Positions 1 to 64,000 of a stretch of 64,000 nt of DNA are shown here, in pieces. The stretch covers positions 1-64,000 of the IMG/VR virus record IMGVR_UViG_3300025138_000025. One strand, given 5' to 3'. Positions within the stretch are counted from its first letter, which is position 1. Every line of letters starts with the position of its first letter. The DNA is from a virus. The translations under genes were made by a program, and so were the position numbers. A model generated the notes under the pieces. The model had not been told where the DNA came from. It made no database searches and was given only the letters and a program-made list of their open reading frames with translations.

Positions 1-68
1 TCGTCATCCTTCTCTCCTCGAAGGCCTTCTGCGTCTTTGTATTCATTTACTGTTATTAAGTCTGCCAT
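1..68 (-). CDS. Partial head-proximal structural protein (N-terminus only)
   Basis: Only the first 22 codons are in the window (MADLITVNEYKDAEG...), running off the left edge. It lies directly downstream of the capsid gene across a terminator. In HK97-like phages this slot usually holds a head-tail connector or DNA-packaging protein (gp6-like), and the opening is compatible with that, but the identification rests on position alone. Confidence 0.55.
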   Translation of the reverse strand, partial: MADLITVNEYKDAEGLRGEKDD

Positions 69-72
69 AGTT

Positions 73-103
73 AAAAAGTGTGGGGTTTTAGGTAAACCCC
101 ACA
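73..103 (-). terminator. Rho-independent terminator after capsid gene
   Basis: A perfect 10-bp stem (TGTGGGGTTT with AAACCCCACA) with a 5-nt loop is followed on the minus strand by CTTTTTAA. It sits just past the capsid stop codon and probably uncouples the very highly expressed capsid from the tail genes to the left. Confidence 0.85.
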
Positions 104-120
104 AAAACCGTAATTAGCTA

Positions 121-2169
121 TTAACTAGCTTTGTACTGTAGTACGTGACAAGAAGTTGACGCATCAATTAGATCCGTAAATCCTAATCTTTGAGAAGCCA
201 CTAGGACTCTTCTTTGATTAGCTACTTCATAATCGGACTCAATGGTTACACCTCTAAGTCTCGGTAATACGAAGTTTCTTGGGTTTACTGCAAGAGCGTG
301 CATTTTACCTGTTGCCGGAGCAGCAAATTCATCACACATTAATACTCTTGAACCAAATACAGTTCCAATTTCACCAGTAAGCTTAGTTGCCTGATTACCA
401 ACTAGGTTAGCATCTTGGAACTCAGCATCTTCTAGTAATTCGTAGTAGCCTCTTTGAGAGACAACATATACTACGTCTGAAGGATTGATACCATATTTAC
501 CCATGTTCTTTCTAGCACCTAACAACTGTGCTGCTGTTAGTTTATCAGTAGCAAAAGCTGTAGCTGATTGGGTCTTGTTAGCCCCAGCCATTGTGATTAG
601 CCCTTCAAAAGCTGCACCGCCAGTACCAAAAGCACCGTCTGCGTGATTACCAGCTAAGATAGCGTTTTCCATTGCTCTAGCATGAGATCTTACCATTGAT
701 TCTCTAATTAAAGGAAGAATCGGTAGGATAGCATCTTCTTCAGTTTCATTACCTAAGTATGATTGTGAAATTAATTTTTTAGTTGAAAGTGTTCTCTCAG
801 TTAAGTCGACACCTGCTCCATTAGCTGGATCATATGCATCGCCTCGTGGGTCTAAGTTACCTTTCGGTGCGCTTCCAGAAGCTACTTGGTTAGCTGTAAA
901 TTCAGCATAGCCGCTATCTGGCATGATTGGGATAATCATATTAGCAGAGTTCATTGGGATTTCTCTAAATAGAGGAGCCAATACTAACTCATTTTGAATA
1001 TCTCTTTCAATGTTAGTTGAAACAATTTGCTCAAAATCAGCTGATGATACTTCAACACCTGACATTACATTAACTTTTTCCATTAATGCTTTTGCATGAT
1101 TGTTATTCCAACCTTTTCCTGTAGCAAGACCTGCGAATTTAGCGTCGATTACATCTTCTTTAAATTCTGTTTTCCAGTCTGTGCTGCCTGTTCTATCACC
1201 GAAGTGTCTTTTTGACTCACGAATATTCATGATTTCTGATGATTTCTCAACTAGTTGGGCTTCGAGTTCTTTAACTACTTTGCTAAGATCTTCTTGCTTT
1301 TCGTTTACTCTTTTCTCAACATCTGAGATAAGCCTTTCGGCTCCTGTTAATCCTGCTTGGATTACAGATTTTTGTTCTTCCTGTTTAGCTTCTTGAACAG
1401 CTTTTTCAGTAACTTCAACTTCTGCTTGCTTTTCAGCCTGCTCAGTTAATGTTTTTTCTTCAGCTGCTTTAGCTTCTGCTTGTTTCATAGCAATTGTAGT
1501 TGCAGTTTTTTCTGCTACTTCTTTTGCGAATGACTCAAGGTCAAAGCCCGCTTCAGGAGTCTTCTTTTCTTCTGACATTTTAGTCTCCATGTTATGGGAT
1601 TGCTCCCCGCTTGGCTGCTCAATTTTAACAGCGTCTGCTGCTGCACCTGAGTTAGCCTTAATAAATTGGTTTTGGAATTTTTTATAGTCTTCCATATTAT
1701 CGAATGATTTTGCTAAAGAGAACGTTGCTCCCTGGTTGCAAGGCACTGATACTACAGAAACTTCAAAAAGTTCCGCGTCCTTTATCTTATATCCATCGGT
1801 TTCAGTCATATAATCAGCGTCCTTGACTTTGAAACCAACAGAAAAAGCTCCAAGTACGCCATCTTTAATTAAATTCTTTATTTCAGCATTGGCATTAGAT
1901 ATCTTTGCAGTTATATCTAAGCCTTTATCGGTTACTGCTAAATCAGTAGCACGTCCTATAGGTTTATTATAGTCGTGATTAAACAAGATTATTGGATTAC
2001 CTTTAAAGTTCTCCAGTCCGCCTGATTTTGTCCATGCTTGTGCTTCAATTATGTCGCCTGCACGATCTAAATCGATTGTACTTGCGGAACCTTTAATTTG
2101 TAAGCAACCGTCGTCGTCTTCTCCTAAAGATTTAAGAGTGGACGCCCAATGAAAAATTTTATCCGACAT
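121..2169 (-). CDS. Fused HK97-type prohead protease and major capsid protein
   Basis: 682 residues. Residues ~20-155 match the HK97 gp4/U35 prohead protease: His65 in FNHDYNKPIGR, Ser110 in GAFSVGF and Glu136 in LFEVSVV form the expected catalytic set. Residues ~200-330 are a Glu/Lys/Ala-rich coiled-coil delta (scaffold) domain, and ~350-682 an HK97-fold capsid protein ending ...TDLIDASTSCHVLQYKAS. Usually protease and capsid are separate genes; here they are one frame. An internal ATG (Met198, position 1578) has a GGAG Shine-Dalgarno, so capsid with its delta domain may also be made alone. It follows the 84-aa gene with a TAATG overlap. Confidence 0.92.
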   Translation of the reverse strand: MSDKIFHWASTLKSLGEDDDGCLQIKGSASTIDLDRAGDIIEAQAWTKSGGLENFKGNPIILFNHDYNKPIGRATDLAVTDKGLDITAKISNANAEIKNLIKDGVLGAFSVGFKVKDADYMTETDGYKIKDAELFEVSVVSVPCNQGATFSLAKSFDNMEDYKKFQNQFIKANSGAAADAVKIEQPSGEQSHNMETKMSEEKKTPEAGFDLESFAKEVAEKTATTIAMKQAEAKAAEEKTLTEQAEKQAEVEVTEKAVQEAKQEEQKSVIQAGLTGAERLISDVEKRVNEKQEDLSKVVKELEAQLVEKSSEIMNIRESKRHFGDRTGSTDWKTEFKEDVIDAKFAGLATGKGWNNNHAKALMEKVNVMSGVEVSSADFEQIVSTNIERDIQNELVLAPLFREIPMNSANMIIPIMPDSGYAEFTANQVASGSAPKGNLDPRGDAYDPANGAGVDLTERTLSTKKLISQSYLGNETEEDAILPILPLIRESMVRSHARAMENAILAGNHADGAFGTGGAAFEGLITMAGANKTQSATAFATDKLTAAQLLGARKNMGKYGINPSDVVYVVSQRGYYELLEDAEFQDANLVGNQATKLTGEIGTVFGSRVLMCDEFAAPATGKMHALAVNPRNFVLPRLRGVTIESDYEVANQRRVLVASQRLGFTDLIDASTSCHVLQYKAS
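1576..1588 (-). promoter_or_regulatory. Internal ribosome binding site and start for capsid-only product
   Basis: On the minus strand GGAG (1588-1585) is six bases upstream of ATG at 1578, which opens MSEEKKTPEAG at the beginning of the delta domain inside the protease-capsid fusion. This is the place where a separate capsid gene would start in relatives. Confidence 0.5.
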
Positions 2170-2423
2170 TATTTCTCTCCTTTCTTAGTAGCTTTAGGTT
2201 TAGGTGCTGTTACTTCCTCTACCTTTGGTGCTACTACTTGGACAGGATAACGTTTGTTCATCATAGAAATAACTCTAGCCCAAGAACCCCATGCTCTTCT
2301 AAGCATAAAGTCTTTAACTGGAACATCACTTCCATGTGATTTGTAATCGGGCAAGCTCATAGTTTCAACGCCTTTGCTGGCGCAGAAGTCTGAAAGAGCT
2401 TTTACCATCATATCTTTTGTCAT
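2169..2423 (-). CDS. Hypothetical protein between portal and protease-capsid
   Basis: 84 residues with a folded-looking N-terminal part and a Lys/Pro-rich tail (KVEEVTAPKPKATKKGEK). Its stop overlaps the start of the capsid fusion (TAATG), so the two are translationally coupled. I do not recognise the family. Position between portal and protease suggests a virion or assembly role, an inference only. Confidence 0.8.
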   Translation of the reverse strand: MTKDMMVKALSDFCASKGVETMSLPDYKSHGSDVPVKDFMLRRAWGSWARVISMMNKRYPVQVVAPKVEEVTAPKPKATKKGEK

Positions 2424-2425
2424 AT

Positions 2426-3631
2426 TTAGTCCTCTGTGTCTTCGGGCGGTCTCCCGCCTTCTGCTGGATTGCTTGCGGAGCCTGCAATATTTGCAGGAAC
2501 TCTCGGTGTATCGAATCCGTTGATCTTCTCAAGTCGTAAGGCCTCCCTTGCTTCGTTCGGTGTTAATATACCAGTGTTCACAAGTGTAGCGTAATACGCC
2601 GCTTGGTCTTTTAACTCTGGTTGAAGTGCAGGAATTCCTGACACTTCTTCGTCCAGTTTAAAGCCGAAGAATCTCTCGAAAGCATATGCTATTTTATTAG
2701 TAATAGGCAGTATGGTTTCTAAATAATAAAGACGGTGATTAGGGCGAATGTTCGCATTATTCCCGCCATCCATTAAAATTGGTGGTATTCCTATAGCTTC
2801 TAAGATAATTTTCTCATTAGCTTTAATACCGTCTTGGAAGTCTAAATCTTTGAAGTTTACTTCAGTTAGATTCTCAACTTCTAATCCACCATCTAAAAAT
2901 AGTGGACGTCTGCCTCCAGACTGTGGATTGTATCTTGCAACCCAAGCTGATAACATTCTTTCTTTGATTTTCTCAGAAAGAGTGTTTGGCGATTTTAGTA
3001 CTAGTCCTGGTACTGCTCCATTTTTGAAGAAGTTATCCTGGAAGTTTCTCATGCTAGACAATAATTGCATTGTTCTAAATGCAGGTTTAAGTCTAGGTAC
3101 TCCTCTATAAATAGAGTTAAAACTGTTTTCTTTTATGTGGATAATCTCACTTGGACTATAGTCTATACTGTGGTCATATGTATATTTTTCTACATAAGTA
3201 TTATCATCAGTATGAATAACCATGTGGTCTGCTGGAAGATGGTACAGATGAGCACCATCAAAATATATAAAGATATTACCATCTATCATTAAATCAATTA
3301 TTAAGTTTCTTTTAAAAGCACTTACATCTTGAAATGGGTTTGGTTGTACATTTAGTAGAACATTGACTTTTGACCGTCTTATTCCTTTATATGCACTATC
3401 TAATCCTGTTACTTGCTCACCTACATCAAAAGGTATTTCCGCAGCGTCATCCACTATCATGTTGACTGCTCGGTTTACTACTTCTAATTGTTCGTAAGCA
3501 TTACGGTAATTGGTAATGTTCTCTCTAGAAAGTACTTCTAGACCTTGATCTCTTGAGATGACAAATTGAGACGGATTGAGTTTTTCCTCAACGTCTTTAT
3601 TGTTACCTGTTATAAAATCATACCATGCCAT
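2426..3631 (-). CDS. HK97-type portal protein
   Basis: 401 residues, the normal size for the HK97 gp3 portal family. Typical segments are visible: the N-terminal region with NAYEQLEVVNRAVNMIVDD, DGNIFIYFDG, PRLKPAFRTMQLLSSMRNFQ, and the basic KERMLSAWVARYNPQSGGRR stretch before the GLEVENL strand. It forms the dodecameric vertex ring that threads DNA into the capsid. It lies between the HNH nuclease (14-bp overlap) and the protease-capsid gene, the classical order. Confidence 0.93.
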   Translation of the reverse strand: MAWYDFITGNNKDVEEKLNPSQFVISRDQGLEVLSRENITNYRNAYEQLEVVNRAVNMIVDDAAEIPFDVGEQVTGLDSAYKGIRRSKVNVLLNVQPNPFQDVSAFKRNLIIDLMIDGNIFIYFDGAHLYHLPADHMVIHTDDNTYVEKYTYDHSIDYSPSEIIHIKENSFNSIYRGVPRLKPAFRTMQLLSSMRNFQDNFFKNGAVPGLVLKSPNTLSEKIKERMLSAWVARYNPQSGGRRPLFLDGGLEVENLTEVNFKDLDFQDGIKANEKIILEAIGIPPILMDGGNNANIRPNHRLYYLETILPITNKIAYAFERFFGFKLDEEVSGIPALQPELKDQAAYYATLVNTGILTPNEAREALRLEKINGFDTPRVPANIAGSASNPAEGGRPPEDTED

Positions 3632-3989
3632 GTTTGTTTCTCTGTATCTCTACCCAATGTTGTTGTTTTTTTGCTGTTATTAGTGTTGGGCGTTTCCCAT
3701 AGATACCATGTAATCGTAAATGGTGGCTATGACATAGTGTAACAGCATGGTCATAAAGTTTCTCGTGTTCTTCTTCGATAAATTGCTCTCGAACACCTAA
3801 AATTTCGTCTTCTGAAGTTATGGTTATCTTATTTTTCTTTAACCATACTTCTAATAACTCGGTTAGACCATAAAAGTGATGAAAGTCTAAGTTCTCTTGA
3901 CTGCCGCAAATATAACATTCCGTTCCTTTATTATATTTAGACTTGGCTTTGTCCCGAACATACTTTACTAAATCTCTTTTTAAAGTCAT
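3618..3989 (-). CDS. HNH endonuclease of the packaging module
   Basis: 123 residues with paired zinc-binding cysteines (CYICG at 25-29; CHSHH near 100) and the nuclease core LDFHHFYGL followed by LCHSHHLRLHG. HNH proteins beside terminase and portal in HK97-like phages assist terminase cleavage during packaging, and this gene sits exactly between terL and portal. It has its own promoter at 4010-4038, so it is transcribed separately as well as from upstream. Confidence 0.85.
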   Translation of the reverse strand: MTLKRDLVKYVRDKAKSKYNKGTECYICGSQENLDFHHFYGLTELLEVWLKKNKITITSEDEILGVREQFIEEEHEKLYDHAVTLCHSHHLRLHGIYGKRPTLITAKKQQHWVEIQRNKHGMV

Positions 3990-4009
3990 AAACCTACTTC
4001 TATATTAGA

Positions 4010-4038
4010 ATTGTACCAAATATTCGAGCATATGTCAA
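4010..4038 (-). promoter_or_regulatory. Sigma-70-type promoter for HNH/portal/capsid
   Basis: Minus-strand TTGACA (4038-4033), 17-bp spacer, TACAAT (4015-4010), with the TTC that precedes TTGACA in the other promoters here. It lies in the gap between terL and the HNH gene and would boost the structural genes. Confidence 0.75.
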
Positions 4039-4061
4039 GAACTATTTTTTGGTGGGGTATA

Positions 4062-5360
4062 TTAGAATGATGTAACACTTGTCTCGAACGAATATAGAGC
4101 GTAGCGCAAGGCGTCTGCCATGTGACACGCGTAATTATGTTTGGGTTTTTCTCTTAATAAATTAGGATTTGGATCCCACTGATACTGGTCTAGACTTATC
4201 AAAGACTCTTCGCATCTCTGGTGCACTGTTAGTTTATCATTATCAATAATACCTCCTACATGTCCAATACCATCAAGTACAGATTTCTTGGCGTTAATAG
4301 TAGTAATATCGTAATTTTGTGCAAAGTCAAATCTTGTTTGCTGAGCTGCTGAATCAATATAAATATAATCTATATTCCACTTCTCAACGAGCTTGCCTAT
4401 TTCTATAGCGTGTTGTTCAGTAGTTCTCTCTGAATCAAAGTACTCATCTAATAGATAATATCTATCTGCATCCCAATCGTATGCCATAACACAGAAAGCT
4501 GTAGGATCTCTGTAACCTACGTCCATTCCTGCGAATACATCCATTCCATTTAAATCTATTTCTGATAAGTCTGCAACACATTTCTCGTGGTCAAATGCCC
4601 ATACCTGGCCTTCAAAGACATTGAAGTCTGCCATGTATTCTTGATTAAATTCAGACTCAGACATAGTTTTCCTAGCTTCCTCGATGTCTGTATCAGATAT
4701 TCGTGGATTTTCATGATAGGTAGCTTTTACAGAACACCATTCTGGAAACTCATCACTGAATCCTCTATGCCAGAACTCTGCAAACCAATTATTCCTACCC
4801 CTTGGAGTAGATATAAAGATTGCTTTAGAATTTTCTTTATCTAGTGTAGGTCTTAGTGCTACATTGAAGGCATCTCTACCATCCACAAGTGCGGCCTCAT
4901 CAAAGATAATTAAATCGTAACTTCTACCAACTACAGAGTCAACCTGATTGACAGAACCCATACGGATTGTAGAACCATTGGTAAGTTCTATAACTTTATC
5001 CTTAGCATTATCTCTAGTAACTTCTAAATCGAAATGTTTGATTAAACTTCTTTGAAGTTCAAAAGAAATTTGGGATAGTGAGTAGTTGGGTGACATAAGT
5101 AATACATTAGCTCCTGGAACTAAAGTGATTAATTGTCCTATAATATTTGCAATATAAGTTTTGCCCTGCCTCCTAGAAACGGCTGCAGTAACGAAACGAT
5201 ATTTTGGGTTGTTGATTGCGTTTATAATGGCGTGTTGAGAAGTATTAGGAGTTATTCCTAACAAATCCATATAGCCGTCGATTGGTAGCTTAATGAATCT
5301 GTTATCACTAAACTTCATTAAGCCATCTGATAAGATGTCTGTTCTACTTACTTGTATCAA
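4062..5360 (-). CDS. terL: Terminase large subunit
   Basis: 432 residues. The ATPase domain has a Walker A-like SRRQGKT at 62-68, Walker B YDLIIFDEAALVDG (Asp154, Glu155) and a following FISTPRGRNN coupling motif. The C-terminal RNase H-like nuclease shows FAGMDVGYRDPT, YIDSAAQQTRFDF and ACHMADALRYALYS. It pumps DNA into the prohead through the portal and cuts the concatemer. The candidate small subunit is 11.5 kb away at 16903, an unusual separation. It overlaps the upstream 75-aa gene by ATGA. Confidence 0.95.
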   Translation of the reverse strand: MIQVSRTDILSDGLMKFSDNRFIKLPIDGYMDLLGITPNTSQHAIINAINNPKYRFVTAAVSRRQGKTYIANIIGQLITLVPGANVLLMSPNYSLSQISFELQRSLIKHFDLEVTRDNAKDKVIELTNGSTIRMGSVNQVDSVVGRSYDLIIFDEAALVDGRDAFNVALRPTLDKENSKAIFISTPRGRNNWFAEFWHRGFSDEFPEWCSVKATYHENPRISDTDIEEARKTMSESEFNQEYMADFNVFEGQVWAFDHEKCVADLSEIDLNGMDVFAGMDVGYRDPTAFCVMAYDWDADRYYLLDEYFDSERTTEQHAIEIGKLVEKWNIDYIYIDSAAQQTRFDFAQNYDITTINAKKSVLDGIGHVGGIIDNDKLTVHQRCEESLISLDQYQWDPNPNLLREKPKHNYACHMADALRYALYSFETSVTSF

Positions 5361-5584
5361 TGCAATATCTCGTCTTCAAATAAATTTTCTTCATCCTCTT
5401 CTAGTATTCCTAGAACGAGAGCCTTGTTATATAAGTATACATAAGCGGCAGAAAGATTCTTAAGGTTTTCCTCTGCTGGACTCAATGGTCTTTTCTTTTC
5501 AGTATTCATTAGTTGTTTCATAAATTTAGTACCATGTACTATTCCTTCATCCAACCATAATTTCTGCCCACTTACTTGTGTCAT
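5357..5584 (-). CDS. Hypothetical protein immediately upstream of terL
   Basis: 75 residues, acidic C-terminus (EEDEENLFEDEILH). It overlaps terL by four bases and the 80-aa basic protein by four. Its position is where a small terminase often lies, but no helix-turn-helix is evident and the size is small, so I leave the function open. Confidence 0.75.
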   Translation of the reverse strand: MTQVSGQKLWLDEGIVHGTKFMKQLMNTEKKRPLSPAEENLKNLSAAYVYLYNKALVLGILEEDEENLFEDEILH

Positions 5585-5823
5585 CTCTTTCTTCCTTTGT
5601 GTAGCCCGTGGCTAGCGTGTTGTTTTCCTTTCTTACTAGCAGCTCTCTTCTTTCGATTTGCTGCCGCTAGTTTCTTCTTACCTGCTGCGGTAGATTTTAG
5701 TTTAGCTATAGTTTTTGAAGGAGCATATACTTCTCCAGTCTTAGATGACTTCTTGCCACTAGCGGTTCTCCACTTCTGTTTAGTCCACTTTTTTAAGGAC
5801 TTCTGTGACTTCTTTAAAGCCAT
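5581..5823 (-). CDS. Small very basic conserved phage protein (DUF5872-like)
   Basis: 80 residues, about one third Lys/Arg, beginning MALKKSQKSLKKWTKQKWRT and ending in HASHGLHKGRKR. The KKWTKQKWRT opening and the TGEVYAPSKTIAKL segment are what I associate with DUF5872 proteins of marine phages. A DNA-binding or virion-internal role is inferred from charge and from the neighbouring run of similar basic genes. Confidence 0.75.
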   Translation of the reverse strand: MALKKSQKSLKKWTKQKWRTASGKKSSKTGEVYAPSKTIAKLKSTAAGKKKLAAANRKKRAASKKGKQHASHGLHKGRKR

Positions 5824-5996
5824 TACTTTCTACCTTTAGCTTTTACTTTTGCTGTCTTGCTTAGATCTTTAAAGTGAAAAAGCCTTACACTTGTTTTAGT
5901 ATGAGATTTGTTTGTATGTAACTCTCCATTAGGCATCTTATGAGAAGTGCCTTTATGTTCTGTTCCATCTTTTTTATAGTGTTTTACGCCTTTCAT
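5823..5996 (-). CDS. Small basic His/Lys-rich protein
   Basis: 57 residues starting MKGVKHYKKDGTEHKGTSH and ending KTAKVKAKGRK. It is joined to both neighbours by TAATG overlaps, which supports the reading. Unknown function; it belongs to the run of very basic small genes between the membrane genes and terL. Confidence 0.7.
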   Translation of the reverse strand: MKGVKHYKKDGTEHKGTSHKMPNGELHTNKSHTKTSVRLFHFKDLSKTAKVKAKGRK

Positions 5997-6196
5997 TACT
6001 TTCTATATCCTCCGCCAGCCTTTTTGTAAGCTGATGCTAACATCTGGGCTTTTCTTGCAGACCACTGGCCTGGGCCTCCACCTTTGCTACCTGCTTTTAT
6101 CCTGTTGAAAAGGTTTTTACGCATAGTGGGTTTAGTGTAGTTTCCTGCTGCATTTACTGTTGACTTTTTCTTTTTAGTCGTAGCTTTTCTAGGCAT
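5996..6196 (-). CDS. Small basic conserved phage protein
   Basis: 66 residues: MPRKATTKKKKSTVNAAGNY, then RKNLFNRIKAGSKGGGPGQW and SARKAQMLASAYKKAGGGYR. The GGGPGQWSARKAQMLA core recurs, as I recall, in marine phage genomes as a conserved protein of unknown function. TAATG-coupled on both sides. Probably nucleic-acid binding on charge grounds. Confidence 0.75.
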   Translation of the reverse strand: MPRKATTKKKKSTVNAAGNYTKPTMRKNLFNRIKAGSKGGGPGQWSARKAQMLASAYKKAGGGYRK

Positions 6197-6345
6197 TACT
6201 TCTTTTTCTTTTTCATCATAGCCATCTGAAGTGCTTTAGGTAACTTCTTCTGTGCTGCTGTTAACCCACCACCTGATTTCTTCTTACCAGCTTTCTTTGC
6301 AGGCTTCTTCTTCGTAGGTTTTTTCTTTCCATACATTCCTTTCAT
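6196..6345 (-). CDS. Small basic Lys-rich protein
   Basis: 49 residues, MKGMYGKKKPTKKKPAKKAG to MAMMKKKKK. The start is chosen because AAGGAGAAAACT precedes this ATG, while a longer in-frame reading has no ribosome binding site. Half the residues are lysine; charge suggests DNA or RNA binding. Confidence 0.7.
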   Translation of the reverse strand: MKGMYGKKKPTKKKPAKKAGKKKSGGGLTAAQKKLPKALQMAMMKKKKK

Positions 6346-6355
6346 AGTTTTCTCC

Positions 6356-6643
6356 TTACCATTTAACCTTGTCGGCCCAATAAGCGGCGGACATTTTACC
6401 ACGCGCAATGTTTTTTGCGTGTCTTGCTTTAAAACTTTTTCTTTTTGCTTTCATTCTGTCTGATTCACCAGCTTTTGGCGCACCAGCAGTACTAGCACCT
6501 TTCTGTCCAAAACGAATAGTCTTTATCTGACTACCACTTTTAGCCACCACAATGTGTGATTTGGTTTTGTGTCCAGGTGTTCTTTTAGGCTTGTTAAAAC
6601 CACTAACTCCAGCCCGTTTTAACCTGGGGTCCTTGGTTGCCAT
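6356..6643 (-). CDS. Conserved basic phage protein (DUF6321-like)
   Basis: 95 residues: MATKDPRLKRAGVSGFNKPK, HIVVAKSGSQIKTIRFGQKG, then DRMKAKRKSFKARHAKNI and KMSAAYWADKVKW. The IKTIRFGQ...F.ARH....GKMSAAYWA pattern is the DUF6321 signature as I remember it, frequent in marine phages. Function unknown; the neighbours suggest a virion-associated or packaging role. Confidence 0.8.
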   Translation of the reverse strand: MATKDPRLKRAGVSGFNKPKRTPGHKTKSHIVVAKSGSQIKTIRFGQKGASTAGAPKAGESDRMKAKRKSFKARHAKNIARGKMSAAYWADKVKW

Positions 6644-6903
6644 TAATCTACGTGAACTGGCGTACCGAACACGGTAGCTGCTGCTGCAAATATTTGATCC
6701 GTTGTTTCTTTATATACTATTTCAGTACCAAATGCAGATACTTTAATGCTTCCCAATGTTACATCGGCAGCGTTTGCTATTGTCACGACTTGAACTGTAG
6801 CGGTATTGTTAAAAATTCTAACGTAATTAGAATTTAAAAATGTGGAGGCTGCCCCTACGGTAGTACCGCAAGCTGCTTCTGCTCCTAATAGTCTCATTTT
6901 CAT
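6643..6903 (-). CDS. Small beta-rich conserved phage protein
   Basis: 86 residues, MKMRLLGAEAACGTTVGAAS then alternating beta-prone strands (YVRIFNNTATVQVVTIANA, EIVYKETTDQIFAAA). It directly precedes the DUF6321-like gene, a pairing I recall from other marine phages. Composition and length fit a decoration or accessory virion protein, but that is inference. Confidence 0.75.
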   Translation of the reverse strand: MKMRLLGAEAACGTTVGAASTFLNSNYVRIFNNTATVQVVTIANAADVTLGSIKVSAFGTEIVYKETTDQIFAAAATVFGTPVHVD

Positions 6904-6907
6904 GATT

Positions 6908-7090
6908 TTATCCTCTGTTTAACAATTTATCTAATTGTTTTTCTCGAAAGTTACATTTTTTCATAGTTGTGTAATCTTTCAACTTGTGTAATTTCTCTAG
7001 TCTTGCCCTATGTTGCATAATCAATATTGCTACAGATTTCTCAATCTTCTGCATTTGACTTGGTAACTCGAACTTTTCGTACAAATCCAT
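6908..7090 (-). CDS. Hypothetical helical protein
   Basis: 60 residues from MDLYEKFELPSQMQ. AAGGAGG with a 3-base spacer precedes this ATG, which decides the start over a longer in-frame option. Predicted mostly helical and basic (HRARLEKLHKLKDYTTMKKC). Family not recognised. Confidence 0.7.
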   Translation of the reverse strand: MDLYEKFELPSQMQKIEKSVAILIMQHRARLEKLHKLKDYTTMKKCNFREKQLDKLLNRG

Positions 7091-7103
7091 AGGCCTCCTT
7101 AAA

Positions 7104-7130
7104 GGTGAAAACAAGCCCCTCTACGGGGCT
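7104..7130 (-). terminator. Probable terminator
   Basis: Minus-strand hairpin AGCCCC-GTAGA-GGGGCT followed by TGTTTTC, just downstream of the 58-aa membrane gene. The U-tract is short, so termination may be partial. Confidence 0.6.
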
Positions 7131-7142
7131 CATTGTAATAGT

Positions 7143-7319
7143 TTACTTGTCCTTCGCTCGGCCTACGTTTAACGCACACCAATCGATAACTGTGTAAATC
7201 TTTTTTAACCAACCGTTGTCTACTGGTGTAGGCGTTAAAGCTGCAATCAGTGATGCACCTAATACGATTGTTGGAATTACTGAAATTAATTTAGTAATCC
7301 ATACTAGAAGATCTATCAT
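7143..7319 (-). CDS. Small membrane protein, holin-like candidate
   Basis: 58 residues: one strong hydrophobic segment (ISVIPTIVLGASLIAAL, ~12-28) followed by a polar tail (GWLKKIYTVIDWCALNVGRA). A clear AAGGGGAGAGAT site precedes the ATG. Size and topology fit a holin or another small phage membrane protein; similar sequences occur, as I recall, in marine phages without assigned function. Confidence 0.7.
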   Translation of the reverse strand: MIDLLVWITKLISVIPTIVLGASLIAALTPTPVDNGWLKKIYTVIDWCALNVGRAKDK

Positions 7320-7354
7320 ATCTCTCCCCTTATCTGTCCTTTCGGACGCTTAGC

Positions 7355-7837
7355 TTAAACCCAGACTAATTCTGTGCCTGTGAGTATGCTCCCATTGAAC
7401 CATGGTAGGCGATTTTCATTCATATTGCCAAACCCCATAATTCTAACTGCGGTTACGGTTGTTCCATCTGATACCATTCTATATAACATATTGGTATCTT
7501 TAGTAACGAGATATAAGCCACCGAAGGCTCCACTAGTATTATTAAATTTTCTTGTTTCTGTTAAATTTTTAGTGACTACGGTATTTACAAAGGAGTTTAT
7601 TCCATATGTAAAACTGTTGTCTATACCTGCATATGAACCTTCTCCGACTAGGGAGAACGATTCATTACTGGCGTCTACTGTTATTGTGGATTCATTGGCA
7701 TATATTACGAAGCTTGTAATAGCAGCTCCCGTTGGATTAGGAAAGTTCTGCTTTAGTGTGGTTTCTGTAACCATCTTTACCCCATGACCTAAAGAGGCCC
7801 TATAGTGAGTTTTTGCTTCTGCCATTGTTCTATTCAT
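7355..7837 (-). CDS. Hypothetical beta-rich protein
   Basis: 160 residues with many Thr/Ser/Asn and short beta segments (SFVIYANESTITVDASNESF, YLVTKDTNMLYRMVSDGTTV). There is no signal peptide. Start could be Met1 or Met5 (MAEAKTHY); neither has a strong ribosome site. Composition resembles a phage structural or decoration protein. Not recognised. Confidence 0.7.
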   Translation of the reverse strand: MNRTMAEAKTHYRASLGHGVKMVTETTLKQNFPNPTGAAITSFVIYANESTITVDASNESFSLVGEGSYAGIDNSFTYGINSFVNTVVTKNLTETRKFNNTSGAFGGLYLVTKDTNMLYRMVSDGTTVTAVRIMGFGNMNENRLPWFNGSILTGTELVWV

Positions 7838-7970
7838 TGTGTGCGTTACTAGGCTTATAGTTGTACTTGTGAGCTTTCTTTTTTGCTCTAATCATATCAT
7901 CTTTTATATCTACTTTGCCGTCCCCATTTAGGTCTTTGCCAGTAAGTATATTCCATAATTTTTTAATCAT
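7830..7970 (-). CDS. Small protein with EF-hand/dockerin-like loop
   Basis: 46 residues from MIKKLWNILTGKDLNGDGKV. The start is taken at the ATGA overlap with the upstream gene. DLNGDGKVDIKDD matches the D-x-N-x-D-G-x-x-D calcium-binding loop of EF hands and dockerins. Possible Ca2+ binding; role unknown. Confidence 0.65.
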   Translation of the reverse strand: MIKKLWNILTGKDLNGDGKVDIKDDMIRAKKKAHKYNYKPSNAHNE

Positions 7971-8113
7971 ATTAACCATACAAATATAGAAGTAAGTAAT
8001 ACTCCTTCTCCAAAGGATATCCACATCATTGTATAGTCATCTAGTCCAAGTTTCTCTTGCCAGCCTACTATCCAGTCTCTGTGCCATCCCATAATAATTT
8101 CTAATTTTTCCAT
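7967..8113 (-). CDS. Small single-span membrane protein
   Basis: 48 residues, MEKLEIIMGWHRDWIVGWQE then a C-terminal hydrophobic segment (MMWISFGEGVLLTSIFVWLI). A GGGA site lies upstream of this ATG. It is ATGA-coupled to the EF-hand-like gene. Function unknown. Confidence 0.65.
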   Translation of the reverse strand: MEKLEIIMGWHRDWIVGWQEKLGLDDYTMMWISFGEGVLLTSIFVWLI

Positions 8114-8237
8114 AATAATATCCCAAAAGGGGAAGAGTCGGGACCTATGAGTTATTTCCGTGTCATGAAATGTATTCATGCATTTACGCTTAGTATTAGG
8201 TCACCGCTCTTCAAAAACTTTGAGAATCACCTCCAGT

Positions 8238-8393
8238 TTATGTCCATTTACCGACTGGACACTCTGCCCGTTTTATTCTAGTCTTCAGGGGCATAAAACA
8301 TTTGCACACTTTACAGCTTCTCCATCGTTTATCGAACTCTGGACACTTCTTGCAGATTTTTAATCTATCTGCATGGTGCAGTTTGTTGTTCAC
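8238..8393 (-). CDS. Zinc-ribbon protein of DUF6171 type
   Basis: 51 residues starting at GTG that overlaps the preceding stop (GTGA). It shows CKKCPEF, then CKVCKCFMPLKTRIKRAECP and VGKW. The CxxC...CxxCxCFM..K..L....CPxGKW pattern is that of DUF6171, small phage zinc proteins of unknown role. Four or more cysteines should bind one or two zinc ions. Confidence 0.8.
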   Translation of the reverse strand: MNNKLHHADRLKICKKCPEFDKRWRSCKVCKCFMPLKTRIKRAECPVGKWT

Positions 8394-8578
8394 TTCAAAG
8401 ATTGAGGCAAATGATTCTTTCTTTGTCGTTGCAAGGTTTTCTTGCGTGCTAGTAGTCTTTTGATTCTACTTGCCATGGCAGGTACTTCTTCTGTTACGAC
8501 TTCTCCTGTATTATCTTCGAAACCTTTAACTGCTTTAGCTAATGCTTCTTCCATAGTACTTGTTTTGTTTTTAGCCAT
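8390..8578 (-). CDS. Hypothetical small protein
   Basis: 62 residues from MAKNKTSTMEEALAKAVKGF, ending with a basic tail (KRLLARKKTLQRQRKNHLPQ). The start overlaps the upstream stop (ATGGCTAA), favouring this over a longer reading. Not recognised. Confidence 0.65.
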   Translation of the reverse strand: MAKNKTSTMEEALAKAVKGFEDNTGEVVTEEVPAMASRIKRLLARKKTLQRQRKNHLPQSLK

Positions 8579-8750
8579 TAATGTAATCCCATGCCTCTTC
8601 TTCTGTTGCATAAATTGTTAGTGTGTTTTCGCTATCTCTAACTTTCCAAACCCCTCTGATTAAGTTTAACTGCCAGCCTTCTGGTAGTGTATTTCCGCTT
8701 TTCTTCTTTGGTGATTTAGTTAAATCTTTTTTCATGTATTCTGTGTCCAT
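8571..8750 (-). CDS. Hypothetical small protein
   Basis: 59 residues from MDTEYMKKDLTKSPKKKSG; AGGAGAAACA precedes the ATG. The C-terminal part (WQLNLIRGVWKVRDSENTL..IYATEEEAWDYI) looks like a small beta/alpha domain. Not recognised. Confidence 0.65.
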   Translation of the reverse strand: MDTEYMKKDLTKSPKKKSGNTLPEGWQLNLIRGVWKVRDSENTLTIYATEEEAWDYING

Positions 8751-8758
8751 TGTTTCTC

Positions 8759-8989
8759 CTAGTGCATAGTTATCATTGTAACTACCACTCCTGATAAGGT
8801 TACGAGTAGAAAGCCTGCGCATCCTAATAGGATAGATTCTATTCTAGTAGTCTTCTCATCGATTCTATTAAATCTAGTATCAGACGCCTCTTCAATATCT
8901 GCTATCTTATTAAAAATTGTTTTCCAACGCTCAGCGCATATAGCTTCGTGTTTCTCTAACGCTGCTGCTACTGCTTCTACTGAGTCCAT
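8759..8989 (-). CDS. Coiled-coil, C-terminally anchored membrane protein (XhlA-like)
   Basis: 76 residues from MDSVEAVAAALEKHEAICAE, preceded by AGGGGAAAGC. A coiled coil (~10-50) is followed by one transmembrane helix (SILLGCAGFLLVTLSGVVVT). This architecture resembles haemolysin XhlA-type proteins associated with lysis or membrane positioning. First gene behind the promoter at 9037-9065. Confidence 0.65.
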   Translation of the reverse strand: MDSVEAVAAALEKHEAICAERWKTIFNKIADIEEASDTRFNRIDEKTTRIESILLGCAGFLLVTLSGVVVTMITMH

Positions 8990-9008
8990 GCTTTCCCCTT
9001 TTAATCTT

Positions 9009-9024
9009 TGTGGAAATATCCACA
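9009..9024. repeat. 16-bp inverted repeat in the leader of the 8989 gene
   Basis: TGTGGAAATATCCACA, nearly perfect dyad, placed just after the predicted transcription start of the promoter at 9037-9065. It could be an operator or a leader hairpin. Confidence 0.4.
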
Positions 9025-9036
9025 TCTATAGTGAAA

Positions 9037-9065
9037 ATTATATCAAATTATCAGCTGCCTGTCAA
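9037..9065 (-). promoter_or_regulatory. Sigma-70-type promoter
   Basis: Minus-strand TTGACA (9065-9060), 17-bp spacer, TATAAT (9042-9037), immediately after the cyclase stop. It should drive the small membrane and basic genes and terL independently of the curli/cyclase genes. Confidence 0.85.
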
Positions 9066-9068
9066 GTA

Positions 9069-10859
9069 CTATTTTCGTATGGTATAGATTTTAACTGGTT
9101 CCGACTTGCCTTTGACAGTCACCTCGTCTAGAAATTCATAATCGTAGCCATCTACTAAACTGTGCTCTGATATAATTAAATCTGCGTCGTATTCTTTACA
9201 ACTTGATTCTAGCCTTGCAGCCAAATTAACAGAGTCACCAAGGACACTATAATCAAACCGTGTAGTACTACCAAAGTTGCCAACGACACAGAGTCCTGTG
9301 TTAATTCCCGCTCCTGTATTAATCTCATCCAGGCCTTCTTCTCTGAGTTTTTCATTCAATTCTCCTAAGGCTACTCTCATTTCAATAGCCGCTGCTGTAG
9401 CATTCTCTACGTGTTTTTCGTCAGGAAGAGGAGCACCCCAAAATGCCATGATGCAGTCTCCCATATATTTATCTATTGTACCACCGTGTTTAAGTATTAT
9501 CTCAGTCTGATTGTCAAGAAAACGGTTAATGAGACTCGTAAGACCTTGTGGATCTTTCTGGTATTTTTCAGAGATGGGAGTAAATCCTCGAATATCCGAA
9601 AAAAGAAAAGTTAGTCGTTCTGTGAACCCACCCAATCTCAGTAATGTTGGGTCCTCCTGTAATTTTTTTACAAGGTCGGGGCTAACATACGTTCCAAATT
9701 GTTGTTTGATTCGAAGTTTCTGCAAATACTCTGTAATGAAACTCTTGAAAGTTACAATACTCCAAAACAAAATGGAGATAATTACGACACCACTAAGGTC
9801 AATCAAGTAAGAAGATTTATAAGCTTCCAGGACTGCGTAAATACAACCACCGATTACGATAATTATCATAGGTAGTGAGAAATAAACGCTTCTTGATGCT
9901 AGTAAAATCAGCAGTAGAGCCAAAACTGCAGCTCCCAGCTCTACTGTGACATTCCATGTCGGGATGGATGGTGATGTACCTTCAATAAGGTTGTGTAATA
10001 GGTTAGCTTGCAACTCATGTGGGAACTTTGGTCCTGCTGGAGTCGCTACTGGGTTGACAATTCCTTCTGCCGTAACTCCGATTATAATAAAAGGAGCATT
10101 TATAGGCGCTTCCATAAACTCTGAAGCGGATTGTCTGGTAAAATTGGTATTCCAGTCAAGGAATATGCGTGAATAAGAATCAGTTGTTATGGTTGGGTAG
10201 TTTGGTATTCTTACTGACTCGATTCCTGAGAGGCCAGTACGTAATTGATACGACGGATCTCCAACTCCCACGCGTAAAAGTTCTAAAGCGAAGGATGGGT
10301 ATAACTTATCTTGTACATTTACAACAAGAGGCACTCTTCTTGTGACTCCATCGAGCTCAGGGGTTGCTGTAACGATACCTGCGCCGGAACGAGTTAGTGA
10401 TAAATTCTTCTCAGTACGTATTATGCCAGGATATTTAAACAACCATGGTGTAGGATCCTCTCCTAACTGTGCAGTGCCTACATGAGGACCGCTTTTCTCT
10501 GATTGTAGAGATACTGCTGAAGCCAAAACAGTCGATACTCGATTCATAGCAGTTGCTAGTCTTACATCATTAGCTGGATTACGCAAGTCTGGGTCTGGCA
10601 TCAACACTGTGATACCAGGCACAGCACTTGTTCTTTCTATAATAGATGCGTATAAGTCTCTCGGTAATGGATAACCTCCGTATGCTTCTACGATTTCTTC
10701 ATCAAGGTCTATTATAAGAATATTCTCATTTTGTACTGGTTCGTCAGACATTATGAGATAGTCAAATACTTTTAGTTCTAGTATTTGTAAAGGGGTAGGA
10801 TTCCAAATTAGGATTCCTAAGAAAAGGGACATAAGTCCTAAATTAATAAGTTTATTCAT
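9069..10859 (-). CDS. CHASE2-domain adenylate cyclase
   Basis: 596 residues. An N-terminal signal anchor (~5-20) precedes a periplasmic CHASE2 sensor (~27-300), then three transmembrane helices (~305-321, 328-345, 352-374) and a cytoplasmic class III cyclase domain (~412-596). Catalytic residues look complete: metal Asp422 (SDIRGFT) and Asp468 (DKYMGDCIMAFWG), adenine-selecting Lys464 and Asp536 (FDYSVLGDSVN), transition-state Asn545 and Arg549. It should make cAMP in response to a periplasmic signal. CHASE2 cyclases commonly sit beside FecR-domain genes in bacteria, and a FecR gene lies two genes upstream here. Very unusual cargo for a phage. GGDEF or phosphodiesterase motifs are absent. Confidence 0.93.
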   Translation of the reverse strand: MNKLINLGLMSLFLGILIWNPTPLQILELKVFDYLIMSDEPVQNENILIIDLDEEIVEAYGGYPLPRDLYASIIERTSAVPGITVLMPDPDLRNPANDVRLATAMNRVSTVLASAVSLQSEKSGPHVGTAQLGEDPTPWLFKYPGIIRTEKNLSLTRSGAGIVTATPELDGVTRRVPLVVNVQDKLYPSFALELLRVGVGDPSYQLRTGLSGIESVRIPNYPTITTDSYSRIFLDWNTNFTRQSASEFMEAPINAPFIIIGVTAEGIVNPVATPAGPKFPHELQANLLHNLIEGTSPSIPTWNVTVELGAAVLALLLILLASRSVYFSLPMIIIVIGGCIYAVLEAYKSSYLIDLSGVVIISILFWSIVTFKSFITEYLQKLRIKQQFGTYVSPDLVKKLQEDPTLLRLGGFTERLTFLFSDIRGFTPISEKYQKDPQGLTSLINRFLDNQTEIILKHGGTIDKYMGDCIMAFWGAPLPDEKHVENATAAAIEMRVALGELNEKLREEGLDEINTGAGINTGLCVVGNFGSTTRFDYSVLGDSVNLAARLESSCKEYDADLIISEHSLVDGYDYEFLDEVTVKGKSEPVKIYTIRK

Positions 10860-11029
10860 GATACATATAAGTTAATAACTGTAAACGATAATATCATAAA
10901 TCCAAATACGCATACTTGGACTATTGACATCCAAACGATTTGTTTCATGGGATGTACGTCTACTATTTTTTCTACCCAGTCTTCACTAGGTGCTAGGTTT
11001 ACGACCTGTAGGATTTTTTCTTCTTTCAT
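10856..11029 (-). CDS. Small single-span membrane protein between curlin and cyclase
   Basis: 56 residues from MKEEKILQVVNLAPSEDWVE, start chosen at the ATGA overlap with the curlin stop. A single transmembrane helix (IVWMSIVQVCVFGFMILSFTV) is near the C-terminus. It overlaps the cyclase start by four bases, so it is coupled to it. Could be a cyclase partner; unknown. Confidence 0.7.
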   Translation of the reverse strand: MKEEKILQVVNLAPSEDWVEKIVDVHPMKQIVWMSIVQVCVFGFMILSFTVINLYVS

Positions 11030-11820
11030 TGTTGTGTGATTGTTATTGTTTTTGTACATTCTGACGTACAGTTAAAAGTTGCAGTATAAGATTGATTCGT
11101 AGCACCAGACTGTGTTACTCCTACATCATATCCTGTTGTATAAAATTTCATATTTGCTACATGAGCTCCTGCTCCATATTGTGTTAAGTCTACTTCATTA
11201 TCAGAGTTGTAAAAGAATATGTCTGCATCTTTATTTCCAGTACCATATTGAGTTACATTAGCCGTGTTACGGTGCGCAGCACCATTTCCATAAATATAAG
11301 AATTATGTTGGCCAGTACCATACTGAGAAACAGTGATATTAGAATCGTCACCGAAAAAGAATATTTTACTATATTTGTTGTTTCCTGTTTGAGTAGTTGA
11401 ATAAACATTATCGTCTCCTGAGCCTAATGATTCCGAATGGTTATCATTCCCTGTTTGAGTAACGGTTACTGTATTGTCGTCTTCGTCTTGGTCAACATAT
11501 GCATAGTTATCATTTCCGTCTATAGTTACGGTAGTAGAGTTTCCTATGTTATTTGACCATACAGTAAACATCTTAACATTATTACTATTACCTTCTACTA
11601 TACTGCTCCATGTAGCATTTGTACAGCTGTGAGAACTATAATTAGCTCCTAGAATAGCACCTCCAGAATTTGCTCCGCAAAGAATAGTGGTAGTATTACC
11701 ATTGCCAATTTGTTTAGTAGTAATTTGATTGTTAGTACCTTTAGTAATAATTGTAGTAGAGTTATCTCCTGCAAAACTAAGGGGACTGATTAATAATAAT
11801 AACGTTATCGCCCGCACCAT
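11026..11820 (-). CDS. Curlin-like amyloid repeat protein
   Basis: 264 residues with a signal peptide (MVRAITLLLLISPLSFAG). The body is Asn/Thr/Gly/Gln-rich with repeats such as NTVTVTQTGNDN, DSNITVSQYGTG, NTANVTQYGTGN and NEVDLTQYGAG, matching the curlin N..x.v.Q.G..N repeat of CsgA/CsgB subunits. It should be exported through CsgG and could form surface fibres. It has cysteines (CGAN, CTNA, CTSEC), which classical CsgA lacks. The start lies inside the end of the FecR gene. Confidence 0.85.
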   Translation of the reverse strand: MVRAITLLLLISPLSFAGDNSTTIITKGTNNQITTKQIGNGNTTTILCGANSGGAILGANYSSHSCTNATWSSIVEGNSNNVKMFTVWSNNIGNSTTVTIDGNDNYAYVDQDEDDNTVTVTQTGNDNHSESLGSGDDNVYSTTQTGNNKYSKIFFFGDDSNITVSQYGTGQHNSYIYGNGAAHRNTANVTQYGTGNKDADIFFYNSDNEVDLTQYGAGAHVANMKFYTTGYDVGVTQSGATNQSYTATFNCTSECTKTITITQQ

Positions 11821-12877
11821 TTATACTTACCTCCATAATTACTCCTGCATTGTCAATATATAAATAAGTACCTGCGTTTGTGTCGATACCTATATCGTAG
11901 TTGTTTTGTCCTTCATGTACAAAATAAATTATATCTCCTTCAACAAATGTGTAGGTTTGGTATACTGGATCGAATCCTCCTATGATACCTTCTAACTCTA
12001 CTCCATTTAGCTGAGAAGCCTGTGAGCCTTTCTTATTTGTAGTCTCTACTAATGCTAATAAGTCTACGAGAAATTCTACACCTAATAAATCTATGTCTAG
12101 TCTTGTGACTTCTTTATCTTCTTCGTCACATTCTTCTACTAATGCATCACAGTCTAAATCTGGTGCATCGTCAAAGAAGTCTTTGTCTAATTCGGCAGTC
12201 GGTGATACTCCTGCTTCTTGTTCTTCAACAGCTTGTACTACTTCTTGGGGCTTATTTACTATAAGCATATTGTCAATCATTCCAAGTGTGATACCACTGA
12301 GTTTAACCTTGGGTGTTGGTCTTTGTTCGTATGTTGATACCATAGTAGCTTGAAAGGCCTCATTAAGAACCTCTACTCCTGCTGCTGTTGTTACTGTAAT
12401 CTCTCCTGATGAGTTTCCGAATTCATCGGGAAGTAGTATAACGAGGCTTCTTCCTAGCTCGTCTACTGTTGTTGTGAAATCTGTCCCACGAATACCTATT
12501 TGGGCTGTGGGAGTCTTTATGCTTATATTCTCTTTGTTCATTTTACCGAACTTTCCTGAAATAAACCTAGCTGTTCCAGACGCCATGTTGAGTGCCATTT
12601 TTGACTTGCTTGGGTCTGGATCATAAATGTATTCATCTATGATTAGTTTTGATTGTTCTGTGAGTCTTACAACTGAATTGTCTAAAAACTCAATGGCTAA
12701 TCTGCCGTTTCCTGTTCTAACATCATCGAAAGGGAGGATATCTGACTGTAGTTCTGCAGTCAAAGAGTCCCCAGAATCTCTTCTAGTTATCTCGCCGGTA
12801 CCCCGTAATTCAGATATCTCTCCTATTTCAGTTGACAAGGCCGAAACACTAAAAAGTGCTAACAGCCAGATGCGCAT
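11777..12877 (-). CDS. FecR-domain secreted protein
   Basis: 366 residues with a signal peptide (MRIWLLALFSVSALS). Residues ~35-130 form a FecR domain: LQSDILPFDDVRTGNGRLAI, FLDNSVVRLTEQSKLIIDEY, SGTARFISGKF, IKTPTAQIGIRGTDFTT. An acidic linker (~215-260) and a C-terminal beta segment ending INQSP follow. FecR domains are periplasmic and often precede CHASE2 adenylate cyclases; here it is sandwiched between two curlin genes with overlaps on both sides. There is no sigma factor gene nearby, so classical FecI regulation is unlikely. Confidence 0.85.
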   Translation of the reverse strand: MRIWLLALFSVSALSTEIGEISELRGTGEITRRDSGDSLTAELQSDILPFDDVRTGNGRLAIEFLDNSVVRLTEQSKLIIDEYIYDPDPSKSKMALNMASGTARFISGKFGKMNKENISIKTPTAQIGIRGTDFTTTVDELGRSLVILLPDEFGNSSGEITVTTAAGVEVLNEAFQATMVSTYEQRPTPKVKLSGITLGMIDNMLIVNKPQEVVQAVEEQEAGVSPTAELDKDFFDDAPDLDCDALVEECDEEDKEVTRLDIDLLGVEFLVDLLALVETTNKKGSQASQLNGVELEGIIGGFDPVYQTYTFVEGDIIYFVHEGQNNYDIGIDTNAGTYLYIDNAGVIMEVSINGAGDNVIIINQSP

Positions 12878-13536
12878 TGGTCTACATTAATAGTACCACT
12901 TGATGTGGTAGATATTATGTTTGCAACGTTCGTACTTGCAGTATCAGTTTGGTCAATAGTTACAGTATTTGAGCTACCAGTTAATGCTACCGTAATAGCA
13001 TGGTCAGCTGAACCTGTTTGTAAAGTGGTTATAGTATTACTATTACCATCTATATCCCAATTATTAATACAACCCACAACCTCACAAACACCAGTAACAC
13101 TATTAGATGTACCAGTTATTGCAAAATCATTGTTTGCACCAGTAGCAGTTGAAGCTGCTCCTTGTGTCCAGACTAGTACGTTACTATCTCCGACTGTGAT
13201 ATAATCAAAATCTGAGCTAGCTGCATCACCTGTGGCTCCAACAGCTAAAGTAGCTGAGTTAGAATCACCAGTAACGCGGTACGTCCAACTGGATGAGTTG
13301 CCTTGTAGGATAGAAGCTAGAAAGGAGTTAGTATCTCCAATCTGGTCTATATCTACTGTCATAGATGTACCTGACAAAGTTGCTCTTGCAGAAGTTGTAC
13401 CAATTGTATTAGTAGCACCTATCTGGTCAATAGTCAATGTAAGTCCTGTACCTGTCTGGGTGATATAAATATCATTGTTCCCAGCGAACGCTGTAAAAGA
13501 TAGACATATCGCGAATAGTCCTAGTATCTTTTTCAT
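12859..13536 (-). CDS. Second curlin-like repeat protein
   Basis: 225 residues from MKKILGLFAICLSFTAFAGN, the start picked for its GGGAGAAAAATAGA ribosome site and signal peptide. Repeats such as NNDIYITQTGTG, MTVDIDQIGDTN, NSVTGVCEV, NTITTLQTGSAD and NTVTIDQTDTAS follow. It differs from the other curlin enough to be a distinct subunit, perhaps major/minor like CsgA/CsgB. It lies directly after csgG. Confidence 0.85.
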   Translation of the reverse strand: MKKILGLFAICLSFTAFAGNNDIYITQTGTGLTLTIDQIGATNTIGTTSARATLSGTSMTVDIDQIGDTNSFLASILQGNSSSWTYRVTGDSNSATLAVGATGDAASSDFDYITVGDSNVLVWTQGAASTATGANNDFAITGTSNSVTGVCEVVGCINNWDIDGNSNTITTLQTGSADHAITVALTGSSNTVTIDQTDTASTNVANIISTTSSGTINVDQCASGC

Positions 13537-13537
13537 T

Positions 13538-14392
13538 CTATTTTTCTCCCAGGCTTGAGTAATTAAAATCCCAAACCTCTTTTTCGAGGCCTTGAACAAC
13601 TAAACCGTATACAGCTGCTTCAATAGCAGCTCTTGTGGCGTGTCCAACAGCTTCGTTTTCCGTATAGCCACTTTCGATTTCAACGAGTTCTGTACCAAGT
13701 TCTATGAACCTGAATACATCGCCTCCACCTCCAGTAGACAATATGGTTTTTGTGGTTGTAACATTTAACAAGACTTCTCCTGTCTGAACTAATACTGCTC
13801 TTAATGTTACTGTAACGATATCTTCACGATATTGATTTTTCATACCGATACCTAAGTATCGAGCACCGTTACCACCAGTTCTTATGTTAGTGTCATAACT
13901 AATTATTCCACCTTCAATAATCATCCCTGCATATAACAGGGGTTTTAAAATTGTTTTTGCATCACTGCCACCACCGTAATTTTCAAAGGTAGTTCGCACT
14001 AATTGTCTTTCTTTCGTAAGTCCATCCAAACCTGTTCTTTCTACAACTACAAACCAGTTACCTCTACCAGCATCTCTAAGTGCTTCGATTAGTATATGGT
14101 GTGGGCCTTGCGTCACTGCAGTACTGAAACTAGCAATGTTATCTCCACCTTTTCTTTGACCTGTTAAGTCATTGAATTGGTAGACGGCTACTATAGTTTT
14201 TTGGTTTGGGTATGGTAAATTCAACAACTGCTCTGTAGCAGATGTTTGTATAACAGGACCTTGCGTACAGGCTAAGAAATCGCCATTGCAGTCCATGTTT
14301 GATTTAGGCATGCCAATTACAGCACAGCCTTGTAGTATTAGTAATATTGAGAGTAACTTAACCGCTTGCACAATCTGAAAAACATCCACCAA
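13538..14392 (-). CDS. csgG: CsgG-type curli secretion channel lipoprotein
   Basis: 284 residues from the TTG at 14392. It has a lipobox (LLILQGC) and strong agreement with E. coli CsgG: KTIVAVYQFNDLTGQRK, SFSTAVTQGPHHILIEALRD, FVVVERTGLDGLTKERQLVR, GGIISYDTNIRTGGNGARYL and the end GLVVQGLEKEVWDF. CsgG forms a nonameric outer-membrane pore. Start is uncertain: TTG at 14392, or GTG at 14389 or 14371; the last places the lipobox at a typical distance. It overlaps csgF. No CsgE gatekeeper gene is visible. Confidence 0.93.
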   Translation of the reverse strand: MVDVFQIVQAVKLLSILLILQGCAVIGMPKSNMDCNGDFLACTQGPVIQTSATEQLLNLPYPNQKTIVAVYQFNDLTGQRKGGDNIASFSTAVTQGPHHILIEALRDAGRGNWFVVVERTGLDGLTKERQLVRTTFENYGGGSDAKTILKPLLYAGMIIEGGIISYDTNIRTGGNGARYLGIGMKNQYREDIVTVTLRAVLVQTGEVLLNVTTTKTILSTGGGGDVFRFIELGTELVEIESGYTENEAVGHATRAAIEAAVYGLVVQGLEKEVWDFNYSSLGEK

Positions 14393-14849
14393 ACTGTCCT
14401 ACTGGTATTACAATCGTAGTAGTAGAAAGTAGAACTCCATCCATCCATTCTTCGACAGTCAATGTAATATTGACGCCATCGTTCATCCAGATGATTCTAT
14501 TTCCTTCTAACCAGATTTCTCCAAATATAGGATTTTCTAAGGTGCCTGGAGTATCATAATTAAATAAGGACTCCGAGATATCTTTCGCAAGTGTAGAGTA
14601 AATTCTACTTTCTAAGTTTCTTAGGAATTTTGCAAGTGTTGTGTTTTCAGCTTCTCTTTGAGCTTCGTCTAAAGCATCCTGAGCTTTTTGTGCTAGTGCT
14701 TCTTTTCTTGTTCTTTCTTGTTCATCAATAGTTAAATAGTGTGCAGATTGATTAATCCCACTAAAACTAGGTGATCCGAATTTATGTACCAGTTCCGTTG
14801 CGTTTACTGTCGTTGCTAGTACTATTAGTGTTATTACGCTTTTTTTCAT
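14358..14849 (-). CDS. csgF: CsgF-type curli assembly factor
   Basis: 163 residues with a signal peptide (MKKSVITLIVLATTVNA). The mature N-terminus ELVHKFGSPSFSGINQSAHY matches the CsgF FRNPNFGGNPNNG region that plugs into the CsgG channel. A longer helical stretch (TRKEALAQKAQDALDEAQRE) and a beta-rich end follow. Two C-terminal cysteines (CFSDC) are atypical. The gene precedes csgG with a 35-bp overlap. Confidence 0.85.
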   Translation of the reverse strand: MKKSVITLIVLATTVNATELVHKFGSPSFSGINQSAHYLTIDEQERTRKEALAQKAQDALDEAQREAENTTLAKFLRNLESRIYSTLAKDISESLFNYDTPGTLENPIFGEIWLEGNRIIWMNDGVNITLTVEEWMDGVLLSTTTIVIPVGQFGGCFSDCASG

Positions 14850-15078
14850 TTTCTTTCATCTGTAAAACAGTGTTTACCTTTTGCTGTAAACGAATCATAT
14901 CGTTGTCGAGCATACGTATTTGGTCTATCAGCTTTATTAGTGCGAAATGCATTCCTTTTATTGCTGGCCCAATCACGTTTGTCATTGTGTGCCAGACATA
15001 GTATACGAAATATCCAAGTCCCACCATTGCGACTACAGGAAAACCAAATTCTTCAACATAAAATACTATAGTTTCCAT
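14782..15078 (-). CDS. Membrane plus coiled-coil protein A (YvrJ/holin-like)
   Basis: 98 residues: an N-terminal transmembrane helix (FGFPVVAMVGLGYFVYYVW), then a coiled coil (LIDQIRMLDNDMIRLQQKVN) and a polar Asn/Ser tail. It is a paralogue of the next gene upstream (both have the N-D-M-I-R-L stretch at the same place). It overlaps the csgF start by 68 bp. Could be a small inner-membrane partner or holin. Confidence 0.75.
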   Translation of the reverse strand: METIVFYVEEFGFPVVAMVGLGYFVYYVWHTMTNVIGPAIKGMHFALIKLIDQIRMLDNDMIRLQQKVNTVLQMKENEKKRNNTNSTSNDSKRNGTGT

Positions 15079-15374
15079 TAATCTCTCCTGACGTCTAGTT
15101 TTCCATCCTCTACGAAGTTTTCTGCTCTAGCAATTCTATCTAAATCTGGTGTAAGTTCTAGAGCGCTGCTTACACTAGTGTCCAATCTAATCATATCATT
15201 ATTCATTGTTTTAATTCTGGTTACGAGACTTTCGGTAAAACCTTTTAGTGTACCTATCTGTCCAACTACTCCAGACATTATCTGTTTCATGATTATAAAT
15301 ATAAAAGCTCCAGCTGCCAAAGCCCCTGCTATAGGGGCTCCGAGGTCAGCTATTAGACTAAATGCCTGTTCCAT
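15078..15374 (-). CDS. Membrane plus coiled-coil protein B (paralogue of the next gene)
   Basis: 98 residues with a transmembrane helix (GAPIAGALAAGAFIFIIMKQ) and a coiled coil containing RIKTMNNDMIRLDTSVSSAL. Same length and layout as the 14782-15078 product, so the pair looks like a tandem duplication. Function unknown; gene order places both between an outer-membrane protein and the curli genes. Confidence 0.75.
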   Translation of the reverse strand: MEQAFSLIADLGAPIAGALAAGAFIFIIMKQIMSGVVGQIGTLKGFTESLVTRIKTMNNDMIRLDTSVSSALELTPDLDRIARAENFVEDGKLDVRRD

Positions 15375-15953
15375 TTACCAAACGTACGCAAGACCAACTA
15401 ATTGTTCCTCTTCGTAAACTGTTAAGTTTACTTTTAGTTTGTTCGACATCATCCACTCTACTTTTGCTCCATACATATCCATATCCATTGTATCGGACAT
15501 ATGCATTACGTCAACACCCCAGGTGCCACCGTCCCACAAATTAAAGCCCATTTCTAGATATTCTGCATCAGTGTCCATATCTTTGAACCAGTTCATATCG
15601 ACTTTCCAGAAGTCCACTCCAACTCTAGTCTCTTCGAAACTAGGTAAAGTTTTATCCATATAGTCGTATTTAAAATAGCTAAGATTTACACCTAACCATC
15701 CAAGCTGTTTATACCAGCCAACGAACAAATCCAGTTCGACATCTGTTTCGTCATTAAACTCAACATTGCCTACGAATACTCCTGCGTATAGACCGTTATC
15801 CATCCAAGCACTAGAAGTGTGGTACCACGAAGGTCCGTTTTGAGTTTGAGTTACCCCTCTCCAAACGTAGTCCGATGCTACTCCAGTTTCATGTGTTATG
15901 TCTGCAAACGCAAACATTGGTACTGCTAAGAGCAGTGATAATAGTTTATTCAT
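15375..15953 (-). CDS. TorF-family outer-membrane beta-barrel protein
   Basis: 192 residues with a signal peptide (MNKLLSLLLAVPMFAFA). The start of the mature protein, HETGVASDYVWRGVTQTQNG, is the hallmark of the TorF/Gcw_chp putative porins, followed by alternating amphipathic strands and a C-terminal aromatic (GLAYVW) as in barrel proteins. A phage outer-membrane protein might block superinfection or alter uptake; that is inference. Confidence 0.85.
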   Translation of the reverse strand: MNKLLSLLLAVPMFAFADITHETGVASDYVWRGVTQTQNGPSWYHTSSAWMDNGLYAGVFVGNVEFNDETDVELDLFVGWYKQLGWLGVNLSYFKYDYMDKTLPSFEETRVGVDFWKVDMNWFKDMDTDAEYLEMGFNLWDGGTWGVDVMHMSDTMDMDMYGAKVEWMMSNKLKVNLTVYEEEQLVGLAYVW

Positions 15954-15954
15954 A

Positions 15955-16281
15955 TTAGAATCCTACTGATTGACCACAGCCACAGGCCGCAGTCGCTTGT
16001 GGATTAACGAATTTAAATTCTTCGTTAAGTCCGTTTGTTTGGTAGTCCAAGACTACCTCGTTTAGATAAGCATATGACATAGAATCGATTATTATTTTAA
16101 TATCACCTTTATAATACGTGTAATGGTCATTGTGACCGTTCTTAACGCCATCATCAGCAAAATCAAAGATGTACTCGAAACCAGCACAACCGTTTGGGCG
16201 CAGAGCGATAAAAAAGCTAGTATTGCCTTCTTGTGCTGCTCTTTCCAAAAGTTTTTCATATGCTATATCCGTGACTTCCAT
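15955..16281 (-). CDS. iscA: A-type iron-sulfur carrier protein (IscA/ErpA-like)
   Basis: 108 residues, full length for the family. The three ligand cysteines are present: Cys32 (PNGCAGFEY), Cys100 and Cys102 (CGCG near the C-terminus). It passes Fe-S clusters from a scaffold to client proteins. It is followed one base later by the TorF-like gene and preceded by iscU. Confidence 0.92.
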   Translation of the reverse strand: MEVTDIAYEKLLERAAQEGNTSFFIALRPNGCAGFEYIFDFADDGVKNGHNDHYTYYKGDIKIIIDSMSYAYLNEVVLDYQTNGLNEEFKFVNPQATAACGCGQSVGF

Positions 16282-16294
16282 TTAAGTTATTAGT

Positions 16295-16738
16295 TTAAAG
16301 ACTTTCGGCAGTCGTCCTGCCTTCATCAGTCTGTGAAATTTTTTCCACATTCTTATCCTCCCAGTTTTGTATAGCACTCTTAATACTACCTTCTGCTAGA
16401 ACGGAACAATGTAATTTGATAGGCGGTAAATCAAGTGCAGTCGCAATGTCCTTGTCTTTGATTTCCTTAGCTTCTTCTATTGTCTTACCTTTCAACATCT
16501 CTACAAACATAGTAGATGATGCAATAGCAGACCCACAACCATACGTCTTAAATTTGACGTCTACGATTATGTCCTGCTCATTTAATTTTAATTGTAACTT
16601 CATGACGTCGCCACATGCTGGGGCTCCTATCATTCCGGTGGCTACAGCGGGGTCTTTTGGATCGAACCTGCCCACGCTAAATTGTTTTGGACTTGCCAAA
16701 ACATCGTAAAACCTTTTAGTTACTTCCTTGCTGTACAA
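16295..16738 (-). CDS. iscU: IscU iron-sulfur cluster scaffold
   Basis: 147 residues. Cluster ligands Cys42 (GAPACGD, with Asp44), Cys68 (YGCGSAIASS) and Cys111 (KLHCSVLAEG) are all present, and LPPIK at 104-108 matches the LPPVK motif bound by HscA. It assembles 2Fe-2S clusters from host IscS sulfur. Phage-encoded iscU plus iscA as the second and third recognisable genes of a late operon suggests demand for Fe-S clusters late in infection. Confidence 0.93.
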   Translation of the reverse strand: MYSKEVTKRFYDVLASPKQFSVGRFDPKDPAVATGMIGAPACGDVMKLQLKLNEQDIIVDVKFKTYGCGSAIASSTMFVEMLKGKTIEEAKEIKDKDIATALDLPPIKLHCSVLAEGSIKSAIQNWEDKNVEKISQTDEGRTTAESL

Positions 16739-16916
16739 TTTTTTTAATTCCTAATACATAGTTTTCTGCGCAGTCCTCTGCCCATGACTCACTATGTCCT
16801 GGATATAGCTCTTTGGCTATATGTTTATCTTTCTTGTAAAAATTACATCCGTACACTCCATTTTCCAGAAATGTTTCTGCACTCTTTTTACCATCCATAT
16901 AATTACTTAACAACAT
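16716..16916 (-). CDS. Hypothetical small protein
   Basis: 66 residues from MLLSNYMDGKKSAETFLENG, start chosen because GGAGG lies six bases upstream. The segment YGCNFYKKDKHIAKELYPGH has one conserved-looking cysteine. It overlaps the putative small terminase and iscU. Not recognised. Confidence 0.65.
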   Translation of the reverse strand: MLLSNYMDGKKSAETFLENGVYGCNFYKKDKHIAKELYPGHSESWAEDCAENYVLGIKKIVQQGSN

Positions 16917-17379
16917 TATCATCCTCCTTTAAAAGTTTCTCCATAAGTTTTCCATAATTACCTTGTCCGAAAGGTAGTTCTGAATTAATTTGTACATTTG
17001 TCTGATTCTTGATATTTGATGCTTTTGCCTTCTCAAGTTCTGTCATAGCCTTCATTTCGTCGACACGCATTTTGTGTGCCATTACGTACAGATCGGCTAG
17101 ATCTTTGTTTGTATAGATTTGTGATTCTTCTGCTTCTTCAAGCTTCCGTTCTATTAGGTCGTCTAGTGAGTTTGCTAGTTTGAATCGATTGCGATAACCA
17201 GTGTCCAGATAGACTTGGTCTATATATGCTTTTATTTCTCGTTTGTTTAACATTTCCGAGACTTTAGCTGTGTCCATTTTTAGACGGGCGCAAACTGCTG
17301 GGACATTACCAACTTCTAAATAAGTATTAGCAATGGTTAATCCCTCTGGAGACATCTTGGTTGCGATTTCATTCTTCAT
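16903..17379 (-). CDS. Putative terminase small subunit
   Basis: 158 residues. The N-terminal half (GLTIANTYLEVGNVPAVCAR then LKMDTAKVSEMLNKREIKAY) looks like a helix-turn-helix of the small-terminase type, followed by a long helical region (IERKLEEAEESQIYTNKDLA, MRVDEMKAMTELEKAKASN) suited to ring oligomerisation. It is the first gene of the 17-kb minus-strand block and should be translated from a leaderless mRNA. Placement far from terL makes the assignment tentative. Confidence 0.65.
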   Translation of the reverse strand: MKNEIATKMSPEGLTIANTYLEVGNVPAVCARLKMDTAKVSEMLNKREIKAYIDQVYLDTGYRNRFKLANSLDDLIERKLEEAEESQIYTNKDLADLYVMAHKMRVDEMKAMTELEKAKASNIKNQTNVQINSELPFGQGNYGKLMEKLLKEDDNVVK

Positions 17380-17385
17380 ATGTGA

Positions 17386-17414
17386 ATTATATCAAATTTT
17401 CGAGGGGAAGTCAA
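17386..17414 (-). promoter_or_regulatory. Leaderless sigma-70-type promoter heading the late block
   Basis: Minus-strand TTGACT (17414-17409), 17-bp spacer, TATAAT (17391-17386), and only six bases before the ATG at 17379. Transcription should begin at or within a base of the A of ATG, giving an mRNA without a Shine-Dalgarno. Confidence 0.85.
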
Positions 17415-17869
17415 GAATTATTTTTGTTGGGTATATGGGAAAGACCCCGTGGTTCGAGCATATACTAAGCTTCCTTTGAAGTCCGTGTAAGAGAGTATCA
17501 TTATGATACGCCAATGGCCCTTTTACCAAACAGTCAAAATTTTTTAAAGTTGTACATGCGGAGGGGCCGCCAGGCTCTGGGCAAATCAGGTCTAATATCC
17601 CCCCTATTTGGGTGGCAAATAACTGCATATTTAACCTCGAAATTACTGGTAATTTCATAGCGAAATCGCTTATAATATTCCTATAGGGAGGGAAAACTCG
17701 TTCACAATCCCACAAGGCGAAATCCTTGTCGCACTCGAAAGACGTAAAGCGATACACAAAGAGGTTAACAAAGGTTGATGAATTTTATATCCCTTTATTA
17801 TCTAGCTAGACAATTACGATTGGGTAGCAAAAACAGAATTACAAAATAAACATTACAAGGAGAATTACT
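17415..17869. other. Divergent intergenic region with palindromes and long leader
   Basis: No convincing gene. It holds a perfect 15-bp palindrome (GTATCATTATGATAC, 17494-17508), a GC-richer stretch with several short hairpins (17560-17630), the regulated promoter at 17639-17676, and a leader of about 185 bases that includes the hairpin ACAAGG-CGAAAT-CCTTGT before the first plus-strand gene. Could contain an origin or antitermination leader. Confidence 0.5.
17639..17683 (+). promoter_or_regulatory. Promoter overlapped by two inverted repeats
   Basis: TATAAT at 17671-17676 with a weak -35 (TGGTAA). The -35 lies inside GAAATTACTGGTAATTTC (17639-17656, 8-bp arms) and the spacer holds AGCGAAATCGCT (17659-17670). 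This is the arrangement of a repressor- or activator-controlled promoter for the 17.9-20.8 kb cassette. Confidence 0.6.
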
Positions 17870-18034
17870 ATGACGAATATTAATAACCAATTATCAAATG
17901 ATAATTTAATAATGATGATTGAAAGCAAACAATCAGAACTTGAAATTGCTAAAGGGGTAGATATGGAAACATACTACAAAATACAATCTGAGCTTTTAGA
18001 TTTACTATTAGCTTATTATGAAGGGGGTGCATAA
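17870..18034 (+). CDS. Small acidic hypothetical protein
   Basis: 54 residues, MTNINNQLSNDNLIMMIESK to LLDLLLAYYEGGA. AAGGAGAATTACT precedes the ATG and the stop overlaps the next gene (TAATG). First gene of the plus-strand cassette. Not recognised. Confidence 0.75.
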   Translation: MTNINNQLSNDNLIMMIESKQSELEIAKGVDMETYYKIQSELLDLLLAYYEGGA

Positions 18035-18249
18035 TGCACGAACGACTAAGAATGAAATTACTCAAACTCAAACATGGGTTTGAGTATGAGAGAACTAAGA
18101 TAAGACAAGAGAAAGACTTGTTCATTGAGAAGATTGGTAAACAATCTAAAATGACGAAAGCTATTGGTAAACAATTAAAAGATTACCAACACGCCATTAA
18201 TCAACTCAATGGAAAAATCAGAACTCTTAAACAATGGTTAGCGAAATGA
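18034..18249 (+). CDS. Basic coiled-coil protein
   Basis: 71 residues, very Lys/Arg-rich and helical (RLRMKLLKLKHGFEYERTKI; QLKDYQHAINQLNGKIRTLK). Coupled by TAATG and ATGA to its neighbours. Not recognised; a nucleic-acid-binding or oligomeric regulator is possible. Confidence 0.75.
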   Translation: MHERLRMKLLKLKHGFEYERTKIRQEKDLFIEKIGKQSKMTKAIGKQLKDYQHAINQLNGKIRTLKQWLAK

Positions 18250-18479
18250 ACAAGCTAATCATAATCGTAGCTTCTATGGGTTGCCTAGCATTTCTAATGC
18301 TGGGTTTCTCATGGGGAGAGAACTTACTCAATCAAGAATATATAACGAGGTTTGATTATCTCATACTGATTTTTTCAGGTATGGGAACTATACTTTGTAT
18401 AAATGTATTGTTCTTAATTGATGACTATAAGGCTAACAGCGAGAGCCTTTTACAATCTCGCAATTCATGGAGCAAATAA
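18246..18479 (+). CDS. Two-span membrane protein
   Basis: 77 residues from MNKLIIIVASMGCLAFLMLG, start at the ATGA overlap. Two hydrophobic helices are visible (~4-22 and ~37-58). Not recognised. Confidence 0.75.
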   Translation: MNKLIIIVASMGCLAFLMLGFSWGENLLNQEYITRFDYLILIFSGMGTILCINVLFLIDDYKANSESLLQSRNSWSK

Positions 18480-18480
18480 A

Positions 18481-18660
18481 ATGCCATTGATAAATAAAAA
18501 GGAAACGCCTAAACCTAAAACATGGGCAAAATATACCAAGACTGAGAAGGCTAATCTCATAAGAGTTAATACTAAGTTAGTATTAAAAGATATTGAGAGA
18601 AGCCCCCACGAGGTATTAAATGAATTAGCAATTCATTTTGGCGTAGGTATTCAATCTTGA
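18481..18660 (+). CDS. Hypothetical small protein
   Basis: 59 residues from MPLINKKETPKPKTWAKYTK. Basic and helical with LNELAIHFGVGIQS at the end. Overlaps the exonuclease start by four bases. Not recognised. Confidence 0.65.
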   Translation: MPLINKKETPKPKTWAKYTKTEKANLIRVNTKLVLKDIERSPHEVLNELAIHFGVGIQS

Positions 18661-19586
18661 ACGCCTTAAACAATCAACACAAGCGAGTTATCGCTTGTGT
18701 TGTTGATACTGAATGTTGTTATAAAAATACTAAGACTCATGGATTGGTTTTCCATTTTGGGGCAGTATTTGGAGACATCACGCAAGAACACACTTTTGAA
18801 ACTTATAATATGGATTATTACGTTGAAGAAGTTATAACGAATATTGAGAACGCTTACTTCAAGAAGAAGGGAATGTTCAAACAATATAACGAGGTATCTG
18901 AAGAATGGGAACTTGTCGAGGGGTGGATATACAATATCAATCCTATGTTTCAAGAAGCTCAAAAAGATGCTTTTAAAAATCCTCATAAGGTTAAGAAATG
19001 GAAAGAAATTATGAGAGAATTTAATCGTGAACTAATTACAAGAAATGTTGATTACATCACTTCTTATAATTACAACTTCGATATTGGAAGCAATAGAAAA
19101 GTTGGCACAATTAGATTAACTCAAAATCAGCTTTCAGATAAAGGTTTCTATATGCCTAGAGGGATTGAGCATTTTGATTTAATGGAAATATCAGCTATTT
19201 GTTTAGCTAATAGGACTTTTAGAACATGGCTTAATTCTTTAGATAACGAGGAACGCGAGAAAATGCTAACAGCTAAAGGTAATAAATCTTATTCAGCACA
19301 AACAATGCTGAGATATTTATCAAAAGATTTATATTACATTGAGCAACATACAGCATTGAGAGACGCCTTATGTGAATTTAGATTATTAATGGAATTGTGG
19401 AAAGGTAATAAATCAATTATCAAAAAGCATTTTGTTAATAATGTTCAAGGCGTATCAAGGTCTGATTTTGAGAATGGGGTTTCTGTAAAGCAATCTCTAA
19501 TCAATAGGACTAAGAGAGCCAAAGGCAAAAAGGCAATGACTGTAAAAGCAAAACAACTTCAACTAAAACTCGAAGGGGGTAAATAA
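18657..19586 (+). CDS. DEDD-type 3'-5' exonuclease-like protein
   Basis: 309 residues. Exo I-like VIACVVDTECCY (Asp17, Glu19), a central YITSYNYNFDIGSNRK with the second Asp, and HTALRDALCEFRLLMEL near residue 250 matching the Exo III HxAxxDA pattern give a DnaQ/RNase T-like DEDDh layout. Likely a DNA or RNA exonuclease acting in host takeover or nucleotide recycling. It is the largest gene of the 17.9-20.8 kb cassette and is separate from the polymerase exonuclease domain at 52 kb. Confidence 0.75.
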   Translation: MNALNNQHKRVIACVVDTECCYKNTKTHGLVFHFGAVFGDITQEHTFETYNMDYYVEEVITNIENAYFKKKGMFKQYNEVSEEWELVEGWIYNINPMFQEAQKDAFKNPHKVKKWKEIMREFNRELITRNVDYITSYNYNFDIGSNRKVGTIRLTQNQLSDKGFYMPRGIEHFDLMEISAICLANRTFRTWLNSLDNEEREKMLTAKGNKSYSAQTMLRYLSKDLYYIEQHTALRDALCEFRLLMELWKGNKSIIKKHFVNNVQGVSRSDFENGVSVKQSLINRTKRAKGKKAMTVKAKQLQLKLEGGK

Positions 19587-19807
19587 TGAATGAAGGTAAC
19601 AAATGGCTGACTATTGATAAAGATGTCAAATATACGCAACTTGAACTCGACCTAAAACAGGGCGAGTTTCCATATATGGACGAAGCAAGTTACAGGCGAG
19701 ATTTGATAAAAGACAAAAGGAGACAACGAAAACTCCCTAGTCATCTAAAGCATTTATCAGATGAAGCAATAAAATCTCTGAAAACTATGTTTGCGAGAAG
19801 GTTTTAA
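19586..19807 (+). CDS. Hypothetical basic protein
   Basis: 73 residues, MNEGNKWLTIDKDVKYTQLE then a basic helical half (RRDLIKDKRRQRKLPSHLKH). TAATG-coupled to the exonuclease. Not recognised. Confidence 0.7.
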   Translation: MNEGNKWLTIDKDVKYTQLELDLKQGEFPYMDEASYRRDLIKDKRRQRKLPSHLKHLSDEAIKSLKTMFARRF

Positions 19808-19808
19808 A

Positions 19809-20072
19809 ATGACCTATCAGCAAATAAGAAATCGAGATAAAATCAAAACATGGTTATCAGTCAACGCTGATAACCTTGTTATGTGGCTTGGGATTTGCTT
19901 TGTATTCTTAGGACTACAGGGAATATATCCAATCGAGCAAGATATAGGAATAACATCAATAACGATTGGCAACATTGCAATATTCATTTCAGCAATCTAT
20001 AAGGAAAATGTAGAACTTGCTGTGATAACTATTGTTATGGTTGTCGCTCAAATATCACAGGTGCTTTTATGA
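19809..20072 (+). CDS. Multi-span membrane protein
   Basis: 88 residues from MTYQQIRNRDKIKTWLSVNA, with a GAGAAGG ribosome site. Three hydrophobic segments (LVMWLGICFVFLGLQGIY, ITSITIGNIAIFISAIY, VELAVITIVMVVAQISQVLL). Not recognised. Confidence 0.7.
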   Translation: MTYQQIRNRDKIKTWLSVNADNLVMWLGICFVFLGLQGIYPIEQDIGITSITIGNIAIFISAIYKENVELAVITIVMVVAQISQVLL

Positions 20073-20617
20073 ACTTGTTAAAAAATGAATGTGGGGCGAA
20101 CATAGAGAGGTTTTATAATCTCACGCCTACTATCTATATTTATGATATTGATGGAACGATAGTTAATTCAAGTCATAGGCATTTATCAAATGCTGATGGC
20201 TCGATTAACTTAAACGCATGGAGAGAAAACTCAACAAGGGAATTGATACAGCATGACGATTTAATGCCTTTATCAGTTCAATGCAATCAGCACTATAAAA
20301 ATGGCAATATGGTAATTTTATGTACTGCTGATGTTATCCCTGTTGGGGGTGCTAGATATGAATGGCTTATATCTAATGGCATTTTATTCGATAGGTTGAT
20401 ATCAAGACCTGTTGACTGCATGACTGTTGATTTTGTTTTGAAGCAAAACCAATTAGCTTATCTTTATAGGTTAAGAACTTATGCAAAATGCGACAAGGTA
20501 ATGTATGACGATAATACTAATAATCTAATGGCAATCGCTGAATTAGGTAAAAAGTATAATCAGCCTACATACTGTTATGAGCCTTATGAGAACGGGAGTT
20601 TATATCGTGCATATTGA
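20069..20617 (+). CDS. HAD-superfamily phosphatase-like protein
   Basis: 182 residues. Motif I YIYDIDGTIVNSSHRH supplies the DxDGT nucleophile; VILCTADVIPVG serves as motif II (T/S) and VMYDDNTNNLMAI as motif IV (DD). The order resembles the phosphatase part of polynucleotide kinase/phosphatases. Could dephosphorylate nucleic-acid ends or nucleotides. ATGA-coupled to the membrane gene. Confidence 0.8.
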   Translation: MNLLKNECGANIERFYNLTPTIYIYDIDGTIVNSSHRHLSNADGSINLNAWRENSTRELIQHDDLMPLSVQCNQHYKNGNMVILCTADVIPVGGARYEWLISNGILFDRLISRPVDCMTVDFVLKQNQLAYLYRLRTYAKCDKVMYDDNTNNLMAIAELGKKYNQPTYCYEPYENGSLYRAY

Positions 20618-20780
20618 TAAAGAGGAAATCTTAGAGGGGGAGCAATCCCCCACTCCTAAACTAAGAATTAAAATTCCCTGTATGTCATGCAATGGGAAAG
20701 GGCAATCAATTAATATTAATGGTGATTATTTAATTGATGATTGCTCGGCTTGTAATGGCTTCGGATATTTTGAAGAATAA
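20607..20780 (+). CDS. DnaJ-type zinc-ribbon protein
   Basis: 57 residues from the GTG at 20607, preceded by GGGAG. IPCMSCNGKGQ and DDCSACNGFGYFEE are two CxxCxGxG motifs that should bind one zinc as in the DnaJ central domain. Last gene before the terminator. Confidence 0.7.
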   Translation: MHIDKEEILEGEQSPTPKLRIKIPCMSCNGKGQSININGDYLIDDCSACNGFGYFEE

Positions 20781-20806
20781 CAAATCCTTGTAATGTTGGA
20801 TTTTGA

Positions 20807-20850
20807 TCTGAATGGGTTGAGAGAAATCTTAATCCATTCAGATTTTTTTA
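20807..20850 (+). terminator. Rho-independent terminator of the 17.9-20.8 kb cassette
   Basis: Nine-bp stem TCTGAATGG/CCATTCAGA followed by seven T. A smaller hairpin AAATCC...GGATTTT lies just before it. Confidence 0.85.
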
Positions 20851-20861
20851 TTTCTAAAAAT

Positions 20862-20881
20862 GATAGTAAGCACTTACTATA
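20862..20881. promoter_or_regulatory. Palindromic operator-like site, copy 1
   Basis: GATAGTAAGCACTTACTATA, a near-perfect dyad, recurring at 21131-21150. Probably a binding site for a dimeric repressor. Confidence 0.5.
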
Positions 20882-20944
20882 AATGATAATCATTCTCATT
20901 TAAAAAAATTCGAAAATTTTTTTATATGCGCCGAAGGCGCCGAC

Positions 20945-21015
20945 CAGTGCAGTAACGAAACGATGTGACGTGGACCTGCGCCGCAGTACAGTACCGAAAC
21001 GATATGTCAGTGTCT
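20945..21015. repeat. Two tandem copies of a ~25-bp repeat
   Basis: CAGTGCAGTAACGAAACGAT and CAGTACAGTACCGAAACGAT start about 37-38 bases apart. A 17-bp core TGCAGTAACGAAACGAT is also present in terL at about 5184-5200. Confidence 0.5.
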
Positions 21016-21035
21016 ACACGAAGCCAACGGCGCCC

Positions 21036-21064
21036 ATTATAACACAAATCTTGGTCGGGGTCAA
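21036..21064 (-). promoter_or_regulatory. Minus-strand promoter over the repeat region
   Basis: TTGACC (21064-21059), 17-bp spacer, TATAAT (21041-21036). No open reading frame follows, so a short non-coding RNA is the likely product. Confidence 0.6.
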
Positions 21065-21130
21065 GGATTATTTTCACTTTTTTGGAAAAACTTTCGGGAC
21101 ATTAGTCTACTTGGGCAGCCCCGCTGCACT

Positions 21131-21150
21131 GATAGTGAGTACTTACTATC
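21131..21150. promoter_or_regulatory. Palindromic operator-like site, copy 2
   Basis: GATAGTGAGTACTTACTATC, matching copy 1 at 20862 in 17 of 20 positions and palindromic in all but two. Confidence 0.5.
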
Positions 21151-21160
21151 ATTTAAAGGC

Positions 21161-21186
21161 AATAAAAAACCCACCGAAGTGGGTTT
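21161..21186 (-). terminator. Rho-independent terminator
   Basis: Minus-strand AAACCCAC-TTCG-GTGGGTTT stem with a UUCG loop followed by TTTTATT, just after the 55-aa gene. Confidence 0.85.
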
Positions 21187-21200
21187 CGACTTTTGTCACT

Positions 21201-21368
21201 TTAGCTGAAGAGTTTTGCTAAGCGGACGATTGTCTCTTTGTTTGCTCTTTCTAAAGAGTTTAGAGTACCGACATCTGTTCCGATTTGCTCTTCTAAAGCA
21301 CGCACTAATGCGACTTTGGTTGGTTCTGCTTTTTTAGCGACTTTTGTTTGTTTTGCTTTTTCCATCAT
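21201..21368 (-). CDS. Small protein related to the C-terminal half of the HTH paralogue family
   Basis: 55 residues, MMEKAKQTKVAKKAEPTKVA then LVRALEEQIGTDVGTLNSLE and RANKETIVRLAKLFS. The last 35 residues match in pattern the C-terminal segment of the 22046 product (ELVSAIASHFDIEVPTLVKA, LQKLVDAI), without the helix-turn-helix half. AGGAG precedes the ATG pair; promoter at 21389-21416 and terminator at 21161-21186 make it a self-contained unit. It could act as a dominant-negative partner of the full-length paralogues. Confidence 0.75.
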   Translation of the reverse strand: MMEKAKQTKVAKKAEPTKVALVRALEEQIGTDVGTLNSLERANKETIVRLAKLFS

Positions 21369-21388
21369 TTTCTCCTAAATATGGGTAT

Positions 21389-21416
21389 ATTATAGGCGCT
21401 TTGACTAGAAAGTCAA
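21389..21416 (-). promoter_or_regulatory. Promoter for the 55-aa gene
   Basis: TTGACT (21416-21411), 16-bp spacer, TATAAT (21394-21389), 21 bases before the ATG. The spacer and -35 include the self-complementary TTGACTTTCTAGTCAA. Confidence 0.75.
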
Positions 21417-21480
21417 TAGGTAAAGTGAAAATAAATCAATTATTTTAAGGAACTTTTGTCGACTTTGGCAAATCGCGCCG

Positions 21481-21509
21481 ATTTTATCACACTCTGGGAG
21501 ACTTGTCAA
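21481..21509 (-). promoter_or_regulatory. Minus-strand promoter
   Basis: TTGACA (21509-21504), 17-bp spacer, TAAAAT (21486-21481). Close in sequence to the promoter at 21726-21754 through the spacer (AGTGTGDTAAAAT), so one may be a duplicate. Confidence 0.6.
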
Positions 21510-21628
21510 TAGTTTTTTCAAAAATATCGCCAGAAATTATATTCTTACGAGTCTAGTTGGCGAAAATTTGCACAAACCCACTAGAATGGGCACTTCAGAG
21601 ACGAAAAACAGCGTAAGACCCCGTAGCG

Positions 21629-21710
21629 GGGGCGCCGAAGTGCCAAAACGAAGTGCGAAAACGACGGTGCATGCGCCGAAGTGCTAAAACGAAGTACAAA
21701 AACGATGTTT
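21629..21710. repeat. Two near-identical ~33-bp tandem repeats
   Basis: GCCGAAGTGCCAAAACGAAG with GCGAAAACGACG and GCCGAAGTGCTAAAACGAAG with TACAAAAACGATG. Flanked by a CCCCGTAGCGGGG hairpin. They resemble the 20945 repeats in the CGAAACGAT-like core. Confidence 0.6.
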
Positions 21711-21725
21711 TTACGAGCTAATCCT

Positions 21726-21754
21726 ATTTTAACACACTTTGGCGGGGTTGTCAA
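21726..21754 (-). promoter_or_regulatory. Minus-strand promoter over the 33-bp repeats
   Basis: TTGACA (21754-21749), 17-bp spacer, TAAAAT (21731-21726). The transcript would run through the repeats and a CCCCGCTACGGGG hairpin without a credible ORF, so a regulatory RNA is likely. Confidence 0.6.
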
Positions 21755-21860
21755 TAGATATTTTGCGTTTTTTGGGGAAATTTGGGGAAACCCCGAGCAG
21801 GTTTCGCGTCCCGGCCCCCGAAGTAACTTGTGTTTATTTGCAAATAATTCACTGTAACTA

Positions 21861-21889
21861 TTGACAAACCTAATCAATGCGCTTATAAT
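21861..21889 (+). promoter_or_regulatory. Distal promoter for the N-extended HTH protein
   Basis: TTGACA, 17-bp spacer, TATAAT, nine bases before an ATG at 21899 that is in frame with the 22046 gene. Confidence 0.7.
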
Positions 21890-21974
21890 ATATATATTAT
21901 GAAAAAAGATAAAGAGATAACCCAAGACTACTTCGCAAAACAATCAATTGCAGCAAAGTTTTTTTGGAAAGTTA

Positions 21975-22003
21975 TTGACATTCTTGATGACATTGAGTAT
22001 AAT
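21975..22003 (+). promoter_or_regulatory. Proximal promoter for the HTH protein
   Basis: TTGACA, 17-bp spacer, TATAAT, with the ATG at 22046 about 36 bases past the expected start and an AAAGGG site. Confidence 0.8.
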
Positions 22004-22045
22004 ATACTTATAAACAAAAACAAACCAACATTAAAGGGCAAAATT

Positions 22046-22360
22046 ATGGCAACAACAGTAAAAAATTACACAGATGAAATGGTCGCATCAATGGTAGAAG
22101 CTTACACAGCAGAACCAACAAGAGAGACTGTAGACTCATTAGCACAAGAGTTAGGCAAAACTACAAGAAGTATCATTGCTAAACTTTCAAGAGAGGGCGT
22201 GTACCAAGCACAACCGAGAACAACTAAATCTGGAGAGCCTGTAGTATCAAAAGCAGAACTCGTCAGTGCAATTGCTTCTCACTTCGACATTGAAGTACCG
22301 ACTCTAGTGAAAGCAGGTAAGCAAGACCTACAGAAATTAGTCGACGCAATCAATTCCTAA
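22046..22360 (+). CDS. Small helix-turn-helix protein of a phage paralogue family
   Basis: 104 residues from MATTVKNYTDEMVASMVEAY. The N-terminal half (SLAQELGKTTRSIIAKLSRE, GVYQ) looks like a SANT/sigma-4-like HTH; the C-terminal segment (AELVSAIASHFDIEVPTLVK) is a second small helical domain. The product of 27150 is nearly collinear. An in-frame ATG at 21899 behind its own promoter would add 49 residues (MKKDKEITQDYFAKQSIAAK...). Likely a transcription or genome-architecture regulator; I do not know a named family. Confidence 0.85.
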   Translation: MATTVKNYTDEMVASMVEAYTAEPTRETVDSLAQELGKTTRSIIAKLSREGVYQAQPRTTKSGEPVVSKAELVSAIASHFDIEVPTLVKAGKQDLQKLVDAINS

Positions 22361-22440
22361 TGGAACTCGCAGGAATGGTGGGGTTCGTAATCGGACTTCA
22401 CCTCCTAATGAGATTTATTGAGTGGAGTAGTCACCTATAG
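22360..22440 (+). CDS. Possible 26-aa membrane peptide
   Basis: MELAGMVGFVIGLHLLMRFI then EWSSHL, opened by a TAATG overlap with the preceding stop. Hydrophobic and short; support is the coupling and the hydrophobic helix only. Confidence 0.4.
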   Translation: MELAGMVGFVIGLHLLMRFIEWSSHL

Positions 22441-22462
22441 ACTGGAGTGATGACCTAATCAT

Positions 22463-22590
22463 CACATTTTAAAGTGGGAACACGAAAGCAGGAAGTGACT
22501 ACGGAAGCACACCTAAAAGGGAAGTAGCAAGTTCGACTCTTGTCCTAACTTTCGGAAGGTTCATTCGAATTGAACTCCCACCTTAAAATG
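22463..22590 (+). ncRNA. tRNA-like structured element
   Basis: A 15-position outer helix pairs CATTTTAAAGTGGGA (22465-22479) with TCCCACCTTAAAATG (22576-22590) with one mismatch. Inside are a canonical T-arm-like hairpin GCAAG-TTCGACT-CTTGT (22527-22543), another with loop TTCGAAT (22559-22575), and a D-arm-like CAC-GAAAGCAGGAA-GTG. It is too long (about 110 nt inside the helix) and lacks U8 and a normal anticodon arm, so it is not a standard tRNA. Could be a decayed tRNA or part of a larger RNA. Confidence 0.5.
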
Positions 22591-22623
22591 TACAAAGTTT
22601 TTCAAGATTTTCCTAAATATTTC

Positions 22624-22652
22624 TTGACAAATGGTAAGAAAGTCTGTATAAT
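22624..22652 (+). promoter_or_regulatory. Promoter for a short RNA
   Basis: TTGACA, 17-bp spacer, TATAAT. Shares TTCTTGACAAATGGTWAGAA with the promoter 180 bp downstream, suggesting duplication. Confidence 0.85.
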
Positions 22653-22658
22653 ATACTT

Positions 22659-22800
22659 ATATTCAGAAAAAGAGAAGGGAAATGGAAATAAGGGCAACTT
22701 GCAAAGCAATCCTGATTAACCTGACCGACTCTAAGTGGATGCAACCCCGTTGGGATTGAGTCAAAGTTTTAACTACCAAGTAGTAAATAAACCAAAATTC
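22659..22800 (+). ncRNA. Short promoter-driven RNA upstream of the large RNA
   Basis: About 140 bases between two near-identical promoters. It has an ACTAC-CAA-GTAGT hairpin near its end and a GACTC...GAGTC stem enclosing ACCCCGTTGGG. The only ORF is 25 codons (from ATG 22681) with a weak ribosome site. I see no strong terminator, so it may be read into the large RNA. Confidence 0.5.
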
Positions 22801-22803
22801 TTC

Positions 22804-22832
22804 TTGACAAATGGTTAGAAAGTGGATATAAT
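22804..22832 (+). promoter_or_regulatory. Promoter of the large structured RNA
   Basis: TTGACA, 17-bp spacer, TATAAT; expected start near 22839. Near duplicate of the promoter at 22624. Confidence 0.85.
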
Positions 22833-22838
22833 ATATAT

Positions 22839-23937
22839 TCAGAAACAAAAAATAGACGACATTGAAATACAGGCAAAAATTAATGATTGAGCTGTGACCT
22901 CCTCGGAGTGAGCCAATAAATAAACCTTCAAAGTCGTACCTCTCGACAGTGGCAGTTCAACGAGATTAAAAAATGCAAACGAGACATTGCCTGCTGCATC
23001 GCAAGTATAGTCTAAAACAAGGGAAGCGAGCCGGCAGTACAATATGTGCCGAAGGGACGGAGAGACGCAGTATTCAATAATTCTACTGTAAGCCACGCCA
23101 TGCGATTCAGCTTTAGCTGTCAAGTGGAGAGTAGGATTACCTAAGAATGTAGTGATAAGCAGTATTGCAGTTACCACCATTGAGTGCTGAACTGAACAGC
23201 GAGAGCATATCGTTAAAACGGAAAGGACAGCATAGTCGTAAGAGTAATTCCTAAACAAGACTTTTCGACAGGTGATTGAGGCGTAGATACATCCATAATA
23301 TCTCGTAGACGAAGCACTATATCGTCTTTAATTATCAGTAGTAAGTGGGCAAGGTGTCTATTCGAGAGACACCACGCTAACCTGCGGTGTAGACCAACCA
23401 ATTGCATGATGACGATTGTTGAAACGGACTTCGGTCGTATAGTAAACAATTAGCAGTGCCGTCGAGTAGGAGTCGCCACATACAGTAGAGGAAAACGCTT
23501 CGGCGTAACGCCTTGAAGAGTGGAATAACGACACATAATCGAATGTATGGTAGAGTTGACGGGGGCAGTTAGCAACTTTAATCAGTGTGCGAGTGATGAG
23601 AAGAAAGGCAGTAGCTCTGTCAAACACAGGAGCAATCTTTGTGTATATCTCTCACCGACAAGTAATGTGAGCATATTAATTATTAGCGAGTAGCAGTATC
23701 GTCTAAAAGTGGGAAGAAACAGCATCTTCGGATGGGGGCTTCAATGTAAGTCCGACATGGAATAGAAAGCCAAACTCTGCACAGAGTGAGTGAGTAATCC
23801 TTAAGTCTCTACACTTCTAGCAGTAAGACTACCATCGCAAGTGCGAGGAGACTAATTACCTCTCGTGCGACACTCAAAAACCAATCTATTGATGAGTTTT
23901 TAGGGCAGTTGAATTAACTTTCATCTGCCTTTTTTTA
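22839..23937 (+). ncRNA. Large (~1.1 kb) ornate structured non-coding RNA
   Basis: A promoter at the left and a terminator at the right bound ~1,100 bases lacking a supportable ORF on either strand. It is dense in stable hairpins: GGTGTCT/AGACACC (23358-23379 area), AGACGA/TCGTCT, CGGCA/TGCCG, CAGC-TTTA-GCTG, and UUCG-capped ACGC/GCGT, CATC/GATG and GAC/GTC. GC is higher than in neighbouring genes. Size, phage context and nearby tRNA-like fold suggest the GOLLD/ROOL type of giant phage RNAs, or a new class; I cannot confirm membership by eye. Confidence 0.8.
23903..23937 (+). terminator. Terminator of the large RNA
   Basis: GGCAG...CTGCC hairpin (with inner TTGA/TCA pairing) followed by a run of seven or more T. 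Confidence 0.85.
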
Positions 23938-23987
23938 TTCCCACCAAAACATAACATCAAAATTCCAAACATAATTAAATATAGTTC

Positions 23988-24016
23988 TTGACAAACAGGT
24001 CAAACATCTGTATAAT
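23988..24016 (+). promoter_or_regulatory. Promoter of the 24.0-27.7 kb operon
   Basis: TTGACA, 17-bp spacer, TATAAT; an AAAGGAGAG site follows before the first ATG at 24050. Confidence 0.88.
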
Positions 24017-24049
24017 ATACTTATATTTAAAAAAGGAGAGATTAAAATT

Positions 24050-24442
24050 ATGATGTGGCAAGAATTATCAAATTGGGAAGACAATCATAACTCGATAGTG
24101 TTCGGAGTTATGAGTACAGAAGATGTGCGAGAGTCACTTTCATACTGGAACGCCTTCGAAAAAGACGAAGATGAGTTCATTTGCGACATCAATGATGTAA
24201 GTGAGAGACTTATTATGGCAAGTATGAAGTATGCTTACAACACAATCGACGAACCAACATACAACTATATGCTAGAGGTTATCTACGACCACTTAGTAGA
24301 CACACTAAAAGAACGCATCAAAGATGCAGTAGACCAACAGCGACCACATAATATTACTAAAGGTAATTTATGGAACAGCGAAACAAAAGAGTTTGATAAG
24401 GTCAGTGACTTTATGAGACAGAGACAAACAGAATTATTTTAA
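24050..24442 (+). CDS. Hypothetical acidic protein
   Basis: 130 residues, helical and acidic (MMWQELSNWEDNHNSIVFGV; YWNAFEKDEDEFICDINDVS). AAAGGAGAG site about nine bases upstream. First gene of an operon of small genes. Not recognised. Confidence 0.8.
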   Translation: MMWQELSNWEDNHNSIVFGVMSTEDVRESLSYWNAFEKDEDEFICDINDVSERLIMASMKYAYNTIDEPTYNYMLEVIYDHLVDTLKERIKDAVDQQRPHNITKGNLWNSETKEFDKVSDFMRQRQTELF

Positions 24443-24452
24443 GGAGAGCGTA

Positions 24453-24677
24453 ATGCCAACAAAATTCAAACAATCAGAAAAAGTGTTTAAGCGTGGAGTG
24501 AAAGCGTCTAAACTAAAAGACAAGCACTTCTATATCAAAGATGTGAACAAGGACGAACTGTTCAAGTGCATTAATGAAGATAGAACAAAGCCAAAGCAAA
24601 GACAAAAGTGTCTAAATGAGTTGGCGAGACGAGGCATCCAAATTAACTGGGTAGAGCCAAGTGAGGTGACGACATGA
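24453..24677 (+). CDS. Small basic hypothetical protein
   Basis: 74 residues, MPTKFKQSEKVFKRGVKASK, then KDVNKDELFKCINEDRTKPK and QRQKCLNELARRGIQINWV. AAGGAGAG precedes the ATG. Two cysteines and high charge; not recognised. Confidence 0.75.
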   Translation: MPTKFKQSEKVFKRGVKASKLKDKHFYIKDVNKDELFKCINEDRTKPKQRQKCLNELARRGIQINWVEPSEVTT

Positions 24678-24811
24678 GATGGGGTGGAAAGACACAACAC
24701 ATTAGTGTAAAAAAGAAAACATCACAAGGCGATAGCCACAACAGAGTGAGTCTTAACATGAACAAGAACAAAAAGCGTTCATTCAAGAAGTACAAAGGTC
24801 AGGGCAGATAA
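24674..24811 (+). CDS. Small basic phage protein ending in KYKGQGR
   Basis: 45 residues, MRWGGKTQHISVKKKTSQGD ... NMNKNKKRSFKKYKGQGR. The SQG...NK.K+S.KKY+GQG+ ending is one I recall from many unrelated phages. Coupled by ATGA and TAATG on both sides. Confidence 0.7.
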   Translation: MRWGGKTQHISVKKKTSQGDSHNRVSLNMNKNKKRSFKKYKGQGR

Positions 24812-24888
24812 TGTTCGGATTCGAAGTATATTTTCTAATCGCAGTGCTGCTATTCATAGTGGCACTCAACTTACCAAGGTGGTGGTAA
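24811..24888 (+). CDS. 25-aa membrane peptide
   Basis: MFGFEVYFLIAVLLFIVALN then LPRWW: a single transmembrane helix with an interfacial tryptophan end. Opened by TAATG, followed by the next gene's start two bases after its stop. Confidence 0.55.
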   Translation: MFGFEVYFLIAVLLFIVALNLPRWW

Positions 24889-24889
24889 T

Positions 24890-25108
24890 ATGGGTAAAGT
24901 AATACAATTTCCTACAGTAACGGAAGCAAAGAAACTTCGTGATGCACTACAAGAGTGCGAACACGAAATAAAGTTGTGCCTAAATGATTTGGCAGAACTA
25001 AACGATATGGTCGTAGACCTCACAATGGAGTATGAAATCATGCTTAATAGATTGTGTGAATTAAATGGCATTAGATTGCCAGAGGAGTTAAAGTTAGAAG
25101 ATGATTAA
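24890..25108 (+). CDS. Coiled-coil hypothetical protein
   Basis: 72 residues, largely one long helix (TEAKKLRDALQECEHEIKLC; LNDLAELNDMVVDLTMEYEI). AAGGTGGTGGT lies upstream. Not recognised. Confidence 0.75.
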   Translation: MGKVIQFPTVTEAKKLRDALQECEHEIKLCLNDLAELNDMVVDLTMEYEIMLNRLCELNGIRLPEELKLEDD

Positions 25109-25379
25109 AGGTAGTATGATGTATGACCAGCATGGTCGTAAGCGTAAAGTAAAGAAACTATACGCAAGTAAGAAAGCGACACCTAATTTCGCTAAACAAG
25201 AAACAAAAACATTTAAGAGTACGAAGGACATCCCTAGTATGCCGATTGGAGAATACAAGACACCAACGGACAACTCTTACAAACAAGAAGTATCAAAGCA
25301 ATATACGGTATCAGTTGCTTATAATAAAGGTGCATATCAAGTGATACCAAGACAAGAGGTAAAAGACATTGGCAAATAA
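25101..25379 (+). CDS. Hypothetical basic protein
   Basis: 92 residues; MMYDQHGRKRKVKKLYASKK near the start resembles a short conserved phage motif (YDxxGRxxKxKKLY). The start may be Met1 or the ATGATG pair at residues 6-7. Not recognised further. Confidence 0.7.
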   Translation: MIKGSMMYDQHGRKRKVKKLYASKKATPNFAKQETKTFKSTKDIPSMPIGEYKTPTDNSYKQEVSKQYTVSVAYNKGAYQVIPRQEVKDIGK

Positions 25380-25626
25380 ATACAATAGACATTACGCAGT
25401 AGGTATGTGGGCGAATGGAAGTAAGATAACAAACATACAGTATCCAAGTGATACTAAACAAGCGTGGCAGGGAGAATGTCCTGCTAGAAACACGATACAT
25501 ATGTTCGTGAAGTTAGAAAATGGTACAGTTCTTCGAGATGACGAATTGATACTAGACAGAAAGAAGTGGGAAGCACTTCAGGATATGGAGAAGTTCATAT
25601 CCGATATAAGTGAAGGAGTGGCGTAA
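25369..25626 (+). CDS. Hypothetical protein
   Basis: 85 residues beginning at TTG 25369 inside the end of the preceding gene, with AGAGG upstream. RHYAVGMWANGSKITNIQYP and HMFVKLENGTVLRDDELILD look like a small beta-rich fold. Ends TAATG-coupled to the MazG gene. Confidence 0.65.
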   Translation: MANKYNRHYAVGMWANGSKITNIQYPSDTKQAWQGECPARNTIHMFVKLENGTVLRDDELILDRKKWEALQDMEKFISDISEGVA

Positions 25627-26060
25627 TGAGTAAGATAAACGACTATGCAAAGTTTGTAGACCAGTGCACATCCGAAACAAGTAAAGATACTACTAAAATG
25701 TGCGATAGACTAGACAAACTAATGGGAAACCACACTATGCAGAATGGAGTAATGATTGACTGTGAAATAGACATGGCAAGACTAATGACTGCACTTATAG
25801 GCATGATGGCTGAGAGTGGAGAGTTTGCTGAAGTAGTGAAGAAAAAAGTATTCCAAAACAACACACAGTTCACAAACGACGAGATTTTTCACATGAAAAG
25901 AGAGTTAGGAGATGTGTTGTGGTATTGGGTACAGGGATGCAAAGCCCTTGGCTTTACCCCCGAAGAAGTGATGGACGAGAACATCAGAAAACTAGAGAAG
26001 CGTTATCCTAATGGCTTCGAGGTAATTAGAAGTGAAGTAAGACAGGAAGGTGACATATGA
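25626..26060 (+). CDS. MazG-like nucleotide pyrophosphohydrolase
   Basis: 144 residues. MMAESGEFAEVVKKKVFQ contains the metal-binding ExxE..K pattern and MKRELGDVLWYWVQGCKAL the ExxD of the MazG/all-alpha NTP-PPase fold, followed by NIRKLEKRYPNGF. Hydrolyses (d)NTPs; marine phages often carry mazG, proposed to tune nucleotide pools or ppGpp-linked signalling. Confidence 0.88.
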   Translation: MSKINDYAKFVDQCTSETSKDTTKMCDRLDKLMGNHTMQNGVMIDCEIDMARLMTALIGMMAESGEFAEVVKKKVFQNNTQFTNDEIFHMKRELGDVLWYWVQGCKALGFTPEEVMDENIRKLEKRYPNGFEVIRSEVRQEGDI

Positions 26061-26146
26061 TAGATATGATTATAAACTTCTTTGCTGTAATAGGCTTTGG
26101 AACGAGTGCTTTTGGTTTATATATACTATGGGAGAACTTTAAATAA
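26057..26146 (+). CDS. 29-aa membrane peptide
   Basis: MIDMIINFFAVIGFGTSAFG then LYILWENFK. ATGA overlap upstream and TAATG downstream give good support for translation. One transmembrane helix. Confidence 0.55.
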   Translation: MIDMIINFFAVIGFGTSAFGLYILWENFK

Positions 26147-26766
26147 TGGCAAATCATGTATATTTTAACATTACTGAGCATGAAGCTGAAGTAATGGACA
26201 AATTAGTAAAAACTGAGGAAAGAACCGTAACCACCAACTGGTCAGGAGAACCCATAGAGCCATATACAGTAACAGAAATCGTAGAACTAGAAGAACAACC
26301 TTTTATGCCTAACGATTGTACTGACGATACCATGTATGATTGGTATATGAATAATGTAGGAGCCAAGTGGTGTCATTTAGAAGACCACGATGACGGTACA
26401 TTATCAGGTTATAGTGCTTGGAGTCCTCCAACAGAAATGTTTGAGCATTTATCAGTAGCAATTAGTAACAAATGTGGACACAGTGTGTTTACTAGAATGA
26501 CTTATGAAGATGAGTTCAGAAACTTTGTAGGAGTTGCTACCTGTGAAACAGAAATGCTCGATGGAGAGTGGATAGCTGTCCTAGATTATGAAGAAATCGA
26601 AGGTGAAGACATAAATATTCGCTTCAAAGAGGAATATCCAGACATAGACATTGATGCAGAAGACTTTGACTGGCATGGAGAGTACGAAACCGAAGATGGA
26701 AGTGTATATCCTAATGAAGTGTGCGACGACTATGTGTACAACTTCTTTGATAGAGGAGAGTGGTAA
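26146..26766 (+). CDS. Hypothetical acidic protein
   Basis: 206 residues, strongly acidic (about one quarter Asp/Glu). N-terminal ANHVYFNITEHEAEVMDKLV looks like a recognisable alpha/beta start and MYDWYMNNVGAKWCHLEDHD recalls ferredoxin-like YubB/DUF1281 proteins of plasmids and phages, but I am not sure. Could be a DNA mimic by charge. Confidence 0.75.
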   Translation: MANHVYFNITEHEAEVMDKLVKTEERTVTTNWSGEPIEPYTVTEIVELEEQPFMPNDCTDDTMYDWYMNNVGAKWCHLEDHDDGTLSGYSAWSPPTEMFEHLSVAISNKCGHSVFTRMTYEDEFRNFVGVATCETEMLDGEWIAVLDYEEIEGEDINIRFKEEYPDIDIDAEDFDWHGEYETEDGSVYPNEVCDDYVYNFFDRGEW

Positions 26767-27026
26767 TGAGTCAATACGACAGTATAGTAGAGAAACAACG
26801 CCTACTACTAGAAGCAGAGGAGTGGTCAACAAAAGTTAAACTCATTCATGCACACAGTGTAGGTTCGATGTGGTATGATGACACTAACAATACCGAAAAA
26901 GTAATAGACCTAGAGTACTGGAACGGAACTGTATTGAGAGAGATTATCAGTACTGGAGAGAAGAAGTGGTTCGGAGAACAACTAGTAGGAGAGGAGTTAG
27001 TAGATGCATACCAAAGAAACAGCTAG
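26766..27026 (+). CDS. Hypothetical protein
   Basis: 86 residues from MSQYDSIVEKQRLLLEAEEW; GAGGAGAGTGGTA precedes this ATG and decides the start. C-terminal half (IDLEYWNGTVLREIISTGEK) beta-rich. Not recognised. Confidence 0.75.
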   Translation: MSQYDSIVEKQRLLLEAEEWSTKVKLIHAHSVGSMWYDDTNNTEKVIDLEYWNGTVLREIISTGEKKWFGEQLVGEELVDAYQRNS

Positions 27027-27159
27027 AGAAGAACAGTTCTGGAATTGGGAAGAACAGTATGGAACTGAAGAAGCTATTGAAGTAGCAGCAGAGGAGTGGG
27101 GAATGTCAACCCACAGAGTTAAAACACAAATCAAAAAATGGGAGGATGCATGGCATTAA
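27004..27159 (+). CDS. Small HTH-like protein
   Basis: 51 residues, MHTKETAREEQFWNWEEQYG then TEEAIEVAAEEWGMSTHRVK, resembling a short helix-turn-helix. Overlaps its neighbours on both sides. Probably another relative of the HTH family next door. Confidence 0.65.
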   Translation: MHTKETAREEQFWNWEEQYGTEEAIEVAAEEWGMSTHRVKTQIKKWEDAWH

Positions 27160-27482
27160 ACTACACAGAAGAACAGGTATCTAGAATGATACAAGAATAT
27201 ACTGAAAGCCCTACTAGAGAAACAGTAGAGAACTTAGCACAAGAATTTAACAAGAGTGTGAAGTCGATAATAGGTAAGTTATCAAGAGAAGGTGTATACA
27301 AAAAGACAGAATATGTTACCAAAACTGGAGAGAAACCAGTAACTAAGTCCCAGCTGGTGCTTAGCATTGCTGAGGAATTAAATGAGGATTACGAAAGTTT
27401 CAAAGGGCTAGACAAAGCTCCGAAAGAAGCTCTTAAAGTTTTACTCGAGTCAATAGAAGAAATTAAACTAGGAGAGATATGA
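27150..27482 (+). CDS. Helix-turn-helix paralogue of the 22046 product
   Basis: 110 residues from MALNYTEEQVSRMIQEYTES, preceded by GGGAGG. ENLAQEFNKSVKSIIGKLSR, GVYKK, TKTGEKPVTKSQLVLSIAEE follow the 22046 protein almost position by position. Both halves of the family (HTH and C-terminal helical unit) are present. Function probably DNA-binding. Confidence 0.85.
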   Translation: MALNYTEEQVSRMIQEYTESPTRETVENLAQEFNKSVKSIIGKLSREGVYKKTEYVTKTGEKPVTKSQLVLSIAEELNEDYESFKGLDKAPKEALKVLLESIEEIKLGEI

Positions 27483-27685
27483 GAGTAGCAAAACTAACTA
27501 AAGATAGAAGAAATGACAAGCTTATTTCAGTGAATGGACTATATGCAGAAGCATTAGGTCTTATCGAAACCCCAACGGGGTTCCAGATGCGTTTAAAATT
27601 CGCTAATGGACATAGAGAAACAGTTGAGACTCAAAGAATCCGTATCTTACAAGATACATCAATACTAAGAAGTCCTAACGCATAG
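27479..27685 (+). CDS. Hypothetical small beta-rich protein
   Basis: 68 residues, MRVAKLTKDRRNDKLISVNG, with LGLIETPTGFQMRLKFANGH. AGGAGAGAT site. Last gene before a terminator. Not recognised. Confidence 0.75.
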   Translation: MRVAKLTKDRRNDKLISVNGLYAEALGLIETPTGFQMRLKFANGHRETVETQRIRILQDTSILRSPNA

Positions 27686-27714
27686 CAGCTAAAGAAAGAG
27701 ATTGTGTAAATTAT

Positions 27715-27738
27715 GCCTAACTTATGTTGGGCTTTTTT
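27715..27738 (+). terminator. Rho-independent terminator
   Basis: GCCTAAC-TTAT-GTTGGGC stem followed by six T, closing the 24.0-27.7 kb operon. Confidence 0.85.
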
Positions 27739-28154
27739 ACGCCTTTAAAAAATTTTGGTTGGTGGAAGTTCCTTGAATTGGAGAGAAGTTTGTAGTAAGT
27801 AGTTATGTTGTTATTGGTTTGTTAGACTTGAGTAAGTCATTAAGAATGCTTTAGATTATGCTTGGTTATCTTGTATGATTTGGTTTATACAATCAATGGA
27901 TAGCTTTTCTTCATAGTTAGGGACTCCATATATCCGCTTACGCTCCTATATGTCGATTCCCAGATTGGAAGTAGCATCCATAATAGGTAGTTTGTATTGG
28001 CTTATAATCTAAATTATGATTTATTATATCACAGTTTTTATCATAAAGCAAGAACTGTTTTTCTCAGGGGTATGATTTATGGGGTTGGTATGGGTTCTAT
28101 TAATGATAAAATATATTAGTATTGCAGATGGTAGTAGTGTTTCTACGAGATTGA
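27739..28154. other. Gene-free stretch, possible minus-strand RNA
   Basis: No supportable ORF. A weak minus-strand promoter (TTGCTT-N17-TATAAT, 28051-28023) would transcribe a segment containing a CATATA...TATATG stem around AGCGTAAGCG (27926-27955). It may be the 3' trailer of the bS21 operon or a separate small RNA. Confidence 0.4.
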
Positions 28155-28415
28155 CTACCTTGTTCTGCTACCTCGATTTTTCTTTTTTGGAACTGTTCTA
28201 AACTTTTTTCGAGCTTCAAGAAGTTCTGTCTCTTTTTGTAAGTCTCTAGTTCGTTTTCTTGTTGTGCTTTTATTGTGTTCATATTTAATGGCAGATGGTT
28301 TTGAGTAGTGCTGTCTTGCACGACACTCTTCCTTGATTCCTGCGTTATCACACTTGCGTCTGAATATTCTAATTGCCTTTTCAATGGGCATGGACTTACA
28401 ATCAATACTCGGCAT
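28155..28415 (-). CDS. rpsU: Ribosomal protein bS21
   Basis: 86 residues from MPSIDCKSMPIEKAIRIFRR, then KCDNAGIKEECRARQHYSKP, matching the bS21 core (A-x-R-x-F-x-R-x3-x-A-G-I-x2-E-x-R-x3-Y-x-K-P). AGGAGAGCTG precedes this ATG. A Lys/Arg-rich tail extends it beyond the usual ~70 residues. Phage bS21 is known from several marine phages and is thought to replace the host copy on 30S subunits and bias translation. Confidence 0.88.
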   Translation of the reverse strand: MPSIDCKSMPIEKAIRIFRRKCDNAGIKEECRARQHYSKPSAIKYEHNKSTTRKRTRDLQKETELLEARKKFRTVPKKKNRGSRTR

Positions 28416-28650
28416 CAGCTCTCCTATATTTAGTTCTATCACGATGCACTTTTGTCGATGCATGGGGAGGAGTTTCTTTTCTTACTCGAATATCACTCCT
28501 AGAGTTGAAAGTCCATCCTCTTTTCCTTAGATAGTATATCTGTGAGGCGATATTTGAAGGACTGCGACCCAGTTTGGATGCAATATCTTCTGTTGACATA
28601 TCATTATAGTGCCTTTTCAAAAATTGTTTTTCATCAGTTGTCCATTTCAT
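28402..28650 (-). CDS. SANT/HTH-like DNA-binding protein
   Basis: 82 residues. MKWTTDEKQFLKRHYNDMST, EDIASKLGRSPSNIASQIYY, LRKRGW is a Myb/SANT-like HTH resembling the 36812 and 45977 products. Basic C-terminal tail. It overlaps bS21 by 14 bases and should be translated from a leaderless mRNA. Confidence 0.8.
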   Translation of the reverse strand: MKWTTDEKQFLKRHYNDMSTEDIASKLGRSPSNIASQIYYLRKRGWTFNSRSDIRVRKETPPHASTKVHRDRTKYRRADAEY

Positions 28651-28656
28651 AAGTAT

Positions 28657-28685
28657 ATTATATCTAATTTTTTTATTCGTGTCAA
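28657..28685 (-). promoter_or_regulatory. Leaderless promoter for the HTH/bS21 operon
   Basis: TTGACA (28685-28680), 17-bp spacer, TATAAT (28662-28657), six bases before ATG 28650. Divergent from the promoter at 28717. Confidence 0.88.
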
Positions 28686-28716
28686 GAACTATTTTTGGCT
28701 GGGTTATAGATTATTC

Positions 28717-28745
28717 TTGACAAGAGGTCTGAAAATTGATATAAT
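28717..28745 (+). promoter_or_regulatory. Leaderless promoter for the 48-aa gene
   Basis: TTGACA, 17-bp spacer, TATAAT, six bases before ATG 28752. Confidence 0.88.
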
Positions 28746-28751
28746 ATTGGA

Positions 28752-28898
28752 ATGATAGAAACAATAGATATAAATTACATTATTATTTTAATCTGCTCTA
28801 TGGGTATATCTTACACCATTGGAAAACAGTTTGGAATAGAGTCAACGATTGATTTTCTGGAGTCAGAAGGTATAATCGAGTTTGACAGCGAAAAATAA
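28752..28898 (+). CDS. Small membrane-anchored phage protein
   Basis: 48 residues, MIETIDINYIIILICSMGIS then YTIGKQFGIESTIDFLESEG. An N-terminal hydrophobic helix and a G-x3-G ... LESEGII end. Leaderless translation predicted. Similar short proteins occur in T4-like cyanophages as far as I recall; function unknown. Confidence 0.75.
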   Translation: MIETIDINYIIILICSMGISYTIGKQFGIESTIDFLESEGIIEFDSEK

Positions 28899-28901
28899 TT
28901 C

Positions 28902-28930
28902 TTGACATAAAGGTTAAATTTTGATATAAT
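28902..28930 (+). promoter_or_regulatory. Promoter for hsp20 and the lysis genes
   Basis: TTGACA, 17-bp spacer, TATAAT. The leader of about 88 bases contains CTTTG...CAAAG pairing before TGGAGG. Confidence 0.85.
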
Positions 28931-29024
28931 TATTTTGTAAGTGGAATATTTCACTTACTTTTTGGCGCTTTGACCGAGAGGCAAGGCAAAGTAATACTGA
29001 AAAGATTATTTGGAGGAAAATATT

Positions 29025-29405
29025 ATGAGTATTGATTTAACTAAATTTTGGCTTGGATTAGATAATGGGCTTATGCCGTCTTATACGGAGAGTTCTTATC
29101 CTAGATATAACTTAATTGAAAGTGGCAGTGGATTTCGAATAGATGTCGCTGTGCCAGGTTGGAATAAAACGGAACTGGAGATTATCGCTGATGGCGAGGA
29201 ACTCCATATCAAGGGAAACAAACAACACAAACTAGATGAGGGAGAAGTATTTCTTCATCAAGGACTAAGTTTAAAAAGCTTTGAGAGAAGATTTATTCTT
29301 AATCCTGATTTACAAGTAACTAATGTGAATCTACAAGACGGATTATTAACGATACAACTAACTCGGACTCCAAACTCTAAAAGGAAAATATTGGAGATAA
29401 AATGA
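29025..29405 (+). CDS. Hsp20-family small heat-shock protein
   Basis: 126 residues from MSIDLTKFWLGLDNGLMPSY; TTGGAGGAAAATATT precedes the ATG. An alpha-crystallin domain is clear: FRIDVAVPGWNKTELEIIAD, GEELHIKGNK, FERRFILNPDLQVTNVNLQD GLLTIQLTR. Such ATP-independent chaperones are common in marine phages and are thought to help virion assembly. Confidence 0.92.
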   Translation: MSIDLTKFWLGLDNGLMPSYTESSYPRYNLIESGSGFRIDVAVPGWNKTELEIIADGEELHIKGNKQHKLDEGEVFLHQGLSLKSFERRFILNPDLQVTNVNLQDGLLTIQLTRTPNSKRKILEIK

Positions 29406-29527
29406 AAGCACTAGCTTTTAAAGTTCGAGATGGAATAGACAAGTGTGATGTCGAAGCAATAGGAGAAGTAGTTATACTAACATGTATGGCTGCAATAACC
29501 TTCTTAGCAATGGCACCACTTGTTTAA
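29402..29527 (+). CDS. Small membrane protein upstream of lysozyme (holin candidate)
   Basis: 41 residues, MKALAFKVRDGIDKCDVEAI then GEVVILTCMAAITFLAMAPL. One C-terminal hydrophobic helix. ATGA-coupled to hsp20 and just before the lysozyme, a typical holin place; too short to be sure. Confidence 0.6.
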   Translation: MKALAFKVRDGIDKCDVEAIGEVVILTCMAAITFLAMAPLV

Positions 29528-29545
29528 CAAGTTGACGAACATGAT

Positions 29546-29572
29546 GGGGAAGTGTAAGCTTCCCCAACTTTT
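29546..29572 (+). terminator. Hairpin before lysozyme, partial terminator or attenuator
   Basis: GGGGAAG-TGTAAG-CTTCCCC, then AACTTTTAC. The U-tract is broken, so readthrough into the lysozyme is expected. Confidence 0.5.
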
Positions 29573-29594
29573 ACGACTACTAACAGGAAAAACT

Positions 29595-30038
29595 ATGACA
29601 ATATCAGAAGAAGGCAAAAGCCTTATTAAAAAATTTGAAGGATGCGAACTCACAGCATATAAATGTGCAGCAGGAGTTCCAACGATAGGATATGGACATA
29701 TCAAAGGCGTAAGCATGGGTGATACCATAACACAAGAACAAGCAGACGAGATGTTTAACCACGAAATGCACGAATACGAAACTTATGTGAACACAGCGGT
29801 AACGGTTCCACTTTCTCAAAATCAATACGACGCTATTGTGTCTTGGGTGTTCAATCTCGGTAATGGAAATCTCTTAGCTTCAACAATGTTGAAAGTCATC
29901 AACTCTGGCGACCATGCTGGAGTGCCTGCTCAAATCAAAAGGTGGAACAAAGCAGGTGGAAAGGTCTTAGACGGCTTAGTACGAAGAAGAGAAGCAGAAG
30001 CATTACTCTATCAAGGAGCAATCTGGGAACATGTCTAA
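29595..30038 (+). CDS. Phage lysozyme (endolysin, GH24)
   Basis: 147 residues from MTISEEGKSLIKKFEGCELT with AGGAAAAACT upstream. The T4-lysozyme-type triad is at Glu15 (KKFEGC), position 24 and Thr30 (TIGYGH) with the correct 8- and 5-residue spacing, but position 24 is Cys rather than Asp (YKCAAGVPTIGYGH). Cys at this place is known to be tolerated in T4 lysozyme. No signal-arrest anchor is visible, so export should need a holin. Confidence 0.9.
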   Translation: MTISEEGKSLIKKFEGCELTAYKCAAGVPTIGYGHIKGVSMGDTITQEQADEMFNHEMHEYETYVNTAVTVPLSQNQYDAIVSWVFNLGNGNLLASTMLKVINSGDHAGVPAQIKRWNKAGGKVLDGLVRRREAEALLYQGAIWEHV

Positions 30039-30276
30039 GCAAGAGTTTTTAGAGAAGTTAAATGATTGGTGGTTCTGGTTTAAGAACCTATTTCTATCTT
30101 ATTACGAACTCACAGTGAGTTATAATTCAATATACGGCGATGCAGATGATGAAACATTCGTAGTCGCAAAGTTTTATAAGAAGCAAGATAAATATCTTCA
30201 GTTCAAAACCGAAGATGGCGATATAGTAGAAATACGAGGAGCTGAAGGGCTCAATTATAAAATTAAGGAGTTATAA
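30031..30276 (+). CDS. Hypothetical protein in the lysis block
   Basis: 81 residues; aromatic N-terminal helix (LNDWWFWFKNLFLSYYELTV) and a beta-rich C-terminus. Overlaps the lysozyme end and TAATG-couples to the i-spanin. The N-terminal helix may be membrane-associated. Not recognised. Confidence 0.75.
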   Translation: MSKQEFLEKLNDWWFWFKNLFLSYYELTVSYNSIYGDADDETFVVAKFYKKQDKYLQFKTEDGDIVEIRGAEGLNYKIKEL

Positions 30277-30671
30277 TGAACCAACTTTATATAGGAATTA
30301 TATTAGTGTTGAGTCTAGGTAGTTACTACCTGTACCAACAAAACCAAGTGCTAACAGCAAACAACGCAGCACTTGAAGGAGCAGTAGCAACCCAAGAGGA
30401 AGCTATCTCATCAATGCAGAATGATTTTGCATTACAAACCCAGCAGTTAGGGGACTTGCAGAAGAAGTCACAAGCTGCACAGTTAGAGATGAATAGATAC
30501 TTAGACATCTTTAAACGACACAATTTAACAAAACTAGCAGCAGCAAAACCTGGTTTGCTAGAACCAAGAATAAACAAAGGAACAAAAAATGTATTTGATT
30601 CAATCGAAGAAATTAGTCGCACCATTGATAGCCTTGATGATGGCGTCGAGTTGCAGTCTAATCCCAACTAA
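30276..30671 (+). CDS. i-spanin (Rz-like) candidate
   Basis: 131 residues: N-terminal transmembrane helix (LYIGIILVLSLGSYYLY) then a long periplasmic coiled coil (NNAALEGAVATQEEAISSMQ; LGDLQKKSQAAQLEMNRYLD). Start of the overlapping lipoprotein gene lies within it, the Rz/Rz1 layout. Together they should fuse inner and outer membranes at lysis. Confidence 0.75.
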   Translation: MNQLYIGIILVLSLGSYYLYQQNQVLTANNAALEGAVATQEEAISSMQNDFALQTQQLGDLQKKSQAAQLEMNRYLDIFKRHNLTKLAAAKPGLLEPRINKGTKNVFDSIEEISRTIDSLDDGVELQSNPN

Positions 30672-30981
30672 ACAGATAGAAATAACAGCAAAACCTATGG
30701 ACAGGATAATAACACAACCTGTTCTACCAAGAGAGATAGACTTAAAGCTACCTTTATGGTATGTAGTTAGTGATAAAAACATTGACGAGTTTCACGAAAG
30801 ATTAACAGCAGAACATGGACAAGTAGTATTTGTAGCTATGTCCATACCAGATTATGAGTTAATGTCATATAACATGCAAGAATTAAAGCGTTATATAACT
30901 GAACTCAAAGAGGTCGTAGTTTACTATGAAAAAGTAACAGACCCAAAAGCATTAAATAATGATACAAGCACTAAAAATTAA
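30589..30981 (+). CDS. o-spanin (Rz1-like) lipoprotein candidate
   Basis: 130 residues with a lipoprotein signal (LIALMMASSC, lipidated Cys22). AAAGGAACAAAAA precedes the ATG. It overlaps the i-spanin by 83 bases in a different frame. Longer than classical Rz1 and with fewer prolines, so the assignment relies on lipobox plus overlap. Confidence 0.7.
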   Translation: MYLIQSKKLVAPLIALMMASSCSLIPTKQIEITAKPMDRIITQPVLPREIDLKLPLWYVVSDKNIDEFHERLTAEHGQVVFVAMSIPDYELMSYNMQELKRYITELKEVVVYYEKVTDPKALNNDTSTKN

Positions 30982-31573
30982 GAACAGGGAAACAATCACA
31001 CGATTAGACTTAATGGCAAGAACAGTTTACAAACAACCAGCAAGTTACAATCAAAGTCCAAAACCTAACATAACTCTAGCAAAGCTACGCTCGTCTATGA
31101 CAGCCAATGATGGTAAGCATGAGTTGACAAACAATGTTGACTATGCAGGCAGGGCTGCTCCTATTGGTACTGATATGGTAAGACTTAGAAATATCTTTAG
31201 AAACATTATTTGTACCAAAACTAACACCGAGAACTGGTATTGGGACACTTATATGGCTCAAACTCCTTACTGGGGCTGGACTGGTTGGAATAACAACAAA
31301 GGGAAAGGTAAACTATTCCTTAGATTTATTCATAACTCAGGTCGTGGAGAAACTAGAATGGTGTCAAAAGGTAGATACAAGAAGATACCTGACCAACATT
31401 CAAACTACAACGCTGACTGGACATTATTAGTAGGAGAACAAGACGGAATTGATGACTGGATGGCAGATAGAAACTACAACAAAAAGCCAAGATGCGTCTT
31501 AGAGTTAGCAATTAAAAGTACCAATAAGAAAGCATGGGAAGAAGCTTGTGAATATATTAACTGCGTGGGCTAA
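30959..31573 (+). CDS. Conserved hypothetical protein, Trp/Tyr-rich
   Basis: 204 residues (Met1 at 30959, or Met19 MARTVYKQP as alternative). NWYWDTYMAQTPYWGWTGWN and KLFLRFIHNSGRGETRMVSK stand out. Not recognised as a named family; it lies between spanins and a 2OG oxygenase. Confidence 0.7.
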   Translation: MIQALKIKNRETITRLDLMARTVYKQPASYNQSPKPNITLAKLRSSMTANDGKHELTNNVDYAGRAAPIGTDMVRLRNIFRNIICTKTNTENWYWDTYMAQTPYWGWTGWNNNKGKGKLFLRFIHNSGRGETRMVSKGRYKKIPDQHSNYNADWTLLVGEQDGIDDWMADRNYNKKPRCVLELAIKSTNKKAWEEACEYINCVG

Positions 31574-31730
31574 GTTTAGACAAAAAAGAAAAGTCGATAG
31601 ACTAATTGTACAACACCTAGAAACTAGAGTGGAAGAATTAGAGGCGTGGGCTCATCCAAAGTGCGGAATCGAAGGCTTTGATGGATACCATGAATTAGTA
31701 GAAAGAATTAAACGCTTAGAAAGTAAGTGA
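31548..31730 (+). CDS. Small coiled-coil protein
   Basis: 60 residues starting at GTG 31548; LETRVEELEAWAHPKCGIEG and LVERIKRLESK. Overlaps both neighbours, the downstream one as GTGA. Not recognised. Confidence 0.6.
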   Translation: MNILTAWAKFRQKRKVDRLIVQHLETRVEELEAWAHPKCGIEGFDGYHELVERIKRLESK

Positions 31731-32386
31731 AGTTAGAAGTAAGCGTACATAAAAAACACGATATAGTAGGGCATATACCTACTTTTTTATCTGATGCAGA
31801 AATAGAACAGCTGTATGAGATAAACAAAGATAGGAAGTGGCCGTACGCAGCAACAAGATGGAGTGGTTACAACTCAAAAATACGCAAATGTAAAAAGCGA
31901 AGTCGTATAGAGTTCCCATTCTATGACAGATTAAAGAAAGCAGTAGACTTATATAACGACAATACATATAAGTTTCATCTCTATGATGAGAGAAAGATGC
32001 ATGAAATAAACATGGTTAGATATGATGAACCAGGCATGCACTTTAGAGCTCACAGAGATTATCGTCCTGGATTGAAAGAAATACATACAGGAATGACTAC
32101 TAGAAAAATTAGCCTAAGTATACAACTTAGCAACAGTAAAGAATACGAAGGGGGAGACTTGGAGATAGTTGAAAGTTATACTACTCCTGATGTCTTCATA
32201 GATAGTAACTATCCTCCTGACTTCTTAAAACAAAGAGAAACCTTTAGACACACTTTCCCTACGATTAGGAAGAAAGGTTCTCTTACAATATTTACATCAA
32301 TACATGAACATGAGTCTAAACCATTACTATCTGGGAAACGAGATATAATAGTAGGATTCTTTAGAGGTGCGGGAGCACCATATTAA
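31727..32386 (+). CDS. 2OG-Fe(II) oxygenase (prolyl-4-hydroxylase-like)
   Basis: 219 residues starting at GTG. The double-stranded beta-helix shows MHFRAHRDYRPG (HxD), SLSIQLSNSKEYEGGDLEIV and HEHESKPLLSGKRDIIVGFF (distal His and the Arg/Lys that binds 2-oxoglutarate). Substrate unknown: protein residues, glycan or nucleobase. One of several such enzymes in this window. Confidence 0.88.
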   Translation: MKLEVSVHKKHDIVGHIPTFLSDAEIEQLYEINKDRKWPYAATRWSGYNSKIRKCKKRSRIEFPFYDRLKKAVDLYNDNTYKFHLYDERKMHEINMVRYDEPGMHFRAHRDYRPGLKEIHTGMTTRKISLSIQLSNSKEYEGGDLEIVESYTTPDVFIDSNYPPDFLKQRETFRHTFPTIRKKGSLTIFTSIHEHESKPLLSGKRDIIVGFFRGAGAPY

Positions 32387-32899
32387 ATGATTACACAATT
32401 AAATAGTGAACTTAAGAAGATAGCACTAGATATTCTAGATTTTCCTCTTGATATGAGGGACACAACCTTTCCCTTTTGGCACGCAGTTCCTCTGCATAAA
32501 AAACACCCCAAGTTAGACGATTACAAATGTACTTATCCTAAGTGGTATAACCATGAAAATGAGTTCTTAGAGATACTACGACACAAAATAGACAATACAT
32601 TACCAAGTGCAGTAATTGCATTAGAAGTAAAAGATAAGTTTCCAGTACAGATACCGAACAAAGGAATAGTGCAGATATTCTCATTAAACAAAAAGCATAC
32701 TTCGATAGTTATTGGAAAAGACCTTAACAACCTCATGCATTGCTTGGATATTCCTAGCTATGAGCAGTTTGACTGGGCGAAACATTATATCAGTAATAAT
32801 GCCTTACATTCCGACAATGGACTATATGTGGGTAATAAATTTTTTCACTCAATTCATGCGTCAGCGGGAGCAAAGTTATTATATGTCAAATACAATTAG
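32387..32899 (+). CDS. Hypothetical protein
   Basis: 170 residues, MITQLNSELKKIALDILDFP. HSDNGLYVGNKFFHSIHASA near the end has His/Asp residues reminiscent of cupin folds, but no clear HxD. It starts directly after the 2OG gene and overlaps the glycosyltransferase. Function open. Confidence 0.75.
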   Translation: MITQLNSELKKIALDILDFPLDMRDTTFPFWHAVPLHKKHPKLDDYKCTYPKWYNHENEFLEILRHKIDNTLPSAVIALEVKDKFPVQIPNKGIVQIFSLNKKHTSIVIGKDLNNLMHCLDIPSYEQFDWAKHYISNNALHSDNGLYVGNKFFHSIHASAGAKLLYVKYN

Positions 32900-33686
32900 A
32901 TTATTTATAGGTACGAGTGAAAAAGAAGATTATCTAATGGAACAGATATATCTCTACTCACTACGCAAAAACCTCGGTTCGGCATACGAATTAGAGATAA
33001 CATTTTTGAGACCATCAATGTTTCCAAAATGGGATAGAAGATACTGGGGTACACCTTTTACTTGTTTTAGATATGCAGTTCCAGAACTATGCAACTTTGA
33101 GGGGAAAGCTATATACACAGATGTAGATATGATTAACTTTAGAGACATAGCACATCTATGGGAGTATCCAATGCACGGCAAGCCTTTTGGATTTATATGG
33201 GATGCTCTACAAGACAACGGCAAGAAAGGTGCAGAGAAAGGAAAGCCTAGAGGTTGGTGGTGTGATAGTCTGATGTTATTTGATTGCGAGAAAGCAAAGC
33301 CATACATGGACAGCATAAAGGATATGGAAGAATGGAGTGCAAAAACTAGCAAAAGTTATAAGTGGGAGTTCGGAGAGAAACTAGGTATGCCATACCAATC
33401 CAAATCACTAGAGTATATAGAATGGTTAGACTCACGATGGAATTGTTTTGATGGAGTCAACCCCTCAGAAGATGTTCCCAAAGAGGACAGACACGACTTT
33501 TGGAAGAAGCCACAGATGAGTGCAGATTATATGTGGCAGTTACATTTAACAGGTCTTAGTTACCAGCCGTGGCATCCAAGATATAATTGTTTTGCTAAGG
33601 CTACTCACTGGAGACAAGACTTAATGGAGATATGGTGGCACTATGCCGAAATAATTAGAGAGCTGGAGAACAATGGGAAGTCTTGA
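32883..33686 (+). CDS. Glycosyltransferase, GT-A/GT8-like
   Basis: 267 residues from MSNTIRLFIGTSEKEDYLME; GGGAG lies 12 bases upstream. AIYTDVDMINFRDI supplies a DxD metal-binding motif, and CFRYAVPELCNFEGK plus SLMLFDCEKAKPYMDS resemble family 8 transferases. Could modify virion proteins, host surface glycans or DNA. Confidence 0.75.
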   Translation: MSNTIRLFIGTSEKEDYLMEQIYLYSLRKNLGSAYELEITFLRPSMFPKWDRRYWGTPFTCFRYAVPELCNFEGKAIYTDVDMINFRDIAHLWEYPMHGKPFGFIWDALQDNGKKGAEKGKPRGWWCDSLMLFDCEKAKPYMDSIKDMEEWSAKTSKSYKWEFGEKLGMPYQSKSLEYIEWLDSRWNCFDGVNPSEDVPKEDRHDFWKKPQMSADYMWQLHLTGLSYQPWHPRYNCFAKATHWRQDLMEIWWHYAEIIRELENNGKS

Positions 33687-34410
33687 TTTAGACACATTAC
33701 TGCAGCCGATAGGACTTGAACGCTTCTTGAAAGAATACAAAGGTAAGAAACATTTTGTAATCAAGTCTAAAGATAATATATTTAGTGAGCATTATAGCTG
33801 GAAGGAGTTCGATAACTACTTGAATCAGTACGAAATAGGGGCATGGGATAGGATGCCTCAGCTACAAGTAGTAATGCCAGACGGCACTAAGTGGTGTAAG
33901 AAGAAGTCACCACACAAAAGAACAAGAGACGAATTATTAAAACTGTGGAGAGATGGAAGTAGTTTCATTATTACTATCTCCGAGTTTTTAAACAAAACAA
34001 TGTGGAATCAGACTAGAGAGTTTGAAAAACACTATGGCATTGGACAGGCTAATATATACTGTTCCAATCAGAAAGATGCCAAGTGTTTTCCTATTCATGC
34101 CGACTCCACAGACAATTTTCTTTTCCATGTAAGTGGAAAGATAAGATGGTATATGTACGAGGACTTCGCCTTAGAGGACAAGCAGATGCGTCCCAAGTCC
34201 TATACTCCTAAATTACTGGAGACTATAGAGCTTGACGATGGAGACCTCTTGTATATACCTACTAGGCAGTATCATAAAGTAGATACTCTAAGCCCACGAA
34301 TATCAATATCTTTTCATTTCCGTGAACCGCACAGCAGCGGACCTCATGGGGATAGAAGGCGTAAGTGGTTAGATTGGGAGCCAGGAGAAATATATGGCAC
34401 AACCAAGTGA
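33673..34410 (+). CDS. JmjC/cupin_4-type oxygenase
   Basis: 245 residues. PIHADSTDNFLFHVSGKIRW gives the HxD and the 2OG-lysine region, and GDLLYIPTRQYHKVDTLSPR the distal His, as in JmjC ribosomal oxygenases (RoxA-like/cupin_4). Such enzymes hydroxylate ribosomal proteins; with a phage bS21 in the same genome a ribosome target is tempting but unproven. Confidence 0.82.
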   Translation: MGSLDLDTLLQPIGLERFLKEYKGKKHFVIKSKDNIFSEHYSWKEFDNYLNQYEIGAWDRMPQLQVVMPDGTKWCKKKSPHKRTRDELLKLWRDGSSFIITISEFLNKTMWNQTREFEKHYGIGQANIYCSNQKDAKCFPIHADSTDNFLFHVSGKIRWYMYEDFALEDKQMRPKSYTPKLLETIELDDGDLLYIPTRQYHKVDTLSPRISISFHFREPHSSGPHGDRRRKWLDWEPGEIYGTTK

Positions 34411-34771
34411 ACAGTTCCAAGGCGATATGTCGAGGAATGAGGTAGAAATAGACCTTAATAAGTTTATGGCAATGGTTTCAGAAATTGGTGAATTAAAAGC
34501 CAAGATTATGGAGATGGAGAACGAAAAAGAGCCTGATAATCCATGGCAGAAATGGATATGGTTATCAAACATGGTAGACGCATGGAGAATATTCCCTAGA
34601 GCATTTTTAAGTATTTATATGTATTTATTATACTATTGTACTTTTTGGTTCATGGAATTAGATGTACCTACATTAGAGCAGTCGGGATTAATTTCGATTG
34701 TAGTAGGGGCAGGAGCTGCATGGTTTGGTCTTTACGCTGGAACAGCTAAAGATAAGATAAACTCAAAATAG
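34394..34771 (+). CDS. Two-span membrane protein (holin-like family)
   Basis: 125 residues. AGGAG-AAATAT precedes the ATG. An N-terminal coiled coil is followed by AFLSIYMYLLYYCTFWFMEL and GLISIVVGAGAAWFGLYAGT. The VVGAGAAWFGLYxxT end recurs in marine phages; holin function is a guess from topology. Confidence 0.78.
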   Translation: MAQPSEQFQGDMSRNEVEIDLNKFMAMVSEIGELKAKIMEMENEKEPDNPWQKWIWLSNMVDAWRIFPRAFLSIYMYLLYYCTFWFMELDVPTLEQSGLISIVVGAGAAWFGLYAGTAKDKINSK

Positions 34772-34774
34772 TTC

Positions 34775-34803
34775 TTGACATCTACTGATAATTTTAGTAT
34801 AAT
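34775..34803 (+). promoter_or_regulatory. Near-leaderless promoter
   Basis: TTGACA, 17-bp spacer, TATAAT, eight bases before ATG 34812. Confidence 0.85.
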
Positions 34804-34811
34804 ATACTCAT

Positions 34812-34925
34812 ATGAAAATTACAGAAACCAAACATAAACCAACCAAATCAGATAAACCATGCACTTACTGTGGAACTACAGAAAATGCAGATGGATTATG
34901 TGGTGTCTACAAGTGTTGGAAATAG
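34812..34925 (+). CDS. 37-aa zinc-finger-like peptide
   Basis: MKITETKHKPTKSDKPCTYC, GTTENADGLCGVYKCWK: CxxC plus two more cysteines could bind zinc. Its stop abuts the next start. Strong own promoter. Confidence 0.65.
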   Translation: MKITETKHKPTKSDKPCTYCGTTENADGLCGVYKCWK

Positions 34926-35522
34926 ATGAATTTATTTTATTTAGATGAAGACCTTGATAGATGTGCCGAGTACCATGTCGACAAGCATATTGTTAAAATG
35001 CCTCTCGAGGCAGCACAGTTACTGTGCACAGCAATATGGGTTGATGAAGTACTAGGCTTTGTACCTCGTGCGCTTGACAAGGACGAACGAGAAGTACTAA
35101 ACAGTAAGAAAGCCAAGATAAAGCATCTTCCTATGGAAGAGCGACCTCTTACACCTTATCTGCCGATGATGTATAATCATCCATGCACGATTTGGGTTAG
35201 GTCATCTTTGGATAACTTTGAGTGGGCTCATTGTTACGCTAACGCGCTCAATGATGAGTACCACTATCGTTATGGAAAACAGCATAAGTCTATCGTAGAA
35301 GTAGTAAACAAACTACCTGAACCAAAGAATATGCCTAGGTTAGGACAGACTCCTTTCCTTATGGCTATGCCTGATGAGTTAAAAAACGAAGATGATGTTA
35401 TACAATCGTATCGAGATTACTACCACCTAGACAAAGCAACCTTTGCCGAGTGGAAGTACAGAGATAAGCCAGTCTGGTGGAATGAAGATTACGCAGACTA
35501 TGAAAAGAGAATAACAAGATGA
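34926..35522 (+). CDS. Conserved phage protein of unknown function
   Basis: 198 residues: MNLFYLDEDLDRCAEYHVDK, HIVKMPLEAAQLLCTAIW, NHPCTIWVRSSLDNFEWAHC, PRLGQTPFLMAMPDELKNED. The DKHIVKM..E.AQLL and MPDE blocks recur in T4-like and other marine phages as a conserved unknown. Invariant Asp/His/Lys suggest an enzyme. Confidence 0.85.
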   Translation: MNLFYLDEDLDRCAEYHVDKHIVKMPLEAAQLLCTAIWVDEVLGFVPRALDKDEREVLNSKKAKIKHLPMEERPLTPYLPMMYNHPCTIWVRSSLDNFEWAHCYANALNDEYHYRYGKQHKSIVEVVNKLPEPKNMPRLGQTPFLMAMPDELKNEDDVIQSYRDYYHLDKATFAEWKYRDKPVWWNEDYADYEKRITR

Positions 35523-35707
35523 TAAAAGTAAAAGTGGGCAAAGGTGCCTTAATGTTTAAAGAAGGAACATCAGACGAAGAAATCAATAAGAAGTTATTAG
35601 AGTACGCGCAGTTTCAAGTATTAAAACGACCAATAGTGGTCAGAAAGAGCAATGGGGATGAATACCAGATGCTAAATGGAGTAAGATTAAATGGCAAGAA
35701 GCACTAA
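35519..35707 (+). CDS. Hypothetical small protein
   Basis: 62 residues, MIKVKVGKGALMFKEGTSDE to QMLNGVRLNGKKH. ATGA-coupled upstream. Not recognised. Confidence 0.7.
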   Translation: MIKVKVGKGALMFKEGTSDEEINKKLLEYAQFQVLKRPIVVRKSNGDEYQMLNGVRLNGKKH

Positions 35708-35933
35708 AACAAACTTTTTAGACCAACTAATAGGAGTAAAAGAACCAACAGTGGAAACAATGGAACATAGTCAAGTACTAAAACAAAACTTAGAAGCACA
35801 GATGTCAGGTGTCGAGAACGATATTGTCAATCTAAAGGCTCAACTTGCTAAGAAGAAAGAATATCTAGCTAAGTTAGAGGGCGGACTTGAAGTAATAGAC
35901 GAACTCACAAAGCATGACAGTACACATAGTTGA
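35691..35933 (+). CDS. Coiled-coil protein
   Basis: 80 residues with a long C-terminal coiled coil (QMSGVENDIVNLKAQLAKKK). Overlaps neighbours on both sides. Not recognised. Confidence 0.7.
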   Translation: MARSTKTNFLDQLIGVKEPTVETMEHSQVLKQNLEAQMSGVENDIVNLKAQLAKKKEYLAKLEGGLEVIDELTKHDSTHS

Positions 35934-36549
35934 TAACTTCTATCCAAACCCAGACGAGGTTAGAGAAAAAGCACTAAAACTTTTTTACTATCCTGGAAGG
36001 CGAGGAAAGAAGATGGCATTTCCTGGAGATAGGACTTTGTCTAGTTACTCTAGTGAGAACCGACTATTCTTAAAGAACAGATTAGAGAAAACTATAGGGA
36101 AGCAGATAACTTACTTTCCTCACAAAAACTCCAATGGAGCGTTTACTCTTGGGATAAAGAAAGAGAACGAGTTTCTTAACTGGATTCACCATGACTGTTC
36201 AGGATATTTAGAGAGAACAACAGAAAGTGTAGATGGTCAGGCATGGGCGTGTGTAATTTATTTACAACCGACAGCCGACATTACTACAGGCACAGCACTC
36301 TTTAGAAGTAAGGTAACAGGTTCAATAGAGAAGTCAGAAGATTTAAAAATAGACAGAAATGCTGGGTTCAAAGGTGAGTGGAAAAGCAACAGTAAAGACT
36401 GGGAGTTGCATACTTATGTTGGGAATGTATATAACAGATGCGTTATTTATCCTGCAAAGTATTGGCATGCTCCTTTCAATGCTTCTTTTGGCAAAGACAA
36501 ACAAACAGGAAGATTAGTACAAGTAGGATTTTTTACAACGGAGAAGTAA
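35914..36549 (+). CDS. DUF6445-like iron-dependent oxygenase
   Basis: 211 residues. FLNWIHHDCSGYLERTTESV gives an HxD, YLQPTADITTGTALFRSKV a DSBH strand pair, and YPAKYWHAPFNASFGKDKQT plus GRLVQVGFF the distal His and 2OG Arg. I associate this layout with DUF6445. Substrate unknown. Confidence 0.78.
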   Translation: MTVHIVDNFYPNPDEVREKALKLFYYPGRRGKKMAFPGDRTLSSYSSENRLFLKNRLEKTIGKQITYFPHKNSNGAFTLGIKKENEFLNWIHHDCSGYLERTTESVDGQAWACVIYLQPTADITTGTALFRSKVTGSIEKSEDLKIDRNAGFKGEWKSNSKDWELHTYVGNVYNRCVIYPAKYWHAPFNASFGKDKQTGRLVQVGFFTTEK

Positions 36550-36858
36550 ATGACAGAATATAATAACGACAAGTTTAATGAAAGAGTAGCATTAAACATG
36601 CTAAAGAATCACATACTAAATACTTATGATAGTCACTACAGTATGAATAAAATCCAGTCAACCGAGTTCATCTTCGATGCTGGTCATGGCGAAGGCTTCT
36701 GCCTAGGCAACATTATAAAGTATGCCCAACGCTATGGAAAGAAAGATGGAAGAAACGAGCAGGACTTATTAAAGATTCTGCATTATGCAATCATATTACT
36801 AGGGGTAGAGAATGAGAATAAAGAAGCACGAGAACTTAGCGGAAGCGAATATAAGTAA
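36550..36858 (+). CDS. DUF3310-like protein
   Basis: 102 residues. IQSTEFIFDAGHGEGFCLGN, IIKYAQRYGKKDGRNEQDLL and KILHYAII match the DUF3310 core (F..GN.IKY..R...K.G..DL.K). Often annotated as a nucleotide-metabolism-linked phage protein; role unproven. Confidence 0.78.
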   Translation: MTEYNNDKFNERVALNMLKNHILNTYDSHYSMNKIQSTEFIFDAGHGEGFCLGNIIKYAQRYGKKDGRNEQDLLKILHYAIILLGVENENKEARELSGSEYK

Positions 36859-37465
36859 AGTAATAGAATTACTAGAAGGCGAGAAGCCTATAACTAAAAA
36901 AGAAGCGTGTGGCATGTTAAACATTGCCTACAACACTACAAGATTAAACAAAATCATAGTCGAACATAACGAGACTATGAGATTCCGTGCTTTAAGAAAG
37001 GCACAGAACAAAGGAAAAGGTGCAGACCCACAAGAGATAAAGAGTACAGTTCAGATGTATGTAGACGGATTTAATGTATCTGATATAGCTAAGTCGCTTT
37101 ATCGCTCACCTGCATTTATTAAAGGAATTATAGAAAGACTAGGAGTGCCTCAGAAACTCTCCATGACTGACTACGACGGAAGAAGAAACGCAATCTTGCC
37201 AGACCAATGTATGGCAGATGAGTTTGAAATCGGAGAAAAAGTTTGGTGTATTCATCAGAATTACCCAGCTACTATCCAAAGAGAAATACAGCCTGAAGGA
37301 GAAGAAGAAAGAGGTTATAAATTATACTTAGTCTATACCATAGAGTGTACTGACCAAAGTTTATTAAGTAAAACTTTCTTTCCTCACATAACTTCTGCAG
37401 GTAAGTATTACCCACTACCAGCCTACTCGATTGGTAGTTTAAAACATTTACAACAATATTTGTAA
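36812..37465 (+). CDS. Two-HTH DNA-binding protein
   Basis: 217 residues. A first HTH-like unit (KKEACGMLNIAYNTTRLNKI) and a second (VQMYVDGFNVSDIAKSLYRS, PAFIKGIIERLGVPQKL) are followed by a beta-rich domain (EIGEKVWCIHQNYPATIQRE). The second unit resembles the SANT-like repeats of the 45977 product. Likely a transcription regulator. Confidence 0.78.
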   Translation: MRIKKHENLAEANISKVIELLEGEKPITKKEACGMLNIAYNTTRLNKIIVEHNETMRFRALRKAQNKGKGADPQEIKSTVQMYVDGFNVSDIAKSLYRSPAFIKGIIERLGVPQKLSMTDYDGRRNAILPDQCMADEFEIGEKVWCIHQNYPATIQREIQPEGEEERGYKLYLVYTIECTDQSLLSKTFFPHITSAGKYYPLPAYSIGSLKHLQQYL

Positions 37466-37497
37466 AGAACTCAATAAAATGAGCATAAGGAAAAGAT

Positions 37498-37746
37498 ATG
37501 GATTATTTAATAGCCTTTTGGCTGTCTGCTTGGTTCATAGTAATATGGAAGCTGGTTCTACCTGCTTTTAGAGTTGCTGTGCTAACAGATAAAGACAATC
37601 CTGTCCTTAGGCATAAGAAAATCGTTACCATGGGAGTGTCATTAATGGCATTACCATTAACACCGTTATTAATGTTTGCGGCATTTGATGTAGGAAAACA
37701 TAGAGAGAGGTTCATTAGGAACTTTGTTATAGGATTATTAGGATGA
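37498..37746 (+). CDS. Two-span membrane protein
   Basis: 82 residues with helices at ~3-22 and ~42-62 and a basic tail. AAGGAAAAGAT site. Not recognised. Confidence 0.75.
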   Translation: MDYLIAFWLSAWFIVIWKLVLPAFRVAVLTDKDNPVLRHKKIVTMGVSLMALPLTPLLMFAAFDVGKHRERFIRNFVIGLLG

Positions 37747-37952
37747 GCAATTATAGAGATAGATTAGTTAATGCACTTGTAAAAGTTTACGAAGGTTGCA
37801 TTGAAGCACACAAAATGAATATAGAAGTGCTGTTAGGTTCGCATGTCGGACTAGCAGAACATGGAGATATCATTCAGACGTTAGACTTAGAAGTTGAAAA
37901 ACTAGCTGGATTGGAAGACAAGTTGTCTTCTCTAAAGAGGAACTTTAAGTGA
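37743..37952 (+). CDS. Helical hypothetical protein
   Basis: 69 residues, mostly helical (YRDRLVNALVKVYEGCIEAH; LDLEVEKLAGLEDKLSSLKR). ATGA/GTGA-coupled. Not recognised. Confidence 0.7.
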   Translation: MSNYRDRLVNALVKVYEGCIEAHKMNIEVLLGSHVGLAEHGDIIQTLDLEVEKLAGLEDKLSSLKRNFK

Positions 37953-38116
37953 CACACAACAGAATTGATTGTGCAATTAAATTAAAAGCCTTACTTGATA
38001 AGTTGGATGGGTTGAATGACTTGTCCCCTAAAGAAAGAGAACACGCAATAGATGATTGCAAAGCATTAGCAAGGGAGCTTAGTTATGAGTCAGAATTTAT
38101 TTCTGGAATCTGCTAA
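37949..38116 (+). CDS. Helical hypothetical protein
   Basis: 55 residues starting at GTG, GTGA-coupled to the previous stop: MTHNRIDCAIKLKALLDKLD ... HAIDDCKALARELSYESEFI. Not recognised. Confidence 0.6.
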   Translation: MTHNRIDCAIKLKALLDKLDGLNDLSPKEREHAIDDCKALARELSYESEFISGIC

Positions 38117-38441
38117 GTGCAAGATAGGGGTTATAAGAAACCCCTTTGAGAGAGCAGTAACAGAATATCAAAACAGTCTAAATTATGTAGGCTTTGATGT
38201 TTGGTTGAACGCTAATGTAATGCAAAGTCAGAAAGAAATATATAAGGATTGTAATATCTTAATACGACTAGAAGATTGGAAACATGAACTAGAGGAATTA
38301 GACTTACATCCGAAAGATACATCAGTTTTAGAGAACTTGTTTGTAGCACCTATGTGGAAGCAGTGGTATACATTAAGGACTCGTAGTAGTGTGGCAACAC
38401 TATATAAAGACGATATTATCACATTCGGATATACCTTATAA
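38085..38441 (+). CDS. Truncated sulfotransferase-like protein
   Basis: 118 residues. IGVIRNPFERAVTEYQNSLN resembles the 3'-phosphate-binding RxPxxRxxSxY block of sulfotransferases, and TLYKDDIITFGY matches the family end (compare YYERDFIEFGY in the 54403 product). The N-terminal PAPS loop is missing, so it is probably a remnant or a repurposed domain. Confidence 0.65.
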   Translation: MSQNLFLESAKCKIGVIRNPFERAVTEYQNSLNYVGFDVWLNANVMQSQKEIYKDCNILIRLEDWKHELEELDLHPKDTSVLENLFVAPMWKQWYTLRTRSSVATLYKDDIITFGYTL

Positions 38442-38451
38442 AATTTAGTTC

Positions 38452-38480
38452 TTGACTAATGCTTAAACTTTTAGTATAAT
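38452..38480 (+). promoter_or_regulatory. Promoter for the 155-aa HTH protein
   Basis: TTGACT, 17-bp spacer, TATAAT; 25 bases to the ATG with AAGGAAATAAGCA between. Confidence 0.85.
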
Positions 38481-38504
38481 ATATTTATATTAAGGAAATA
38501 AGCA

Positions 38505-38972
38505 ATGAGCGACAGGTTTTACACACAAATGCTAGATGCCACAGGTTGGTGTCCGGGGTACCGTAACACCTTTACTCTTGCCGAATACAAACAAAAATAC
38601 AAAACAAGGAAAAGAAAAATGGCTTGGACAGACGAACTAAAAGCTCAGGCAGTAGAGATGTATACTGCAGAGGAACCTACTCCTGAAACAAGTATGGAAA
38701 TCGTTAAAATGATAGCTGATGACATAGACGAGAGTCCGAATGGAGTCAGAATGATATTAACAAAAGCTGGAGTTTATGTAAAGAAAACTCCTGCGACTGG
38801 AACTAAATCAGGTTCAACTGGTGGTACTAGAGTATCTGTAGCAGGTGCACAGGAAACTCTTACTAATGCTATTAGTGATGCAGGAAAAGAACCAGATGCA
38901 GCAATTATCAGTAAGCTTACTGGTAAGGCAGCTCAGTATTTCGCACAGTTAATTAACGAACTGAACGACTAA
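38505..38972 (+). CDS. HTH protein with alternative start
   Basis: 155 residues. A Cys-containing N-terminal leader (MSDRFYTQMLDATGWCPGYR) precedes MAWTDELKAQAVEMYTAEEP, TSMEIVKMIADDIDESPNGV, RMILTKAGVYVKK, which follows the layout of the 22046/27150 family. ATG 38619 has AAGGAAAAGAAAA upstream, so a short form is possible. A Gly/Ser/Thr linker and a helical C-terminal domain follow. Confidence 0.82.
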   Translation: MSDRFYTQMLDATGWCPGYRNTFTLAEYKQKYKTRKRKMAWTDELKAQAVEMYTAEEPTPETSMEIVKMIADDIDESPNGVRMILTKAGVYVKKTPATGTKSGSTGGTRVSVAGAQETLTNAISDAGKEPDAAIISKLTGKAAQYFAQLINELND

Positions 38973-38989
38973 CTTTACCCCTTGAAGCA

Positions 38990-39021
38990 ACTCAGTCTGT
39001 TCGCAGGCTGGGTCTTCTTTT
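38990..39021 (+). terminator. Rho-independent terminator
   Basis: Ten-pair stem ACTCAGTCTG/CAGGCTGGGT with a TTCG loop, then CTTCTTTTA. Confidence 0.85.
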
Positions 39022-39096
39022 ATCTTATAGAATCACCTTGCAAGACGATACCATAGTTGGGACGCTAAAGGACTTTAACAACCCACAAGGAAACGC

Positions 39097-39369
39097 ATGA
39101 AGAAAGATGACTTTATAAAGAATGTAACTAATGCAGGCGATGCCATCATTACTTACCGTAGTCAAAATAGTCGCAGAATGAAATATAATGTCTGCACAAT
39201 GGACTTCGATAATAAGCATATCCAGACTAAGAGGAATAGAGCTAAACCCAATGACGACCAAGTATTATTATTTTGTTGGGATTGTGATAGCTACAGACTT
39301 CTTGTTCCAGAGAATGTAACTTCTATAGTACCTTTAGCAGCGATACTGAAGAATGATAGAACTACATAA
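39097..39369 (+). CDS. Hypothetical protein
   Basis: 90 residues; AAGGAAACGC site. KYNVCTMDFDNKHIQTKRNR and LLFCWDCDSYRLLVPENVTS suggest a small beta domain with cysteines. Not recognised. Confidence 0.78.
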   Translation: MKKDDFIKNVTNAGDAIITYRSQNSRRMKYNVCTMDFDNKHIQTKRNRAKPNDDQVLLFCWDCDSYRLLVPENVTSIVPLAAILKNDRTT

Positions 39370-39655
39370 TGCACCACCAGTATACGAGAAACTAATACAT
39401 TACAATGAAGAAAAACACGAGAGAGTTTACCTTACTGTAAATAGTTTTCGGAATATTGAGTACTTACACATCAGGAAGTATTACCTAGACTTTGATGAAG
39501 AATGGAAGCCAACAAAGGACGGCATTGCTATACCAATAGACTTTAATAATAGCAAGGCATTATTTGAGGGATTAGTTGAGATTCTATCTATCTCGGAAGT
39601 CAAAACCGTTCTTGAAACTCATTTCAAAGATGTATTAGATAAGATTTACCTATAG
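39353..39655 (+). CDS. Hypothetical protein
   Basis: 100 residues, MIELHNAPPVYEKLIHYNEE; ISEVKTVLETHFKDVLDKIY at the C-terminus. Resembles other short phage proteins that pair a beta sheet with a C-terminal helix; not recognised. Confidence 0.72.
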   Translation: MIELHNAPPVYEKLIHYNEEKHERVYLTVNSFRNIEYLHIRKYYLDFDEEWKPTKDGIAIPIDFNNSKALFEGLVEILSISEVKTVLETHFKDVLDKIYL

Positions 39656-39671
39656 CCCACAAAAATAATAC

Positions 39672-39700
39672 TTGACATAAGCTCACAATTTCTGTATAAT
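39672..39700 (+). promoter_or_regulatory. Leaderless promoter for the ligase N-terminal half
   Basis: TTGACA, 17-bp spacer, TATAAT, six bases before ATG 39707. Confidence 0.88.
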
Positions 39701-39706
39701 ATATGT

Positions 39707-40648
39707 ATGAATAAGACAGAATACCTAGAATATTGTAATCAAAAGTATGCCGAAGGCAATCCTGTATTGCCAGACGAGGTTTATGATAGGCTTGTGGAGA
39801 ATACTGCTTTAGAAAGTAAAGTAGGCTATATCGAAGTAGGCGAACAAAGATTCCAACACCCCTTCCCAATGTATTCATTACAGAAAGTCTTCGTAGGCGA
39901 AGATGAAGAACCAAAATGGGATATCAACCAATCACACATTATGACTGCCAAGCTGGACGGTGCTGCTGTGTCTATAACTTATGTAGACGGCGTACTAACA
40001 CAGGCACTTTCTCGTGGGGATGGTAAAGAGGGGCTAGATATTACTGAGAAAGTTAGATGTATAGTACCAAATCGAATAGGATTGGATGGAGTAAGGCAGA
40101 TTACTGGAGAAGTAGTTGCCCCTAAGACCATCCCTAACGCTAGAAATTATGCTAGTGGTGCATTGAATCTAAAAGATGTAAACGAATTCAAGTCCCGAGA
40201 CTTAACCTTCATAGCTTATGGCGTACAGCCACAGCCAACCGATAGTTGGACTGAAGATATGTTAGTTATTTCTAACGAGGGACTTAACACAGTCACACAA
40301 AGTGATTATCGAGAATTTCCTCAGGACGGTAAAGTTGTAAGAGTCGACTCTAATATATATTTTGAAACATTAGGCTACACATCACACCATCCAAGAGGAG
40401 CTTTCGCGTTAAAAACCAGACAGGCAGGAGTAGTTACTCGATTGTTAGATGTTGAATGGAATGTCGGCAAATCAGGTGCTGTTTCACCAGTAGGTATACT
40501 TGAGCCTTGTGTCATCGGAGAAGCAACCGTATCTAGAGCAACATTGCATAACATTGCATATATAGACGCTTTGGGATTAGAGATAGGTTGTAAGGTAGAA
40601 GTGATTAGAAGTGGAGAAATAATCCCAAGAATAGTAAAAAGAGTATGA
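39707..40648 (+). CDS. ligA: NAD+-dependent DNA ligase, adenylation and OB-fold half
   Basis: 313 residues. A short NAD-binding Ia region (YLEYCNQKYAEGNPVLPDEV) precedes the nucleotidyltransferase domain with Lys82 in AKLDGAA, SRGDGKEGLDIT and TGEVVAPK, then the OB fold (DVEWNVGKSGAVSPVGILEP; SRATLHNIAYIDALGLEIGC). The protein stops right after the OB fold (EIIPRIVKRV); the zinc finger, HhH and BRCT domains are in a separate gene at 45217. Phage T5 is a known precedent for a two-gene NAD ligase. Confidence 0.93.
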   Translation: MNKTEYLEYCNQKYAEGNPVLPDEVYDRLVENTALESKVGYIEVGEQRFQHPFPMYSLQKVFVGEDEEPKWDINQSHIMTAKLDGAAVSITYVDGVLTQALSRGDGKEGLDITEKVRCIVPNRIGLDGVRQITGEVVAPKTIPNARNYASGALNLKDVNEFKSRDLTFIAYGVQPQPTDSWTEDMLVISNEGLNTVTQSDYREFPQDGKVVRVDSNIYFETLGYTSHHPRGAFALKTRQAGVVTRLLDVEWNVGKSGAVSPVGILEPCVIGEATVSRATLHNIAYIDALGLEIGCKVEVIRSGEIIPRIVKRV

Positions 40649-41121
40649 TTTGTGAAATCAAACATTATCAGCAGTTAACTGTTGATGAACTCTATCGCGT
40701 AATCCAGTTAAGAATTGAAGGATTCATTGTGCAAAACAAAGTATGCTATCAAGACTTAGAGGATAAATACGACAAGCATCAATATTATATGATGTGGTAT
40801 GAGAATGGTGTAATGATTGGAGTCAATGCTCTATGCTATAAAAAGAAGTTTAGAGGAGATAATGGAGAGATTTATAAATATCCCGCGTTTCGTAGACAGG
40901 CATGGATGCCTCAATACAAAGGCGGTTGTACTACTAGGGATTTGATTGAAGGAAAGAAGTTCTGTATGAAAACATGGGGAAGCCCACGCATGATGTTAGA
41001 GATAACTTATGAGGGCGGAAAGCAACCTTTTTTAGATTTTGGATTTAAAGAAGTAGGCACTACAATAGATAGTGCAAGTAGAAAAAATTGGATATTTGTA
41101 TATGAGCCCGATACTTATTAA
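40645..41121 (+). CDS. ElaA-like GNAT acetyltransferase, copy 1
   Basis: 158 residues. LTVDELYRVIQLRIEGFIVQ, NKVCYQDLED is very close to the ElaA opening (LT..ELY.ilkLR..vFVvEQ.cpY.elD). The central RRQAWMPQYKGGCTTRDLIE could hold the acetyl-CoA loop. Paralogue at 55698. Natural acceptor unknown. Confidence 0.78.
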   Translation: MICEIKHYQQLTVDELYRVIQLRIEGFIVQNKVCYQDLEDKYDKHQYYMMWYENGVMIGVNALCYKKKFRGDNGEIYKYPAFRRQAWMPQYKGGCTTRDLIEGKKFCMKTWGSPRMMLEITYEGGKQPFLDFGFKEVGTTIDSASRKNWIFVYEPDTY

Positions 41122-41872
41122 CATAGATGTCTCAGGCATCTGCAACGAAACATGTAACTACTGCCCTCGTAGTAGTGGTTATGAGAATGTAAAAGAGTAC
41201 ATGGGTTTGCGAGATTTCGGAAAATTCATAGCTAGTTGCCACAGTTACAAAGGAACTATTTGTTTCACAGGTAGAGGAGAGAACTCCTTACACCCAGACT
41301 TCGGAGCATTAGCAAGGATGCTTCATCACGAGACTAGAACTTATAGAACAAGAATCTTAACTAATGGATATAAGTTAGAACAAAAGATGCAATACTTTGA
41401 CTTGTTTGATTCACTTATAATTAATAGTTATAAGTCAGAAGAACAGATGGAAGAACGCAAAAAGATTATGCCTAGAGCAACACATAGATACTGGGACCAA
41501 AATATGAAGCCCGAAGATTGGGGAGAGACTCCAATTCAAGTAGCAAACAGAAGTGATATTTATAATCGTATTGCTACAGATAGGTCAGCTATCAATGAAG
41601 TATGTATTCTACCTTTAACTAAAGGATGGATTCATTGGGATGGTAGTATACAGATGTGTTGTAATGATTGGACAGACACAAATATATTTGGGAATATTAA
41701 AGAGGATAACTTCTTTGATGTTTGGAAGAACAATCCTAAACTACAAGAACTAAAACAACAATTAGCAAAAGGTAATCGTGCAGCAAATCCAATCTGTACA
41801 ACATGCAATAGACTACCTTCAAATAGAGATAAGAATAAAATAAAATGGTTGAAGAAATTAAAAGTAATGTAG
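41102..41872 (+). CDS. Radical SAM/SPASM protein
   Basis: 256 residues from MSPILINIDVSGICNETCNY. Cys14, Cys18 and Cys21 form the CxxxCxxC cluster motif; FTGRGENSLHPDF is the SAM-binding glycine region; SIQMCCNDWTDTNIFGNIKE and ICTTCN provide SPASM cysteines. Probably modifies a peptide, nucleoside or sugar together with the neighbouring PP-loop enzyme. Depends on Fe-S supply, which the phage IscU/IscA could support. Confidence 0.88.
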   Translation: MSPILINIDVSGICNETCNYCPRSSGYENVKEYMGLRDFGKFIASCHSYKGTICFTGRGENSLHPDFGALARMLHHETRTYRTRILTNGYKLEQKMQYFDLFDSLIINSYKSEEQMEERKKIMPRATHRYWDQNMKPEDWGETPIQVANRSDIYNRIATDRSAINEVCILPLTKGWIHWDGSIQMCCNDWTDTNIFGNIKEDNFFDVWKNNPKLQELKQQLAKGNRAANPICTTCNRLPSNRDKNKIKWLKKLKVM

Positions 41873-42522
41873 ACTCCGTAGTAAACCTTAGTGGTGGACT
41901 AGAGTGTGCTGCTGCTTTATGGTATGCAGTTGAGAAAGGTTACAATCCAGTTGCGCTTCATCTATATAATAAACAAGGTTGGGGAGATGTTGCTGATGCT
42001 CAGCTTGCAGCTGCTCATAAACAAGCAAACCTTATGAAAGTAAGACTTCTAGTAGACGAGGCAAATATGCCACAGAATCATAGAATACATAACTACCCAG
42101 TCTTACAGCATCAATCAGCTATATCTACTTTGATAGTAGGTAATCCAAAAGTTAGCTGGAAAGCAATCATATGGGGAGCAAATGCAGATGACTCATGGCA
42201 ACAAAGATTACAACTTAAGTTTCCATTTAGGTCATTAGCTTGTGGGTGGAGTCAGACGCTAGACCCACACGGACTAAAACCTCATCATGTGCTAAAGCTA
42301 CCTACTAATGTATTTCCTTTCGAGTGGATGCAGAAGTCGGAGATTGTAGCCATGCTAATTCAGGCAAAGCCTGAGTTGTTAGATATGATTTGGTCATGCA
42401 CTGGAAAGATAGTAGATAATAAACCTTGTGGAGTTTGTACAAAATGTATAGAACTTAGCTACGCCCGAAAGGTTGCGTGGAAGTCAGTCTACAAAAGACA
42501 AGAAGGAAATTTTAGAACATGA
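41845..42522 (+). CDS. QueC/ExsB-like PP-loop ATPase, copy 1
   Basis: 225 residues. VVNLSGGLECAAALWYAVEK is the PP-loop (SGG-x-E-C in place of the usual SGGxDS), ALHLYNKQGW follows the QueC strand order, and CGVCTKCIELSYARK is the QueC-type zinc cluster. Homologues make 7-cyano-7-deazaguanine, but other queuosine-pathway genes (QueD, QueE, FolE) are not evident here. Paralogue at 55022. Confidence 0.82.
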   Translation: MVEEIKSNVDSVVNLSGGLECAAALWYAVEKGYNPVALHLYNKQGWGDVADAQLAAAHKQANLMKVRLLVDEANMPQNHRIHNYPVLQHQSAISTLIVGNPKVSWKAIIWGANADDSWQQRLQLKFPFRSLACGWSQTLDPHGLKPHHVLKLPTNVFPFEWMQKSEIVAMLIQAKPELLDMIWSCTGKIVDNKPCGVCTKCIELSYARKVAWKSVYKRQEGNFRT

Positions 42523-42899
42523 GCGGTGGAGTATACAACAAAACCTATTTCGAGAATCATCCTTGGGAAAAGGATAAAGAAGGAGTGCTCTATGGAGTTA
42601 TCCTTGTAAACAAGGCAACATGGGAAAGAGAAACAATAAAGGTCGGCATCGCAAAAGGGCGAACATTCAAAGACGTAGTAAAAAGAGGGCGTGGCTTTAC
42701 GAACTACGACATCAGAATACAGAGAATATGGAGCGGGACGATATACGACTGCTGGAGATGGGAGCAGAAGCTACACGAGAAATATGAATTGGACAGACAT
42801 AAAACAGAGCATCACTTTGGCGGACATACCGAGTGCTTTGCCATGGACTCAAAAATACTGGAGGACTTCCCCAAGAAGCATGAAATATTTAGGGATTAG
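42519..42899 (+). CDS. GIY-YIG-like (T5orf172-type) nuclease
   Basis: 126 residues. GVLYGVILVNKATWERETIK, VGIAKGRTFKDVVKRGR, WRWEQKLHEKYELDRHKTEH and GHTECFAMDSKILEDF follow the T5orf172/Mug113 branch of GIY-YIG domains. May be a homing-type or host-DNA nuclease. ATGA-coupled to the PP-loop gene. Confidence 0.7.
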   Translation: MSGGVYNKTYFENHPWEKDKEGVLYGVILVNKATWERETIKVGIAKGRTFKDVVKRGRGFTNYDIRIQRIWSGTIYDCWRWEQKLHEKYELDRHKTEHHFGGHTECFAMDSKILEDFPKKHEIFRD

Positions 42900-44208
42900 T
42901 GAAGGCTTTCACGATGCCGGAGTGGCATTAGTAAACAATAATCAGATACTGTTTGCAAGTCATGCCGAGAGGTATACTAGAGTTAAGAATGATAGATTTG
43001 TGCCTCATGCGTTAAAATATCCTCACGATGTCAGCGTATTCTATGAAGATACTAACCTAAAGAATTTAAGAAGATTAAAGAATGGACAACGAGCAACTCT
43101 AAATGGGCATAGTTATGATAAGTATGTAGGACACCATGAGAGTCATATGGCAGCAGGATATTATACTGCCCCTTTTAAAGATGATGTAGTATGCGTTGTA
43201 ATAGATGCAATCGGTGAGTATGATACAGCAAGTATTTGGAAAGATGGTGAGAAGGTATGGAGCAAAACATATCCAGACTCACTAGGATTATTCTATAGTG
43301 CTATCACGAAACGCATAGGATTAAAACCAAACGAAGATGAATACATAACAATGGGTATGGCAGCGTATGGAACGCCTTGTGTAGATATGGGAGACATAAT
43401 GCACACAAATCTGCACAAAGGAATACCATTAAAGAAATGGTTTTGGAATACACCTGAAGACATAGCCGCTTCAGCACAGTTGTTTATCGAAAGCGAGATA
43501 CTAGATATCATGCGTAAGGCTAGAGAGTACGGAAGTAAATTAGTTTATGGAGGTGGAGTAGCATTAAACTGCGTGGCAAATTCAAAAGTAAGACCATTGT
43601 TTGATGATATGTGGATATTTCCAAGCCCAGGAGATGCTGGGAGTTCGCTAGGAGCAGTCTTAGCGTATACAAAGCAAAGAATAGAATATAAAGATTGCTT
43701 TCATGGATATAATATAGAAAGAGAATTAAATCCAATAAAAGTAGTTGAAGAATTAATAAATAATAAAGTAGCAGGAGTAGCAAATGGAAAAGCAGAATTT
43801 GGGCCTCGTGCACTTGGTAATAGGAGTCTGCTTGGTGATGTGCGTTACGACATTAAAGATACAGTTAATGCCATTAAACGCAGACAGAAGTTTCGCCCTT
43901 TCGCACCAGCGATTTTGGAGGAGTTTGTAGATGAATACTTTGAAGGATACACTAATGAGTATATGCAGTTTACTTCTCAGGCTAAGCATGATTTTAACTC
44001 GATCACCCACGTCGATGGAAGTGCCAGAGTCCAAGTCGTTAGAGCTAACTCTAAGTCAGCATTACGACCTATTTTAGAAGAATACTATGAAGTTACCAAA
44101 GTGCCGATGTTGTTAAATACAAGTTTAAATATAAAAGGACAGCCCATGGTTAATACTTGGGATGAGGCATTAGATTTTCAACACAAGTATGGAGTAAAAG
44201 TATTTTGA
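42880..44208 (+). CDS. Carbamoyltransferase (NodU/TobZ family)
   Basis: 442 residues from MKYLGISEGFHDAGVALVNN. HHESHMAAGYYTAPF supplies the metal-binding His pair, VVIDAIGEYDTASIW the ATP/hexokinase-like fold, VYGGGVALNCVANSKVR and AEFGPRALGNRSLLGD the C-terminal YrdC-like/carbamoyl transfer region, LLNTSLNIKGQPMV the end. It carbamoylates a hydroxyl or amino group using carbamoyl phosphate and ATP. In phages such enzymes are suspected of modifying DNA bases or glycans. Confidence 0.92.
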   Translation: MKYLGISEGFHDAGVALVNNNQILFASHAERYTRVKNDRFVPHALKYPHDVSVFYEDTNLKNLRRLKNGQRATLNGHSYDKYVGHHESHMAAGYYTAPFKDDVVCVVIDAIGEYDTASIWKDGEKVWSKTYPDSLGLFYSAITKRIGLKPNEDEYITMGMAAYGTPCVDMGDIMHTNLHKGIPLKKWFWNTPEDIAASAQLFIESEILDIMRKAREYGSKLVYGGGVALNCVANSKVRPLFDDMWIFPSPGDAGSSLGAVLAYTKQRIEYKDCFHGYNIERELNPIKVVEELINNKVAGVANGKAEFGPRALGNRSLLGDVRYDIKDTVNAIKRRQKFRPFAPAILEEFVDEYFEGYTNEYMQFTSQAKHDFNSITHVDGSARVQVVRANSKSALRPILEEYYEVTKVPMLLNTSLNIKGQPMVNTWDEALDFQHKYGVKVF

Positions 44209-45044
44209 TTTATTGGAATGGATGTAGCTTTGTGCAAGGTATGGAAGTCGCTAAGATTAGAGACCAGTTTGTATCATTAGTTTCTAATGAATTTAATCAG
44301 AACTGGATTAGACATTCTAAAGTTGGCGGAAGTAATGATAGAATACTTAGATGTATTATAGATGACTTCTGTAATCACAGTAAAGGTATATTGGGTAAGG
44401 CATACAATTCTAGTAATAGAGATACTGATATTTTAGAGTATGATACTGATGGGAATAAAGCAGATTTGGTTATTATACTTTGGTCTGGAATAAACAGAAT
44501 GGAATACCTAAATCCTAATACTAAAACTTGGAGACAATCGGCTTGGATTAGACATCGTATGGCTCCTAGATACCCCTACAAACTATCAGCCGATTCACAC
44601 ATACACTACCACCCAGACATGACAAGAAGTATGCATAGCGGACTAGAAGGATATGCTAAGGATGTTCGTTTTGGAACGTACAACCTATTACAAAGTTTAA
44701 ATTATATGATTTCAGTAAAGTACATATTAGAATCAAAAGGAATACCTTACTTGTTCTATAACTTAAGTGATGGGCAGATAAACCCAGTCAAAAAGTCAAT
44801 AGACGATAAAAGATTTGAAGGCGCAAATATTACTTGGCATAATCATCAACTAAATTGGGCACAGTATTGTAAAGAGTTACCTCACCTAGAAGGAGAGGGC
44901 TTTTATGATATGTGCAAAAGAAACGATGTGCCATTTGGACCAAAAGACCATCCCTTAGAGGAAGGAAATAGGTTAATGGCAAACAGAATTATAAAGGATA
45001 TATATGATAAAAAATTCGATAAAGTCTTTAGTAAAGAAAATTAA
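44205..45044 (+). CDS. SGNH/GDSL-like hydrolase
   Basis: 279 residues. YWNGCSFVQGMEV (block I, Ser in GCS), KVGGSNDRIL (block II), LVIILWSGINRMEYL (block III) and FGPKDHPLEEGNRLMANRI (block V D-x-H) fit the SGNH fold. Likely an esterase or acyltransferase acting on glycans. Directly after the carbamoyltransferase (ATGA overlap). Confidence 0.8.
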   Translation: MIYWNGCSFVQGMEVAKIRDQFVSLVSNEFNQNWIRHSKVGGSNDRILRCIIDDFCNHSKGILGKAYNSSNRDTDILEYDTDGNKADLVIILWSGINRMEYLNPNTKTWRQSAWIRHRMAPRYPYKLSADSHIHYHPDMTRSMHSGLEGYAKDVRFGTYNLLQSLNYMISVKYILESKGIPYLFYNLSDGQINPVKKSIDDKRFEGANITWHNHQLNWAQYCKELPHLEGEGFYDMCKRNDVPFGPKDHPLEEGNRLMANRIIKDIYDKKFDKVFSKEN

Positions 45045-45111
45045 AGCACTATGGTTTCAACTTAGAAATCGAAACAAGTACATAGAAGATACTCACATCT
45101 ATGAGGACTAA
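45004..45111 (+). CDS. 35-aa basic peptide
   Basis: MIKNSIKSLVKKIKALWFQL, RNRNKYIEDTHIYED. Overlaps the SGNH gene end; the (K/D)xYIED..IYED ending recalls short conserved phage peptides. Low complexity; moderate support. Confidence 0.5.
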   Translation: MIKNSIKSLVKKIKALWFQLRNRNKYIEDTHIYED

Positions 45112-45158
45112 TAATTACTCTGATGTGAAGTTTGGGTGTACCAAACAAAAAATAGTTC

Positions 45159-45187
45159 TTGACAGATGCCCAAACTTTTTGTATAAT
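45159..45187 (+). promoter_or_regulatory. Promoter for the ligase C-terminal half
   Basis: TTGACA, 17-bp spacer, TATAAT; an AAAGGAAACCGTAA site precedes the GTG start at 45217. Confidence 0.87.
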
Positions 45188-45216
45188 ATATTATATATTT
45201 AGAAAGGAAACCGTAA

Positions 45217-45972
45217 GTGAAACAAATTATACCACCAACTAACTGTCCTTGTTGTGACTCTACATTAGAGTTCATTAACGACCAGTTATTTTGCAAGAAC
45301 ACTCAGTGTTCTGCACAGTGGGATAAAAAAGTAGTTAACTTCGCTTCCACACTAAAGATAAAAGGGCTTGGACCTGCAGCAATTACAAAGCTGAATATCC
45401 AAGACTACGCTGAATTATATGAATTAACTGTAGAAGATTTGCAGTCAAGACTAGGTTCAGTTAGATTAGGAGAGAAACTCTTTATAGAGATTCAGAACTC
45501 AGAATCGTTGCCGTTGGTTAAGATACTACCATCGTTTTCGATTCCGCTTATCGGTCGTACAGCTTCTCAAAAATTATGCAATAGTATATCTCATATTGAA
45601 GATATCAGCGAGAAAACATGTAGCGAAGCGGGACTCGGTCCGAAAGCAACTGCTAATCTAATTAACTGGTTAGAAACTGAATATTACCCCAATGACTACA
45701 ACAACAGCCTACCTTTCAACTGGAATAATAAAATAGTAGAAAAGACAAAGGTTTCAGGTGTTGTTTGTATTAGTGGTAGACTAAAAAGTTATAAAACTAA
45801 AGCTCATGCAGAGCAAGTGCTTAGTCAATATGGATTTGTCGTAAAATCAAGTCTGACAAAAGACGTGACCCATTTGGTAAATGAGTCTGGAGTCGAGTCA
45901 GCAAAAACACAGACAGCTCGTGAACGAGGTGTCGTAATTATAACCAACCTAAAACATTTATTAGAGGATTAA
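45217..45972 (+). CDS. NAD+-dependent DNA ligase, zinc-finger/HhH/BRCT half
   Basis: 251 residues from GTG. NCPCCDSTLEFINDQLFCKN TQCSAQ is the LigA four-cysteine zinc finger; FASTLKIKGLGPAAITKLNI and later repeats are the HhH domain; SGVVCISGRLKSYKTKAHAE ... SLTKDVTHLVNE is a BRCT domain. It supplies DNA-binding functions to the 39707 product in trans. Confidence 0.92.
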   Translation: MKQIIPPTNCPCCDSTLEFINDQLFCKNTQCSAQWDKKVVNFASTLKIKGLGPAAITKLNIQDYAELYELTVEDLQSRLGSVRLGEKLFIEIQNSESLPLVKILPSFSIPLIGRTASQKLCNSISHIEDISEKTCSEAGLGPKATANLINWLETEYYPNDYNNSLPFNWNNKIVEKTKVSGVVCISGRLKSYKTKAHAEQVLSQYGFVVKSSLTKDVTHLVNESGVESAKTQTARERGVVIITNLKHLLED

Positions 45973-45976
45973 TCAA

Positions 45977-46693
45977 ATGGCATTACCAAAATGGACAGAC
46001 GAAAGAACATCAGAATTGACTTCTTTTGTCGGTGACGAAAGCCCTGTATCACAGGCAACTGTAGCAACTGCTGCAGAACAACTAGAAACTTCAGTAAGAA
46101 GTGTATCTAGTAAACTAAGAAAAATGGGTTTTGATGTAGAACTAGCTTCAGCATCAGCAACTAAATCTTTCTCAGATGAGCAAGAAGCTACTTTAAGTAA
46201 CTTTGTAACAGATAACTCTGGTTCATACACATATGCAGATATCGCTGCAAACTTTGAAGGCGGACACTTTAGTGCAAAGTCTATTCAAGGAAAAATTCTT
46301 TCTATGCAGTTAACAGAACATGTTAAACCTGCTCCTAAAGTTGAGACTGTTAAGTCTTACAACGAGGAAGAAGAAAGCCAATTCGTTTCAATGGTAAACG
46401 ACGGAGCTTTCATTGAAGATATAGCTGAAGGACTTGGTAGAAGTGTAAACTCTATCAGAGGAAAAGCTTTATCACTTCTTAGAGCTGGGGAAATCAACGC
46501 GATTCCTAAGCAAAAAGAAACTAAAGGTTCAAGCAAAGCTGATCCTTTAGCAGACCTAGACATCGATGGTATGACTGTCGACTCTATTGCTGATACAATC
46601 GGCAAAACAGTAAGAGGCGTGAAAACAATGCTTACTAGAAGAGGTCTACAATGTGCTGATTACAATGGCGCAGCTAAAAAAGAAATAGGTTAA
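45977..46693 (+). CDS. Protein with four tandem HTH/SANT-like repeats
   Basis: 238 residues. Repeats begin PKWTDERTSELTSFVGDESP, KSFSDEQEATLSNFVTDNSG, KSYNEEEESQFVSMVNDGAF and DLDIDGMTVDSIADTIGKTV, each ending in an S(I/V)xxK(L/A) recognition-helix pattern (VRSVSSKLRKMGF, AKSIQGKILSMQL, VNSIRGKALSLLRAG, VRGVKTMLTRRGL). Probably wraps or bridges DNA; the largest member of the HTH family in this window. Lies between ligase and replicative helicase. Confidence 0.82.
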   Translation: MALPKWTDERTSELTSFVGDESPVSQATVATAAEQLETSVRSVSSKLRKMGFDVELASASATKSFSDEQEATLSNFVTDNSGSYTYADIAANFEGGHFSAKSIQGKILSMQLTEHVKPAPKVETVKSYNEEEESQFVSMVNDGAFIEDIAEGLGRSVNSIRGKALSLLRAGEINAIPKQKETKGSSKADPLADLDIDGMTVDSIADTIGKTVRGVKTMLTRRGLQCADYNGAAKKEIG

Positions 46694-46773
46694 TCTAACC
46701 TTTTCACCTTCGCGAGAGGCTCTACGGAGCCTTTCGTATCTTATAACCACTAAATTGTCTTGGGAGATTCAAT

Positions 46774-48141
46774 TTGACACTAGAAAGTGCATTACTGAAG
46801 CAAATCTTGTCGCTTGGCGATTTTGATACTTGGAACGGTTTAAAACAACATTATTTTCCTGAAGGAGAATACCGCAAAATATGGGGTATTGTTGATAAAC
46901 ATGTAGCAAAGTATAAAAATCTACCAACATTCGAAGAACTAAAACTAGAAGTTCGTTCTTCTGAATTACAAGAGAAAATATACGCTATCGAAACTGTTGA
47001 GACAGATGTCGATGCAGACCTATTGCTAGATTATCTCAAGAATCAATTTACCCAATCAGAAATACTAGGCTCAATCGAGTCGTATGTAGAAAACCAAATC
47101 GCAATATCAGACGCTAGAGAGAACATTGATTTACTTCAAGAGATAGTTGTGTCTGTAGAAGATAAAGTAGATACTCAAGATGCAAATGAGAGTATGGAAA
47201 CGATTGAGTTGTTTGATGATGACGAGGCTTATAAGAAACGAATTACTTTAGGATTGAATCAAGACTTCGACCTAGAGTACTCATTCAAATCAGACGAGCT
47301 TGTATTACTTGGTGCTAAGTCAGGTGGTGGTAAGTCTCTCGTTTGTTGTAATGTTGCTAGTACAGTACGAAAACAAGGTCGTAGTGCTTTATACTTTACA
47401 ATAGAAATGAGTAGTAAAGATATTCTACAAAGAATAGTAGCAATCGAAACCGAAGTAGATGCTAATAGATTGATACATCAGAATCTAGAACCACATGAAT
47501 GGAACAAAGTAGGAGAATGGTGGGCAGGCAGATTTGTAGATGGAGAAGAAGTATTATCTAAGTATGATAACTTAGAAAAAGCTAACTTCAAAGAGTTCCA
47601 TAAAGAATTAGTCAGAAATAAAATTGACTACAGTAAACCACAAATAGAAATTTATTACGACCCAGCTCTCACCACAGCAAAAATTGCTAGTGTTGTGAGA
47701 CAGAATTTAGCTAAGTTACATAATCCAGGTGTTATTATTATAGATTACTTAAACCAAGTAAAAAGAACTAACAATGTAAAAGCAGGTCAGTATGACTGGA
47801 CAGAACAGATAGAGATATCTAAATATTTTAAACAGTTGGCACAGGAGTATGACACAACTACTGTTACAGCGATTCAAACGAAAGCAGATGGTTCTGCTAA
47901 ATTTTCAACCAATGTCGATAATGCTGTAGATGCCTTCTATAGTATTGACCATTTTGACCAGTCGGATGCAATGAAGTTCTCTTGTAAGAAAAGAAGAAAC
48001 GCAAGAGTTGTAGGCTTCACGAGTGAGATGAATTGGAGTACACTAAAGGTTGGACCTCACACTGCGTTAGACCCAGACGAGAAAGCTGAGATAAAAGAAA
48101 CTATGGGAACAGGAGAAAAGGTAGATGATGTACCTTGGTAA
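46774..48141 (+). CDS. Replicative DNA helicase (DnaB/gp41-like)
   Basis: 455 residues, TTG start with GGGAGATTCAAT upstream. An N-terminal helical domain precedes the RecA-type motor: Walker A GAKSGGGKS (180-188), IEMSSKDILQRI, Walker B GVIIIDYLNQVKR, and DTTTVTAIQTKADGS. It unwinds the fork as a hexamer with the primase encoded at 50484. Confidence 0.92.
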   Translation: MTLESALLKQILSLGDFDTWNGLKQHYFPEGEYRKIWGIVDKHVAKYKNLPTFEELKLEVRSSELQEKIYAIETVETDVDADLLLDYLKNQFTQSEILGSIESYVENQIAISDARENIDLLQEIVVSVEDKVDTQDANESMETIELFDDDEAYKKRITLGLNQDFDLEYSFKSDELVLLGAKSGGGKSLVCCNVASTVRKQGRSALYFTIEMSSKDILQRIVAIETEVDANRLIHQNLEPHEWNKVGEWWAGRFVDGEEVLSKYDNLEKANFKEFHKELVRNKIDYSKPQIEIYYDPALTTAKIASVVRQNLAKLHNPGVIIIDYLNQVKRTNNVKAGQYDWTEQIEISKYFKQLAQEYDTTTVTAIQTKADGSAKFSTNVDNAVDAFYSIDHFDQSDAMKFSCKKRRNARVVGFTSEMNWSTLKVGPHTALDPDEKAEIKETMGTGEKVDDVPW

Positions 48142-48144
48142 CAG

Positions 48145-48303
48145 ATGATATTATATACAGAAGAACAACTAATGATTGCATACACTCGACATTTAAGAGA
48201 AGTGCAAAAACTACAACATGTCCCAATGCCTACATATGAAGAATTTAGATTAATCTATGAAGATGAATGGACACAAAGATACAAGGAGATGAACGATGGC
48301 TAA
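48145..48303 (+). CDS. Small acidic protein between helicases
   Basis: 52 residues, MILYTEEQLMIAYTRHLREV ... EEFRLIYEDEWTQRYKEMND. Starts four bases after the helicase stop and overlaps the next start by eight. Could be a helicase partner; not recognised. Confidence 0.65.
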   Translation: MILYTEEQLMIAYTRHLREVQKLQHVPMPTYEEFRLIYEDEWTQRYKEMNDG

Positions 48304-49933
48304 AAAAGATGCAACACTAATAATGAAAGAAGTAAAAGCTGGAGGCACTTTCAGAGCCTTACAAGAAGCAAAAAAGCGGATAGATAGAAAACAATGTGCA
48401 TTATTATTCTGTCAAAACAGTATAGATATTAAGAATCAAGAGATAGCAGCAGCAATAAAAGTAGGCATACCAAAACAAGATATTATAGATGTTACAGAGT
48501 TAAACAGTTGGAAAACTAAAGACTTTCTAAATGAAAATAGTTGGAGAGGAAAACTTTTTATATGTAATAAAAATCAAGTTTACTACCAACCACTCATGGC
48601 TTTAGCACCAAGTATTTTTCCTAATGCTCTTAGAATACTAGATGAGTATGATGTGGAAAATACCGGTCATACAGATGGATTACTAGAAGCTATAGAAAAT
48701 ATAAAACAAGGTAAAAGTACTAAATATTCTCAAATAGACCAAGGTCTGCTAAATATAATTGGTGAGCACGATGAAGATAATCTATGGTTAGTAAGTGCTA
48801 CACATTCGGCTGGGCTTATTTCTAACTGGTCTTTTAAAGTTATAGAACTAGACCCCTGGCACGCTAACTATAAAGGTATGAAAGATCATAAAGAAGTAGA
48901 AGTAGCAAACCCAACAATGAGTACTTTACTAGAAAATGCAGAGCTCACAGGAGCAATAAGAGATTATGTATTAAAAGCTACAACAAAATATAAACTACTA
49001 ATAAATACAACAAAAAGAGTAAATAGTGGTGAATCAGAGATAGTAACTCATGCCAGGATAGCTGCTGCTTGTAGAGCATTAGGAAAGATAGCAATAGAAG
49101 TAAACGGCAGCAACCCATATGACTCAGCAAAATGGGATGAAGCAGAAATAGTAATAGGAGGAGCAGTTTTTGATAGAACTTTTGAAGCAAGAGAAGTATA
49201 CACACAAATCACTGCATATAGTAGTACTGGATGGTATGGCTCAATAGAGCAACAAGAAAGGCTTTGCGGTGTAAAAGATGACCCAGATTATCAAACTGTA
49301 CTTATACTTTCAGAGGATGACATAAAGAAAAGAAAAGAAGTATTAAGAGTAAAAGAATTAATTACTCCTGAACTTATGGAAATGACTTGGGAAGAAAGAA
49401 AAGATAAGCTTCCTGACTTTGTGATGAATCCTTACCCAGGAAATAAAAATAATGGTGGAAAATTAACTCGTAAAAATAATAATAATTATGAAGCATTAGT
49501 TAATTTAAAGGTACTACCCAATGGCAAACCTGACTTGAGTGAATTTAGACAAAAAGCAACAATATTATCAGAGTTTAGATTAGATGATGGCAAACCTGAC
49601 GGCACTGGATTAAGTATGAGAGATATGCACGGTTATGGAAATAAATGCTCTATAGATATTGCAACATCAAAAAGAAGTGCAGGGGAAGTAAAACTTCGTT
49701 TAGAAGCGAATAAAAAGAATAATTTGGGATTAGCAGAGGGAACAAGAATCTCAAACTATAATAAGTTTATTCTAGGAACAAGAGAGGAGAGGCTAAGAAG
49801 AGTAGAAGAGCTGCCTAAGGAGTTATTTCTAGATGCTCAATTTGATAAAGAATATCAATGGTACACAGTTTATACAAAGAAAAATACAACAGGAACAAGA
49901 CAATATATAAAAGAGGAAAATTATGGCGGATGA
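48296..49933 (+). CDS. SF2 helicase-like protein with degenerate Walker A
   Basis: 545 residues. RILDEYDVE looks like a DExD motif II, LWLVSATHSAGLI motif III (SAT), YKLLINTTKRV motif IV, and GSIEQQERLCGV motif VI (QxxR). The N-terminal EVKAGGTFRALQEA is where GxGKT should be, but it lacks the lysine. Either a helicase with an altered P-loop or an inactive derivative. C-terminal ~180 residues unrecognised. Confidence 0.65.
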   Translation: MAKKDATLIMKEVKAGGTFRALQEAKKRIDRKQCALLFCQNSIDIKNQEIAAAIKVGIPKQDIIDVTELNSWKTKDFLNENSWRGKLFICNKNQVYYQPLMALAPSIFPNALRILDEYDVENTGHTDGLLEAIENIKQGKSTKYSQIDQGLLNIIGEHDEDNLWLVSATHSAGLISNWSFKVIELDPWHANYKGMKDHKEVEVANPTMSTLLENAELTGAIRDYVLKATTKYKLLINTTKRVNSGESEIVTHARIAAACRALGKIAIEVNGSNPYDSAKWDEAEIVIGGAVFDRTFEAREVYTQITAYSSTGWYGSIEQQERLCGVKDDPDYQTVLILSEDDIKKRKEVLRVKELITPELMEMTWEERKDKLPDFVMNPYPGNKNNGGKLTRKNNNNYEALVNLKVLPNGKPDLSEFRQKATILSEFRLDDGKPDGTGLSMRDMHGYGNKCSIDIATSKRSAGEVKLRLEANKKNNLGLAEGTRISNYNKFILGTREERLRRVEELPKELFLDAQFDKEYQWYTVYTKKNTTGTRQYIKEENYGG

Positions 49934-50420
49934 TAGAGTAAGTAGAGAAACTGCTGAGATTATACCTCTCCCACCACACACATGGTATGTAAAAACCGTT
50001 GGCTGGATGCTAGAACAAGCAAAAGTAAAAGAGAATATAGAAAATGTTCCACCCAACGAACCATTAACAAACAGTCTGAGGCAGCATGGAATCAAATCTC
50101 CCATTCTATGCATGCCCAACTGGTACCCCATTGCCGGCTCTCAAAGAATGAGAGCCGCGGTGGACTTACCTGAGATACACAACCAAGAAATAAGAGTCTG
50201 CCGCTTCGATCAGGAGTGGTGGCTTTTATATTATCTATGGGGAGATACAGATTTTAGAGACAAATCCATAGCAGTCTGGTTCCAGATGGCAGAACTAGTA
50301 TGGAAGTCTAGATACTATGAACATGAGGTTGACCCAAGTGGTATGGACATGAGAGAGTTCGAGCGCATTGGAGATAAACTAAAATGGAAACATAACAAAG
50401 ACGACGATAAGTGGAAATAA
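49923..50420 (+). CDS. ParB/Srx-like nuclease-fold protein
   Basis: 165 residues. NEPLTNSLRQHGIKSPILCM, YPIAGSQRMRAAVDL match ParB-type domains (I..G..xP..v....... GxxRxxA). Phage ParB-like proteins act as nucleases or CTP-dependent DNA clamps. Overlaps the helicase-like gene by 11 bases. Confidence 0.72.
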   Translation: MADDRVSRETAEIIPLPPHTWYVKTVGWMLEQAKVKENIENVPPNEPLTNSLRQHGIKSPILCMPNWYPIAGSQRMRAAVDLPEIHNQEIRVCRFDQEWWLLYYLWGDTDFRDKSIAVWFQMAELVWKSRYYEHEVDPSGMDMREFERIGDKLKWKHNKDDDKWK

Positions 50421-50444
50421 TAAGTCACATACCAAAAATAATTC

Positions 50445-50473
50445 TTGACACGGGGTTAAAAAATTGGTATAAT
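50445..50473 (+). promoter_or_regulatory. Promoter for primase/polymerase genes
   Basis: TTGACA, 17-bp spacer, TATAAT, ten bases before ATG 50484; very short leader with no ribosome binding site visible. Confidence 0.87.
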
Positions 50474-50483
50474 ATATATAATT

Positions 50484-51332
50484 ATGACAGCAGAAGAACT
50501 ATTACAAGAGAAAGGATTAGCGTATCAGCTTAGCGGTAAAGACGCTAAAGTTTGTTGTCTAAACCCAGAACATGATGACTCAAATCCGTCAATGAGAATT
50601 GATAGAATTACTGGAGTCTTCAACTGTTTTTCCTGTGGTTTTAAAGGTAATTTGTTTACGTACTTTGGAGCACCTTCTAGCCCTTTAGAAGTGAGGCTCC
50701 ATCGTATTCGTGAAGCAATAACGAAAGTCAAGTCTCAAACAGTAGGTATTCAATTACCTAAGGAGAGAATAAGATGGTCAGGTGGACCGCTCAGAAATAT
50801 CTCAGAGGATACTCTAAAGATATGGGATGCGTTTACTTGGAACACTCCTAAGTTTGAAGGCAGAATTGTCTTTCCAATCAGAAACATCACAGGAAAAACT
50901 GTTGCCTTAATCGGAAGATTAATCAGTGAAGCAGGTATGGGACAATCGAAGTACTATATCTATCCTGGCGGGGCGGAAATGCCCTTTTGCCCTGCTAAGG
51001 TAAAACCAATACAAAACAGAGTAATTCTAGTTGAAGGCATATTTGATGCCCTTAACTTATGGGACAAAGGTCTTAAGAATACTGTCTGTTGTTTTGGTAC
51101 GCAACAAATAAATTGGGTAAAACTATCCTTACTAAAAATGCAAGGCGTACAAGGAGTAGACATCATGTTTGATGGAGACGAAGCAGGTAGCAGAGCTGCA
51201 GAAGCAGCCAAAGGTCTAGCTGAGAAACTTGATATGTCAGCAAGGATAGTAACTTTACCACCTAACACAGATCCTGGTAACTTAAATCGTGACCAGATAG
51301 AAAGACTTAAAAAGAAATTGTATGGCGAATAA
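50484..51332 (+). CDS. DNA primase (CHC2 zinc finger plus TOPRIM)
   Basis: 282 residues. Zinc ligands Cys24/25, His30, Cys48 and Cys51 (VCCLNPEHDDSN; FNCFSCGFKGN) form the CHC2 finger. TOPRIM residues appear in ILVEGIFDALNLW and IMFDGDEAGSRAA. Shorter than DnaG and similar in size to T4 gp61-like primases; makes RNA primers with the 46774 helicase. Confidence 0.93.
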   Translation: MTAEELLQEKGLAYQLSGKDAKVCCLNPEHDDSNPSMRIDRITGVFNCFSCGFKGNLFTYFGAPSSPLEVRLHRIREAITKVKSQTVGIQLPKERIRWSGGPLRNISEDTLKIWDAFTWNTPKFEGRIVFPIRNITGKTVALIGRLISEAGMGQSKYYIYPGGAEMPFCPAKVKPIQNRVILVEGIFDALNLWDKGLKNTVCCFGTQQINWVKLSLLKMQGVQGVDIMFDGDEAGSRAAEAAKGLAEKLDMSARIVTLPPNTDPGNLNRDQIERLKKKLYGE

Positions 51333-52161
51333 CTACAAAAATTGTGCTACTAACCGCTCCACAAATGACTTGTGGACTGAGTATGACTATACTTTTTGTG
51401 AAGAACAAGAGTGGGATATAGAGTTCTGCTCAGATACATTAGGAAGAACGCCAGTATCAATTAGAAAGGCTAAACAGAAGTATAATCTAACTTTCCATAA
51501 ACCTTCCCTATGGGAGAAAGGTGGTAAGAGATGGCATCCTTTAGCTAAAGAAATATTATTTGAGTATAAGAGAAAACATATAGAAGATAAAACTCCTATA
51601 CTACAAGATGAATGGTTCGAGATACAAAAGAGATTAGAAGAAGTAGAAGGTTTCTACAGAAACTATAAGCAATGCGATATGCAGACTGAAGCTAAACGAA
51701 TGGTTAACCATCGTCAGACTGACTATGAGAGAGCTACTATTCATATAGATTGGATAGTAACAAAAGAACCTACAGATGCCAAAGACACTATAGAAGTAGA
51801 GTGTCCTGTAGGTCATAAGTTCACACATCATTTTTATGCGTGGACAGACAAAGACATAGGCTGTCCAGCCTGTGCAAGAAAGGAAAATACAACATTGTAC
51901 TTTCTAGATTTTGGCGAATTTGTAAAGATAGGAATAACAGTTAAGACCCCTGAGAAAAGATTTCAAGGCATACCTTTCGAGACAATACAAACAATGAATA
52001 ATATAAGTTGGGGACACGCCCACTATATAGAACAACAAATTATTAAAAACAACAAAGAGTTTGCAACAGAACCTGAATTACTAGTAGGCAATGGCTCAAC
52101 AGAGTGTTTCACTACTGATGCAAAACAATCAATTTTAGAGGAATTAAAACAATGGCAATAG
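51322..52161 (+). CDS. GIY-YIG-like nuclease with zinc segment (possible homing endonuclease)
   Basis: 279 residues. VECPVGHKFTHHFYAWTDKD, IGCPACAR is a zinc-ribbon-like region found in homing nucleases; TLYFLDFGEFVKIGITVKTP and NGSTECFTTDAKQSILEELK form a T5orf172-like GIY-YIG domain. The N-terminal part (LGRTPVSIRKAKQKYNLTFH) has HTH character. It is wedged between primase and polymerase with overlaps at both ends. Confidence 0.7.
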   Translation: MANNYKNCATNRSTNDLWTEYDYTFCEEQEWDIEFCSDTLGRTPVSIRKAKQKYNLTFHKPSLWEKGGKRWHPLAKEILFEYKRKHIEDKTPILQDEWFEIQKRLEEVEGFYRNYKQCDMQTEAKRMVNHRQTDYERATIHIDWIVTKEPTDAKDTIEVECPVGHKFTHHFYAWTDKDIGCPACARKENTTLYFLDFGEFVKIGITVKTPEKRFQGIPFETIQTMNNISWGHAHYIEQQIIKNNKEFATEPELLVGNGSTECFTTDAKQSILEELKQWQ

Positions 52162-54413
52162 CAATAATAGAAACAAAGATGTCTTCTACCAACTGGGATA
52201 GATACTTTGATTTTGAGGTAGACCGATATGCTCTATGCTCAAATTCTAGTGTCAAAAAAGTCTTGAAAAAAGATGTAGATATAGAAATAGATATCGATGC
52301 GTATGATTGGCTCATTCTTGTAGGTTCAGAAGCCTTCAAAATGTATACAAAAAAGACATCGGTAACAGAGTTCAATGGAAAAGTTTGCGATTCTAAGTTT
52401 TTAGGTTTAATTAATCCCGCAATGATTAAGTTCAAACCAGAAGCAAAGACAGAATTCGAGCGTGCAGTCGATAGTATATCGAAATACGTAAGCGGAGAAC
52501 TTAAACAAGAGAGACTCGGTGAAGATAAGTGTTATGGAATCACAGAAACAAGTGACCTAATAGTTTATCTTAATAAAGCACTAGCAGATAAGAAAGATTA
52601 TGTCGCACTAGATAGTGAGACTTCTGCTTTATATTGTAGAGATGGCTATATGCTAGGATTCTCTATGTCTTATGAAGCTGACCATGGAGTTTATGTTGAC
52701 TGCGAGGCAATTGACGAAGAAGCTGAAGCTCTTATGCAAAAGATATTTGATACTAAAAGAATAGTATTTCATAATAGTAAGTTCGATTTACAATGGTTTG
52801 AGTATCATTTCAACTTTAAATTTCCAAAATTTGAAGACACAATGTTAATGCACTATATGTTTGACGAACAACCAGGAAAGCATGGACTTAAACAGTTAGC
52901 AATCAAACACACACCATATGGAGATTACGAACAAGAGTTAGACCAGTGGAGAGAAAGTTATTGTAAGACTCATGGAATACTCAAAGGAGATTTCAGTTAT
53001 GACTTGATACCATTTGAAGTAATGAAAACATACGCAGCGATGGATGCAGTAGTTACTTTATTATTGTTTGAGAAGTTTGAAGCTCCTCTTAGAAGTAATG
53101 ACAAACTGTATTGGGTGTATAAGAATCTACTCATCGAAGGAGTAAGGTTCCTTAAAGATGCAGAGTCTAACGGTGTACCTTTCGATAGAACTAGACTAGA
53201 GTTTGGACAAAAGAGAATGAATGAAGATATCGAGAAGGCAGTTGCAGAACTATACAAGTTTCCAGAAATAAAAGCTTACGAGAAAGCTAAAGGCTCAGAC
53301 TTCAATCCTAACTCTACATTACAGCTTAGAGAGTTACTATTTGACTATTTAAATCTGACCCCAACGGGGAAGAAAACAGGCACAGGAGCTCACAGCACAG
53401 ACGCGGAAGTTCTCGGACAACTCGCAGAGGAACATGAAGTACCTAAACATATTCTTGAAATAAGACAGAAAGTTAAGATTAAATCTACCTATCTTGATAA
53501 AATTATACCTAACCTTGATAGAGATTCAAGGCTTCGTACAAACTTTAACCTACACGGAACTACGAGCGGAAGGCTATCATCTAGTGGTAAACTAAATATG
53601 CAACAACTTCCAAGAGACAATCCGACTGTAAAAGGTTGTATCAAAGCTAAAGCAGGATATAAGATAGTTGCAATGGATTTAACAACAGCAGAAGTATATT
53701 GTGCTGCGATACTTGCAAAGGATAGAGGACTACAGAATGTATTTAAGTCAGGTGGTAATTTCCACAGTACGATTGCTAAACAAGTATTCAGACTACCAGG
53801 AGAGGTAGAAGAAGTTGCAGAGTTCTATCCTGCCAAAAGACAACAGGCAAAAGCCGTTACCTTTGGTATTATGTATGGAGCAGGCCCGAAAAAGATTAGT
53901 GAACAGGTCACGAAGGATAGTGGAGAATACTTTTCACCACTTCAAGCGAAAGAAGTTATTGATGATTACTTCGAGGCATTTCCTAAACTCAAAGAGTGGT
54001 TAGACAATACTAAAGATTTTATTCAAGCCAATGGCTATGTCTACTCTCATTTTGGAAGAAAGAGAAGATTACCGAATGTCTTTAGTAAAGATAAAGGTAT
54101 TGCGTCACACGAAGTTCGTAGTGGTGTAAATGCTCTCGTTCAATCTGTGTCTAGTGATATTAATTTACTAGGTGCTATTGATATGCAAAAGCATATTGTT
54201 GAGACAGGCATGGACGCCAAGATATTTGCACTTGTTCACGATTCAGTTCTAGCAGAAGTACGAGAAGATTTAGTAGAAGATTATAGTATCAAATTGAGAC
54301 TATGTATTCAGAAAGATAGAGGCTTAATGATTCAAGGCTCACCAGTTGGATGTGACTTTGATGTCGCTGATGATTACAGTTTAGGTAAGTTCGGGAAGTT
54401 ATATGGTATTTAG
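52152..54413 (+). CDS. polA: Family A DNA polymerase with 3'-5' exonuclease
   Basis: 753 residues. Exo I DYVALDSETSALYC, Exo II FHNSKFDLQWFEYH and Exo III YAAMDAVVTLLLF are intact. Polymerase motif A reads KIVAMDLTTAEVYCAA (Asp kept, DYSQIE changed to DLTTAE), motif B RQQAKAVTFGIMYGAG, motif C FALVHDSVLAEV. The residue matching E. coli Phe762 is Phe. No 5' nuclease domain. Main replicative polymerase. Confidence 0.95.
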   Translation: MAIAIIETKMSSTNWDRYFDFEVDRYALCSNSSVKKVLKKDVDIEIDIDAYDWLILVGSEAFKMYTKKTSVTEFNGKVCDSKFLGLINPAMIKFKPEAKTEFERAVDSISKYVSGELKQERLGEDKCYGITETSDLIVYLNKALADKKDYVALDSETSALYCRDGYMLGFSMSYEADHGVYVDCEAIDEEAEALMQKIFDTKRIVFHNSKFDLQWFEYHFNFKFPKFEDTMLMHYMFDEQPGKHGLKQLAIKHTPYGDYEQELDQWRESYCKTHGILKGDFSYDLIPFEVMKTYAAMDAVVTLLLFEKFEAPLRSNDKLYWVYKNLLIEGVRFLKDAESNGVPFDRTRLEFGQKRMNEDIEKAVAELYKFPEIKAYEKAKGSDFNPNSTLQLRELLFDYLNLTPTGKKTGTGAHSTDAEVLGQLAEEHEVPKHILEIRQKVKIKSTYLDKIIPNLDRDSRLRTNFNLHGTTSGRLSSSGKLNMQQLPRDNPTVKGCIKAKAGYKIVAMDLTTAEVYCAAILAKDRGLQNVFKSGGNFHSTIAKQVFRLPGEVEEVAEFYPAKRQQAKAVTFGIMYGAGPKKISEQVTKDSGEYFSPLQAKEVIDDYFEAFPKLKEWLDNTKDFIQANGYVYSHFGRKRRLPNVFSKDKGIASHEVRSGVNALVQSVSSDINLLGAIDMQKHIVETGMDAKIFALVHDSVLAEVREDLVEDYSIKLRLCIQKDRGLMIQGSPVGCDFDVADDYSLGKFGKLYGI

Positions 54414-55053
54414 AGAGTTAAACTTATGTTTTATTCATATCCCAAAGTGCGGAGGTTCAAGCATAACTATGCAGTACCACAGAAAGCATGAAGGAGGTAT
54501 TCATAATACTGTAGGTAAGACTTGGAGACCAGGACTAGAAGTAGAAATGTACAGACCTATTGGAAGAGAAGGACAGATACAAAAGTTACACAATATGCAT
54601 GCTGATGCAGACCAATACTATCCTGTGTTCAGAGAATATGATATGATTACACAGGTAAGATATCCACTAGATAGATTCGCTAGTGCATGGAAGCATCTAG
54701 CAAGTGTAGACTTAGTAGATACTCCTTTTGATAAGTGGGTACCTCGTGCAATTGAAAATTTATATGAAGGTCATTGGGCAAGGTCATTAGACTATCCAGA
54801 ACAATACATTCAACACTTAAGTGTTATCAATCCAGGATTTGATGCAAGTATATTATTTAAACATCAGTATACTTTCCTTAGACCTGAAGTTGAAGTACAC
54901 AAATTAGAGGCAGGAACAATTTGGGAAAGATTAAATTTAAAACCCCTGCTACACAATAACAGTCTACCAAAATATGAGGCAAAGTGGACTAGGCATAATG
55001 AAATGCTAGTAGGAGATTACTATGAAAGAGACTTTATTGAATTCGGATATTGA
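54403..55053 (+). CDS. Sulfotransferase
   Basis: 216 residues. LCFIHIPKCGGSSITMQYHR is the PAPS 5'-phosphosulfate loop and ITQVRYPLDRFASAWKHL the 3'-phosphate loop. Transfers sulfate from PAPS, probably to a glycan. Begins inside the polA end; first gene of the second modification cluster. Confidence 0.87.
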   Translation: MVFRELNLCFIHIPKCGGSSITMQYHRKHEGGIHNTVGKTWRPGLEVEMYRPIGREGQIQKLHNMHADADQYYPVFREYDMITQVRYPLDRFASAWKHLASVDLVDTPFDKWVPRAIENLYEGHWARSLDYPEQYIQHLSVINPGFDASILFKHQYTFLRPEVEVHKLEAGTIWERLNLKPLLHNNSLPKYEAKWTRHNEMLVGDYYERDFIEFGY

Positions 55054-55720
55054 TAGTATAGTAGCCTGTGGTGGTGGTATTGAGACAGCAGCCGCTGTTG
55101 CCTGGGCAGTAGATAAAGGATATAAACCTTTTCTATTTACTGAAGTTGTAGATAGAGATAATCCTGCTATAAAAGGAATGACAAGAGCCTGTGAAGATAT
55201 AGCAGAGTATTTTAATTTACCATTCAAGGCAGCTTATAATGATATGCCTATGGAAAATGCAAGTATACCACCTACTGACTTCTCATTTGCACAAGCAATA
55301 AAACTAATTCTAGGCAATCCTAATATTAGATTTAAGTATATTATCAATGGTGGAAATGCAGAAGATAGTATGCAACAAAGAGTACAGATACGATACCTAC
55401 AGAGAATAATTACTAGTAGGTGGGGCAATCAATATGACATGCACGGAATGAAATGGAAGGCATTTTTAAATGTGCCTATAATGTTATTTCCATTTGAGTA
55501 CTTACAAAAGTCAGAGATTATAGGAATAATGATGAACAAACATCCAGAACTTGTAAAGAAAGTCTGGACTTGTGTATCTCCTATTAAAAAAGAAAACAAT
55601 TACAAACAATGCGGACAATGTGGCAAGTGTACTGAATGGAGTTCAGCACTTAGAGTAGCAAAGCAAGCTAAATTAAAGATACAAGAGGGACTAGATTATG
55701 AGTATAATATGCGTCAGTAA
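55022..55720 (+). CDS. QueC/ExsB-like PP-loop protein, copy 2
   Basis: 232 residues. IVACGGGIETAAAVAWAVDK is a PP-loop with the first Ser and the Asp changed (GGG-x-E-T), INGGNAEDSMQQRVQIRYLQ matches the copy at 41845 (IIWGANADDSWQQRLQLKF), and QCGQCGKCTEWSSALR is the zinc cluster. The altered P-loop of both copies suggests a shared non-classical activity. Confidence 0.8.
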   Translation: MKETLLNSDIDSIVACGGGIETAAAVAWAVDKGYKPFLFTEVVDRDNPAIKGMTRACEDIAEYFNLPFKAAYNDMPMENASIPPTDFSFAQAIKLILGNPNIRFKYIINGGNAEDSMQQRVQIRYLQRIITSRWGNQYDMHGMKWKAFLNVPIMLFPFEYLQKSEIIGIMMNKHPELVKKVWTCVSPIKKENNYKQCGQCGKCTEWSSALRVAKQAKLKIQEGLDYEYNMRQ

Positions 55721-56225
55721 AGAGTGGCACGAGTTAACAATAGAAGAATTATACAGAATTATACAGTTACGAATTGATGGATTCATAGTACAAAATAAAA
55801 CCTGTTATCAAGACTTAGAAGCACACTATGACCAGAATGGTTGGTACACTATGTACTATGATACAAGTTTAGGTATGCATCCTCAGTCTATGGTAGGGCA
55901 GACACAGTTTTGTACTAATAAAAGTTTTACAGGTAGTGATGGTACAGTATACACCTATCCTGCATGGCGCAGACAGACTTGGTTGCCAGGTTATAGAGAT
56001 TGGAGAGTAGAGCAACCACAAACTGTTGCAGCTGCAATGAAGTATACAGGAAAGCCTTACATGATGGCAGAAGTTATGAGCGAAGGATATATACAGCACA
56101 TGATAGATAAGTGTGGGTATAGATGTGTTACAGATGAGCCTTACTTAGATGATGCAGGTAGACCTAACTGGGTATGTGTAAATGATACTATAGACTTCCA
56201 AGAAAGGTATGGTGTAAAGATATGA
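55698..56225 (+). CDS. ElaA-like GNAT acetyltransferase, copy 2
   Basis: 175 residues. ELTIEELYRIIQLRIDGFIV, QNKTCYQDLEAHYDQNGWYT is close to the 40645 product. Follows directly on the PP-loop copy 2, so the same pair occurs twice in the window. Acceptor unknown. Confidence 0.78.
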   Translation: MSIICVSKEWHELTIEELYRIIQLRIDGFIVQNKTCYQDLEAHYDQNGWYTMYYDTSLGMHPQSMVGQTQFCTNKSFTGSDGTVYTYPAWRRQTWLPGYRDWRVEQPQTVAAAMKYTGKPYMMAEVMSEGYIQHMIDKCGYRCVTDEPYLDDAGRPNWVCVNDTIDFQERYGVKI

Positions 56226-56692
56226 GAGCCCCAGTGTTCCCTTTCGAGTTTGATGTAGATAGAGAGTGGCTATTAGAAAAAGCATTACAAGAGCCTAGAA
56301 GACAGTTCTATCACCATGGAAAGAAAGAAGAAAGAATAGAAGGCTACAAGTATGCTATAATAGACTATCCTGAACTACAAGAACTAGTAGGCAGATTCGC
56401 ATTGGCTATAAAAGGCAGATGGAATATGAAGTTTGTGTACATTGCCCCTAACACTACTATAGGTTGGCATAAAGATTGGGGAACAAAGTGTGCGTTTAAT
56501 TGGGTTATAAATGGTAATAACGCAGCAATAAAATATAGAGATAGACCATACGCTTATAGCTCAGCTATAATAAACACACAAGAAGAACATATGGTCAAGA
56601 ATAATGACCGAGAACGAATACTATTTAAGATAGCTTTATTCGATAAGAGTTACGAGGAAACATGCAAACAATTCAGTTCCCAATTTTTGTAA
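56222..56692 (+). CDS. 2OG-Fe(II)/aspartyl-hydroxylase-like oxygenase
   Basis: 156 residues. TTIGWHKDWGTKCAFNWVIN carries HxD, and QEEHMVKNNDRERILFKIAL the distal His and Arg. Resembles aspartyl/asparaginyl beta-hydroxylase folds. ATGA-coupled to the GNAT gene. Confidence 0.8.
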   Translation: MRAPVFPFEFDVDREWLLEKALQEPRRQFYHHGKKEERIEGYKYAIIDYPELQELVGRFALAIKGRWNMKFVYIAPNTTIGWHKDWGTKCAFNWVINGNNAAIKYRDRPYAYSSAIINTQEEHMVKNNDRERILFKIALFDKSYEETCKQFSSQFL

Positions 56693-57135
56693 TACATAGT
56701 GATAATGTAGAAGAACTGGATGGCATACTATGGTTAGATGACCAAGTACTAGACGATAAAAACATGGAAGGCGATAGTCTAGGTATGAGAAGAATACAGT
56801 CGCCAATGAAAAGTATATATCCTTTGAGATATATGATAGAAGATGAGATTAGTTATTTAAAGCACAGAGGGAATACCTTTATAGATAGTACAGGAAAAAT
56901 TATTATAAAGGAAAAGAATAGAAATGCTAGACTAATATATCATAAGATTGTAAAAACAGATTTAAAAGACGTAGCCGCTGTAGTATGGCTAGAGGGAGTT
57001 CCTTTTCCTTTCATAGAAAAGAGACCACCCCCAGCAGAATATACATGGGCAGGAGTGCTACATTTATCAGGTTTCCCATGGAAAGTTTGGGAATACTGTG
57101 AAGAAAAGAAAAAAGATACATGGAGAAAAGTATGA
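56662..57135 (+). CDS. Conserved hypothetical protein
   Basis: 157 residues. FPIFVIHSDNVEELDGILWL, KIVKTDLKDVAAVVWLEGVP. Predicted alpha/beta, not recognised. Overlaps the oxygenase by 31 bases. Confidence 0.75.
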   Translation: MQTIQFPIFVIHSDNVEELDGILWLDDQVLDDKNMEGDSLGMRRIQSPMKSIYPLRYMIEDEISYLKHRGNTFIDSTGKIIIKEKNRNARLIYHKIVKTDLKDVAAVVWLEGVPFPFIEKRPPPAEYTWAGVLHLSGFPWKVWEYCEEKKKDTWRKV

Positions 57136-57233
57136 TTAGTTTAATATTATGGACTTGCTTGGTAACAGCATGGCTATGCTATGGTGGACAAGTAATATAT
57201 AACTATATAAAGCATAACAGTGAGCTAATGTAA
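57132..57233 (+). CDS. 33-aa membrane peptide
   Basis: MISLILWTCLVTAWLCYGGQ, VIYNYIKHNSELM. ATGA and TAATG overlaps on either side support translation. One transmembrane helix. Confidence 0.6.
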   Translation: MISLILWTCLVTAWLCYGGQVIYNYIKHNSELM

Positions 57234-57649
57234 TGAGCAATTGGCATGGTGGAAAAGGTTCAAAGAGACGCAAGTCCAATGAACAAGCTTATCGAGATAA
57301 TTACGATAAGATTTTTAATAAAGGAGTAGAGATGGGAAACGAAGACGCGCAACAGTTAATGATTGCATTAGAGACATGTATATGTTATGTCGCGTATACA
57401 AGCTTAAATAGTGGTGGGCAAAAGGAAAGAGAAATGACATGTTGCCCTAGGTTTATACCTAGTGGTAATGGATTATCTTTTAATCAGAAAGCTTCACAAA
57501 TGGATAAGTGTTTAGCCTATGATATAGAGTTTCAGAGATGGGATGATATAGACTTAGAAACTATAACAGACTGGCATGTAATACAAGAAGATGACTTTGA
57601 AGAGCAGTGCAATGAACTATATGGCGACAATATGCCAGACGTAGAATGA
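57233..57649 (+). CDS. Conserved phage protein with GGKGS-x-RR motif
   Basis: 138 residues. MSNWHGGKGSKRRKSNEQAY, RDNYDKIF is a motif (GGKGSxxR....aY.dNwd.IF) seen in many phages in short proteins of unknown role. The remaining ~100 residues are Cys-containing and acidic and may be a fusion. Confidence 0.78.
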   Translation: MSNWHGGKGSKRRKSNEQAYRDNYDKIFNKGVEMGNEDAQQLMIALETCICYVAYTSLNSGGQKEREMTCCPRFIPSGNGLSFNQKASQMDKCLAYDIEFQRWDDIDLETITDWHVIQEDDFEEQCNELYGDNMPDVE

Positions 57650-58092
57650 GAGAGTTAGGAATGGTGGTAATGGGATGCGTATTTTTCGTAGTCTTTTTCA
57701 ATGCTGTCATATATCCTGAGATAGAGTACAAAGGTTTCTCTAATAGTAGTTCTTGTACAGGTAAATGCTATGAAGAATATGTAGCACTTAACGGCACATC
57801 AGTAGAGATTGAACAAAAGAAAAAGGCTTTAGCAGCAACAGACCCATTTAGTGATATTAGAAGTCTATGGTCGGGCTGTGTAGCTTGTCATGGAGCTAAT
57901 GGTGAAGGTGGAGTCGGGCCTATGTTGGCTGGACAAACAGCAGACTATATTAGTGGTAGACTTATATCATATAAGAATGGAGAACAAGTAGGGCCAATGA
58001 GTGCACTTATGTGGGGACAAGCAGCCAAGCTATCTCAGAAAGAAATAGATACAATAGGTGAATTTATTGTAGCAGGGCTTCCAAGTGAGTAA
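57646..58092 (+). CDS. Membrane-anchored c-type cytochrome
   Basis: 148 residues. An N-terminal signal anchor (LGMVVMGCVFFVVFFNAVIY) is followed by Cys78-V-A-Cys81-His82 and ANGEGGVGPMLAGQ, then GEQVGPMSALMWGQAAKLSQ, supplying axial Met candidates (Met118 or Met122), and EIDTIGEFIVAGLP. This is a class I cytochrome c that would face the periplasm and need host heme ligation. Electron-transfer cargo is rare in phages. Confidence 0.9.
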   Translation: MRELGMVVMGCVFFVVFFNAVIYPEIEYKGFSNSSSCTGKCYEEYVALNGTSVEIEQKKKALAATDPFSDIRSLWSGCVACHGANGEGGVGPMLAGQTADYISGRLISYKNGEQVGPMSALMWGQAAKLSQKEIDTIGEFIVAGLPSE

Positions 58093-58264
58093 GTGGTGGA
58101 GAATCTGGGCAAAGAGCTTAGGAGAGAAAGTAGGTGAAACAGACAAGCAAGCCAATACTATTGCAGGAATTAGAACAGTATGGTGGTTTACCCACATGCT
58201 AACTTGTATTGCAATCATTCTTAATGCTATTGCTAACCATGGTTGGGGTCTGTTAGGTGTATAA
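58085..58264 (+). CDS. Small membrane protein
   Basis: 59 residues starting at GTG. MSKWWRIWAKSLGEKVGETD then FTHMLTCIAIILNAIANHGW. One transmembrane helix; similar (K/F)WRIWAxSLGEKVG proteins occur in marine phages as I recall. Overlaps the cytochrome and the next oxygenase. Confidence 0.7.
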   Translation: MSKWWRIWAKSLGEKVGETDKQANTIAGIRTVWWFTHMLTCIAIILNAIANHGWGLLGV

Positions 58265-58763
58265 AATAATAAGAAACTATCTTTCAGCAGATGAATGTGA
58301 CGATTACATAGCAATGACTAGAGTACTTGACCCCAATCCTTCACTAGAAGTTGGATTAAAGACTACTAAGAAATCACATCATCATGTAAATAGAACTTAT
58401 TGGACACTACGAAGTATGACTAAACATTTCAGGCCACTGAAAGCACAAGCAGAAAAATATTGGGACTTACCTTCTGGCTCATTAAAGTTTACACATGCCC
58501 CTAAAAACTATGCACATATTATGTGTTATGACGCACCAGGGCAAGGATTAGAGTGGCATGCAGAACCTAACATTTCTACTGTGTCTGTTTCTATAAATTT
58601 ATCAAATCCTTGGGAGTACGAAGGAGCAGACTTTGAATTAAGAAAAGCTCCTAGCTTAGAGTTATTTAGAGGGGACGCAATATTTTATTCTAGTACTATG
58701 GTACATAGAGTTGCTGACCTAGTGAGTGGCAGAAAGTTAAGTTTTGTTATGTGGTTAAAATGA
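58257..58763 (+). CDS. 2OG-Fe(II) oxygenase with HxE metal motif
   Basis: 168 residues starting at GTG. GLEWHAEPNISTVSVSINLS has His-x-Glu where His-x-Asp is usual; ADFELRKAPSLELFRGDAIF, MVHRVADLVSGRKLSFVMWL supply the distal His and 2OG Arg. PKHD-hydroxylase-like. The Glu may still bind iron or alter the reaction. Confidence 0.8.
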   Translation: MYKIIRNYLSADECDDYIAMTRVLDPNPSLEVGLKTTKKSHHHVNRTYWTLRSMTKHFRPLKAQAEKYWDLPSGSLKFTHAPKNYAHIMCYDAPGQGLEWHAEPNISTVSVSINLSNPWEYEGADFELRKAPSLELFRGDAIFYSSTMVHRVADLVSGRKLSFVMWLK

Positions 58764-59278
58764 TTACATATACTGACTGGGTTACTCCCGAAGAAGTAAA
58801 AGAAATAGAGCAAACTGTATTAGTAAAAGAACAATATGTACTTAGTCTACCTACTCCTTGGGAGAATGGTTTTAAAGGACTGACTAATAAGTTTGCAGCG
58901 TACAATTGGTTAGATGACTTTGAGTTTTTAATACCTAAATTACAAGAAATATTAGAAACTCCTCATGTAGTACAGTGCTGGGCTAATGTGTTGAGACAAG
59001 GAGAAGGAGTACCAAAACATCATCATGCTGTAGGGAAGAACGCAAACTTTAAATGCGGAAATTTATTTATATCAGGAGAACAAAGCGTAGGAACTACATA
59101 CGATTGGATAGGTAATGTTCCTAATACTCCTGGTGAGTTACATTGGTTTGGCTGTCATTTGCTACATGAAGTGAGTCCAAATACGAGCAAAAAAGAAAGA
59201 ATTAGTTTGGCATTTGATTGCCATGCAATACAAAAAGATATGAGTGTATTCGATAGAGGAGAATATAGAACAGTATGA
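58760..59278 (+). CDS. Cupin/2OG-like oxygenase
   Basis: 172 residues from MITYTDWVTPEEVKEIEQTV (ATGA overlap chosen). GVPKHHHAVGKNANFKCGNL, GELHWFGCHLLHEVSPNTSK, KERISLAFDC give the beta-helix with His residues and the C-terminal Arg. Substrate unknown; sits next to another oxygenase. Confidence 0.75.
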   Translation: MITYTDWVTPEEVKEIEQTVLVKEQYVLSLPTPWENGFKGLTNKFAAYNWLDDFEFLIPKLQEILETPHVVQCWANVLRQGEGVPKHHHAVGKNANFKCGNLFISGEQSVGTTYDWIGNVPNTPGELHWFGCHLLHEVSPNTSKKERISLAFDCHAIQKDMSVFDRGEYRTV

Positions 59279-59415
59279 ATATAGATAGACACGACTTAAG
59301 AGCAGCCTTAGTCACTGCAATAATATTAATGAGTACATATTTTTGGGCTATCCATGCGGATGCTCAGGTTTGTGATTACTCAGTACATGGACATTATATA
59401 TGTGCGGATTCGTAA
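59275..59415 (+). CDS. Small secreted Cys-containing peptide
   Basis: 46 residues, MNIDRHDLRAALVTAIILMS TYFWAIHADA then QVCDYSVHGHYICADS. A signal peptide and two cysteines in a short mature part. Overlaps asnB. Unknown. Confidence 0.6.
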   Translation: MNIDRHDLRAALVTAIILMSTYFWAIHADAQVCDYSVHGHYICADS

Positions 59416-60905
59416 TAACACAAAATAAAAATATGGTAGTAACCATGTTAGAAAGACAAGGCTTTCGCGGACCTGACCTAATGCATTTTTGGGCAGATGA
59501 GAAAGTATCTATGGGACACGCTCTCCTAGATATTAGTGGAGAAAGACAAAAACAACCATATAAGACTAGAAAAGGAGAGATTATTGTATTCAATGGGGAG
59601 ATGTATGACACGACAAAACCTAATGATACAGCTTTTTTAGCAAATGGTTACGATATGTATGGATTAAAGTTTTTACAGTATACAAATTGGCATGGCGCAA
59701 TAGGGATATATAGTCCTAAAACTACGCAACTAACTTTGATTAGAGACCAGTTTGGAGCAAAGCCATTGTGGTTTTACAAGAAAGGCAAAGCTTTTGCTGC
59801 TTCAACAAGTCTAAGAAGTTTTATAAATAAAGAAAGAGATAAAGAAAATGATAAATCATATATATTTAATCCTCTATGGTCTGGTAATGTGACTCCTTAT
59901 AAACATATAACTAAACTTGCTCCTGGACAGTATGTAACACATAACTTTACTTCAGGAGAGACTCGTACAGCTAACCTATGGAGGGATTACCAAATAATGT
60001 CGATGAAGTTAGATAAAAAAGAATTTAGAGAGAGAACAGTAAACTCTATAAGAAATATTGCTAAAAATAAACAAAAGACAGGTATATTTCTTAGTGGTGG
60101 ATTAGATAGTACATTTGCACTATCTTGTATAAAAGATATGGGACTAGATCTAACGGCTTACATTTGTAAATATGATGACACTAGAGCCCAGTATAGTAAT
60201 CATAATGGGTTTAGAAACGAAACAGACATGGCTATCCAAACTTGTAAAGAGTGGAATGTTCCTTATAAAGTAGTAACATTACGACAAGCCGAAATGGGAC
60301 ATTTAAGTAGGATGTGGATGGCAAAAACACACTTCACTTGGGTTGATAGAAATAGACAAGCACCCCGATATAAATTATGTGAGGCTGCAAGTAAAGATGG
60401 TTGTAAGGTTATAATCACAGGAGATAGCGCAGATGAATTGTATACAGGATATATACATCACTCTAAAAGATTTGAGCCAGACTGGGATAAGGAAACCGTA
60501 AAGAGATGTAGAGAAATGAAATGGTTTCCAGACCAAGTATTTTCTAAAACAGACAGCTTTAACAATGGCTTATTCTTTGATTTATTAGCAACTTCTGAGC
60601 AAAACATATTAACCACAGACCAAACTTGTGGAATGTTTGGAATGGAATCCAGACCAGTATTTTTATCTCAAAATTATGTACAGTATATATTTAGAATTTC
60701 AGGAAAAGAAAAGTTTAAACAACATCCTAATTGGGACAAAGGAACTTATAAATATCTACTAAGAGAAGTAATGGGAGATATGTTACCAAAACATGTAAGA
60801 GAAAGAGAGAAAAAAGTAGGTTGGTCTAGTCCTTGGAATAATAATGTTGAGTTAATACAAAAAAGATGGAGAAAAGAAGACCTAGAGTTTTTAGACGCAT
60901 TATGA
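59400..60905 (+). CDS. asnB: Glutamine-hydrolysing asparagine synthetase
   Basis: 501 residues. MCGFV exposes the N-terminal nucleophile Cys; IIVFNGEMYD is the glutaminase NGEIYN motif; the synthetase PP-loop is LSGGLDST at 231-238; GDSADELYTGY follows. Converts aspartate and glutamine to asparagine, or acts in amidotransferase-type modification of another acid. About 50 residues shorter than E. coli AsnB. The start overlaps the preceding peptide gene by 16 bases. Confidence 0.92.
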   Translation: MCGFVITQNKNMVVTMLERQGFRGPDLMHFWADEKVSMGHALLDISGERQKQPYKTRKGEIIVFNGEMYDTTKPNDTAFLANGYDMYGLKFLQYTNWHGAIGIYSPKTTQLTLIRDQFGAKPLWFYKKGKAFAASTSLRSFINKERDKENDKSYIFNPLWSGNVTPYKHITKLAPGQYVTHNFTSGETRTANLWRDYQIMSMKLDKKEFRERTVNSIRNIAKNKQKTGIFLSGGLDSTFALSCIKDMGLDLTAYICKYDDTRAQYSNHNGFRNETDMAIQTCKEWNVPYKVVTLRQAEMGHLSRMWMAKTHFTWVDRNRQAPRYKLCEAASKDGCKVIITGDSADELYTGYIHHSKRFEPDWDKETVKRCREMKWFPDQVFSKTDSFNNGLFFDLLATSEQNILTTDQTCGMFGMESRPVFLSQNYVQYIFRISGKEKFKQHPNWDKGTYKYLLREVMGDMLPKHVREREKKVGWSSPWNNNVELIQKRWRKEDLEFLDAL

Positions 60906-61039
60906 TACAATTACAAAAATGGATAGGACACTTAATAAACACATTCTTTGCATGGTCTTTTAAAAGAACAGCAGATAGACAAAATAGAAACCTCTATGAT
61001 AAAAGTAAAGTAAAATATACAGATGGCGATAACACATGA
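60902..61039 (+). CDS. Small basic peptide
   Basis: 45 residues, MIQLQKWIGHLINTFFAWSF, KRTADRQNRNLYDKSKVKYT. ATGA-coupled on both sides. N-terminal amphipathic helix; unknown. Confidence 0.65.
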   Translation: MIQLQKWIGHLINTFFAWSFKRTADRQNRNLYDKSKVKYTDGDNT

Positions 61040-61461
61040 TAGGTTTTAAAAAAGATATTGTAGGTTTTACATGTGGAGCTTTTGATTTATTACATGCAGG
61101 GCATATAGTTATGTTAAAGGAAGCTAGGGATAATTGTGATTATTTAATAGTAGGATTACAAACTGACCCAAGCATAGACAGGCAAGACAAGAATCAACCT
61201 GTGCAGTCTGTATACGAAAGGTATATACAACTTAGAGCAGTTAAGTATATTGATGAAATTATACCTTACGATACAGAACAGAGTTTACGCGATTTGATAG
61301 AAGCTACAAAAATAAATATTAGATTTGTAGGAGAAGATTATAAAAACAAAGGTTTTACAGGGGACGATTTGGCAGAAGAGATTTACTATACGAGTAGACA
61401 ACATTCTTTCTCTAGTACTACGTTAAGAAACAAGATATATGAAAGCAGTTATAAAAAATAG
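61036..61461 (+). CDS. Cytidylyltransferase (glycerol-3-phosphate cytidylyltransferase-like)
   Basis: 141 residues. GFTCGAFDLLHAGHIVMLKE carries HxGH, VGEDYKNKGF and SFSSTTLRNKIYE the RxSxTT-like end of the TagD/HldE-type family. Makes a CDP- or ADP-activated alcohol or sugar, a probable donor for glycan building. Confidence 0.88.
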   Translation: MIGFKKDIVGFTCGAFDLLHAGHIVMLKEARDNCDYLIVGLQTDPSIDRQDKNQPVQSVYERYIQLRAVKYIDEIIPYDTEQSLRDLIEATKINIRFVGEDYKNKGFTGDDLAEEIYYTSRQHSFSSTTLRNKIYESSYKK

Positions 61462-62719
61462 AATACAAATAATGGGTACACCTGATGTGTTCAATAAAAT
61501 AGAAAAGGAGTTGACTTATACTTTACCTCCTCGTATGCCACAAGATCCACCTATGGTGCTTAAAACAATTAGATACATAAGGAAGGGGTTAATCTCTATT
61601 CCTGTCGGAAGACTAGATTTAATACCAGATGATTACGAAGTTTTCGATAAGCGTGTTAGTGTGCCGGCTGACTTTCCTAAGTTTAAGTTTGACTTACGAC
61701 CAAGCCAAAAAGCGGTTTATGACGAAGTAGATGACTGCGCTATAATTAACGCTTGGGTAAGTTGGGGTAAGACATTTACAGGTCTTGCTATAGCAGAAAA
61801 GCTTGGGCAGAAAACACTTGTTGTTACTCATACAACTACATTAAGAGCGCAGTGGGAAAAAGAAGTAAAAAAAGTATTTGGAATTGACGCAGGAGTAATT
61901 GGTGGTGGAAAGTTTGATGTAGAGCCTCCTATAGTAATTGGGAATATACAGTCATTATACAGACGAGTAGACGACATAAAAGACATATTCGGAACAGTTA
62001 TATTAGATGAAATGCATCATGTATCAAGTCCAACCTTTACGCGTATAGTAGACGAAATGCCTGCTAGATTTAAGGTGGGACTAACAGGAACACTAGAGCG
62101 AAAAGATGGAAGACATGTAGTGTTTAGAGATTACTTTGGAAATAATGTATTTAAACCACCAAAAGAAAATTATTTGATACCTAAAATAGATATTTATAAG
62201 ACAGATATAAGATTTATAGATGGCTCGTTTACGCCTTGGGCGGAACGAATTAACGACCTTACTCACAACGAAGAATATGTCCATAGTGTGAGTATGATAG
62301 CGGCAAAGTATGCTGCAGAAGGACATAAAGTACTGGTTGTCTCTGATAGAGTACATTTTCTAAAAAGATGTGCTAATTTAGTAGGAGATAAGGCAGTATC
62401 AATAACAGGCGATATGAATTTTGAAGAAAGAGAAGAAGCTATGCAAGAAGTAAGAACAAGTAAAAATATTTTATTTGGAACACAATCTATATTTTCAGAA
62501 GGTATATCATTAAATGAATTAAGTTGTTTAGTACTAGGTACACCAGTTAATAATGAACCATTACTTACACAGCTTATAGGTAGAGTAGTCCGAAAACTAG
62601 ATGGCAAAAGACAACCAGTTATCGTAGACATAAACTTAAAAGGAAAAACAGCATCTCGTCAAGCAAACGCTAGGATGGGATATTATATTAGAGAAGGTTA
62701 TGAGGTAACCGTATTATGA
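61439..62719 (+). CDS. UvsW-like SF2 DNA helicase
   Basis: 426 residues. After an N-terminal ~80-residue domain come motif I NAWVSWGKTF (Lys111), Ia VVTHTTTLRAQWEKE, motif II VILDEMHHV (DEMH, Asp190), motif III GLTGTLERKDG, and V-VI IFSEGISLNELSCLVLGTP, QLIGRVVRKLDGKR. Like T4 UvsW it should remodel replication forks and recombination intermediates. Starts inside the cytidylyltransferase end. Confidence 0.9.
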   Translation: MKAVIKNRIQIMGTPDVFNKIEKELTYTLPPRMPQDPPMVLKTIRYIRKGLISIPVGRLDLIPDDYEVFDKRVSVPADFPKFKFDLRPSQKAVYDEVDDCAIINAWVSWGKTFTGLAIAEKLGQKTLVVTHTTTLRAQWEKEVKKVFGIDAGVIGGGKFDVEPPIVIGNIQSLYRRVDDIKDIFGTVILDEMHHVSSPTFTRIVDEMPARFKVGLTGTLERKDGRHVVFRDYFGNNVFKPPKENYLIPKIDIYKTDIRFIDGSFTPWAERINDLTHNEEYVHSVSMIAAKYAAEGHKVLVVSDRVHFLKRCANLVGDKAVSITGDMNFEEREEAMQEVRTSKNILFGTQSIFSEGISLNELSCLVLGTPVNNEPLLTQLIGRVVRKLDGKRQPVIVDINLKGKTASRQANARMGYYIREGYEVTVL

Positions 62720-63621
62720 CAGAAGAAACAAAAGAAATCCAATTAAATTTGGAAGAGATGAGAAAGATGAAAATCTTTGTAGCTACTCCAATGTATGGTG
62801 GTCAATGCTATGGACTATATACTAAATCATTAATGGACACTACAAGTATGTTTATGCATTATGGAATTGAAATGCAGATTTATTATTTATTTAATGAATC
62901 GTTAGTAACTAGAGCAAGAAATTATTGTGTTGCTAACTTTTTAAAATCTGAGTCAACTCACATGTTATTTATAGATAGTGATGTTGCATGGCAAGCCAAA
63001 GACTTAATGTATATGACTCACTTAGTTGCAGAAGATCCTGAGAAATATAGAGTTATGACAGCACTATATCCTAAGAAAACTATAGCTTGGGAGAAAGTAT
63101 TAAAAGCTGCTCAGTCAGGAACATTTGACGATAATCCAGTAGCACTAGAAAAAGTAGCGGGAGACATGGTTTTTAATCCAGACCATGGAGCATACCCAGA
63201 TGGTAGAGCACCTATATATGAGCCAGTAAAAGTTAAAGAAGCAGGTACTGGATTTATGATGATACATAGAAGTGTATTTGAAGAATATGCAGAAGCACAT
63301 CCCGAGTTAGAGTATACTCCTGACCATTTAAGAGAAGGAGAGTTTAAACTAGGAGAAAAAATTCATGCTTATTTTGACTGTATAATCAATGAAGAAAACA
63401 GATATCTAAGTGAAGATTACATGTTTTGTGAAAATCTGAGAAAGCAGAATATAGATATATGGACATTGCCAATGGTTGAACTTATGCATTGTGGTAGTTA
63501 CATCTACCAAGGCAAACTAGTAGATATGGCATTGAATGACGTTCATGCAACAATGTCTCCAGAAGATATTGGAAAAATTCGATCTAGTCGTCCGTATGAA
63601 GATGACAAAAATAGTTCTTGA
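62716..63621 (+). CDS. Glycosyltransferase (GT-A fold)
   Basis: 301 residues. KIFVATPMYGGQCYGLYTKS opens the fold; HMLFIDSDVAWQAKDLMYMT carries the DxD; AGTGFMMIHRSVFEEYAEAH and YLSEDYMFCENLRKQ match the acceptor side of GT2-like enzymes seen in cyanophages. A sugar transferase for glycan or DNA modification. Confidence 0.85.
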   Translation: MTEETKEIQLNLEEMRKMKIFVATPMYGGQCYGLYTKSLMDTTSMFMHYGIEMQIYYLFNESLVTRARNYCVANFLKSESTHMLFIDSDVAWQAKDLMYMTHLVAEDPEKYRVMTALYPKKTIAWEKVLKAAQSGTFDDNPVALEKVAGDMVFNPDHGAYPDGRAPIYEPVKVKEAGTGFMMIHRSVFEEYAEAHPELEYTPDHLREGEFKLGEKIHAYFDCIINEENRYLSEDYMFCENLRKQNIDIWTLPMVELMHCGSYIYQGKLVDMALNDVHATMSPEDIGKIRSSRPYEDDKNSS

Positions 63622-63646
63622 CAACATCTATAAAATTTGATATAAT
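63618..63646 (+). promoter_or_regulatory. Promoter for the next operon
   Basis: TTGACA, 17-bp spacer, TATAAT; the -35 overlaps the stop codon of the glycosyltransferase. Confidence 0.87.
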
Positions 63647-63697
63647 ATGTTATTATTTAATTGGAATGAGATTTTAAAAGTAAGCAAAGGAAATGTA

Positions 63698-64000
63698 ATG
63701 GACACCATAACAATCCTACGAATTATTACTTTCAAACTTACACCCAAAAATTACAACGACCGAGTGTTTAAATTTTATGAACACTACTATGGCGGTCAGT
63801 CGTTTCTCTTGAATCCTGAGAAATTGATGAACGCCGGTCGCAGCTACTCAGACAAAGAAGTAGTGGAATATGCAGGAGTCGCATCGTTCCGCAATTACTT
63901 TGAGTATCAGCAAACCAAAGACTCCACACTTGACCTTCTGATGTTACCAATATCAGAAGATATTATTACTAAAAACAGACTGCTTGACATAAAAAACGGC
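63698..64000 (+). CDS. Partial hypothetical protein (runs off right edge)
   Basis: 101 codons without a stop: MDTITILRIITFKLTPKNYN, KFYEHYYGGQSFLLNPEKLM, VEYAGVASFRNYFEYQQTKD. AAAGGAAATGTA precedes the ATG and a strong promoter lies 52 bases upstream. Richer in GC-ending codons (GAC, CGC, GTC) than its neighbours, which may indicate transfer. Not recognised. Confidence 0.7.
   Translation, partial: MDTITILRIITFKLTPKNYNDRVFKFYEHYYGGQSFLLNPEKLMNAGRSYSDKEVVEYAGVASFRNYFEYQQTKDSTLDLLMLPISEDIITKNRLLDIKNG

Follow-up and report, generated by a model that had tools for sequence, protein, structure and literature searches.

Positions 22839 to 23936 (+ strand) of an uncultured virus genome encode, with a probability that we put at about 0.9, a large structured non-coding RNA, the founding member of a new class in phages. 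The source record is an 88,165-bp uncultured virus, of which the first 64 kb were analysed (the window); for its phage terminase (50%) and DNA polymerase (47%) the nearest isolates are T5-like phages. Uncultured bacterial viruses carry this non-coding RNA gene of about 1,000 letters at a constant place in the genome, and its annotation here rests on covariation, a non-coding test, a family of 42 members and conservation across the locus. The RNA is shown to be structured and non-coding, because its base pairs covary, substitutions are spread evenly over codon positions, and insertions and deletions break the reading frames. We speak of a new class of “large ornate phage RNAs” because covariance models identify it as neither GOLLD nor ROOL, and the likeness to these is, as far as tested, one of size, setting and complexity only.

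Transcription unit, locus and family

A sequence-only reading of the window had proposed a consensus promoter and a strong terminator around a region without a credible open reading frame and with a GC content above that of its flanks, and these proposals hold up. The promoter at 22804–22832 (+) is an exact TTGACA-N17-TATAAT consensus, and the intrinsic terminator at 23903–23936 (+), recognised in the sequence as a hairpin followed by T7, forms helix 33 of the near-relative consensus. From the end of the terminator it is 52 bp to the promoter of the next transcription unit (23988–24016, +), again an exact consensus. The + strand of the RNA region has no open reading frame of at least 60 aa, and the 1-kb slice 23001–24000 is the GC peak of the whole window (0.424). 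A first sigma70-type promoter, also of exact consensus and conserved in homologues, lies at 22624–22652 (+) and would give a short leader transcript or a 5' extension. It stands 180 bp before the giant-RNA promoter; the leader region between them (22624–22803) contains a ACCCCGUUGGGA hairpin, and most members have a similar tandem promoter. The window has 14 exact sites of this kind against 0.16 expected, three of them at the RNA locus (22624, 22804 and 23988). Because a perfect host-type promoter, an RNA of about 1.1 kb and an intrinsic terminator follow one another, the RNA is probably a product of the host RNA polymerase; judged from the promoter alone, without transcript data, it would be transcribed strongly, that is in quantity, and probably early.

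The locus has conserved boundaries on both sides. On the left is the gene of a 104-aa DNA-binding protein (22046–22360, +; HTH-like; PHROG 1725 / 323, E 1e-6) with weak similarity to T5 D5-like regulators, which sits 85–534 bp 5' of the giant RNA in 33/33 motif-found loci. A small DNA-binding paralogue, likewise related to the D5-like regulators, is found about 5 kb away at 27138, so that the pair flanks the region. Directly downstream of the RNA lies a variable gene of 130 aa (24050–24442, +) without assigned function, absent or diverged in some relatives. The right boundary, established by gene-neighbourhood comparison, is the KFK gene (24453–24677, +), which encodes a basic protein of 74 aa and follows the RNA in 32 of the 33 motif-found loci; in the remaining one (L057) KFK was undetected, but the next gene is present. 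KFK has no Pfam family, no isolate-phage match and no significant PDB fold match, and the isolate phages searched gave no match for the flanking proteins. A very basic 45-aa protein (PHROG 17967; 24674–24811) follows KFK in most loci and is a candidate RNA-binding partner. Further away, imperfect short direct repeats to which no meaning is assigned occupy intergenic positions 20930–21010 and 21630–21705 (CAGTRCAGTANCGAAACGATRTG; GCGCCGAAGTGCYAAAACGAAG). At 9069–14849 (-) the phage carries a curli set composed of two curlin-repeat proteins, CsgF, CsgG, a FecR-domain protein and a CHASE2-adenylate/guanylate cyclase; published work discusses curli genes together with marine phages (PMC9004378, PMC9599517).

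To collect members of the family, IMG/VR was probed with the H hairpin (GAUUCAGC-UUUA-GCUGUC) and the J strand (CAAGUAAUGNGAGCAUA), both near-invariant, and with a type-A stretch. This yielded 56 complete units, 33 of them non-redundant, each consisting of a promoter, 0.86–1.54 kb, a terminator and the next promoter. Nine more members came from two further probes, one for the M hairpin and one for the D-arm in the tRNA-like gene upstream; in at least four of the nine (L100, L102, L104 and L111) neither H nor J is recognisable. In all, searching IMG/VR by motif, by tRNA-like gene and by protein gives 42 non-redundant members of 0.86–1.54 kb, all linked into a single component by local similarities within the RNAs (E below 1e-6). 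Their global identity with the window RNA falls to 0.43–0.48, compared to 0.40 for one shuffled control; being near random, it leaves the homology of distant members to rest on shared modules, synteny and chains of pairwise local similarity. The giant-RNA promoter is present in 42/42 members, but as the ends of each member were set by its promoter and terminator, finding both in every member is partly by construction.

An independent check on these promoter-delimited members comes from a set of loci collected through the downstream protein, irrespective of the RNA sequence. A KFK profile search of IMG/VR returned 490 relatives, of which the best 80 loci were kept, and 49 of these also had the HTH gene upstream. 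All 49 loci with both flanking genes, among the best 80 of 490, carry a unit of promoter, 0.89–1.30 kb, T-run and promoter. This set is biased towards phages resembling the window phage, and the contigs are uncultured, partly fragments and without host assignment. Isolate phages gave no full-length or convincing match for the giant RNA, and the 23-nt H motif had no match in prokaryote genomes.

Covariation and recurring modules

The structure of the RNA is shown by covariation, not by stability. The downstream gene gave access to 14 related contigs; apart from a near-identical copy, the RNA region was usable in ten, and the resulting near-relative alignment comprises 11 sequences, in whose consensus structure 98.3% of cells are paired. 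Changes on both sides that still allow pairing occur in 28 base pairs, compared to 11.5 in shuffled alignments (0/500 reach 28) and at most five in slid controls, and G-U pairs are found among the accepted pairs. The alignment of group B alone has 271 pairs, 70 of them with double changes, a figure that does not include a shuffle control. For distant members the consensus structure was built module by module and not globally. In contrast, the minimum free energy of the window RNA (-278.5 kcal/mol) equals that of dinucleotide shuffles (-278.7 kcal/mol; z 0.0), and in other members (n = 17) the folding z ranges from -2.1 to +0.6, so that thermodynamic stability was rejected as evidence of structure. 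The earlier suggestion of many stable helices is therefore borne out as far as an elaborate structure is concerned, but not in its appeal to stability, which does not exceed chance.

Not every predicted helix was accepted. RNAalifold proposed a long-range pairing of H in type A (GCGAU/AUCGC, helices 6–8), which we do not trust because these pairs barely vary while the local H hairpin covaries across lineages. Helix 1, which pairs a poly-A stretch with the T-run of the terminator, is probably an artefact. The loop of helix 31 holds a conserved AAUU palindrome that might form a kissing loop; as it was not seen in other groups, it is only a weak lead. The fold of L124 was discarded, as the coordinates of the ROOL RNA slice were uncertain.

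Each giant RNA is a patchwork of covarying modules, which recur across the family at differing positions. The H module (23104–23121, +) is the hairpin GAUU-CAGC-UUUA-GCUG-UC; its stem covaries (CAGC/GCUG, CAGU/ACUG, CAGG/CCUG), and the stem that hosts it differs between lineages. The J module (23575–23683, +), also supported by covariation, is composed of an outer covarying helix, a constant CAGN bulge, a 4-bp helix (RUGC/GCAY, with GGAC/GUCC in two lineages), an asymmetric loop (GAG / CAAGUAAUGNGA) and an exchangeable apical element, which may be H, a AGUAGUAGGG...CCCACGC unit or others. Over 25 distinct rows the outer helix of J is 87% paired, compared to 69% in shuffles, with a covariation score of 0.522 vs. 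0.176 (0/500). One RNA (L017:3609-3990) contains two copies of J, one with the H hairpin and the other with a different apical element, a picture of how modules duplicate.

The M module hairpin (23286–23302, +; GAU...AUC) matches the GAUNAYGACCAUACNAUC of relatives, and several lineages share it together with a GGCR hairpin (stems GAGU/ACUC, GUGA/UCAC and GACU/AGUC), the module positions being different. Another hairpin at 23353–23373 (+; helix 19), GGUGUCU...AGACACC, has the compensatory form GGAGUU...AACUCC in relatives. The three UUCG tetraloops that had been read from the window are confirmed as C(UUCG)G hairpins at 23426–23436 (helix 23), 23496–23505 and 23723–23734 (all +). CUUCG/UUCGG is enriched 3–4-fold and AGUAG 2.4-fold over dinucleotide shuffles, and AGUAG is possibly, by inference, a loop-E signature. 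The giant RNA folds, as covariation shows, into autonomous modules, namely H, J, M, GGCR hairpins, loop-E-like AGUA elements and UUCG caps.

The tRNA-like neighbour and competing explanations

The setting near tRNAs that had been anticipated applies in altered form: the window has no true tRNA, but it has a tRNA-like RNA at 22464–22591 (+). This RNA has an extended acceptor stem and T-arm mimics (GCAAG-UUCGACU-CUUGU and GUUCA-UUCGAAU-UGAAC) and is not called by ARAGORN. A tRNA-like RNA is present in 19/33 motif-found loci, 156–465 nt 5' of the giant RNA. Its anatomy comprises a constant D-arm (GUGUCUACGGAAGCAC in relatives), a T-loop of the UUCGACU type, a long acceptor stem and, where the anticodon arm would be, a tiny hairpin of 3–4 bp or an irregular arm. 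The mini-arm and the T-arm have covariation support, while the D-arm is invariant. A normal tRNA-Glu also stands upstream of the giant RNA in L062 and L089, and tRNA clusters lie a few kb off in L018, L041, L051 and L058. The tRNA-like RNA is possibly a second new RNA family. It resembles YrlA (Y RNA-like, RF02553), a tRNA mimic whose long stem bears features of the D- and T-arms, in a weak match of 16.9 bits, which is far under the gathering score of 69. As no Ro60/TROVE gene was found in the phages searched and the YrlA score is sub-threshold, a Ro60/Y-RNA identity was rejected.

Could the giant RNA serve the take-over of translation? The most likely mechanism, although inferred and held with less than even confidence, is that it builds a large RNA-based particle, alone or with small basic phage proteins, for this purpose. 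The neighbour is often a tRNA-like RNA without the usual anticodon arm, or a true tRNA-Glu, which is why a link to translation can be inferred, and the domain-like exchangeable architecture is what would be expected of a scaffold made of three-dimensional modules. The RNA would act through its fold, rather than as an mRNA or by linear antisense pairing. The particle draws on an analogy with GOLLD and ROOL (PMC12286853) and with an abundant non-coding RNA of phage ICP1 (PMC7567579). More doubtful is the specific form in which the giant RNA would self-assemble into a large homo-oligomeric particle with swappable three-dimensional modules and act with a dedicated tRNA mimic on the host translation machinery. 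Oligomerisation, a protein partner and an effect on translation are inferred only; none of them is shown by the present data.

Among the competing explanations, one casts the RNA as the scaffold of a ribonucleoprotein with a small basic downstream protein, either KFK or the 45-aa protein at 24674, as partner. KFK is indeed basic and lies close 3' of the RNA in nearly all loci, but the evidence is gene neighbourhood only and KFK has no recognisable RNA-binding fold, and we judge this explanation unlikely. Even harder to support is the idea that the transcript is cut into several small regulatory RNAs, each module working by itself. Autonomous modules that turn up repeatedly and in changing places would suit it, as would the predicted short leader transcript that comes first; against it, 42 lineages keep one promoter, one terminator and a length of 0.86–1.54 kb, one module may sit inside another, and segments far apart are brought together in the consensus fold.

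It is improbable that the giant RNA is a GOLLD or ROOL so diverged that Rfam models no longer recognise it. The size range, the occurrence in phages, the ornate fold and the nearby tRNA or tRNA-like genes would all agree with this (PMC12286853), but neither the GOLLD model (RF02032, gathering 150 bits) nor the ROOL model (RF03087) has a match in the window genome or its relatives. The ROOL model performs on a known ROOL, giving 130.4 bits in L. salivarius pMP118 as a positive control. Lactobacillus phage LBR48, tried as a control for GOLLD, contained no GOLLD, and because this positive control is missing a very distant GOLLD is less firmly excluded. Across all Rfam families the window has no match at gathering thresholds and two chance hits at E up to 5; OLE, HEARO, raiA and other Rfam models returned tRNAs and sub-threshold hits only. 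Of the two outcomes left open by the sequence-only reading, a member of GOLLD or ROOL and a distinct class, the second is therefore supported by the absence of covariance model matches. The covariation, the lack of which would have refuted that reading, is strong.

Very improbable, in turn, is an element that works at the level of DNA, such as an origin, recombination or packaging site with inverted repeats that mimic RNA structure: the genome position is fixed in all members, as such an element would require, but the promoter-terminator unit is strand-specific and never inverted with respect to its neighbour genes, loop sequences are conserved, and the accepted pairs include G-U. Protein coding or overprinting on the minus strand, where open reading frames reach 139 aa (followed by 89 and 78 aa), can practically be ruled out, as neither of the two frames examined (139 and 89 aa) has the pattern of a coding sequence, substitutions in the largest are spread evenly over codon positions (23/20/17, with L003) compared to 14/6/29 in an adjacent protein gene (with L006), indels are mostly of 1, 2, 4 or 11 nt and thus mostly not multiples of three, and the positions of the frames vary from member to member; the protein-like codon conservation that would have refuted an RNA gene is absent.

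Comparison with known large RNAs

Few RNA classes of bacteria or phages are known to reach such a size and complexity. GOLLD and ROOL form RNA-only cages that are larger than ribosomes and whose function is unknown. An RNA of about 800 nt without an open reading frame is encoded between gp139 and gp140 of ICP1, a Vibrio cholerae phage without tRNAs, and is its most abundant transcript (PMC7567579). It is similar to the giant RNA in being a large phage RNA without coding capacity; on reading its sequence, without a computed alignment, we saw neither H nor J and no obvious relation, and it has no Rfam match above threshold, so that it was not retained as a relative.

ROOL resembles the giant RNA as a large ornate phage or plasmid RNA found by tRNA islands, but the giant RNA is longer (0.86–1.54 kb vs. 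574 model positions) in addition to lacking a match. With GOLLD it shares phage encoding, a length of about 0.8 kb or more, an ornate fold, a frequent location near tRNAs and variable domains. It differs in the missing RF02032 match, and the homo-14-mer cage is that of GOLLD, an oligomer of the giant RNA being inferred by analogy. The recurring H, J and M modules and the fixed HTH-RNA-KFK locus are, to our knowledge, not features of GOLLD. A further class adds to the few giant RNAs known from phages, and its portable mosaic of covarying modules is a rich source of new three-dimensional RNA motifs. Present in all tested loci (49/49) of a widespread T5-like clade, often by a tRNA-like gene, it amounts to an independent natural experiment on the purpose of such RNAs.
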